Part shown: positions 1 through 26,003 of the stretch, piece after piece
How the letters are laid out: each line of letters starts with the position of its first letter
Numbering within the stretch: position 1 is the stretch's first letter
From: a virus
IMG/VR virus record: IMGVR_UViG_3300002447_000024
Span: 1-26,003 of that record
DNA length: 26,003 bases
Reading direction: 5' to 3' (one strand)
Position numbers and translations under genes: made by a program
The notes under the pieces: model-generated
The model's input: only the letters and a program-made list of their open reading frames with translations
Database searches by the model: none
Told to the model about the DNA's origin: nothing

Positions 1-319
1 CTGCGGCGGCATGGCTAGCATGATGCGGGGTATATGTAACTGGCGCATAATGTAGACTCCACTCTTTTAATTTCTTTTTTGGTAATACTGACAAGTCTAG
101 AGCAGTGGTATATTGACCGGCATAGATTTGTCTAGCCTTCTTTACCCAAGGACGTTCATACCAAAATATTCTATCTGGGGCACCTATGAACAACTGACTA
201 CGGATAAAATCTCCCGGGAGATCTTCTTTAGTACTAGACTGTAAACTTTGTAATCTACTATTGTTAAACACAGCAAGACTACTTCCGTGATTGAGTGCGT
301 TTATTCCCCAGCAGATCAT
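1..319 (-). CDS. Carbamoyltransferase (NodU/CmcH-like), N-terminal part only
   Basis: The reading frame starts at an ATG at 319 and runs off the window edge, so only about 106 N-terminal residues are visible. The start MICWGINALNHGSSLAVF fits the beginning of NodU/CmcH/TobZ carbamoyltransferases (a Gly-Ile-x-Ala-x-x-His-x-x-Ser strand and loop). The later FWYERPWVKKARQIY fits the family's 'yyEkPl-k-er' segment. These enzymes transfer a carbamoyl group from carbamoyl phosphate, via an adenylate, to a hydroxyl of a small molecule or sugar. The substrate in a phage is unknown, and modification of nucleotides or glycans is a guess. The start overlaps the stop of the 61-residue gene upstream by ATGA, so translation is probably coupled. 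It is the last visible gene of the primase transcript. The catalytic His cluster and the YrdC-like domain lie outside the window. Confidence 0.72.
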   Translation of the reverse strand, partial: MICWGINALNHGSSLAVFNNSRLQSLQSSTKEDLPGDFIRSQLFIGAPDRIFWYERPWVKKARQIYAGQYTTALDLSVLPKKKLKEWSLHYAPVTYTPHHASHAAA

Positions 320-501
320 TTTGACTGTCTCATCCCTGTTCCTTGAATATATGTTTTATAATATTCAATAATCTCTGGATTTGATCCGTATTGAAGATCA
401 TGGCGGAGATTACCTTCTTTAATCCGTGCTTCTAAATCAAGTTGTTTTTGAACTTGTTTTTTCTTTGCCTTGGCACGATGGCCTGGATTTGATCTTGCCA
501 T
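316..501 (-). CDS. Small basic conserved phage protein, 61 aa, unknown function
   Basis: This 61-residue protein has a very basic N-terminal third (RSNPGHRAKAKKKQ) followed by a probable helix, and has no membrane segment or recognisable domain. It starts two bases after the stop of the 37-residue gene (TAA-TT-ATG) and ends in an ATGA overlap with the carbamoyltransferase gene. It is therefore embedded in a coupled four-gene string after the promoter at 1601-1630. The basic N-terminus would suit nucleic-acid binding, but that is only inference. The tight overlaps on both sides are the main evidence that it is a real gene. Confidence 0.6.
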   Translation of the reverse strand: MARSNPGHRAKAKKKQVQKQLDLEARIKEGNLRHDLQYGSNPEIIEYYKTYIQGTGMRQSK

Positions 502-503
502 AA

Positions 504-617
504 TTATTTGTAGATAAATGGATCGCGTTTACGCAGTTCTTCTATGCGTTTTTTATATTCTCGATTTTCTTGCCAGTTTCTATAAGGGGTCAGTACCCAG
601 TAAATAAATCTTTTCAT
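504..617 (-). CDS. Very small conserved phage protein, 37 aa
   Basis: A 37-codon frame begins at an ATG at 617 with MKRFIYWVLTPYRNW and ends at a TAA at 504-506. Its start overlaps the TGA of the primase gene as ATGA (614-617), and the next gene starts two bases after its stop. It fills the gap between primase and the 61-residue gene exactly. The N-terminus is aromatic and hydrophobic, and the remainder is a charged helix (EYKKRIEELRKRD). The composition resembles small proteins found near replication genes in aquatic T4-type phages. Function is unknown. Membrane-surface association through the FIYWVL segment is possible, but that segment is too short for a clear transmembrane helix. Confidence 0.62.
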   Translation of the reverse strand: MKRFIYWVLTPYRNWQENREYKKRIEELRKRDPFIYK

Positions 618-1594
618 GTCATATCCTTAAACCATTTTTTTGCCCTAAGCTGAATCTTAAGACTGTTTGATTCTTTTGCTGATATAATTAGGTATAAGGT
701 AGCTAACCTGCCTATTTTTATCACAGCATCGTTTACGTCTTTAACGCCCTCTGGCCAATCAGGCATACTAACTGACCATCCAAATTCTAATGCTTGTTCA
801 ACTGTTACTGCGCCAGCAATGTCTTTGTCCGGAACTAGTATAATTTCTCTGCCTAATTGCTTCAACAGCCAGTGTTGACTGTCTTTAATTTCGGCACCTA
901 GTAACGCACACGCATCAATACTTATCGCATCAAACGGGCCTTCACAAACAATTACGAATTCTCTATCATCCGTTTGCTTGTCTAGATTAAACACATACCC
1001 TGGTTGCTGTTCACTTAGATATTTAGGCTTAGCATCGCCTACCGCACGGGCAGTATATCCTACAACAACATTGTCTTTATAAAACGGAATAATAACCCTG
1101 TTACTGAATCCTACCTTAGGAGTCCAATAAAACGGATAGTCATCTAAGTATAAATTTCTGTCGGAAAGATATTTTAGTATTGGCGCAAGTTTGCCAATTA
1201 ACGCCGATGACTTATTTGTCCATTCGGTTATTGGTTCGCTGTCTATTGGTAATGCTCTAGCTTCAAACTTAGGTATAATACTTTGTATTTGAGTAGTTGA
1301 ATTATCGTTGAGTCTAAGTGCTTCAAGTCGCAATTGACTAATCATATCGTCACTCATATTGAGTAAGCGCATGAACTTGCTCATCTTTTGGCTAATCGTT
1401 CTGCCAGGTTGCCAGCTACACTTAAATTGGCAATTAAAGCAATGGTAACTTACTGCATCTCCGGCATTAACAATAAAGCCACCACGTTGGCGTTTGTCGT
1501 CACAACAAGGGGCATTGAAACCAATCCAACCGCTTGGAGTGTGTTTTCGTTTCGAAGGTAAGTGTGCTTGAAGTGTGTCGGCTATGAGACTCAT
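614..1594 (-). CDS. DNA primase with zinc-binding and Toprim domains (T4 gp61-type role)
   Basis: This 326-residue protein would make RNA primers for lagging-strand synthesis together with the replicative helicase (gp41-type, not in this window). The N-terminus has a CHC2-like zinc-binding pattern: Cys30/Cys31, then His51, Cys52, Cys55 and Cys59 (SYHCFNCQFKC). The C-terminal half has a Toprim domain: VCEGPFDAISI with the catalytic Glu at 218, and ILVPDKDIAG with the Asp-x-Asp at 256/258. The middle segment (about 150-205: VGFSNRVIIPFY, VVGYTARAVG, PKYL) matches the RNA-polymerase core of DnaG-type primases. Its start at 1594 has no Shine-Dalgarno sequence, and a TATAAT box lies six bases upstream, so the transcript may be leaderless. 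The gene overlaps the following 37-aa gene by ATGA. The role is firm. Equivalence to T4 gp61 is by domain content. Confidence 0.88.
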   Translation of the reverse strand: MSLIADTLQAHLPSKRKHTPSGWIGFNAPCCDDKRQRGGFIVNAGDAVSYHCFNCQFKCSWQPGRTISQKMSKFMRLLNMSDDMISQLRLEALRLNDNSTTQIQSIIPKFEARALPIDSEPITEWTNKSSALIGKLAPILKYLSDRNLYLDDYPFYWTPKVGFSNRVIIPFYKDNVVVGYTARAVGDAKPKYLSEQQPGYVFNLDKQTDDREFVIVCEGPFDAISIDACALLGAEIKDSQHWLLKQLGREIILVPDKDIAGAVTVEQALEFGWSVSMPDWPEGVKDVNDAVIKIGRLATLYLIISAKESNSLKIQLRAKKWFKDMT

Positions 1595-1600
1595 AGCACT

Positions 1601-1630
1601 ATTATACTTAACTTACTATGATGCTGTCAA
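1601..1630 (-). promoter_or_regulatory. Sigma-70-type promoter for the primase unit
   Basis: On the minus strand TTGACA (1625-1630) is followed after 18 bases by TATAAT (1601-1606), a perfect match for both hexamers. It lies across the 3' end of the upstream gene. The expected start of transcription is about seven bases past the -10, at or next to the A of the primase ATG (1594). It would be recognised by unmodified host RNA polymerase, as expected for an early phage promoter. Confidence 0.75.
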
Positions 1631-2693
1631 CTGTTCCGGTATAATTAGTTCCAGTAACTATGTAAGTATGTGAGCCAACAGCAGAAACGCCCGATCCAAC
1701 TACCTCAATTATCGAACTGATAGCATAACTAGATGCGCCACCACTTTGATTGTCTAATTGAGCTACTGTGATTCGTAAATCATTTATTCCGTCGGTGCCG
1801 CCCAATAAACTACCTAATACAACTATTTGGCTACCGACAGCATATCCAGTACCGCCCGATCTCACACCAACAATATAACTGCCGTTGTTTTGCGTAACTG
1901 AAAAACTAGCACCGACTCCATTAGACAATGGTGTAGTAAACGATACTCTAAAATATTTAGAGTCGCCTATTACATTATCTAGGCTTTGCCATGAACCGGT
2001 GAAACTGTCAAAAGAGTAAGAATCTACATATGGGCCTTTTTTCCATGATTCAACACTAATTGTACTTTGCTGTGTAGATTCAACCCACACACTTCCAGTA
2101 AACCCTTTTAGTACAACTTCAAATGATAATGTCTCTGTTGGGACTGCCTCATAAAATGTAGCAGGAATTGCGCTTGAATGATATGTTGGATGACCTTTAA
2201 GATCAATCTCGGCAGTAAAATCTTTGTATATCCTGTCGTCACGGAATACCGGCATTGCGTTGCCCACGACTTCAATAGTACCAACTACCCCAAATCTACT
2301 ATCAGCGTACAACGGAATAGTATTACTGTCTTTCGATCCAGTTACACTATAACGTAGGAACTGTTGGTCTAGGTCATTTAAATCATCCAACGGAATTACT
2401 GCGGTAGCAATACCTTTGAGGGTAGCATGTGGTGTAATTGTATATGGACTATTAGGCAATTCATTACCCAACGCATCCATAACATTCATTTCAAGTTGCG
2501 TGATCACAGGGCTAGTTAATAGCTCAATGCGTTTCTGGTCGGCATTTTTAATGTCGAACTCTATGACGTTATCTACGCCTTGATATATTTTTACTGTTCT
2601 CTGATACACGTTTGTATACTCCGTAGTGAATCCTGCCAGATCGGCTAATAGCTGTACTCTATTTGGATATAAATAACTTGATATTTTTTGCAT
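1608..2693 (-). CDS. Probable virion structural protein, 361 aa (adhesin or fibre-like)
   Basis: This beta-rich protein contains no enzyme motif. The N-terminal part (about 15-150) alternates strands and turns in the way of tail-fibre or baseplate attachment domains (YQGVDNVIEFDIKN, then QLEMNVMDALGNELPNSP). Residues about 270-310 contain a Gly-rich 'GVRSGGTGYAVGSQIVVLG' element followed by GGTDGINDLRITV, a motif that recurs in structural proteins of aquatic T4-type phages. The start at 2693 has AAAGG about nine bases upstream and a CATAAATA late-like box 20 bases upstream, consistent with late expression. It stands apart from the main structural block, between replication genes and divergent from the lone plus-strand gene. 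A precise virion role cannot be assigned. Confidence 0.6.
   Translation of the reverse strand: MQKISSYLYPNRVQLLADLAGFTTEYTNVYQRTVKIYQGVDNVIEFDIKNADQKRIELLTSPVITQLEMNVMDALGNELPNSPYTITPHATLKGIATAVIPLDDLNDLDQQFLRYSVTGSKDSNTIPLYADSRFGVVGTIEVVGNAMPVFRDDRIYKDFTAEIDLKGHPTYHSSAIPATFYEAVPTETLSFEVVLKGFTGSVWVESTQQSTISVESWKKGPYVDSYSFDSFTGSWQSLDNVIGDSKYFRVSFTTPLSNGVGASFSVTQNNGSYIVGVRSGGTGYAVGSQIVVLGSLLGGTDGINDLRITVAQLDNQSGGASSYAISSIIEVVGSGVSAVGSHTYIVTGTNYTGTVDSIIVS
2668..2675 (+). promoter_or_regulatory. T4-type late promoter (TATAAATA) for the plus-strand gene
   Basis: The plus strand carries TATAAATA, an exact match to the T4 late-promoter -10 octamer read by the gp55/gp33/gp45-modified polymerase. It lies inside the 5' end of the minus-strand gene at 1608-2693 and 43 bases before the plus-strand ATG (2719). 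Transcription would begin near 2681, giving a leader of about 38 bases. It is the only exact octamer I found placed upstream of a gene start in the window. Confidence 0.6.
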
Positions 2694-2713
2694 CTCGCAG
2701 GACCTTTATATAC

Positions 2714-2721
2714 TATTTATG
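2714..2721 (-). promoter_or_regulatory. Late-promoter-like box for the 361-aa gene
   Basis: The minus strand reads CATAAATA (7 of 8 to TATAAATA), ending 20 bases before the ATG at 2693, with AAAGG in between. It overlaps the start codon of the plus-strand gene. The distance is the same as for two other late-like boxes in this window (15494-15501 and 20861-20868). Confidence 0.45.
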
Positions 2722-3093
2722 GCAAAACTAAGAGACAACATAGAACAAAACCTACCCTTTATTAGTGTCATTAACTACGGCACAGAAGAATACGTGGGCA
2801 TCATTATTAACCAAGACCAGTTTGTTACTAGTTTCTACGATCTTAATGCTATTAAAACTCCCGAAGAAAAAACACTTTTTTTAGAAATTGGCGAAGTTTG
2901 GTGGTGGGAATCAAATAGACAATTCCCTATTAACATTTTTTGTAGGGAACAGATTTATCCATTCCACTACGCTGTTAAGACATTTAACAGTAAAGATGTT
3001 AGAGTATTATTAGGCCCAGTTGTAAACTTAATGAATTTGACTCTTAAACGTGTTAAACGTAAATCAGTTCAGCTAGTTCGTAGAACTAGATAA
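2719..3093 (+). CDS. Conserved phage protein of unknown function, 124 aa; only plus-strand gene
   Basis: This is the only gene on the plus strand. The protein begins MAKLRDNIEQNLPFISVINY, has a Trp/Glu-rich centre (EIGEVWWWESNRQFPINIF), then KTFNSKDVRVLLGP, and ends in a strongly basic tail (KRVKRKSVQLVRRTR). It looks like a conserved small protein of aquatic T4-type phages, and no function is known to me. The basic tail suggests contact with nucleic acid. A perfect late-promoter octamer lies upstream at 2668-2675, and AGGA at 2699-2702 is rather far for a ribosome site. The gene converges with the SGNH-hydrolase-like gene and overlaps its 3' end by 21 bases. Composition, good codon structure and the promoter argue that it is real, not a shadow, since nothing is coded opposite it over most of its length. 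Confidence 0.72.
   Translation: MAKLRDNIEQNLPFISVINYGTEEYVGIIINQDQFVTSFYDLNAIKTPEEKTLFLEIGEVWWWESNRQFPINIFCREQIYPFHYAVKTFNSKDVRVLLGPVVNLMNLTLKRVKRKSVQLVRRTR
3073..3089. repeat. Perfect palindrome at the convergent stop codons
   Basis: CTAGTTC-GTA-GAACTAG is a 7-bp perfect inverted repeat with a 3-base loop. It starts with the stop codon (TAG on the minus strand, 3073-3075) of the SGNH-like gene and ends two bases before the TAA (3091-3093) of the plus-strand gene. No U-tract follows on either strand, so it is not a classic intrinsic terminator. It could protect or process both 3' ends. Confidence 0.5.
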
Positions 3094-3807
3094 CGCCGCA
3101 TCAAACGCTTCCTTAGTTTTAAAGCTAGGAGTCAAGGACGGATTCCAATCTATAAATTCGCCGCGCAATCGGCCTTTGACATGTGCTAACATCCAGTTAT
3201 TAGTATCTGGGGTAAAGTGATTTGCTCGAGGATCGAACCATTTTTCCTTACCTCTATCTGTAAACCATTCATGAGTTTCTTGAACATCAAGATCCGTGAG
3301 ACACCAATTATATTCTGTATCGATGCCGCAATCCGGAAATGCTGGTATGATAATCGCATCTGGTCGAAGATGCCTTATATAATGGATCGATGCCATATGT
3401 GCATCTTTTAAATTTTGTTCTAATGGGTATGAAATATAAACCATATAGTCCAGTATCTTTTTAGCAAGATTATCTTCAACATCGTAGTTTTTTATAAAAT
3501 ATTCAATATTGCTTATATTAGGAAAATGATTTAACATTTCTAATTCGCCTGTTTCTTTATTTGTAGCGTTAACAGGGATTGATACCCTGTGTAAACTTGT
3601 TACTATAAAAACAACTTGTTTATATTTGTGATGATGCTCTAAAAATTGTCTAAAATTATAAGGGTTACTTGACCCTGCGCCAGCATGAACGCCGCAGTCA
3701 CTGCCGTACTCTTGCCAAAGTTTATAGGTCCACCCAGTAGCATACGTTGGGGTCTTGGTGTCGTGCAGCTCGGCATAACTATCACCAAAAATTCCTAATT
3801 GTTTCAT
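3073..3807 (-). CDS. SGNH/GDSL-hydrolase-like protein, 244 aa
   Basis: The N-terminus MKQLGIFGDSYAEL carries the block I signature of SGNH hydrolases, a strand followed by Gly-Asp-Ser with the presumed nucleophile Ser10. GVHAGAGSSN (39-48) fits block II, and VVFIVTSLHR (65-74) is the next strand. Near the C-terminus FDPRANHFTPDTNNWMLAHV has Asp192 and His197 in the place of the Asp/His pair of block V, although the spacing is wider than the usual Asp-x-x-His. The family hydrolyses esters, often removing acetyl groups from polysaccharides or lipids. The phage substrate is unknown. The ATG overlaps the TGA of the DnaE-like gene by four bases, so they are co-translated. Its last 21 bases overlap the opposing plus-strand gene. 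Confidence 0.65.
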   Translation of the reverse strand: MKQLGIFGDSYAELHDTKTPTYATGWTYKLWQEYGSDCGVHAGAGSSNPYNFRQFLEHHHKYKQVVFIVTSLHRVSIPVNATNKETGELEMLNHFPNISNIEYFIKNYDVEDNLAKKILDYMVYISYPLEQNLKDAHMASIHYIRHLRPDAIIIPAFPDCGIDTEYNWCLTDLDVQETHEWFTDRGKEKWFDPRANHFTPDTNNWMLAHVKGRLRGEFIDWNPSLTPSFKTKEAFDAALSSSTN

Positions 3808-4370
3808 GTTAGTTGCTCACAAATTAGATTCATCTGTATTACAATAACGTGAGCGTAGGCAATGGCATGCGCCTTCTTAAAATAGTATTCATCGTTCTCT
3901 GGTTTCGTCCAGATCTCTGTCATCACCGTATTCCAATCTTTCCCAATCAGATAACGTTTCGCAGGCCTGATCATTGCTAGTATTGCTGCCAACTTCTCTA
4001 TAGTGTTTGGTGCCATCTGTCTTAGAATAGAACCATGCCCATTCACGTGGAACAAATTGTTCACGAAGTCGTCTTCCAAGAGTAAATCCCATAGTGGTTC
4101 AGTCCTCATTAATTTTAGTAAATGCTGTCTGTCTTTAACGCCGTCATATACGTTTACGTTAAGGAAGTCTATCTTAAAATATCCACGATCTTCTGCTTCT
4201 TTATAATCTATAGTACTTAGTCCTGTAATAGGATTGTACGGCACACTAGTACAATATACGCCAGTATTGTGCTTTTTAAAAGTGCCATTGTCGTCAATAG
4301 CCGCAGTGACGTGTTTAAATACCTCTAGAGCTTTTGTGCGATCAGCAAAATCAATGTCAATATCTGGCAT
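3804..4370 (-). CDS. Miniature DnaE-like (C-family DNA polymerase III alpha) core protein, 188 aa
   Basis: The protein starts MPDIDIDFADR, the palm motif (PDxDxDF) that carries two of the three catalytic aspartates in bacterial Pol III alpha. GYFKIDFLNV (63-72, Asp68) matches the third-aspartate motif (LVKFDFLGL in E. coli). LFHVNG (106-111), then LAAILAMIRPAKRY (127-140), match the 'vFQlES' and 'ialvALfRPGp' segments. YYFKKAHAIAYAHV (162-175) matches 'YGFNKSHSAAYALV'. Order is preserved, but the PHP domain, most of the fingers and all C-terminal domains are absent: 188 residues against about 1,160. It follows the zinc-finger gene with TAATG and overlaps the SGNH gene by ATGA. The motifs are seen directly and common ancestry is inferred. 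Polymerase activity is unproven, and a structural or regulatory role at the replisome is equally possible. Confidence 0.62.
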   Translation of the reverse strand: MPDIDIDFADRTKALEVFKHVTAAIDDNGTFKKHNTGVYCTSVPYNPITGLSTIDYKEAEDRGYFKIDFLNVNVYDGVKDRQHLLKLMRTEPLWDLLLEDDFVNNLFHVNGHGSILRQMAPNTIEKLAAILAMIRPAKRYLIGKDWNTVMTEIWTKPENDEYYFKKAHAIAYAHVIVIQMNLICEQLT

Positions 4371-5068
4371 TATATATTTGACTCCTTAACTACCTGTTTA
4401 ACAAGATCTGTATCACTTGCTAGTCTTTTAAATTTACTTAACCAGAACGGTACATCCATTATAACATTAATAGCAGACAACTGTTCGTCATTAAATTTCT
4501 TTAACATTGCCTTGCCTGAACTAGAATTTAATACTAACCACGGACTAATCTTTCCATCTTTAATATCATAACACGCACGACTTAAACTGACATAATGAAA
4601 ATAATGATTCCAAACAGCATTGTTTGATTCACCCCATGCCATCATATGACTAATACTACGTTCTAAGGCAGTTTCAACAGTTTCTTTTTTAATAAGATCA
4701 ATAACGTATTGATCGTATAATTCGTCTCTACACCAGTGATCCAATTTTACATTACTAGTGACCACATAGTCCATGAATCTTTCAGGATACAGCGGATTAA
4801 CATTGCTAACAAAACTTCCAAATTTTACAAATGCGTTGTAGTAGGGACTTCTCGCAAACTCGTCGTATGTTTTATCTTGTTTACTGTTTTGTGTTTTTCT
4901 ATAAAATCTATTATACGTGTCATACCCTAGGACTACGTGTTTTTCAGTACGTGCTAGTGCTCTACGTTTTTGCTCACATACATGAACAGCCAATGTCTTT
5001 TCTCTAGTAAAGCCACTGCTACAGTATTGACAAATGTAAGATTTTGTATTTTCAACCGTCGTCATCAT
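4370..5068 (-). CDS. Zinc-finger protein, conserved in T4-type phages, 232 aa
   Basis: The N-terminus has a single finger of the pattern Cys-x2-Cys-x12-His-x-Cys (YICQYCSSGFTREKTLAVHVC, residues about 11-31), close to a C2H2 finger, followed by basic residues (EQKRRALAR). The remainder is mostly helical with many aromatic residues and no known catalytic motif (for example YDEFARSPYYNAFVKFG and LERSISHMMAWGESNN). The start overlaps the TGA of the gp62-like gene (ATGATGA). A second ATG three bases inside is also possible. The stop is joined to the next ATG as TAATG. Its place between a clamp-loader subunit and a DnaE-like protein suggests a replication or late-transcription role, perhaps DNA or RNA binding. 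The function is not known. Confidence 0.65.
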   Translation of the reverse strand: MMTTVENTKSYICQYCSSGFTREKTLAVHVCEQKRRALARTEKHVVLGYDTYNRFYRKTQNSKQDKTYDEFARSPYYNAFVKFGSFVSNVNPLYPERFMDYVVTSNVKLDHWCRDELYDQYVIDLIKKETVETALERSISHMMAWGESNNAVWNHYFHYVSLSRACYDIKDGKISPWLVLNSSSGKAMLKKFNDEQLSAINVIMDVPFWLSKFKRLASDTDLVKQVVKESNI

Positions 5069-5544
5069 TTTAATTTTTTTGCGATAGTTGCGTCATCCAT
5101 GCCGTATTTCTTAGCAAGCTCTTTTACTTCTTTATCAGTTGACATCTCTGCCATAAGTTCAAGTTCATCCATTTTACGATTAGGATATAACTCTGTTAAA
5201 AACTTTAATCTTTTGCTTCCAGTACCTGTTTTCTTTTTGTTACCCAGCCATTGGTGAAAGAATACAGTGCTACCATTATAGCTACACATACACAACAACA
5301 TCCACAACAGCTTAGGATGTTTTTGTAAGCTATTCCAATGTTTGTTGAAATATTCATTAACTGTTAATACAAAGTGCTCTTGTACTTCACGTTTAGGACT
5401 CTGTACGTTGCTAATATATCGATTGAGAATAAAGAACTCTTGTTTAAGAGACTTTTGTTGATCGGCATCCATGGCATCCCATAACTCGCGGACATTCTGA
5501 TCAACTGCCGCCAACTTTTCTTTTAGTTCAATCTTTTCGCTCAT
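5065..5544 (-). CDS. 62: Clamp-loader small subunit, gp62-like
   Basis: This 159-residue helical protein resembles the short gp62-type clamp-loader subunits of aquatic T4-type phages. It has an N-terminal LKEKLAAVDQNVRELWD, a middle EYFNKHWNSLQKHPKLLWMLL, and a C-terminal LYPNRKMDELELMAEMST ending in a short charged helix. With gp44 (not in this window) such a subunit loads the sliding clamp gp45, which serves both replication and late transcription. T4 gp62 is slightly longer (187 aa). The start overlaps the preceding stop by ATGA and its own stop overlaps the zinc-finger gene by ATGA. No motif in this family is diagnostic, so the call rests on overall pattern and neighbours. The absence of gp44 next to it differs from T4. 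Confidence 0.55.
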   Translation of the reverse strand: MSEKIELKEKLAAVDQNVRELWDAMDADQQKSLKQEFFILNRYISNVQSPKREVQEHFVLTVNEYFNKHWNSLQKHPKLLWMLLCMCSYNGSTVFFHQWLGNKKKTGTGSKRLKFLTELYPNRKMDELELMAEMSTDKEVKELAKKYGMDDATIAKKLK

Positions 5545-5810
5545 ACTTTATCCTTAGATAGTTTGTATATCATTATAACACGATCAATGGCCTTTTGTAA
5601 AGTCATATTGGTACGTGCTTCACGCCGAATTTCTCCCCAAAGTTTGTTATCCATTATATGATCGCGTAACGGCCTGCCATCACTTGTTCTTGGATCGTAT
5701 TCCCAACCCATTTCAATCCTTGTACTCGGATCAGCGCCGCTTTCTCGAGCGTAAACAGTGCCCTTGTCACGCTCGTAGATATAAGTAGCACCAGGTTTAA
5801 GATTGCCCAT
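5541..5810 (-). CDS. Small conserved phage protein, 89 aa, unknown function
   Basis: This is a compact 89-residue protein with an N-terminal beta-like part (GATYIYERDKGTVYARESG) followed by a helical part (LWGEIRREARTNMTLQKAIDRV). No signal peptide, membrane segment or enzyme motif is visible. The start (SD GGAAA upstream) lies within the last 14 bases of the oxygenase-like gene, and the stop overlaps the gp62-like start by ATGA. Both overlaps argue for a real gene in one operon. Its place next to the clamp-loader subunit hints at replication, but nothing more specific can be said. Confidence 0.62.
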   Translation of the reverse strand: MGNLKPGATYIYERDKGTVYARESGADPSTRIEMGWEYDPRTSDGRPLRDHIMDNKLWGEIRREARTNMTLQKAIDRVIMIYKLSKDKV

Positions 5811-6453
5811 TCAGTATTTCCTTAACTACCTCTTCCTTTGGCAGCAACCTGGCATCAAATGATAGTACTGTTCGATAGCCGGTGCCCTTCCATGGAAATA
5901 CAGTATGCGGTATGTGACTAGGGAACAGAACAACTGTGCCTGGCTCTGGTGTATATTTCCATGTGTCTGTCATAATAAACTTAGTAACATCTCGAGTTTG
6001 AGATAATCTAAATAATACCTGACCGTCAGATGATGGACTACCTTCTTCTAATTGAGGAGCACTTATATAGATGTTACCGCTAATATGTCCGCCTGGATGG
6101 CTGTGCATTTCTTGATAATTGCCTTGAGTTTGACGAATAGTCCAAACACTAGTAATTACCGGTTTACATAATTTTAAATCATCAACACCGCTTTGAGATG
6201 TTATTATTTCCATGTATCCTAGGCAAATTGATTCTAACCAAGTAGTTAACCAATTAACATCTACATCAAGTTTATTAGGAAATACCTGTATTTGTTGACC
6301 ACCTCGAATATTAGACAATGGGTTATGACTATCATCTAATTCTTTATGACTATGTAAATTTTCAGTTAACGAATAAATTTTACTAAACTCTACAGGCGGA
6401 ACAGTGTCAATGGCTAAAATGACTGGTTGAAAGTACGCAATTTTTAATGTCAT
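5797..6453 (-). CDS. 2OG-Fe(II) oxygenase-like protein, 218 aa
   Basis: The C-terminal half has the layout of phage 2-oxoglutarate/Fe(II) oxygenases (TIGR02466-like). MHSHPGGHISGNIYIS gives the first metal-ligand region (His117/His119) on a strand. VLFRLSQTRDVT follows, then PGTVVLFPSHIPHTVFPW with the distal His183, then GYRTVLSFDARL with Arg194 for the 2OG carboxylate. The N-terminal part (IAYFQPVILAIDTVP) matches the usual opening of this family. These enzymes hydroxylate proteins, nucleic acids or small molecules, and the target here is unknown. The ribosome site AAAGGAAA lies about eight bases before the ATG. The gene sits inside the long operon after uvsW, and its end overlaps the 89-aa gene. 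Which of the clustered histidines bind iron cannot be decided by eye. Confidence 0.7.
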   Translation of the reverse strand: MTLKIAYFQPVILAIDTVPPVEFSKIYSLTENLHSHKELDDSHNPLSNIRGGQQIQVFPNKLDVDVNWLTTWLESICLGYMEIITSQSGVDDLKLCKPVITSVWTIRQTQGNYQEMHSHPGGHISGNIYISAPQLEEGSPSSDGQVLFRLSQTRDVTKFIMTDTWKYTPEPGTVVLFPSHIPHTVFPWKGTGYRTVLSFDARLLPKEEVVKEILNGQS

Positions 6454-6466
6454 AATATTTCCTTTA

Positions 6467-6973
6467 TTATAAGATTTTATCTAGTTGTATAATTTCGCTC
6501 TGGCGGCTAATCTCTTTTACAAAATAAGCGCAATTAGGTTTTTCACCACCGTTAGTCGGCACCGCAAGTAATTGGCCGTTTTTCATTTTTGGAAAATACC
6601 ATTTAACATCATTATAGAAATTTACAATTTCAATCTTCTTAAACTCTACCCTAAATGAACTTAGCGGATTAAAAATTAGTGCTTCAAATCCTCTGTCATT
6701 TAAACTAGTAAGTGGAAGTATTTCAATATCGCTTGCTGCACTACTATCTCCTACAGCAATACACCAATCAATTGGCATAGTAACTTCATCATCGCCTATA
6801 CGTAATACCATTGCCGGAGCATTGAAGCTTTCTAAGAATATCAATGGCATAAAGAAGAAGTCTGGTTCTTTTGGATCACTGTTGTCTAGTACTGCGAATC
6901 TAGTGTTTTCGTCAACTTCATCTGGTAGATTGTTGAGTGAAAATCTTAGGTTATCTAATGTTAATATTTGCAT
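6467..6973 (-). CDS. Conserved phage protein of unknown function, 168 aa
   Basis: This acidic protein is mostly beta (PDFFFMPLIFLESF, APAMVLRIGDDEVTMPIDWC, FRVEFKKIEIVNFYNDVKWYFP) and has no recognised catalytic motif. The many conserved-looking hydrophobic strands and the Trp/Tyr-rich VKWYFPKMKNGQLLAVP segment give the impression of a well-kept globular protein of aquatic T4-type phages. It starts directly on the stop of the 240-frame gene upstream (TAA followed at once by ATG) and stands 13 bases before the oxygenase-like gene. Position in the uvsW operon suggests early or middle expression. I do not recognise a function. Confidence 0.65.
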   Translation of the reverse strand: MQILTLDNLRFSLNNLPDEVDENTRFAVLDNSDPKEPDFFFMPLIFLESFNAPAMVLRIGDDEVTMPIDWCIAVGDSSAASDIEILPLTSLNDRGFEALIFNPLSSFRVEFKKIEIVNFYNDVKWYFPKMKNGQLLAVPTNGGEKPNCAYFVKEISRQSEIIQLDKIL

Positions 6974-7672
6974 TTATTGTTCTCGTTTTTTAAAATCTTG
7001 TCGTAGCCGTTGATAGGGTTTAGTAAACGCATAATTCCATCGGGCAAACTTTGCCGCATAAATTGCGCTAGTCATGAAACCAATTTCTAACTCTACTGTT
7101 TTTTCTGTTACTGGAATTAAGTGAACCATTGGCGCACCTGCTTTTAATTTTTCTGTACGTTCAGTGCCTAATTTCCAAATAGTATTAATATTTGTTTGAT
7201 TTTGATATTTGAATTCTGTTGAGCCTGGAACTATTGTAAAATTTTGTGGGTCTGGTTGATGCCATGCTGGTTGTGTCCATATCCATTGAATTGGCTCGGA
7301 ACAATAAAACAACCATGGGCTTGTAAATTTAACATTAACGTATCCGGGCCATGCGCCCGGTACTTGCTCATCAATTGGATGAGTTTCTGCTCGACTAGTT
7401 CCGTTGTTATCTGACGGCCACCTTATACCACTAATACCGGACGGAGAAAGGTCTATCTCGTAATCGGCCCATAGCGGTAACATAACGCCTTGACTGCACA
7501 ACTCTCTAAGTCCAAGGCAGTGATTTACATTGTTAATGTCTTTACCTTTAGGCATACTAGCATACCAATCCGGTAATGTATTCTTTATTAAAGTTGGTGG
7601 AAACAAGTCTACTAGTTGTTGCGCAGGCCCGTATGCTTCTAACTTAATGGTTTTATTCTTATTAAAAAACAT
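6974..7672 (-). CDS. Conserved phage protein of unknown function, about 232 aa, Trp-rich
   Basis: The chosen start is the ATG at 7672 (MFFNKNKTIKLEAY), one base after the uvsW stop (TAA-T-ATG) with GGAAAT as ribosome site. An upstream ATG at 7696 would overlap uvsW by 23 bases and has no ribosome site. The protein is rich in Trp, Tyr and Pro (LPDWYASMP, WPGYVNVKFTSPWLFYC, EPIQWIWTQPAWHQPDPQ) and ends in a basic helix. It reads as a beta-sandwich or jelly-roll-like fold, but no metal-binding triad or other signature is convincing. It lies between uvsW and the 168-aa gene in one operon. Function is unknown. Confidence 0.66.
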   Translation of the reverse strand: MFFNKNKTIKLEAYGPAQQLVDLFPPTLIKNTLPDWYASMPKGKDINNVNHCLGLRELCSQGVMLPLWADYEIDLSPSGISGIRWPSDNNGTSRAETHPIDEQVPGAWPGYVNVKFTSPWLFYCSEPIQWIWTQPAWHQPDPQNFTIVPGSTEFKYQNQTNINTIWKLGTERTEKLKAGAPMVHLIPVTEKTVELEIGFMTSAIYAAKFARWNYAFTKPYQRLRQDFKKREQ

Positions 7673-7673
7673 A

Positions 7674-9137
7674 TTATTTCCAATCCGTTTTTTCAATTGT
7701 AAACGGATACTTAGCTTCTTTATAAAATTTCTTTCTTTCTGTTAAATGCCGTTTAGCATATTTACAAGTACTAGTTATATCCCAGATTTGTACAAAGTCT
7801 TTGTCCTCTGCTTTTCTTATGCCGCGGCCAATGCTCTGGATAACTCGAGTAAACGACTTGCCAGACTCCAGCAGTACCAAGTTAAAGATGCGAGGAATAT
7901 TAATACCAACAGCCGCGACACCATAGGTTGCGACGATAATTTTATTAGTACTTGTTTTAATTTCATCATACTCCTCTTTCCTATCCTTAGTTTTAACTTC
8001 GCCGGACACAAAAACAGCATCTTCTATCTCATTAATTAAAAATTTACCTGAATCAATTCTATTGACCAGAACTAATGTATTGCCTGTTTGTGATATTTTT
8101 TTGACTAACTTACTGATATAAATCATCCTGTCATCGTCTGTAACAAGATATTTTAATTCATCTGAATAACTGCTAAACTCTGGTAGATCTATTAGTTGTA
8201 CAACATTAACGTGACACGTGGATAATACTCCCATGCCTTGTAATTCGTGTGCTTTAATTCCACCTACTACTGGACCAAGGCTGGCAAATATCTGCTCGCT
8301 TTCAAATTTTTCTTTAGGAACAGTACCAGTTAATCCCCAACGAATTGGAGCATTTGCTAGATTTTGTGTTAGTAAGTTCTTTAATACTTCTGCTTTGGCC
8401 ATGTGTACTTCGTCAACAATAACACACTTAACTCCGTCAAGGAATTCGGCAAGTGTTAAAATATCGTGTTCGTGATTTTTACTTTTCTTATCTAAAATGT
8501 TAAGACTTTGCCATGTACATATAGTGTGTGTCTTACCTAAATCTTTGCGATCACCGTAATACACACCAACATCTAATCCCACTGCGATAAAGTCTTCTTC
8601 TGTTTGCTCTACAAGACTTTTATTTGGTACAATAGTGATTGTGCGTCCATACTTTTCAGCTAACTGACTTAGTGTAGCTGTAGTAATAGTCTTGCCAGCA
8701 CCGGTGGCAATTTCTTGTAATGATTGTGTATTTTCAAGGAATTTATTAACAGCATCAACTTGGTAGTCACGTAGCATAATAGGCTGTCCAGCTTGTTGGT
8801 GCCCTTTAGGCCAGACTTTACCTTGGTCGGCCCAGTATGTGTCAGTTACTGGATTGAATTCAATTTTGCTAGTTGTACGTAAGTCGTCAACTTCCTCAAT
8901 TCCAATGCCTAGCTTAGTTAAAATGGTTAAAATTTGTTCTAGCTGGCTGAGGTATCCATTACCGCCAAGCCCAAATAAACTTACCATTCCATCCCAACGT
9001 CCTAACTTAAAAGCAGGATGATATCGTGCGTAAGGAATTTCATACTTAAATGTATTGGCTAATTTTTTTCGTGCGTCGAGTGGCAAATTCTCAAATTTTA
9101 TGTTTACTTCGTCTTTAATTATTAATCTTACTGCCAT
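7674..9137 (-). CDS. uvsW: UvsW-type RNA-DNA and recombination helicase
   Basis: This is a superfamily 2 helicase of 487 residues, the expected size for T4 UvsW. The N-terminal domain has the typical RYHPAFKLGRWDGMVSLF (39-55). Motif I (Walker A) is ATGAGKT (144-150), motif II is VDEVH (241-245), motif III is LTGT (269-272), and motif VI is QSIGRGIRK (434-442). In T4, UvsW unwinds R-loops and branched recombination intermediates and switches origin-dependent to recombination-dependent replication. Its start overlaps the end of the upstream 395-aa gene by 10 bases. Here it is transcribed from the promoter at 10322-10349 and so is separated from uvsX/uvsY by a terminator, which would allow separate timing. 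Confidence 0.93.
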   Translation of the reverse strand: MAVRLIIKDEVNIKFENLPLDARKKLANTFKYEIPYARYHPAFKLGRWDGMVSLFGLGGNGYLSQLEQILTILTKLGIGIEEVDDLRTTSKIEFNPVTDTYWADQGKVWPKGHQQAGQPIMLRDYQVDAVNKFLENTQSLQEIATGAGKTITTATLSQLAEKYGRTITIVPNKSLVEQTEEDFIAVGLDVGVYYGDRKDLGKTHTICTWQSLNILDKKSKNHEHDILTLAEFLDGVKCVIVDEVHMAKAEVLKNLLTQNLANAPIRWGLTGTVPKEKFESEQIFASLGPVVGGIKAHELQGMGVLSTCHVNVVQLIDLPEFSSYSDELKYLVTDDDRMIYISKLVKKISQTGNTLVLVNRIDSGKFLINEIEDAVFVSGEVKTKDRKEEYDEIKTSTNKIIVATYGVAAVGINIPRIFNLVLLESGKSFTRVIQSIGRGIRKAEDKDFVQIWDITSTCKYAKRHLTERKKFYKEAKYPFTIEKTDWK

Positions 9138-10315
9138 GCCATTCTCGCTTCTACAATAGGTTGTGTGTCTGACCAGTTAATAATTAAATCGCAACAATTC
9201 GCATACACTGACGTTTTATTATGCTGTAACAATCTTCCAACGCTAATAACACTCATTGGCTTCCAGTCGGTTTTTAGGAGAAATTTTGGTATTTTTCCAC
9301 TGGCAATTCCGACTAGCTGAGTTGTGTTATCAAGTTGCGAATTATATTTTTTATTAGCAATAAGCTGATTAAATTCTTTACCAATGCCGTCATTACCTAA
9401 TCTAAAATAAATTCCAACGCCGTCGACCATTCCATTTTTTTCCAAGATTTTTGATAAATTTGTCAATTCTTCAAGACATTTTTTTTGATCGTTACTGTCA
9501 AAAATAACCAGTAACGGAAATCTTTTCAAGACATGTAGACTATTAACAATATCAGATAACGCTGTTTCATTTTTATTAAGCCACACCTGCCGGGTGATTC
9601 TAGTGGCAATTGTTTCGGTCAAATTTTCAGGAATTTTTTCACTTTTTTCACTGAAATATTGATATCGTAAACTTCGGTCATTAATTATGTTTTGGTCAAT
9701 TGGTGTGTGTATACCAAGGTCGTTAGTTATTTGCTTTTGAAAGTTTGCGTGTGTAATAGTGTCGATTTTAAATCGACCACGCATTTCAGATTCTGTCCAT
9801 GCCTGGATAGTTTCGTAGTAATTTTGAATTTTTTGGTCAATTTCAAAGCCTAATTTTTTTAGCCTTGATACTAACGTTACAATATTCTTTTCAGTAAGAT
9901 CGGCATGATACATTTTGCCACTAATGCTAGCAGTCATGCCTGGCACCGACTTACTAATGTTAACAATTTCTTTTGTTAATGAACTAGAATATGAAATTTC
10001 CACAGTTAGTAACAGGTCATCGTTTGAGTTACTAATGTACAGTTTTTTAGTTTGCTCAAACATTCTAAAGGCTTTTGACCAACTTGGTGTTTGTAACAAT
10101 TCAATTAAATTATCATTAACTGATTTTAATTTTTCTTGATTTTCACAAAGAATTCTTAACAAGAGTTTACTTTGATTTTCAGTAAGAAAATTTGAAGATA
10201 ATACAGCCGATGCCATACTTCGTAAGATCCTAGCATCTCGTTTTGAGACTAGTTCTTCAATAGCAGTACTAGAATAATTTACAATTTGTATTAATATCTG
10301 ATCAACTGTTGTCAT
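9128..10315 (-). CDS. Conserved phage protein next to uvsW, 395 aa, unknown function
   Basis: The start chosen is the ATG at 10315 (MTTVDQILIQIV). The earlier ATG at 10330 falls between the -35 and -10 of the promoter at 10322-10349 and could not be on that transcript. The protein is helical in its first 200 residues (ARILRSMASAVLSSNFLTENQSKLLLRILCENQEKL is split by turns). It then has an alpha/beta part with strands such as FPLLVIFDS and DGVGIYFRLG, and ends with SVISVGRLLQHNKTSVYANC, a Rossmann- or RecA-like rhythm without a Walker A. Its 3' end overlaps uvsW by 10 bases. As the first gene of the uvsW unit it may act with the helicase. I do not recognise the family, and an inactive helicase-like domain is a guess. 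Confidence 0.66.
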   Translation of the reverse strand: MTTVDQILIQIVNYSSTAIEELVSKRDARILRSMASAVLSSNFLTENQSKLLLRILCENQEKLKSVNDNLIELLQTPSWSKAFRMFEQTKKLYISNSNDDLLLTVEISYSSSLTKEIVNISKSVPGMTASISGKMYHADLTEKNIVTLVSRLKKLGFEIDQKIQNYYETIQAWTESEMRGRFKIDTITHANFQKQITNDLGIHTPIDQNIINDRSLRYQYFSEKSEKIPENLTETIATRITRQVWLNKNETALSDIVNSLHVLKRFPLLVIFDSNDQKKCLEELTNLSKILEKNGMVDGVGIYFRLGNDGIGKEFNQLIANKKYNSQLDNTTQLVGIASGKIPKFLLKTDWKPMSVISVGRLLQHNKTSVYANCCDLIINWSDTQPIVEARMAWQ

Positions 10316-10321
10316 ACTTTT

Positions 10322-10349
10322 ATTATACATGAATAATTTTAAAAGTCAA
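10322..10349 (-). promoter_or_regulatory. Sigma-70-type promoter for the uvsW unit
   Basis: The minus strand has TTGACT (10344-10349; 5 of 6) and TATAAT (10322-10327; 6 of 6) separated by 16 bases, placed directly after the terminator at 10366-10393. The -10 is six bases from the ATG at 10315, so the predicted start point falls on or next to the A of that ATG. It should drive the long run of genes down to about 3073. Confidence 0.72.
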
Positions 10350-10359
10350 ATCTTTAGAT

Positions 10360-10393
10360 AAAAAAATAGGCCTCAATATTATTTAAGGCCTAT
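10360..10393 (-). terminator. Intrinsic terminator after uvsY
   Basis: On the minus strand ATAGGCCT, a 12-base loop and AGGCCTAT form an 8-bp stem (10366-10393), followed by seven T residues (10360-10366). It lies 24 bases past the uvsY stop and just before the promoter of the next unit, and closes the gp32-uvsX-uvsY transcript. Confidence 0.8.
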
Positions 10394-10416
10394 AGTCTAC
10401 CTTTTGGGCGAATTGA

Positions 10417-10872
10417 TTATAGTGTGGCGTCTTCCATACCAGCAACTCGTAATTTTACAATGTTAGTAAGTTGCCATTGTTTCTGGTCAAGAGCTTTAGT
10501 AATACCTAGCCACTTGTTGCGAAGTAAAGCAAACTCGTTAATGATCTTTTCAAAATCAACTACGTCTGCTTCACCCTCAACAAATTTTTCACAATCACGT
10601 GAGCTTAATGCTCTTTGATAGTTTTCAAGATATTTTCTAAAATGCTGACTCTTTAACCGACGAAGTTCAATGTTAAGATATTCTAAAATTGCTTCAATTT
10701 CTTGTAACTGACTAAACCGTTGTTCTACAACCCCCGGCATTCCTGCCGCGGCTTTTTCAATGTTTCCAATAATCCGGCATTCGCCTTTTGCTTCGAGCAA
10801 TTCGGCATTGTAGTAATCTACAGCATCCGGAATATAAGAAATATCTTTGGCAATTTTAGTATACCAAGTCAT
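10417..10872 (-). CDS. uvsY: UvsY-type recombination mediator
   Basis: This helical 151-residue protein is close in size to T4 UvsY (137 aa) and sits in the same neighbourhood: after uvsX and one small gene. UvsY loads UvsX onto gp32-covered single-stranded DNA. Visible features are an N-terminal WYTKIAKDISYIPDAVDYYN, a central basic helix (EYLNIELRRLKSQHFRKYLE) that would bind DNA, and a C-terminal LDQKQWQLTNIVKLRVAGMED, which matches the usual UvsY ending of a helix plus a short tail. It starts as TAATG on the stop of the 79-aa gene, so translation is coupled. It is followed by an intrinsic terminator. UvsY sequences diverge strongly, so the call leans on context and length. Confidence 0.8.
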   Translation of the reverse strand: MTWYTKIAKDISYIPDAVDYYNAELLEAKGECRIIGNIEKAAAGMPGVVEQRFSQLQEIEAILEYLNIELRRLKSQHFRKYLENYQRALSSRDCEKFVEGEADVVDFEKIINEFALLRNKWLGITKALDQKQWQLTNIVKLRVAGMEDATL

Positions 10873-11111
10873 TAAAACTCCAATTCTTTGTAATCGTCGT
10901 CTTCGTCCCCGGCATCTTCCTCGTCAAGATAATAATCGATAGCAGAATCTAATGTGCTATCTACTCCACTAGCGGCCGAAAGAACTTTATCAGGAACTCC
11001 GAAATCTGCTAGCAAATCAACATAACGTTCTGCGATTGCCTCATGATTTTTCTTGTCAATAAAGTCAGCGAATAGTAACCATACGTCACCAATTTGTGTT
11101 TCATTCAACAT
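10872..11111 (-). CDS. Small acidic protein between uvsX and uvsY, 79 aa
   Basis: The protein begins MLNETQIGDVWLLFADFIDKK, continues AERYVDLLADFGVPDKVLSAA, and ends in an extremely acidic tail (YYLDEEDAGDEDDDYKELEF). Small acidic proteins in this exact position are typical of aquatic T4-type phages, but the function is unknown to me. The start lies inside the last 11 bases of uvsX and the stop is shared with the uvsY start (TAATG), so it is produced together with the recombination proteins. The acidic tail could mimic DNA or bind gp32 or UvsX partners, which is inference. Confidence 0.72.
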   Translation of the reverse strand: MLNETQIGDVWLLFADFIDKKNHEAIAERYVDLLADFGVPDKVLSAASGVDSTLDSAIDYYLDEEDAGDEDDDYKELEF

Positions 11112-12159
11112 TCTCGTCTATCTCCTCAGGAATGGTAGTTGTTGTTAAAGGTTTGATATGAAATTTTGCCATTAACATATCTAATTTATCATCTTTCCAT
11201 TCTTTTCGGTAGAATTTGAATTCCTCACCTGTCTCTGGATCAACCCACTTGAGTCTGTTGCCTTCTTGTTTTAACAAACCAGCTTTTTCGCACATATCGA
11301 CCATTCCTGAATAGGGATTCATACCAGTTTCATATGGAATTTTAATTTGCACAGTTTCAAATGGTTTACTATAACGAGTCTTCATAATTTTACAACTAGC
11401 ACGAATACCCATTACATCACTTACTTTGTTGCCGTCCTCATCCTCTTTAAGTTTGAGTTTTTTCATAGCAACAACAATACTAGACGCATAGACAAAGCCT
11501 TGTCCACCGCTAATTTTGTCATCTGGATCAAACATATCTTGGCTTGCGTATGTGTGATTTGTACAAACCATACCTACGTTATAACTACCAAACATGTTAA
11601 CACAGTTACGCACCAAACTTGTAAGTGCTTTAGGTTTACGGCCCATGTCTCCCTTCATATCGCCAGCTTGGAACTGGTTAATGTCAGTAGGGGTAAGCAA
11701 CATACCCAATGAGTCTATGACAAATAAGACTTTAGGACGCTCTGCCATTTCTTTATACTCTTTCATGAATTCATGAATGGTTTTAGCCACATCATCAATC
11801 ATAGCCATGTTAAGTTTAAGAAGTTTGTCTTCGCCTGTATCTACACCAAGTGCGTGTAGCCATTTTTCATCTAGCGCATTTTCTGTATCAATTAAAATAA
11901 CATAAATGCCCTGTGCTTGTGCGTTGCGTACTAGATTACCTGAACAGATAAAGCTCTTACCTGCGCCAGATTCGCCAGCAAATACAGTAACCTTACCCAA
12001 AGGGATACCTTTGTTAAAGTCACCACTGATTAAGTAGTTAAGCGTATAATTGCCTGTGCTAACCCAATCTGTAGGATCATTAAATCCTACACCTAGACCA
12101 TCGATACTTTTGGTCAAGGTCTTTCTAAATTTTGAAAGATCGAATGCTTTCGTTGCCAT
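11101..12159 (-). CDS. uvsX: UvsX, RecA-like recombinase
   Basis: This 352-residue strand-exchange protein of the RecA/Rad51 family polymerises on single-stranded DNA and drives recombination-dependent replication and repair. Walker A is GESGAGKS (62-69), the catalytic Glu region is DTENALD (91-97), Walker B is VLFVIDSLG (144-152), and the L2-side motif is VCTNHTYASQDMF (198-210) followed by ISGGQGFVYAS. The C-terminus is acidic (IPEEIDENVE), as usual for UvsX. The ribosome site AGGAG lies about nine bases before the ATG. It follows gp32 in the same transcript, and its end overlaps the small acidic gene. A stem-loop lies in the spacer before it (12183-12215). Confidence 0.95.
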   Translation of the reverse strand: MATKAFDLSKFRKTLTKSIDGLGVGFNDPTDWVSTGNYTLNYLISGDFNKGIPLGKVTVFAGESGAGKSFICSGNLVRNAQAQGIYVILIDTENALDEKWLHALGVDTGEDKLLKLNMAMIDDVAKTIHEFMKEYKEMAERPKVLFVIDSLGMLLTPTDINQFQAGDMKGDMGRKPKALTSLVRNCVNMFGSYNVGMVCTNHTYASQDMFDPDDKISGGQGFVYASSIVVAMKKLKLKEDEDGNKVSDVMGIRASCKIMKTRYSKPFETVQIKIPYETGMNPYSGMVDMCEKAGLLKQEGNRLKWVDPETGEEFKFYRKEWKDDKLDMLMAKFHIKPLTTTTIPEEIDENVE

Positions 12160-12182
12160 ATTGTTTTTCTCCTAATAGATAA

Positions 12183-12215
12183 CCTGGGCGTATGACTAAG
12201 TCACAGAGGCCCAAG
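12183..12215 (-). other. Stem-loop between gp32 and uvsX
   Basis: On the minus strand CTTGGGC (start) and GCCCAGG (end) pair over seven positions including one G-U. An inner GTGAC-TTA-GTCAT stem gives a two-part hairpin. It is not followed by a T-tract, so it is not an intrinsic terminator. It could be an RNA-processing or stability element, or an attenuator that sets the gp32 to UvsX ratio. Confidence 0.5.
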
Positions 12216-12225
12216 CCGTAATGCT

Positions 12226-13206
12226 TTACTTCTGACGATTGCGAATCATTGCCAAGATATCTTGGGCGCGGCTGTCACCGCCTGTTGATTCTGCTTGTGG
12301 CGCAGGAGCAGGTGCTGCCTTTGCCGCAGGTTCGTCATCAAAGTCGTCACTTGCTGACGGTGTAGGAGCAGGTGCTGCCTTAGGAGTTGATGCTTTTTGT
12401 GGATCACCAGTGTTCTGACTCATGCCAGCTGGTTTGAAATATTGACCCCAACGTTCCATATCGTATGGTTCGCCATCAACTGATGCTTCAAACATTTCCT
12501 TCATAACCTTAAGCTCAATTTCACTTGGCTTCTTAGGTAGGAAGTCGTTCAAATTAAACAAACCATGTTGCTTAATAGCGGCTTGTTCATCATCACTCAA
12601 TGGACGTTCACGACGACCCCATGATGAAGTTGAGTAATCAGCGTATCCGCCTTTTGAACCTTTCTTCATACGATAGTCAATACCATGTACGTAATCTGTT
12701 GGCAAGTCTTCCAACTCTGGATCAACCAATGCCGCACGGATTGATGTAAAGATCTGAGGACCAATAATAAATCTACGGATTGGGTTTGTTGCTGTTTCTT
12801 TTTCTTTCAGTCCGTCTTCAACGACGAAACCTTGGAAAATATAACTACGTTTCTTCCAATACTTACGACCCATATCTTCCAATGCCGGGTCTTTAAACCA
12901 AGCACGAACTTCTGATAAGATTGGGCAAGTATCGCCGTACATTTCCACGCATGGTACTTGAACGATAGTTTGTTTGCTTTCTGATTCACCTTTAATTCCA
13001 GCGAATGGCAATTTAATCATTGCACGTTCAACCCAGAAAAATGTGTTATCGGCGTTACCATCTGGTAAGAATCGCAGTACGGATTCGTCGCCTTCTTTTA
13101 AATTCCAGAACGCATAAATGGAATTGTCTCCACCTGTTCTGTTATTGTCTGATCCTTTATTTTCGGATGCCTTAAGTTTTGCTCTAATTTCTGCTAATGT
13201 AGCCAT
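12226..13206 (-). CDS. 32: Single-stranded DNA-binding protein gp32
   Basis: This 326-residue protein has the gp32 layout. The N-terminal region is basic (LAEIRAKLKASENK), for cooperative binding. The OB-fold core contains IYAFWNLKEGDESVLRFLPDG (30-50), FFWVERAMIKLPF and RFIIGPQIFTSIRAAL. The long flexible C-terminal tail is rich in Ala/Pro with acidic DDFDDE, ending in RAQDILAMIRNRQK. gp32 coats single-stranded DNA at forks and recruits replication and recombination proteins. T4 gp32 binds zinc with one His and three Cys. Here only Cys86 and Cys94 remain in this region (CVEMYGDTCPIL), so the zinc site seems reduced or lost. AGGAG lies seven bases before the ATG. It is the first gene after a strong terminator and has an A-rich leader with repeats (13234-13260). 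Confidence 0.9.
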   Translation of the reverse strand: MATLAEIRAKLKASENKGSDNNRTGGDNSIYAFWNLKEGDESVLRFLPDGNADNTFFWVERAMIKLPFAGIKGESESKQTIVQVPCVEMYGDTCPILSEVRAWFKDPALEDMGRKYWKKRSYIFQGFVVEDGLKEKETATNPIRRFIIGPQIFTSIRAALVDPELEDLPTDYVHGIDYRMKKGSKGGYADYSTSSWGRRERPLSDDEQAAIKQHGLFNLNDFLPKKPSEIELKVMKEMFEASVDGEPYDMERWGQYFKPAGMSQNTGDPQKASTPKAAPAPTPSASDDFDDEPAAKAAPAPAPQAESTGGDSRAQDILAMIRNRQK

Positions 13207-13233
13207 AGTATTTCTCCTGTAATATGCCTATGT

Positions 13234-13260
13234 TTTTTGCCTTGCGGCTCTTTTTGCCTT
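13234..13260 (-). repeat. Two direct repeats (AAGGCAAAAA) in the gp32 leader
   Basis: The minus strand carries AAGGCAAAAA twice (13251-13260 and 13234-13243) in an otherwise unpaired A-rich leader just before the ribosome site of gene 32. In T4, gp32 represses its own mRNA by binding an unstructured A-rich leader after nucleating at a folded element. The layout here is analogous, and operator function is inferred. Confidence 0.45.
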
Positions 13261-13265
13261 ATTTC

Positions 13266-13286
13266 CTTTTAAGATCTACTTAAAAG
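13266..13286 (-). other. Second hairpin in the gp32 leader region
   Basis: CTTTTAAG, a 5-base loop and CTTAAAAG form a perfect 8-bp AU-rich hairpin immediately downstream of the terminator stem. Its left arm also supplies the T-rich tail of that terminator. It could nucleate gp32 binding on the leader or simply extend the terminator. Confidence 0.45.
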
Positions 13287-13318
13287 AAAAGCGCATACAA
13301 GTAATTGTACACGCTTTT
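13287..13318 (-). terminator. Strong intrinsic terminator closing the morphogenesis block
   Basis: Read on the minus strand, a 14-bp stem with two G-U pairs (AAAAGCGTGTACAA / TTGTATGCGCTTTT) encloses the loop TTAC and is followed by CTTTT. It separates the Ala/Pro-rich paralogue genes from gene 32. No strong sigma-70 promoter is visible between it and gene 32, so some read-through or a non-canonical promoter (TATACT at 13323-13328) may feed gene 32. Confidence 0.82.
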
Positions 13319-13328
13319 ATTTAGTATA

Positions 13329-13344
13329 GCAAGAAGAATCTTGC
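13329..13344 (-). other. Short hairpin upstream of the terminator
   Basis: GCAAGA-TTCT-TCTTGC on the minus strand is a perfect 6-bp stem with a 4-base loop, about 25 bases after the stop of the 386-aa gene. It may be an mRNA 3'-end or processing element. Confidence 0.4.
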
Positions 13345-13369
13345 CTTAAATGTGATATTTTTACGCCAA

Positions 13370-14530
13370 TTATCTTAGCCCAGCAATAGTTAACATCTTG
13401 TCCAAAAGTATTTTATCCGAACGACTCATACCTTCTTGTAATGGAGTTCCGTCTGGATTATGTGTTTGAGCATATTGTCTTGCCCACGCAAGTTTTTCTT
13501 TTGGATTAACAGGGCGCGGTTCCACAGGACGAATTCCGCCTGAAGCGGCTGGTGCTGTTACTGGTGCTGTTACTGGTGCTGCCGCTGGTGCTGCCGCTGT
13601 TACTGGTGCTGTTACTGGTGCTGTTACTGGTGCTGCCGCTGGTGCTGCCGCTGGTGCTGCCGCTGGGGCTGTTACTGGCTTTGGTCCTTGTCCTGATGCA
13701 GCTGCCGCTTTGGCAGCTCTTTCTTCAGCTTGTTTTGCTAAAAATGCTTGATTCTGTGCTTGGTATTCTGCTTGATTTTTATTACGCTTGTCAGTCAAAC
13801 TTCCAACAACAACTTCTTTTCCAGACTGTGTTGTATATACTTCTTGGCCTTTGGCATTTTTAGTTGTTGGGGCACCAGTTGGTGTCATAGTGTTTGCTCG
13901 TTGTGCTTCGAGATCGCTACGAATTTGCTGTGCCACAGTCATGTCTTTTGTAATTTCTGTTGGGTCAACTCCTCCACGTTTGATAATTGCGTTAGCAGTT
14001 TTATCATTAGTTACAGGCTGACCAGTTTTTGCATCTTTAACAGGATTTCCATTTGCGTCAAGACCGTATTCTTTCATGGCTGCTTTGGTCTGCGGTCCCA
14101 TGATTCCATCTGCTGTTATTTTTGCGCCTAGACCAATTAACTTATTTTGTAAAGTCATAACTGGGTTCGGAGCTCCTGCGGGAGGTTTTACTACTGGAGC
14201 AGTTGGGGCAGTCGGAGTAGCCGGTGGATTTGGATTTGCTGCCTGTTGCGGAGCAGCCGGTAATGGAGTTGCTACAACAGGCGTAGGTTCTGCTACAGGC
14301 GTAGCAACTGCCGCAGGTGCCGCAGGTGCTACTGGTTGAGCAACTGGCTTGCCTTTATTTGGTGCTCGAGCAAGAATATATTTGTCAGTTGGATCAGCAC
14401 CGCCTAACCATTTCTTATCTTCTGGACTCATTGTATCCCATGCTGCCGCATGTGGAGTCCCAGCAGGCCATGGATTTGTTACACCATCGGCCTCGTTAAT
14501 TAAATTAATATATTCACGCAACGTTTTCAT
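13370..14530 (-). CDS. Ala/Pro-rich protein with peptidoglycan-binding-like domain and capsid-targeting-like N-terminus, 386 aa
   Basis: The N-terminus MKTLREYINLINEAD resembles the T4 capsid-targeting sequence (MKTYQEFIAE) and contains IxE, the cleavage signal of the prohead protease. WLGGADPTDKYILAR (41-55) is shared with the next upstream protein. Residues 124-157 (VMTLQNKLIGLGAKITADGI, then MGPQTKAAMKEYG) fit a PG_binding_1 repeat. A low-complexity TAP/AAP region (285-330), encoded by 12-bp repeats, follows a charged helix (AFLAKQAEERAAKAAAA). The C-terminus (EGMSRSDKILLDKMLTIAG) also resembles its paralogue. It starts two bases after the stop of that paralogue and ends before a terminator. 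It is inferred to be an internal or virion-associated protein touching the cell wall at entry. A scaffold role is another option. Confidence 0.6.
   Translation of the reverse strand: MKTLREYINLINEADGVTNPWPAGTPHAAAWDTMSPEDKKWLGGADPTDKYILARAPNKGKPVAQPVAPAAPAAVATPVAEPTPVVATPLPAAPQQAANPNPPATPTAPTAPVVKPPAGAPNPVMTLQNKLIGLGAKITADGIMGPQTKAAMKEYGLDANGNPVKDAKTGQPVTNDKTANAIIKRGGVDPTEITKDMTVAQQIRSDLEAQRANTMTPTGAPTTKNAKGQEVYTTQSGKEVVVGSLTDKRNKNQAEYQAQNQAFLAKQAEERAAKAAAASGQGPKPVTAPAAAPAAAPAAAPVTAPVTAPVTAAAPAAAPVTAPVTAPAASGGIRPVEPRPVNPKEKLAWARQYAQTHNPDGTPLQEGMSRSDKILLDKMLTIAGLR
13551..13676. repeat. 12-bp tandem repeats (10.5 units)
   Basis: Units GGTGCTGTTACT and GGTGCTGCCGCT alternate over 126 bases, with one 6-base half unit at 13599-13604. 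They encode the TAPVTAP/AAPAAAP stretch of the 386-aa protein. All units keep the reading frame, so gain or loss of units would only change linker length. The GGTGCTGCCGCT unit also occurs in the neighbouring paralogue. Confidence 0.85.
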
Positions 14531-14532
14531 TA

Positions 14533-15474
14533 TTAACCTCTTGCTAACTGAATAATACGTGCTAGTGCTTGATCTTCTCTATACACACTTTCTGCCATAG
14601 GACTATACGGCATTCCTGTCATTGGATCACTGGCTCCCATAGTACCTGTTGCTCCGCCTGCTGGTGCCGCCTTTCCTGGTACTGCCGGAGCTGGTTTAGC
14701 ACCTTGTCCATATTGTTTCATAGCCGCTTGTGTAGCTGGGCCCATTACACCGTCTGCTTTGATCTTTGCGCCTTTTGCGATTAGATCTTGTTGTATCTTT
14801 TGCACTGCTGGGTCTGATTTAGCAGGAACTCTAGGTTTCGCTGCCTGTTGTGCCGCAGGTGCTGCCGCAGGTGCCGCTGCCGCAGGTGCCGCTGCCGCCG
14901 CTGGTTCCTCCATTCCGGCAGTTTGAGCAGCCAACATTTGTCCTTGTTGACTATCTGCGCTTACTTTTTGATCCGTTGCTTGAGGAATAGCTGGGGCCGA
15001 TGCCGCTGGTGCTGCCGCTGGTGCTGCCGCTGGGGCATTTGGTACAGCACTTCTCATTCTAGCAAGAATAAACTTATCAGTTGGGTCGGCGCCACCTAAC
15101 CATTTTAATTGTTCAGGAGTGGCTGGAGGGCCGCCATCTGCCATCTTAGCTGGAGCCGCAGCCGCTGGAGCCGCAGCCGCAGGAGCCGCCGCCGGTGCAT
15201 TAGGCGCAGCCGATGCTGGCATGCGTGTCTTATCTGCCATTGGGCTAGCAGGAGCCGCTGGTGCTGCCGCTGGTGCTGCCGCCGCTGGTGCTGCCGCCGC
15301 TGGGGGTGCGCCGCGCCAACGTGGATCGCCTGGCTCTAGTCCTGCGTTTGGATTACGTCCTGCGTCGTTTGCTGTTAAATAATCTGCTGATGCAGCAATT
15401 TGATCTGGTGTTCGTAATTCTGCCTCGTTAACAATGTCGAGATATTTTCTTAAAAGTCCGTTAAAGTTGCTCAT
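14533..15474 (-). CDS. Ala/Pro-rich paralogue with peptidoglycan-binding-like domain, 313 aa
   Basis: This protein shares its architecture with the 386-aa protein directly downstream: an N-terminal helix ending VNEAE (MSNFNGLLRKYLDIVNEAE), the motif WLGGADPTDKFILAR (125-139), and a PG_binding_1-like repeat near the C-terminus (VQKIQQDLIAKGAKIKADGV, then MGPATQAAMKQYG, 224-256). The ending (ESVYREDQALARIIQLARG) is also similar. The domain order differs in that the low-complexity AAAAPAAAP linkers come before the binding repeat. Nearly a third of the residues are Ala. AAGGAT about ten bases before the ATG is the ribosome site, and a late-like box AATAAATA ends 19 bases before the ATG. The pair looks like a tandem duplication followed by linker expansion. 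It is probably virion- or prohead-associated and expressed late. Confidence 0.6.
   Translation of the reverse strand: MSNFNGLLRKYLDIVNEAELRTPDQIAASADYLTANDAGRNPNAGLEPGDPRWRGAPPAAAAPAAAAPAAAPAAPASPMADKTRMPASAAPNAPAAAPAAAAPAAAAPAKMADGGPPATPEQLKWLGGADPTDKFILARMRSAVPNAPAAAPAAAPAASAPAIPQATDQKVSADSQQGQMLAAQTAGMEEPAAAAAPAAAAPAAAPAAQQAAKPRVPAKSDPAVQKIQQDLIAKGAKIKADGVMGPATQAAMKQYGQGAKPAPAVPGKAAPAGGATGTMGASDPMTGMPYSPMAESVYREDQALARIIQLARG
15251..15302. repeat. Ala-linker repeats of the 313-aa gene
   Basis: Near-perfect repeats of GGTGCTGCCGCT with GCC triplet insertions encode runs of AAAAPAAAP. The same unit appears near 15009-15031 and in related form around 14855-14900, and in the adjacent paralogue at 13575-13664. 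These could allow recombination between the two genes. Confidence 0.6.
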
Positions 15475-15493
15475 GGTACAGTATCCTTTTTTT

Positions 15494-15501
15494 TATTTAT
15501 T
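15494..15501 (-). promoter_or_regulatory. Late-promoter-like box before the 313-aa gene
   Basis: AATAAATA on the minus strand (7 of 8 to TATAAATA) overlaps the stop of the 840-aa gene and lies 19 bases before the ATG at 15474. An AAGGAT ribosome site sits between them. The geometry is the same as at 20861-20868. Confidence 0.45.
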
Positions 15502-18022
15502 AGTTCTTTGGCATCAATGACATAAAGTGTTTCATCATATCTTGAGGGTTAATTTGGCCACTATTGCCCGGTAGCTGAACCGGTTGGTTTGGCATTTGTC
15601 CTTGTAGCCCTTGGAATATACCCCCAATGCCTTTTTGTATTTGTTGACTCATCTTGTCCGGATCATTCATAGCATCTATCCCAAATTCTTGATCACCAAC
15701 TTTTAATTTTGCATTTTGAAATTGTTTCATCAATTGTTGTAGTTTATCAAATTGTGCGGCATCCATTGGATTATTAGTAGTATTACCGCTAGAAGATGAT
15801 GTACTAGTAACGTTTGCGCCTGGCATTGATTTCATTTGGTTGAACATCGAATCAACGTCACCACCGCCCATGCCTTTCATCATATTAGAAAAATCTGGTA
15901 CTTCTTCATCCACTGTACGATCATTATGTGACACACCGGCTAGTCGTAAAATAGCGTGGTGTTCGTGATCGGCCTTGCCTGCGCCCGGATCTTTCATATC
16001 AATAAACTTTAATACCTTAATTAAATCGTCTTCTGTTGCGCCTTCGAACATGCCATCTTCAAACGCTTTTTTCAATTTTATCTTAATACGCATTGCGCCT
16101 AACGGAAATGCTCCAGATTCTTTATCATAGAATCCGCTAATAAATTTAATCATTTCTTCAGTGCCACTTACATCTGAATCTAATCCAAACTCGGTTGGGT
16201 CCATGCCACACTCTTTAATTGCATCGTGTAATTTAATTTCTCTTGACCCTAAATCCATAGTGTGGTCGCCGGTCGCACCTTTACTAATTGCTTTATAAAT
16301 TAATGCTTTCAAACGGTCTTTTTCACCGCCCGGTTTCATTGGCTTTTTAAATGTATCCTTTGGAGCATCGTGTGGAGTATGCTTGTGCCACGGTGCGTCA
16401 TCTTCTTCACCTTCAGCAATTGGCGCTGCCGGTACTTCTGGAGGTAACGGTTCTGCTGGTGCTCCCATTGGTGGAATTGCTTCCGGTGCTGGTGGCACTT
16501 CCGGTGCTGGTGGCACTTCTGGTGCTGGTGGAGCGGCAGCTGGAGCAGGTGGTGCAGCAGGAACTTCATCTCCGCCTACTGCTCCACTATCACCGCCAAA
16601 ATCAATTAGTCCGTTTTGTAAAATTTCAGCAAGTTCTTCGTTGTCCTGTGCTAATTCTGTTAAGATAACTTCAATAGTAGTTGTTACATCTTTATCAGTA
16701 CTGTCTTTTGTAATTTGTTTTAGTTCTTCAATCTTAGCAATAAACGCAGGTAACGGTATTAACTTGGTTAACTCTTCTAGATTAATGCCAGCAACTCCGG
16801 CAGTTAATTTGTCAGCGGAAAATATTTGATTTACTTTTTTTAAGTTAGCTTGTTTAACATCTGGATTATGATCAAAAATACCTTGTCCGTATTCGTCTTG
16901 ATCATCTTCAGTTACAATTGAATTCATAAAGGATTCAAACTGCTCTTCTGGAGACTCGGATACTTTCTTTTCTTTTTTTACAACCTGTTGTGCCGGACCG
17001 CCTGCTTCATCTAACAAATCATCAAAACTTACTCCCAATACTGGCAGTTCTGATTCGTCGACAAATTTATAAATGTATGGAAATACTGCTTTTAAATCTT
17101 CGTTGAATGTACGAATTGTTAAACGATTAATTAGGTCATTACTAACTTCTTCCGGAATCATTAAATCTTCTTGTTCTTCAAATGATTCTACAAATGATTC
17201 GTAGTATGCTGGACGTTGTAACTTGTGGATAGTTTCTTTAATTTGGTCAATACGATCTAGTACACGATCAGTTACATTGCCCATTGCTTCGCTAACTTGT
17301 GCCTGACGATTAACATAACCTTTAAATTTTCGTAGACTTGCCAGTTCTTCACTTAAACTACTAATGTGTTTACCAATACTATCGTATGGAGTTCCGCCGT
17401 GTTTGATATGTTCTGCTAATGCACGAGCACCATTTAAATGTTTGTACGGATAACGGAAACGTTCGCCTTGTGCGTTCTCAATGTAAATGCTGTCAATGTG
17501 CATTGTTCTGCCAGCGGCAACATCTAAGTTGACTGGTTGACTGTGTTTAACAACTAGTCTTGCTTCGCCTAGGTCTTGATAACTCATGCGAGCGTTACCA
17601 TACATCTTATTTTCCATTATAGGAGTTTGTGGCATAACTGGTTCTTCCTTGGGCTTTGATTGGTAATGGTAGTCACGCTTGTCTAAGCTGTCCTTACCTA
17701 TATTTTGTTCATCATATTTTAATAGACGTTTCTTAGCAAATATTCTAAGACCTTTTAAAAATTCACCGCAACGTGGGTGTTTTTTATCCACTAAATCACC
17801 GGCAAGTTGTACTACAATTCCTTCATCGTCGTCGAGCGTAATTGTAATAGTTCCTAATGATTCACCGTTTTCTTTGTATTCGAATTCAAAGAATCGACCC
17901 TGGTTCATTTCTTTTTTTCTGGTAATGACATCCCCGGATTCGTTTCCAACTTGTATGTTAGGAAAGCGGGTTTGTATTTTACCGTAGAGGTCGAGCGCAA
18001 TTTTGTCTAAATTAGATTCCAT
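15500..18022 (-). CDS. Large conserved phage protein, 840 aa, unknown function (possibly virion-associated)
   Basis: The start chosen is the ATG at 18022 (MESNLDKIALDLYGKIQ). A TTG start at 18052 would overlap terminase by 20 bases. The first 115 residues form a beta-rich domain (FFEFEYKENGESLGTITITL, IVVQLAGDLVDKKHPRCGEF). About residues 155-205 form another small domain (RLVVKHSQPVNLDVAAGRTM, ENAQGERFRYPYKHLNGARA). Coiled helices follow, then acidic linkers. A Pro/Ala/Glu linker with PPAPEV repeats lies at about 480-535. The C-terminal part is rich in Met, Gln and Asn (FNQMKSMPGANV, PNQPVQLPGNSGQINPQDMM). The modular layout, in the run from the terminase to the Ala/Pro-rich paralogues, suggests a structural or internal head protein. 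I recognise no catalytic motif. No Shine-Dalgarno is visible, but a TAAATA box is four bases before the ATG. Confidence 0.68.
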   Translation of the reverse strand: MESNLDKIALDLYGKIQTRFPNIQVGNESGDVITRKKEMNQGRFFEFEYKENGESLGTITITLDDDEGIVVQLAGDLVDKKHPRCGEFLKGLRIFAKKRLLKYDEQNIGKDSLDKRDYHYQSKPKEEPVMPQTPIMENKMYGNARMSYQDLGEARLVVKHSQPVNLDVAAGRTMHIDSIYIENAQGERFRYPYKHLNGARALAEHIKHGGTPYDSIGKHISSLSEELASLRKFKGYVNRQAQVSEAMGNVTDRVLDRIDQIKETIHKLQRPAYYESFVESFEEQEDLMIPEEVSNDLINRLTIRTFNEDLKAVFPYIYKFVDESELPVLGVSFDDLLDEAGGPAQQVVKKEKKVSESPEEQFESFMNSIVTEDDQDEYGQGIFDHNPDVKQANLKKVNQIFSADKLTAGVAGINLEELTKLIPLPAFIAKIEELKQITKDSTDKDVTTTIEVILTELAQDNEELAEILQNGLIDFGGDSGAVGGDEVPAAPPAPAAAPPAPEVPPAPEVPPAPEAIPPMGAPAEPLPPEVPAAPIAEGEEDDAPWHKHTPHDAPKDTFKKPMKPGGEKDRLKALIYKAISKGATGDHTMDLGSREIKLHDAIKECGMDPTEFGLDSDVSGTEEMIKFISGFYDKESGAFPLGAMRIKIKLKKAFEDGMFEGATEDDLIKVLKFIDMKDPGAGKADHEHHAILRLAGVSHNDRTVDEEVPDFSNMMKGMGGGDVDSMFNQMKSMPGANVTSTSSSSGNTTNNPMDAAQFDKLQQLMKQFQNAKLKVGDQEFGIDAMNDPDKMSQQIQKGIGGIFQGLQGQMPNQPVQLPGNSGQINPQDMMKHFMSLMPKN
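16483..16533. repeat. 18-bp tandem repeat (about 2.8 units)
   Basis: The unit CCGGTGCTGGTGGCACTT occurs at 16483-16500 and 16501-16518, followed by a partial variant. It encodes the PPAPEV repeats in the Pro-rich linker of the 840-aa protein and keeps the frame. Confidence 0.75.
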
Positions 18023-18026
18023 AGTA

Positions 18027-18034
18027 TATTTATC
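18027..18034 (-). promoter_or_regulatory. Late-like -10 box directly before the 840-aa gene
   Basis: GATAAATA on the minus strand (7 of 8) stands four bases from the ATG at 18022, which has no Shine-Dalgarno. If active, transcription would start at the ATG. It overlaps the terminase stop codon, so it may be chance in AT-rich sequence. Confidence 0.3.
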
Positions 18035-19628
18035 AGATGTTTGAGGAAACAAATATAGGCAAGGGTGCTTGCCAATCTTCGTCTAGTGAGGATTCTATGG
18101 CAAGTTTAGCAAATACCGCAGGATCCCAATCTGCTAGTACTACAGTCATGCGTACAATTAGTAGTAACGCTGACACTAAATCGTCGTGTTGTCCAGTTTT
18201 TGCTTTATATGTTACGCCCGCTGCAATAAATGTTTTTAGTTCACTTAGCAATGCTTTACTGTTAATCTTCATTTGATCTTGTTCAATAAAGTATTTTAAG
18301 CGGCTACATGCTGATATTTTACTACCGTGTGTAGTGTTAAATCCTTTACGGAATTTACGCACATGACCTTTTTTAACTGGTTCGCTAAGGAATAATCCCG
18401 GGAATGTGTCTTCGCCTAAGTTTGCAATTACTACTAGTGCGGCTTCGCCTAATGTGTTATTTTCTACACTCCAGTAGATGCTGTTGGAGTAATCTTGGCT
18501 TATTTCGTCCTGGATATATCTAATTACATCTCTAAAAATTTTAACTTGATCCTGTATAATAGTTAAGTTGTGTTGCCACTCTGCTACCTGTATCATACTA
18601 GGCAATTCAAATACTTGTATACCTGCGTAGTCGCCGCCCGTACCTAAACTAGGATCTAACCCTACCAAATAAGTATTACCGGGAGTTGGCTTTTTATACC
18701 AACGCACTTGCCCCATCTTAAATTGTGGTTCTTTGCCCATCATCTCTGCTAGCTTAATACTGTTGATAAGTGTTTCGTCAAAAACTAAAAACTCGCAGCC
18801 GTACTCTCGACGGAAACGTTCTTCACCAATACGCCCCATTTCAACAGACTTCCATTTGTCGTCTCGATCCGGATGTTCGTGCCATTCTGCTCTAAATCCG
18901 TGGAACCCGTTGCGTCCTAAGTTGTCCTCGCGTTCACTGCCAAACTCGTCAAATTTATCTTGTGACTCTTTCCAAATATTAGCAAATGTATCTTCGTCTG
19001 AGTTTGGCGTACTTGTTATAATTGCACGTCCACCAGTTGCTAGTGTCGGGGATATTGAAGTCCAAAACTCAGTGGCGATATTTGGTTGAACGAATGCAAA
19101 CTCATCGCAATACAGTAGGGAAATTGACATACCACGACCAGTGTTGCCAGTTGTAGTAGCCGATACAATTCTTGATCCATTATCAAACTCCATTGACCCT
19201 TTGTTATAGTTTACAACACCGCTACGAATATAATCAGGGCATAATTCATATCCGTATCTAATACGCTGCATAATTTCCTGCGAGCCTGTATATTTGTGTG
19301 CGGCAACTAGAATAGTTTGATCTGGGTGAAACATAGCAAACCAAAGCAGATATGCTGACGCACAAGTAGTCTTGCCACTTTGACGCGGCAGCATGTTTAC
19401 ATTAAAACGATAATCGTGATAACTGTGTAGTAACCCTTCTTGATATTCAAAAGGTTGAAATAACATCTTGCCTTTAACAGGATGCTGTATATAAAAGAAA
19501 TGTTTAGCAAAATATAAGTAACCGGTTTCGGGGTCGGCGCAGGCCAGCAGATCTTTAATCTGCTCTTCTGTGAACCGTTCAGTAGTATGCGCTTTTTTGG
19601 TTAAGACGCCGTCAAGTGATTTTGCCAT
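18033..19628 (-). CDS. 17: Terminase large subunit gp17 (packaging ATPase and nuclease)
   Basis: This 531-residue DNA-packaging motor subunit docks at the portal, translocates DNA with ATP and cuts the concatemer. The ATPase domain has NMLPRQSGKTTCAS with Walker A at 81-88, LLYCDEFAF with Walker B and the catalytic Glu at 171-179, and the coupling motif IITSTPNSDED (203-213). The RNase H-like nuclease domain shows Asp325 (VGLDPSLG), Glu389 (WSVENNTLGEA) and Asp482/483 (GQHDDLVSALLL). Length is slightly below T4 gp17 (610 aa), with a shorter N-terminus. A UUCG terminator lies before it. There is no Shine-Dalgarno, but a TGTAAATA box is five bases from the ATG. It is not followed by gp18 as in T4 but by the 840-aa gene. 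Confidence 0.95.
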   Translation of the reverse strand: MAKSLDGVLTKKAHTTERFTEEQIKDLLACADPETGYLYFAKHFFYIQHPVKGKMLFQPFEYQEGLLHSYHDYRFNVNMLPRQSGKTTCASAYLLWFAMFHPDQTILVAAHKYTGSQEIMQRIRYGYELCPDYIRSGVVNYNKGSMEFDNGSRIVSATTTGNTGRGMSISLLYCDEFAFVQPNIATEFWTSISPTLATGGRAIITSTPNSDEDTFANIWKESQDKFDEFGSEREDNLGRNGFHGFRAEWHEHPDRDDKWKSVEMGRIGEERFRREYGCEFLVFDETLINSIKLAEMMGKEPQFKMGQVRWYKKPTPGNTYLVGLDPSLGTGGDYAGIQVFELPSMIQVAEWQHNLTIIQDQVKIFRDVIRYIQDEISQDYSNSIYWSVENNTLGEAALVVIANLGEDTFPGLFLSEPVKKGHVRKFRKGFNTTHGSKISACSRLKYFIEQDQMKINSKALLSELKTFIAAGVTYKAKTGQHDDLVSALLLIVRMTVVLADWDPAVFAKLAIESSLDEDWQAPLPIFVSSNI

Positions 19629-19633
19629 ATGTT

Positions 19634-19641
19634 TATTTACA
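19634..19641 (-). promoter_or_regulatory. Late-like -10 box directly before gene 17
   Basis: TGTAAATA on the minus strand (7 of 8 to TATAAATA) ends five bases before the ATG at 19628 and lies just past the terminator at 19643-19669. No ribosome site is visible. The predicted start point coincides with the ATG, as at 23170-23177. Confidence 0.4.
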
Positions 19642-19642
19642 T

Positions 19643-19669
19643 AAAAAAAGCACCCCGAAGAGTGCTTTT
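19643..19669 (-). terminator. Intrinsic terminator with UUCG tetraloop
   Basis: On the minus strand AAAAGCACTC-TTCG-GGGTGCTTTT forms a 10-bp stem with one G-U pair and a very stable UUCG loop (19646-19669), followed by a run of seven T (19643-19649). It lies 20 bases past the stop of the upstream gene and insulates gene 17 from the gp4/gp16 group. Confidence 0.85.
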
Positions 19670-19689
19670 GATAATGCTGTTAAGGAGTA

Positions 19690-20232
19690 TTAACGGCCTT
19701 TAACATCTGCGTAATGTGCGGCTAGTTGTTTAACTAACCCTTCGTGCATGTGCGGATTGCCTATAGGCAATCCAGCTTGGCGTGGACGATGATCGCCGCT
19801 GTTTGGAGGCGTTCCGACGTTAATGACGTCATTAATGTCTAATGTTATTTGGTCAGGATTGTTTGTAGATGCGTTAAATCCGGCACCCACATCTTCTTCA
19901 TACGATTCTTCAGGTTCTCCAATTAAAATGTCGTGTTCGCTATCGTGTGAGTGTTGCGGTTCGCTTTCTGGTCCGTCTTGAATATCTTTTAATACATTCA
20001 ATAAGTCACGGATACCACCTGCGCCGCTACCGTTCATACTAACGTTCATTGTTACTGAATCGCTTTGTTTTGGAGCAGCCATACGAGACGGTGGCATCAT
20101 ATCCATTCCACATTCTTCAACCGATACTTCAGTAGATGCTTCTGGAGGAACTGCGCCGTCTACCGGTTCAGTCATGACTACATCGCTTTCGTCAAGCTGT
20201 TTCATCTTTGCTAATAAATCTTGAAAGTTCAT
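19690..20232 (-). CDS. Acidic protein with capsid-targeting-like N-terminus, 180 aa
   Basis: The start is taken at 20232 (MNFQDLLAKMKQLDESD), one base after the stop of the 202-aa gene (TAA-T-ATG), with AAGGAAA as ribosome site. A longer frame to 20274 has no ribosome site. The N-terminal amphipathic helix ends in LDE-S, an LxE pattern that fits the cleavage signal of T4-type prohead proteases. The body is acidic and low in complexity, with EVSVEECGMDMMPP, a Met/Asn/Gly segment, a His-rich stretch (PQHSHDSEHD) and NPDQITLDINDVINVG. The C-terminus PHMHEGLVKQLAAHYADVKG is a short helix. No catalytic motif is visible. It is inferred to be an internal or scaffold-type head protein and is followed by a terminator. 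Confidence 0.62.
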   Translation of the reverse strand: MNFQDLLAKMKQLDESDVVMTEPVDGAVPPEASTEVSVEECGMDMMPPSRMAAPKQSDSVTMNVSMNGSGAGGIRDLLNVLKDIQDGPESEPQHSHDSEHDILIGEPEESYEEDVGAGFNASTNNPDQITLDINDVINVGTPPNSGDHRPRQAGLPIGNPHMHEGLVKQLAAHYADVKGR

Positions 20233-20233
20233 A

Positions 20234-20842
20234 TTATTTTCCTTTTCTTGGATCTGGATTTGAAACCTTACCAAGCGGGCTCTTCGCAGGTGCTACTTTA
20301 TCTGCCTTGACTGTTTTTTCACTCGGAGTTTTCTTTGCTAAAATCTTTTCGTTAACACCTTTGTATTGTGTTAGCTTCTTTGTATGTGAGCCTAATTCTT
20401 TAAGTAAACTCATTACTTGCTTATCGCCAACTAATTTTTGACCATCTACATCTTCTAATGGTTTTTCTAATAATGATTCGCCAGTTGGTTTATCGTTAGC
20501 ATGATTTAATGCTTCTTCGTCTTGTTCTAGTAAATTGCGTACTTTAATTTTAGCAAGAGCAACACTACAGTAGTCAGCTACTAAATCACGAATTTGTAAA
20601 CTAGTTGCTGGATATGCTGTAGTAATATCATATACTGTAACTTCAACATTCTTTTGATCTGGGAAGTCGACTTGTGTTTCTTGAATAGGGGTGCTTTTAC
20701 CTGCTGAGCATGATTCAACTTTAAATTGAGATAATGCTTGCTTGATCTTAGTAGCGCAGTCTTTTGGACAGTCGCCGGCAATTTTTACTTTAAATTCGTA
20801 AACTTGTTTGCCTTCTATAACGTATTGTTTAAATGATTTCAT
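20234..20842 (-). CDS. Conserved phage protein with capsid-targeting-like N-terminus, 202 aa
   Basis: The first ten residues, MKSFKQYVIE, align without gaps to the T4 capsid-targeting sequence MKTYQEFIAE, with conservative changes at most positions and the final Glu kept. The rest has a compact alpha/beta domain of about 110 residues (VYEFKVKIAGDCPKDCATKI, VEVTVYDITTAYPATSLQIR, YCSVALAKIKVRN) in a ferredoxin-like rhythm. A linker (GESLLEKPLEDVDGQKLVGD) and a long basic Lys/Pro tail (AKKTPSEKTVKADKVAPAK) follow. The basic tail would suit DNA inside the head. GGGA about eight bases before the ATG and a late-like box 18 bases upstream support this start. Function is unknown, and an internal head protein is the best inference. 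Confidence 0.65.
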   Translation of the reverse strand: MKSFKQYVIEGKQVYEFKVKIAGDCPKDCATKIKQALSQFKVESCSAGKSTPIQETQVDFPDQKNVEVTVYDITTAYPATSLQIRDLVADYCSVALAKIKVRNLLEQDEEALNHANDKPTGESLLEKPLEDVDGQKLVGDKQVMSLLKELGSHTKKLTQYKGVNEKILAKKTPSEKTVKADKVAPAKSPLGKVSNPDPRKGK

Positions 20843-20860
20843 TGTGTAATCCCAGTATTG

Positions 20861-20868
20861 TATTTATT
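20861..20868 (-). promoter_or_regulatory. Late-promoter-like box before the 202-aa gene
   Basis: AATAAATA on the minus strand (7 of 8) overlaps the end of gene 16 and lies 18 bases before the ATG at 20842, with GGGA between them. The leader geometry is the same as at 15494-15501 and 2714-2721. Confidence 0.42.
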
Positions 20869-21352
20869 TCATATTCTTTAATCTTTCGATCAAACTGTTG
20901 CGATCTGCTACAATAAAGCCATCACCCTGTATATTAACACTATTGTCTTCTTGATTAGCATCTTGATCAAGTTTAGCTTTCTTTAGCTGTAGTTCGATCA
21001 TTTTAAGTTTTTTATCAATTTTAGCGGCTTTAGCGTCAATGGCGTTTTTAAGCATACCGCCGGCAACTTCAAAAATACGTCCGCTGTAACGTGCTTCTAC
21101 ATTCATACCTAAGTCCATTAAATCGTCATAGGCATCTGTAGCACGTTGAGCAAGTGCGTCAAACTCTGAATCTGCAGCATCACCTAGTCCCTTGACTGCG
21201 GGCAAACTAGCTGAAATTTTGTCAAATTCTTCCATACTGCGTAAAAACGTATCGGGTTTTTCGCCAGCAGTTTTTTGTTTCTTTTTTTCTTCTGCCTTAA
21301 TAAGTTCTTTACTAGCAGGCAAATTCAAAAGTTCTTCAAGTTTTTTAGTCAT
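20864..21352 (-). CDS. 16: Terminase small subunit gp16
   Basis: This 162-residue helical protein is the size of T4 gp16 (164 aa). The core DALAQRATDAYDDLMDLGMN, then EARYSGRIFEVAGGMLKNAIDAKAAKI (about 66-115), followed by a Lys-rich coiled coil (KKLKMIELQLKKAKLDQ), matches the central oligomerisation coiled coils of T4-type small terminases. gp16 forms rings that recognise the concatemer and stimulate gp17. The N-terminus is charged and probably flexible, and the C-terminus (GFIVADRNSLIERLKNMK) is a short helix. The ribosome site GGAG lies at the end of the gp4 gene, seven bases separate stop and start, and gene 17 follows two genes later. Confidence 0.78.
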   Translation of the reverse strand: MTKKLEELLNLPASKELIKAEEKKKQKTAGEKPDTFLRSMEEFDKISASLPAVKGLGDAADSEFDALAQRATDAYDDLMDLGMNVEARYSGRIFEVAGGMLKNAIDAKAAKIDKKLKMIELQLKKAKLDQDANQEDNSVNIQGDGFIVADRNSLIERLKNMK

Positions 21353-21359
21353 ACTTTAC

Positions 21360-21797
21360 TTATGCTCCGCCTTGATGAAATAAATCATTTTCATTGACAA
21401 TACGAAACTTTATACCCTGTTGTCTACACCACATTGTGGCAGCGGCCCATTTGGCTTGGTTCTTAACAAACTGTGCTTGATTGTACTTGTTTTTGCCCAC
21501 TCGTTCAATTAGCGTCTGGCTCGCGGGTTTAATTTCAATAAGTTCTACAATCATTCGATTTTTCTTATCTACATACTGTATAAAAAAATCCGGAACGTAC
21601 ACTGTATTGCGGCCAGTTAGCGGGTCTCTGTATGGGATTTGTATTGCTTCACTTGCCCATTTTTGTACACTTTCGTTTGTGTCGCAAAATCGCATAAAAC
21701 TCCATTCCCAACTACTGCGGTATACAGGAGTTTTAAGCCCGACATATTTGCCGGGGTTAGTCATAGTAAACTTACCACGTGCGAATTTGCTGGCCAT
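21360..21797 (-). CDS. 4: Head completion protein gp4
   Basis: This 145-residue protein matches T4 gp4 (gp50/65), which acts after packaging at the head-neck junction and has a TnsA/restriction-endonuclease-like fold. Visible are the N-terminal FARGKFTMTNPGKYVGLKTP, then YRSSWEWSFMRFCDTNESVQ, then VPDFFIQYVD (68-77) with Asp, and LIEIKPASQT (87-96) with the Glu-x-Lys of a PD-(D/E)xK nuclease site. The C-terminal half has AQFVKNQAKWAAATMWCRQQ and IKFRIVNEND. It starts one base after the previous stop (TAA-T-ATG) and carries the ribosome site of gene 16 at its 3' end. Confidence 0.86.
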   Translation of the reverse strand: MASKFARGKFTMTNPGKYVGLKTPVYRSSWEWSFMRFCDTNESVQKWASEAIQIPYRDPLTGRNTVYVPDFFIQYVDKKNRMIVELIEIKPASQTLIERVGKNKYNQAQFVKNQAKWAAATMWCRQQGIKFRIVNENDLFHQGGA

Positions 21798-21798
21798 A

Positions 21799-22167
21799 TT
21801 AAACTAAAATGTTACGTGATTCGTAGTTATTGGTTAGCGGGGCAATTCTATAACCTAAGAGACTAATTTTTTCTCTATATGTGTTTAACACCTGTGCTAC
21901 TACTTGACTTAATTGTATCTCACTAAGTTTTTTTAATGTGTCCACCAATTCAAACACATTGATGTTATCTGTTCTTGCTTGATTAAGTAACACAATACTA
22001 GTGCTTCTTGCGCTATCAGGATCAAACCCATGTTTTAAGAAAAAGCCAACTACTGCGTCAATTTGATTGCTCGGAAAACTTATTTGATTAACAAAAAATT
22101 TATCAAAAAATTGACGAACTTCGACACCACTGTCCCCTGCTGTAGATTTTGGTAAATTTATTGCCAT
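21799..22167 (-). CDS. Small virion-type protein, conserved in aquatic T4-type phages, 122 aa
   Basis: This is a mostly helical protein: VRQFFDKFFVNQISFPSNQI, AVVGFFLKHGFDPDSARSTS, ILLNQART-like segments, then FELVDTLKKLSEIQLSQVVA and a C-terminal NTYREKISLLGYRIAP ending YESRNILV. Proteins of this look accompany tail-tube and neck genes in aquatic T4-type phages and are probably virion components. The start follows the stop of the tube-family gene by one base (TAA-C-ATG) with AGGAT as ribosome site, and gp4 follows after one base. A neck or tail-terminator role is possible given its neighbours, but no motif proves it. Confidence 0.6.
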   Translation of the reverse strand: MAINLPKSTAGDSGVEVRQFFDKFFVNQISFPSNQIDAVVGFFLKHGFDPDSARSTSIVLLNQARTDNINVFELVDTLKKLSEIQLSQVVAQVLNTYREKISLLGYRIAPLTNNYESRNILV

Positions 22168-22168
22168 G

Positions 22169-23164
22169 TTATAATCCTAGAATAACTTTTGTTGCAGTTA
22201 CTGTATTGCTGACAGCATTTGCTATTGGAAACGCAATGCCCTGTATTCCACTAACACCTTGTTGAACTGTGTTTAACAAACTACTAGCTGAACTAGTGGC
22301 AGGTGCTGAGGGTAAATTTTGTGAATTTTGATATCCGTTAATTGTACTAGTTAAATTGTTAACAAAAGATTGAGCGTTACCCTGAACGCTTGCATTAGAT
22401 GCAAAACTTGGACTTGCGGTTAATGATGTGCCGCCACTTAGTGGACTTGGTGTTTGATCATAATGTTCTGAACCAAATCCCGGAGGATCATCAGCGGTTA
22501 CCATACCATTACCGTACGCCACTGCTTCAAACATAATTGTAGCACTGTTGTCGTGCGACGCCTGATTGGAAGAATCTAACGGACCGTGATTCCAACTAGC
22601 TATAATTGGATTTTGTAAAGTATAGCTTACATATTCATGTCTTGCCATTTGATAAATTGTAATTGAATTAAAAAACGGTAAAGTACTGCCGTTGTCAAAT
22701 CCGTATGCCGTCTTAACGTAATTAAAATTCTTAGTCGCTGTTCGATTATAAGCACCGGCAGTCTTTGCTGATGTGCTGTCGGCAAAGTAGTATGTGTAGT
22801 AATTTTGCCATAGTTGATTAATTAACCCCATGTTGTCGTCATGAAATTTAATGTTTGCCGCAGTGTACTTGTGGCCTGTTACTACGTTCTTTTTTCTGTT
22901 ATACTGATTAAGTGTTTCTGTATTGATAGTAAAATTAGGAAGATCTACACTCTTAACTAACATATTAATTTCGTTTCGATGTCGTTGAACTAGATCAATA
23001 CTTTTTAGGGCTGCTTCGTTGATGCTGAACGACACATGATAAAGAAATTTTGTTTTTGGTAGTAATCTAAACTGATCGTCAACAAACAATCGTGCGGCAT
23101 GCTGATAATCTTTTAGATTAACATCTAAAGAACCGTTTAAAGATTGAGAAGGTGTAAAGGCCAT
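22169..23164 (-). CDS. Tail-tube-family protein, gp19/gp54-like, 331 aa
   Basis: Residues about 30-200 follow the tail-tube fold pattern of T4 gp19 and gp54: KTKFLYHVSFSINEAAL, then MLVKSVDLPNFTINTETLNQ, YNRKKNVVTGHKYTAANIKFHD, LWQNYYTYYFAD, and later HEYVSYTLQNPIIASWNH with NSATIMFEAVAYGNGMV. The C-terminal 80 residues are Ser/Asn/Ala-rich and low in complexity, ending SGIQGIAFPIANAVSNTVTA, which recalls the end of T4 gp54 (320 aa). gp54 caps the baseplate and starts tube polymerisation, and that is the closest role by length. A second tube or tube-terminator protein is an alternative. The gene follows a terminator, lacks a Shine-Dalgarno, and has an AATAAATA box five bases before the ATG. 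Confidence 0.58.
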   Translation of the reverse strand: MAFTPSQSLNGSLDVNLKDYQHAARLFVDDQFRLLPKTKFLYHVSFSINEAALKSIDLVQRHRNEINMLVKSVDLPNFTINTETLNQYNRKKNVVTGHKYTAANIKFHDDNMGLINQLWQNYYTYYFADSTSAKTAGAYNRTATKNFNYVKTAYGFDNGSTLPFFNSITIYQMARHEYVSYTLQNPIIASWNHGPLDSSNQASHDNSATIMFEAVAYGNGMVTADDPPGFGSEHYDQTPSPLSGGTSLTASPSFASNASVQGNAQSFVNNLTSTINGYQNSQNLPSAPATSSASSLLNTVQQGVSGIQGIAFPIANAVSNTVTATKVILGL

Positions 23165-23169
23165 AATAA

Positions 23170-23177
23170 TATTTATT
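23170..23177 (-). promoter_or_regulatory. Late-like -10 box directly before the tube-family gene
   Basis: AATAAATA on the minus strand (7 of 8) ends five bases from the ATG at 23164, and no ribosome site is present. A TTGACA (23206-23211) lies upstream, but at sigma-70 spacing it meets only TTTATT (23183-23188; 4 of 6). Either element could restart transcription after the terminator at 23213-23238. Confidence 0.42.
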
Positions 23178-23212
23178 TAAAAAATAAACTGCGTAGTTAA
23201 CTATCTGTCAAT

Positions 23213-23238
23213 AAAAAACCCACCAGAGTGGGTTTTTT
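23213..23238. terminator. Intrinsic terminator after the tail-tube gene
   Basis: AAAAAACCCAC-CAGA-GTGGGTTTTTT is a perfect 11-bp stem with a 4-base loop, with A- and T-runs on both sides, so it could work in both directions. It lies six bases past the stop of gene 19 and limits read-through into the next gene, leaving abundant sheath/tube mRNA separate. Confidence 0.88.
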
Positions 23239-23244
23239 ATTTAA

Positions 23245-23886
23245 TTAACCGCCTAACTGACCACCACCGCCGGTGATGTTTGTACTGCGAGTTTGTTTAA
23301 AGTTAGCTGTTCCTACGCCAGCAGTGGCACCTACTTGAATACAGTTATCTGGCTGGATTGTGATATCAATTTCCGCCTGTGTTTGAACTGAATAGTCTAA
23401 TGCGTTATAGTTAGCAACTGTAATGTAGCAACCATAACACTCCCAAGTTTCTAATGCTGTTGGAGCAGAGGCGCCATTGCCGCCGTCTAGCATCTCAATA
23501 CGCATGGTAAACTTGTAGTCTCCGCCGGATGCAGCTGAGCTTTGTTCAAAGAAATCAAACTGCTTTTGTAATTGCTCGCCGACTAGCTTGCTAACAGCAC
23601 CAGTTACGTCATCACGTAATTTGATTGCTATAGTAGACCATACCGGTTTACCAGCAAAGTTAATCTTTGAGTTGTATACGTCGATAGTTTGGTTAGCAAA
23701 TGTAACAGTTGGTCTAACTGCTGTTGCAACTTGTTTTGTAAGTTCGGTAGTACCAGCAGACACGCCAAAGTTCTCAAACTGAATTCTAAAACGATATTTC
23801 AGTTTTGGCATCAGCATGCCTTGTGAGGCAGCTGATTGTCCTGATGCTAGTGGAACTGTAAATCTTGATAATGATGCGATTGACAT
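23245..23886 (-). CDS. 19: Tail tube protein gp19
   Basis: This 213-residue major tube protein forms the inner channel of the contractile tail. The family pattern is clear: KLKYRFRIQFENFGV near the N-terminus, RPTVTFANQTIDVYNSKINF (58-77), WSTIAIKLRDDVTGAV, LQKQFDFFEQSSAASGGDYK, MRIEMLDGGNG, and ETWECYGCYITVANYNALDY-SVQTQAEIDITIQPDNC. It is longer than T4 gp19 (163 aa), with an N-terminal extension and a Gly/Asn-rich tail (NITGGGGQLGG). GGAG lies nine bases before the ATG. It directly follows the sheath gene (20-base spacer), as in T4, and ends at a strong terminator. Confidence 0.9.
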   Translation of the reverse strand: MSIASLSRFTVPLASGQSAASQGMLMPKLKYRFRIQFENFGVSAGTTELTKQVATAVRPTVTFANQTIDVYNSKINFAGKPVWSTIAIKLRDDVTGAVSKLVGEQLQKQFDFFEQSSAASGGDYKFTMRIEMLDGGNGASAPTALETWECYGCYITVANYNALDYSVQTQAEIDITIQPDNCIQVGATAGVGTANFKQTRSTNITGGGGQLGG

Positions 23887-23906
23887 ATTTTTATGCTCCG
23901 TTTATA

Positions 23907-26003
23907 TTAACCTAGACCCTTGATCTCGCCAGTATTCTTCAAGCGTAATGGAATGTAAATAAATTCCACTGCTTTTACTGGTTCAATAGCAACGTCTAGA
24001 TATAGTTCACTACGATCAATTCTAGCCGGAGTGTTATTACTTGTATCACACACTACTAGGTAGTCGTATAGCGCACGTTGTCCTACTAATTCTAACAATA
24101 GGCTTTCTGCTGCACCCTTAATTTCGTTACGTGTAATGGTATCGTTTGGTTCAAATACGTATGGTTTAGCTAACTGAGCAAACTGTCTACGTAGATAAAT
24201 CACCAAACGTGCTACGTTAATACGATCTAAACTACTTGCATTTTTAGCGCGAGTATATTGACCGTAGTTAACTAGGCCTGTACCTGTAATAAATGTTAGC
24301 GGATTAACTTTAATGCTTGCTAACGTATCACGTTGGCCGTTATTTAATGCTACTGATTGGAACTCACCTTCGCTAGTAATATAACCAACTGCTGTTGCGT
24401 TAGTAATACCACCACGACGTGTACCAGCCGGAGCAAACCATGGATAAGCAACGTTATCGCTTAGGGCAATAGTACGTAGCATCATGTGGCTTGGAGGAAC
24501 AGCAACGTTGTTACCAATGTTGTCACTTGTAAAGCCCCATGGATAGAAGAATCCTAAGTATTCATCACTTGATACAAGACCGAGGTCGTTATCTTCTAAT
24601 GCGCCATTAACGTTGTTGCCCCAGTTGCTTAATGAAGTAGCATCCGGTGTTAAACGTGCCGGAGTGTCAGCGACAACAAACGCTGTTAACCCACGATCGT
24701 AGTTCAATGAAACCATTTCACCTACAAGCTCAGAGTATCCTGGGCAAGCAATTAGGTTAAACACACGTGACTCTTCATCGCGGATTTGTTGATTAGCGTT
24801 AACCAGCGCCTGTAGAGCTTGAATAACAACTTTACGTTGTGCCTTACGACCAAATGTACCTGAACCGTCTTCTTGGTTACCAGCTTCACTTATCCAACGA
24901 TGTGGATAGTATTCAGCCATTGACGGGTCACCAGCAAGACGCTTGTTGTCAGCTTCAACATTAACGTAATCACGTACAAAACGCTTAACGTTAAATCCTG
25001 AACGACGTAGATTCCATAGCAACATACCTTTTGGATATAGTGCTGGATCTGGAGCATCAAAGTCTAAGAAATTGTTAGTTAGCAACTCAGTAATAGTGCT
25101 GTCTGTAGGCATAGCTGAAGTGCCGCCATCGACGCCCCAACGAGCATCACGGAATAAAACACCGTCTTCTGAACTTTGATCTGAATTATCAACTAATATC
25201 CATTTCTTAGTTACATAGTTAAATTTATAAATCTTTGGAAAGTTTTCTAAGTCGCTAGTATCAATCCATAAATCGCCATTGCCTAACGCAGTGCCATCAC
25301 TTTGTACAGCAGGGCGGGTTGCGCTAACAATCGGACCGTTAGGATCAGTCGCCTCACCGCCTGGCGCAGTTTGATCGTAGTTACCATAACCTACCCATGT
25401 TGTGCCATTATGAATCAACATATCAACTTCGTCGATCATTGAATTATACCATAACTTACCACTAGCTGGAATAGTTGACGGAGCATCAGCACTTGCGTTA
25501 GCAAAGCCAATACGTGAACCGGCAGTACTAATAACAGTTGATGACCATAAACTTGCTAGATACTTAGTGTTATCAGCAGGATCGCTAGGATCTCTCCAAA
25601 GGTTACGTGTTGCTAGGCCAGCATTATCAGGTGATGTATAATAAGATGTAAACAAACGTGATAATTCAGCGCCAGCGGCACTAGTATCGACCATTCTAAA
25701 GTCGCCGCCCTGTCTATGGCTAATTGTTACTTTACCTGTGGCTGCGTCATATTCTGCGCTAATGTTAACTAACCCTGAACTACCAATTTCTGCTACTAGT
25801 GTTTCAGCGTCAAGAGAACCGCCTGCCGCTCCTGCGGTAGTAAACGCAATAGTAACTGGATTAGCTAAAGTTGCCGATCCAGTTATACTTTCTTGAATAG
25901 TGAATGAAACAGCCTTGGCTGCAGTAAACACACTTGGTGACATGTCAACAGACTGAATAGTTGTTGCGCCAACGCTAGAACGATAAAATAATTTAAAGTT
26001 TGC
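23907..26003 (-). CDS. 18: Tail sheath protein gp18, 5' end outside the window
   Basis: The frame is open to the window edge with no start codon required. The first visible residues are ANFKLFYRSSVGATTIQSVD, so about 698 residues are seen and the N-terminus is missing. The C-terminal half is a classic contractile sheath: FRDARWGVDGG, MLLWNLRRSGFNVKRFVRDY, ESRVFNLIACPGYSELVGEM, AYPWFAPAGTRRG, then INPLTF-like VNPLTFITGTGLVNYGQYTR, LDRINVARLVIYLRRQFAQL, FEPNDTITRNEIKGAAESLL, and the final strands VEFIYIPLRLKNTGEI. The visible middle (about residues 95-260) carries insertions with a twice-used KLWYNS/DLWIDTS-type motif, likely surface domains. The protein is longer than T4 gp18 (659 aa). gp19 follows after 20 bases. 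Confidence 0.92.
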   Translation of the reverse strand, partial: ANFKLFYRSSVGATTIQSVDMSPSVFTAAKAVSFTIQESITGSATLANPVTIAFTTAGAAGGSLDAETLVAEIGSSGLVNISAEYDAATGKVTISHRQGGDFRMVDTSAAGAELSRLFTSYYTSPDNAGLATRNLWRDPSDPADNTKYLASLWSSTVISTAGSRIGFANASADAPSTIPASGKLWYNSMIDEVDMLIHNGTTWVGYGNYDQTAPGGEATDPNGPIVSATRPAVQSDGTALGNGDLWIDTSDLENFPKIYKFNYVTKKWILVDNSDQSSEDGVLFRDARWGVDGGTSAMPTDSTITELLTNNFLDFDAPDPALYPKGMLLWNLRRSGFNVKRFVRDYVNVEADNKRLAGDPSMAEYYPHRWISEAGNQEDGSGTFGRKAQRKVVIQALQALVNANQQIRDEESRVFNLIACPGYSELVGEMVSLNYDRGLTAFVVADTPARLTPDATSLSNWGNNVNGALEDNDLGLVSSDEYLGFFYPWGFTSDNIGNNVAVPPSHMMLRTIALSDNVAYPWFAPAGTRRGGITNATAVGYITSEGEFQSVALNNGQRDTLASIKVNPLTFITGTGLVNYGQYTRAKNASSLDRINVARLVIYLRRQFAQLAKPYVFEPNDTITRNEIKGAAESLLLELVGQRALYDYLVVCDTSNNTPARIDRSELYLDVAIEPVKAVEFIYIPLRLKNTGEIKGLG

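Follow-up and report, generated by a model that had tools for sequence, protein, structure and literature searches.

Piece B, a 188-aa protein encoded on the minus strand of the window (the whole 26,003-nucleotide stretch of viral DNA analysed here, IMG/VR record IMGVR_UViG_3300002447_000024), is the C-terminal half of a two-gene minimal DNA polymerase III alpha subunit (Pol III alpha), and not a stand-alone or relict palm. The other half, which we call piece A, is encoded at a different locus in related phages. As a split enzyme of this kind was described by Iyer et al. (2021, Viruses 13:63, PMC7824862), B is a further member of a known enzyme type. According to the available text of that paper, group 2.2 jumbo phages carry a phage-specific minimal Pol III alpha with a palm of the Pol-beta nucleotidyltransferase type. 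The enzyme is split into two proteins from distant genes, a family B polymerase (PolB) is present, and the two halves likely reconstitute the enzyme, perhaps cooperating with PolB. The discovery of the split enzyme itself dates from 2021; beyond the available text, we report how individual residues are conserved, how the two predicted folds tile on solved structures, that a 141-kb phage is a carrier, and that the genes are linked to clamp-loader genes.

The half encoded in the window

The initial annotation listed five DnaE-like segments without naming a strand. All five are present, in the DnaE order, in the minus-strand ORF: PDIDIDF (residues 2-8), KIDFLN (66-71), LFHVNG (106-111), LAAILAMIRPAKRY (127-140), and FKKAHAIAYAHV (164-175). 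Its Asp68 is indeed D68, whereas the residues it numbered Asp4, Asp6, and Asp8 are D3, D5, and D7. The ORF begins at the Asp motif and contains neither a PHP domain nor a complete palm in one chain. The ATG of B shares base 4370 with the stop codon of a zinc-finger gene, whose own start overlaps the end of a gp62-like gene by four bases (5065-5068), confirming the translational coupling that had been claimed.

Judged by family matches, the motif order exceeds chance, because window B as a single protein matched two families labelled 'DNA polymerase', phrog_11778 (E 4.1e-70) and the 1190-position phrog_405 (E 1.6e-9). Against Pol III alpha of Mycobacterium tuberculosis (Mtb; 5lew), a profile built from 66 B homologues reached a whole-sequence E of 2e-4. 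This match comprised three blocks collinear with DnaE and a fourth, weak block that overlapped one of them, with no block significant alone; the next entry was an unrelated hydroxylase (E 0.066). A Pfam search with window B gave only a sub-threshold finger match (E 0.18).

The initial annotation held homologues possible in other aquatic T4-type phages, and T4-like phages do carry them. An IMG/VR scan returned at least 600 stretches, and 569 of those listed encode a relative of B; 80 loci were kept. By tblastn up to E 1, B matched 117 phage records, 61 of them with at least 80% query coverage, and the full-length matches included RaK2-like and PA5oct-like phages, Atu_ph07, SCTP-2, XacN1, and the 141-kb phage Slicko01. 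The weak tail consisted of Streptomyces phage DnaE (E 0.03-0.8) and chance-level matches to Erwinia phages. When the 26-kb window record was searched with B, the one match was B itself. Twelve of 111 candidate stretches in genome contigs also encode a B relative; all 12 (L280-L291) are titled MAG and assigned to bacteria or archaea. We considered a cellular origin of B and rejected it, as these are probably viral contigs that were binned with hosts.

We then placed the residues of B on Escherichia coli DnaE. The A profile ends at residue 406 of the Mtb protein and at residue 392 of the E. coli protein, which gives an offset of 14; since MPDIDIDF starts at Mtb 413, D3, D5, and D7 of B correspond to E. 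coli D401, D403, and D405. From a reading of the motifs, D68 (KxDFL) corresponds to D555, and H168 (FKKxHAxxYA) to H760. In the available text of PMC3919608, D401, D403, and D555 are the catalytic Asp of E. coli DnaE, and D405 is specific to DnaE, PolC having Asn at that place. H760 is the presumed steric (ribonucleotide) gate (available text of PMC8485763). B carries all three catalytic Asp at places collinear with bacterial DnaE/PolC and, like DnaE, keeps the D405 equivalent.

These residues hardly vary. Among 169 unique aligned B rows, which reach down to 33% identity to the window and are not independent because some contigs occur twice, D3, D5, and D7 are kept in 167 (two gaps), and K66, D68, R135, P136, K138, H168, and Y172 in 168 (one gap). 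The dN/dS of B against close relatives was 0.06-0.15 in nine of 11 pairs, dS being saturated in the other two. Given that the active-site residues do not vary and that dN/dS is this low, relict status is unlikely.

The second half and the split point

We searched 16 related records with PF07733. Exactly one match, piece A, was obtained in each of 11 (nine named phages and two IMG/VR contigs >220 kb), and its locus differed from that of B. PolB was found in the same 11 records. The other five, linear contigs of 108-154 kb, yielded neither A nor PolB and for this reason may be fragments. In B identity, two A-less records (L011, 83%, 108 kb; L026, 78%, 148 kb) resemble the window more than do the two contigs with A (L016, 77%; L034, 75%). 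PolB was also detected in 17 of 17 IMG/VR contigs of 175-462 kb that had been chosen for A or B, in agreement with the B-family polymerase (gp43) assumed in the initial annotation. The PolB match was spread over two open frames in four records (W02, W03, W08, and G014; 578 + 322 aa in Slicko01), which suggests from the reading frames that gp43 is likewise split or interrupted there. No match to a PHP or HHH_6 domain was obtained in any of the 11 related records, and no separate fingers gene was found in them, the sole finger match (1/11) lying inside B of XacN1.

Piece A is about 155-185 aa long and carries GxGRGSS, i.e. the palm segment that precedes B. It belonged to phrog_11127 in all four cases scanned, and A of L113 matched phrog_405 at E 6.7e-11. 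The motif GxGRGS is invariant in 131 of 131 unique A sequences. EFL(R/K/H), or a closely similar sequence, terminates the chain; at this point DnaE runs on into MPDxDxDF, and B starts. In the sequence profiles, A covers 320-392 of E. coli DnaE and 336-406 of the Mtb protein, and B begins at Mtb 413, leaving six residues between them on 5lew. Because the GRGSS segment that B lacks has its own gene in 11 of the 16 related records, neither the relict palm nor the self-sufficient tiny C-family core proposed in the initial annotation is supported for B; against the relict palm, there are also the invariant residues and purifying selection.

A split intein was considered as the origin of the break. 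Of 131 unique A ORFs, 129 end 0-2 residues away from the end of the profile, and in nine named relatives the first Asp of B is preceded by no more than 15 residues (with starts as chosen in the analysis), so there is no space for intein halves. A fused or adjacent A+B was also rejected: no joint ORF and no shared locus occurred among 172 A and 182 B loci, within the fetched flanks of mostly 2-8 kb.

The predicted structures gave the same division. Both models were confident (pLDDT 93.7 for B, 94.2 for A). Superposed on E. coli DnaE (crystal structures 2hnh and 4jom), the A model spans 271-393 (Z 9.8 and 11.1), and the B model spans 401-780 and 400-780, respectively (Z 8.8 and 8.9). There was no overlap on Mtb 5lew (A 304-413, B 419-807) or PolC 3f2b (A 817-965, B 972-1295). 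On E. coli, the structural start of B (400/401) departs from the motif register by 1-2 residues, whereas on Mtb and Thermus aquaticus it agrees. For A, the structural lists barely cover the first ~60 residues. The best 14 entries for B (Z 9.3-6.0; next row 3.5) and the best 15 for A (Z 12.4-7.7; next row 2.4) are DNA polymerases, which we read as C-family. For these predicted models, the Z-scores are middling yet clear of the next rows. For B, rmsd was 3.7-4.9 Å and Foldseek TM 0.31-0.43, and Foldseek E 0.001 was reached by only two matches for B and none for A. Other E. coli chains gave B a Z of 6.8-8.1, where the tool warns that values <8 may reflect a common arrangement. The superposition on Pol III alpha and the profile matches bear out the DnaE-type ancestry proposed for B.

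A and B also occur together. The listed phage records comprise 60 with B (of 117 matched) and 60 with A (of 104 matched), some phages occurring as two records; 58 records of the B list recur in the A list. The 59th is Slicko01, where A was found by the PF07733 search, leaving only PP728206 (109 kb). The 17 IMG/VR contigs, which are linear and may be fragments, comprised 13 with both pieces, two with A only, and two with B only. A and B lie on the same strand in all 22 records that carry both (13 contigs and nine named phages). They are 5-15 kb apart in eight of these, with A upstream in all eight, and 29-280 kb apart in the other 14, with A upstream in eight and B in six.

Gene neighbourhood

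The features around B are given in Table 1. A gp44 relative follows downstream of A, in the same orientation, at 66 of the 67 A loci that offer 2.3 kb of room. In L372-L374, three records in which A and B are close, the order is A, other genes, gp44, a phrog_11758-family gene, the zinc-finger gene, and B, so A and B flank the clamp-loader genes there. Agreement in strand and order is weak evidence in these phages, which have long co-directional blocks.

Table 1. Features of the window around piece B.
Feature	Position	Strand	Basis or occurrence
DNA primase with Toprim domain, phrog_47	614-1594	-	downstream of B in 68/68 loci with room
124-aa gene, phrog_11637	2719-3093	+	near B in 138/153 loci with room, never on the strand of B
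Piece B of the split minimal Pol III alpha (C-terminal half)	3804-4370	-	phrog_11778, motifs, model
PDIDIDF codons (residues 2-8), catalytic Asp motif; split from A immediately before	4347-4367	-	sequence, 5lew profiles
C2H2-type zinc-finger gene, phrog_11058	4370-5068	-	upstream of B in 168/176 loci with room
gp62-like clamp-loader small-subunit family, phrog_11758	5065-5544	-	upstream of B in 150/167 loci with room
SF2 helicase, UvsW type	7674-9137	-	ResIII, DEAD, Helicase_C; UvsW_N below cut-off

The gp44 of L373 matched phrog_168 at E 4.9e-62. The gp62-like label given earlier to the neighbour of the zinc-finger gene stands in part. The phrog_11758-family members of L372-L374 all matched phrog_225 ('clamp loader of DNA polymerase'; E 1.4e-6 to 1e-5), which we take to be gp62. 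The window protein itself matched phrog_11758 but did not reach phrog_225, and no gp62 match was obtained in Pfam or PDB sequences. As a sequence-based assignment, the label is plausible.

Several other genes were observed at these loci. GroES/gp31-like genes lie between A and gp44 in L372 (5320-5917), L115, L116, and L118. Those of L372 and L374 are assigned by reading the sequence, a profile search having confirmed one L372 gene, and in named phages the genes in this interval are annotated as chaperonin, GroES, or head morphogenesis. One of them has a relative in 112 of the 152 A loci that offer room. In L373, a 225-aa ORF (3500-4177) directly precedes gp44 between A and B and, judged by a motif, may be a GIY-YIG homing endonuclease. 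Mobile genes might have driven the A/B split.

In the window, a 244-aa gene on the minus strand (3073-3807) overlaps the stop codon of B by four bases. Relatives were present in only two of the 161 loci that offer room, so the gene may have been inserted recently between B and its opposite-strand neighbour. The protein had no Pfam match up to E 1; GDSY near its start may indicate an SGNH-type hydrolase. Another minus-strand ORF (5797-6453, 218 aa) contains HSHPGGHISG and HIPH segments, which we take to resemble a 2OG-Fe(II) oxygenase.

Probable function and relation to known enzymes

A and B probably form a small, two-polypeptide C-family DNA polymerase that carries out short synthesis beside gp43. 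Piece A would contribute the GRGSS helix, the expected binding site of the incoming triphosphate. B would be the metal- and template-binding half, with the three catalytic Asp, the conserved Lys/Arg, and a finger helix bearing the gate His. Assembled, the halves would join within the palm, at the end of the A chain and the start of the B chain, giving a catalytic DNA polymerase of ~355 aa without a PHP, thumb, or OB domain. Since it has no thumb, such an enzyme would probably be distributive, and the absence of thumb and PHP domain suggests short synthesis, most likely gap filling, repair, or lagging-strand ends. Within the replisome, the clamp-loader and primase module near both genes may bring A+B to primer ends; gene order makes the clamp loader and the zinc-finger protein candidate DNA- or clamp-binding partners.

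If active, A+B would come close to a minimal C-family polymerase, made of two small, co-expressible, and assayable proteins, and would reveal how small a part of Pol III alpha suffices for templated synthesis. More tentatively, A and B may be dedicated partners of the clamp loader, placing a split C-family polymerase inside a T4-type gp43/gp44/gp62 replisome with a mixed fork. A bacterial-type and a B-family polymerase would then share the fork of one virus, each with its own strand or step. The gene link to gp44/gp62 makes the cooperation with PolB suggested in 2021 testable.

The missing thumb and clamp-binding parts count against a DNA polymerase, since they leave its binding to DNA without an explanation. 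A+B could instead be another nucleotidyltransferase, acting in end-tailing, priming, or nucleotide or protein modification. The thumbless B, the lack of PHP and HHH_6 matches, the separate B-family replicase of related records, and a palm of the Pol-beta nucleotidyltransferase type (available text of PMC7824862) are all consistent with this. However, the invariant finger helix and gate His fit a templated choice of dNTP over rNTP (available text of PMC8485763), and the genes lie near primase, clamp-loader, and helicase genes; we consider such an activity unlikely. It is quite improbable that the pair is what remains, catalytically dead, of an acquired DnaE and serves as a structural or regulatory scaffold of the replisome: the extreme truncation and the split into two genes would suit it, but a scaffold needs neither the Asp of B nor the GRGSS of A, both of which are invariant, in B down to 33% identity. 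That B alone is the smallest C-family polymerase is hardly credible despite its confident model, as A accompanies it in 59 of the 60 listed phage records and, in the tiling, covers the palm segment that B lacks.

The probable polymerase formed by A and B agrees with the split enzyme of Iyer et al. in having the catalytic-Asp C-terminal half as its own gene. As for the other features of that enzyme, an N-terminal NTP-binding half encoded elsewhere and a family B polymerase in the same genome were each seen in 11 of the 16 related records, the latter also in the 17 contigs; in the 26-kb window record, A could not be seen from the ORF lists. Searches for further Pol III alpha domains in 11 related records gave no match outside B. 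Unlike the jumbo phages of that study, the window member comes from an uncultured phage, and the 141-kb Slicko01 is also a carrier. The clamp-loader linkage is absent from the available text of PMC7824862. Compared with bacterial DnaE, A+B keeps the palm and finger motifs in the same order. DnaE has 1160 aa in a single chain (5fku), A+B about 355 aa in two (188 and about 168), and the PHP and HHH_6 domains of DnaE had no match in the 11 related records. The phrog_405 profile is a single chain containing both halves, A at 358-429 and B at 580-678.

A literature search, with subscription journals mostly outside its coverage, found no experimental study or functional report on the split enzyme, nor does it appear in the available text of a 2026 survey of bacterial polymerases (PMC12926913). 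Atu_ph07 gp316 (PMC6102473), AP-J-162 gp197 and gp206 (PMC11242549), and Callisto ORF111 (PMC11079468), named Pol III proteins in the available text of these reports, are probably single pieces. RefSeq labels the RaK2 genes for A and B, ORF162 and ORF124, 'DNA polymerase'. A also matches near the C-terminal end of phrog_7513 and phrog_13169, families of 461 and 463 positions, and by this placement other phages may carry an independently split, longer N-terminal half of DnaE.

Follow-up and report, generated by a model that had tools for sequence, protein, structure and literature searches.

The closest described system is that of the phage T4 internal proteins IPI, IPII, IPIII and Alt, which carry short N-terminal leaders (10-19 residues in T4-type proteins; PMC9026906) and are cut by gp21. 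In IPIII, the main determinants of targeting to the head are residues 4 and 7, those of processing are residues 8 and 10, and Asp at position 10 blocks processing and leaves targeting intact (PMC9026906). Alt is processed at both ends, and it has already been proposed in general terms that the targeting sequence could serve T4-like phages for loading a variety of proteins (PMC9026906). In phage P1 an N-terminal packaging signal on DarB is likewise enough to direct a reporter into the head (PMC9024508), although P1 is of a different lineage from the jumbo group considered here and the likeness is drawn at the level of description. The substrates of phiKZ-like prohead proteases (SPN3US gp245; PMC10052503) likewise lose N-terminal propeptides from packaged head proteins, but the cut motif is A-x-E, the propeptides are mostly much longer and phiKZ has no excess of [LI]xE (see below).

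T4-like cyanophages provide a further comparison. Enzymes (NMNAT/cytidylyltransferase, APH/ChoK-like kinase, SAM hydrolase and Cas9-like nuclease) are associated with the virions of S-SCSM1, S-CREM2 and S-CRM01, and several of them carry a leader of this kind: MKSFLQFLKE, MKNFSSFLTE, MKRFDAFLTE, MKDFDSFLEE and MISFDQFLSE, and RFASFMAE at residues 17-24 of the Cas9-like nuclease. These differ from the proteins described here in being enzymes. The available parts of the cyanophage papers leave open whether such enzymes are packaged or contaminants and do not name a targeting sequence. Within the literature that we searched, leader loading seems not to have been extended before to the cargo of cyanophages and jumbo phages.

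The sequence analysed here (the window) is a whole IMG/VR virus record, a 26 kb fragment of 26,003 bases. No near nucleotide relatives of it were found in the phage collection. The terminase large subunit TerL (18033..19628, minus strand), which we use as a landmark, shares 54% identity with its counterparts in the Pseudomonas jumbo phages PA5oct, MIJ3 and Paride and about 45% with those in CBB and Serratia BF, and the window is therefore placed in this T4-superfamily jumbo group. On the minus strand the genes run in the order tail tube, gp4-like closure gene, terminase-small-like (TerS-like) gene (20864-21352), pF, pE, TerL, pC, pB, pA and single-strand binding protein, the last assigned by similarity to annotated relatives. 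The order around TerL is repeated in a 356 kb relative, G001, and in outline in MIJ3. The gene adjoining TerL, pC (15500..18052, minus strand), belongs to a virion structural protein family (phrog_13484); a start at 18022 (MESNLDK) is likelier than one at 18052. The T4 late promoter TATAAATA occurs once in the window against three expected, so there is no promoter support.

The first-pass annotation had singled out four proteins, here labelled pA (13370..14530), pB (14533..15474), pE (19690..20232) and pF (20234..20842). All four open reading frames are present on the minus strand with the N-termini given there. They had been described as lying near terminase and head genes; TerL and the TerS-like gene do adjoin them, but a gp20-gp24 head cluster is absent from the window, which does include genes for tail and connector proteins. 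We consider it likely that the four are leader-tagged head cargo of a T4-superfamily jumbo phage. Packaging is well supported by data from related phages, with pF the firmest part, and cleavage is probable, judging from the sequences, where the Glu is present. In this phage the leaders, amphipathic N-terminal stretches 10 to 17 residues long, would dock the cargo into the prohead scaffolding core, and a gp21-type protease would then cut behind the terminal Glu and set the cargo free within the head.

The leaders are 10 (pF), 13 (pA), 15 (pE) and 17 (pB) residues long and each ends in Glu. A literal (L/I)xE site is found only in pA (INE) and pE (LDE); pF (VIE) and pB (VNE) have Val at P3. Hydrophobic or aromatic residues occupy positions 4 and 7 in three of the four (pF; pA, L4/Y7; pB, F4/L7), and in pE the register is shifted. 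Features in common with the T4 internal proteins are a leader length within 10-19 residues, the hydrophobic or aromatic character of residues 4 and 7 in these three, an (L/I)xE site that is literal in two of the four and, in relatives, a gp21-type protease. Unlike in T4, the cargo is unrelated, the genes adjoin the terminase, leader length varies, Val stands at P3 in two leaders, processing is lost in some orthologues and pA and pB bear extra C-terminal tags.

pA (386 aa) and pB (313 aa) are both Ala/Pro-rich and are related, sharing a peptidoglycan-binding domain and a WLGGADPTDK segment, so that the window holds three independent families, not four. The domain lies at 14066..14167 in pA (residues 122-155) and, as a PG_binding_1-like match with an E-value of 4.7e-4 that falls below the Pfam cut-off, at 14710..14814 in pB (residues 221-255; both minus strand). 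The pA leader MKTLREYINLINE (14492..14530, minus strand; predicted cut after Glu13) has relatives MKSLREYINIIKE, MKTLRDYIDLVNE and MKTLREYIEIVNE. Its first eight residues, MKTLREYI, are in register with T4 MKTYQEFI and the cut site is three residues further along. The pB leader MSNFNGLLRKYLDIVNE (15424..15474, minus strand; predicted cut after Glu17) has relatives MSQFNGLLRKYIDMVNE and MSQFNGLLRKYIDLVSE. In relatives within the group the pA/pB slot is often taken by a single gene whose N-terminus is of this type (LREYI.LVNE or MKKITESQLKxRVNxLREYLxxxE), and in one relative (L007) pB and pA are fused as a single 656-residue open reading frame. The slot proteins have a variable middle, with PG_binding_1 in 13 and LysM in three of 25, followed by a conserved C-terminal helix, ExVxxxDxxLxRIVxLA.

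In pB this helix is SVYREDQALARIIQLARG (14536..14589, minus strand), which follows MAE; the corresponding pA tag, GMSRSDKILLDKMLTIAGLR (13373..13432, minus strand), follows LQE and is similar to the C-terminus of the scaffold gp22. Almost all distinct gp22 C-termini (78/79) end in LAG-type helices, for example DIRRLAGLK. Unrelated proteins also have LAG-type C-termini: 16 of 33 pC homologues, the window's own pA (LDKMLTIAGLR) and, in G001, a protein of 268 residues. In G001 the tag ends three proteins against 0.019 expected, a number that none of 2000 controls attains. The processing of T4 Alt at both of its ends (PMC9026906) provides a precedent for a C-terminal tag. The C-terminal tags on pA and pB had been missed in the earlier annotation.

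We infer that the slot acts as a cargo site and that pA and pB probably carry peptidoglycan-binding cargo plus a second, C-terminal tag; capsid targeting of the pair is plausible. Alternatively, pA and pB, and these two only, could be peptidoglycan-binding lysis or tail proteins whose N-terminal likeness is unrelated to head loading. PG_binding or LysM domains among the slot proteins and a family match to endolysins are in keeping with this. Against it, a catalytic domain was not found in pA or pB, tags at both termini flank the variable middle, and the pA C-terminal tag resembles that of gp22, with Alt as the T4 parallel. We therefore consider a lysis or tail role somewhat unlikely.

pF (202 aa; phrog_14802, virion structural protein) has a ferredoxin-like domain behind the leader MKSFKQYVIE (20813..20842, minus strand; predicted cut after Glu10), which aligns residue for residue with T4 MKTYQEFIAE; an orthologue form is MKSFKEYLTE. 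Comparison of N-termini across related phages bears out the leader, its register being kept in 51 distinct orthologues. Tyr7, Phe/Tyr/Leu at residue 4 and Leu/Val/Ile at residue 8 are present in all 51, P3 is Leu in 44 (Leu or Ile in 47), and residue 10 is Glu in 49 and Asp in two (MKSFTAYLTD). There is thus less variation at the targeting residues 4 and 7 than at residue 10, needed for processing, in line with what the T4 mutant data predict (PMC9026906), and by sequence the Asp10 orthologues are a natural counterpart of the T4 Asp10 mutant. In the more distant pF of MIJ3 and PA5oct (MKSFRDYYDA) and of Phosso (MKNFYEYLSS), residues 4 and 7 are kept and Glu10 is lost, and the PA5oct protein carries a virion mass spectrometry note. 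Targeting and cutting are thus separable in the pF family. The idea that pF is always processed was dropped given these and the Asp10 orthologues. Taken together, the T4 register, the conservation and the PA5oct orthologue make capsid targeting of pF well supported.

pE (180 aa) is a low-complexity protein without a family match, and a protein search with it in the phage collection gave no match. Its leader is MNFQDLLAKMKQLDE (20188..20232, minus strand; predicted cut after Glu15). Among 52 distinct pE N-termini, [LI][DE]E is kept in 43, and directly after it the sequences diverge and change in length. Capsid targeting of pE is supported.

In the group's major capsid protein, more than 60 distinct sequences carry YLxE with S, T or A as the next residue and P2 free (KYLxE↓S, the arrow marking the predicted cut). 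This matches EYLTE↓S of pF, so that these phages have the same site in two unrelated proteins. The matching capsid protein site is absent from the first-pass annotation. That annotation had looked to a gp21 homologue for support; a gp21-type (S77) protease was not found within the 26 kb window, but one is present in the long relatives G001-G004, MIJ3, Phosso and Atu_ph07.

Published virion data are available for several related phages. The PA5oct record has ESI-MS/MS notes on the pF counterpart EST35_0202 and on EST35_0203, the pE counterpart in the same slot. Homologues of pC are virion proteins in CBB and PA5oct (in the latter by ESI-MS/MS note). Of five leader genes selected in MIJ3, four have a marked gene at the corresponding position in PA5oct (EST35_0237, 0238, 0380 and 0381); EST35_0380 and 0381 are marked among mostly unmarked neighbours. 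The fifth, EST35_0271, which has a leader-like start, and a further leader-like open reading frame, EST35_0382 (64 aa), have no MS note in the PA5oct record. Genes similar to SSB and RecA are also marked, and an MS mark in PA5oct is therefore not proof of packaging.

In cyanophage S-CREM2, 52 proteins were found in virions (PMC10665884) and the test set was 221 annotated features. A 10-residue pattern at gene starts, tuned with knowledge of the S-CREM2 proteins, picks out five genes and no others, namely ORF6 (SAM hydrolase), ORF13, ORF14 (kinase), ORF136 and ORF154 (cytidylyltransferase), and each of them is on the virion list (p 6.2e-4). With the earlier pattern, left unchanged, all six matches are virion proteins (Fisher p 2.5e-4), two of which look like chance. 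For S-SCSM1 one of two matches is in the virion (NMNAT, MKSFLQFLKE), which is not significant alone (p 0.31). The S-CRM01 kinase starts MISFDQFLSE and is cited as a virion protein. In RaK2, CBB, PA5oct and S-CAM4 the cytidylyltransferase homologues lack a leader of this kind and begin with the catalytic domain; that of PA5oct has no MS note, although both of its neighbours are marked. Overall, most proteins with such leaders in related phages with published virion data occur in the particle.

These data also bear on a second alternative, in which the proteins are lasting structural components (of the neck, portal vertex or inner shell) that dock through their N-terminal helices; these would never be cut, the Glu being part of an interface. 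Residues 11-24 of pF are conserved as strongly as the leader, so the leader could belong to the fold. Additionally, the outgroup pF orthologues keep the helix without the Glu, that of PA5oct being still in virions, and the genes adjoin the terminase. However, the conserved P4-P1' pattern is that of the capsid protein's site, pE sequences diverge right behind the Glu and the same type of leader is found on unrelated enzymes in virions. An AlphaFold2 model of pF (mean pLDDT 68.8) places the leader apart from the fold, as a short separate helix of lower confidence (block mean 65) before a compact domain at about residues 15-103. In fold searches with pF, all PDB matches were of a generic ferredoxin-like kind and had low TM-scores, and all matches in the viral set were uncharacterised phage proteins, one of them from Atu_ph07. 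We regard permanent docking as unlikely and prefer leader-tagged cargo. The separability of targeting and cutting nonetheless limits the earlier claim of a set of packaged, processed internal head proteins. Targeting stands (well supported for pF, supported for pE, plausible for pA and pB), but processing has evidently been lost in some orthologues (MKSFTAYLTD, MKSFRDYYDA and MKNFYEYLSS).

By chance, [LI]xE ends at residues 6-18 in about 11% of proteins, so a single match carries little weight and four N-termini picked by eye prove little. In G001 (335 proteins) there are 65 such cases against 36.8 expected (1.76x, p 1.7e-5), and neither [LI]xD nor [VA]xE is in excess at these positions. [LI]xE is likewise enriched at residues 6-18 in a second relative, G009 (1.54x), and in T4, the positive control (1.60x). 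It is also enriched in G002 (2.14x), where, as in MIJ3, a control motif is enriched alongside it. It is not enriched in phiKZ, the negative control (0.98x), and P-SSM2 gives 1.23x, which is not significant. What lifts the leaders above chance is their conservation across orthologues, which carries the case. A chance origin, for which it could be said that hydrophobic N-termini with a Glu are common, is highly improbable given that conservation, the controlled positional enrichment and the association with virion lists. Frequent strict 10-residue T4-like leaders in these jumbo phages were considered and rejected; there is one convincing case per genome (pF) and none in MIJ3, and the other leaders differ in length.

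More tentatively, short leaders (MKxFxxFLxE, MRxxEFxxxE↓A and related forms), together with the scaffold-like LAG tags at the C-termini of jumbo-phage proteins, may make up a general code by which the T4 superfamily loads cargo. Such a code, which we see as a real possibility, would be readable from sequence and would predict head-packed and probably injected enzymes (SAM hydrolase, kinases, NMNAT-like proteins, Cas9-like nuclease and peptidoglycan hydrolases). Among the proteins listed in cyanophage and jumbo-phage virion proteomes are enzymes for which the authors could not distinguish packaging from contamination. A readable leader would tell packaged cargo from contaminants, would list candidate injected effectors of uncultured T4-like phages from sequence alone and would allow a direct test of the earlier proposal that T4-like phages use the targeting sequence as a general means of loading.

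Finally, the same leader class is found on many more genes in relatives, which the first-pass annotation had missed. In G001 a peptidoglycan-hydrolase cassette carries MRFTEFKLVLKE↓N on a gene with LysM and Phage_lysozyme2 domains, MRAKDFILFE↓R (Glyco_hydro_19), MRAKEFLILE↓A (PG_binding and M23) and MRATEFITE↓G (DUF6321). The cassette recurs in L300-L305, where the leader is kept on consecutive unrelated genes and is lost once.

The C-terminal helix of the prohead scaffold protein gp22 has the form LxxIxxLAG[LIM] in 78 of 79 distinct sequences (the gp22 genes of relatives, loci L114-L193). Unrelated head-region proteins also end in a helix of this type (at 24105-26798 and 310032-310838 in the 356 kb relative G001, and at 13373-13432 in the window). 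It is possible that this C-terminal helix is a second loading tag.

Another C-terminal sequence, SPVxKxKRNxYG[VI], is common to leader-bearing proteins that otherwise differ (169308-170411 and 334320-334703 in G001; 146497-147792 in the further relative G002), and two of these proteins contain a nucleotidyltransferase-like GRFNPPHxGH motif. In the peptidoglycan-hydrolase cassette of M23, GH19 and LysM-lysozyme genes (G001 326747-335350, locus L101; and L300-L305), unrelated neighbouring genes have the start MR[AFI]xEFxxxE/A in common (slash, predicted cut).

In the cyanophage S-CREM2 (OR473000), the Cas9-like nuclease ORF12 (7704-10313), which has been detected in the virion, has a leader-like RFASFMAE/A at residues 17-24, and its C-terminal residues are TFRDFLN. 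The 69-residue virion protein SSCSM1_93 of S-SCSM1 (MK867354, 91626-91835) carries the leader-like KKRTFKEFLEYIE at its C-terminus, not its N-terminus.

Within the window, the TTG start listed for the structural protein gene pC (15500-18052) runs into the terminase gene TerL. Orthologues that begin MDANLDK point to the ATG at 18022 (MESNLDK) as the more likely start. In the relative L007 (14185-16152), the related peptidoglycan-binding proteins pB and pA appear to be joined in one ORF of 656 residues.
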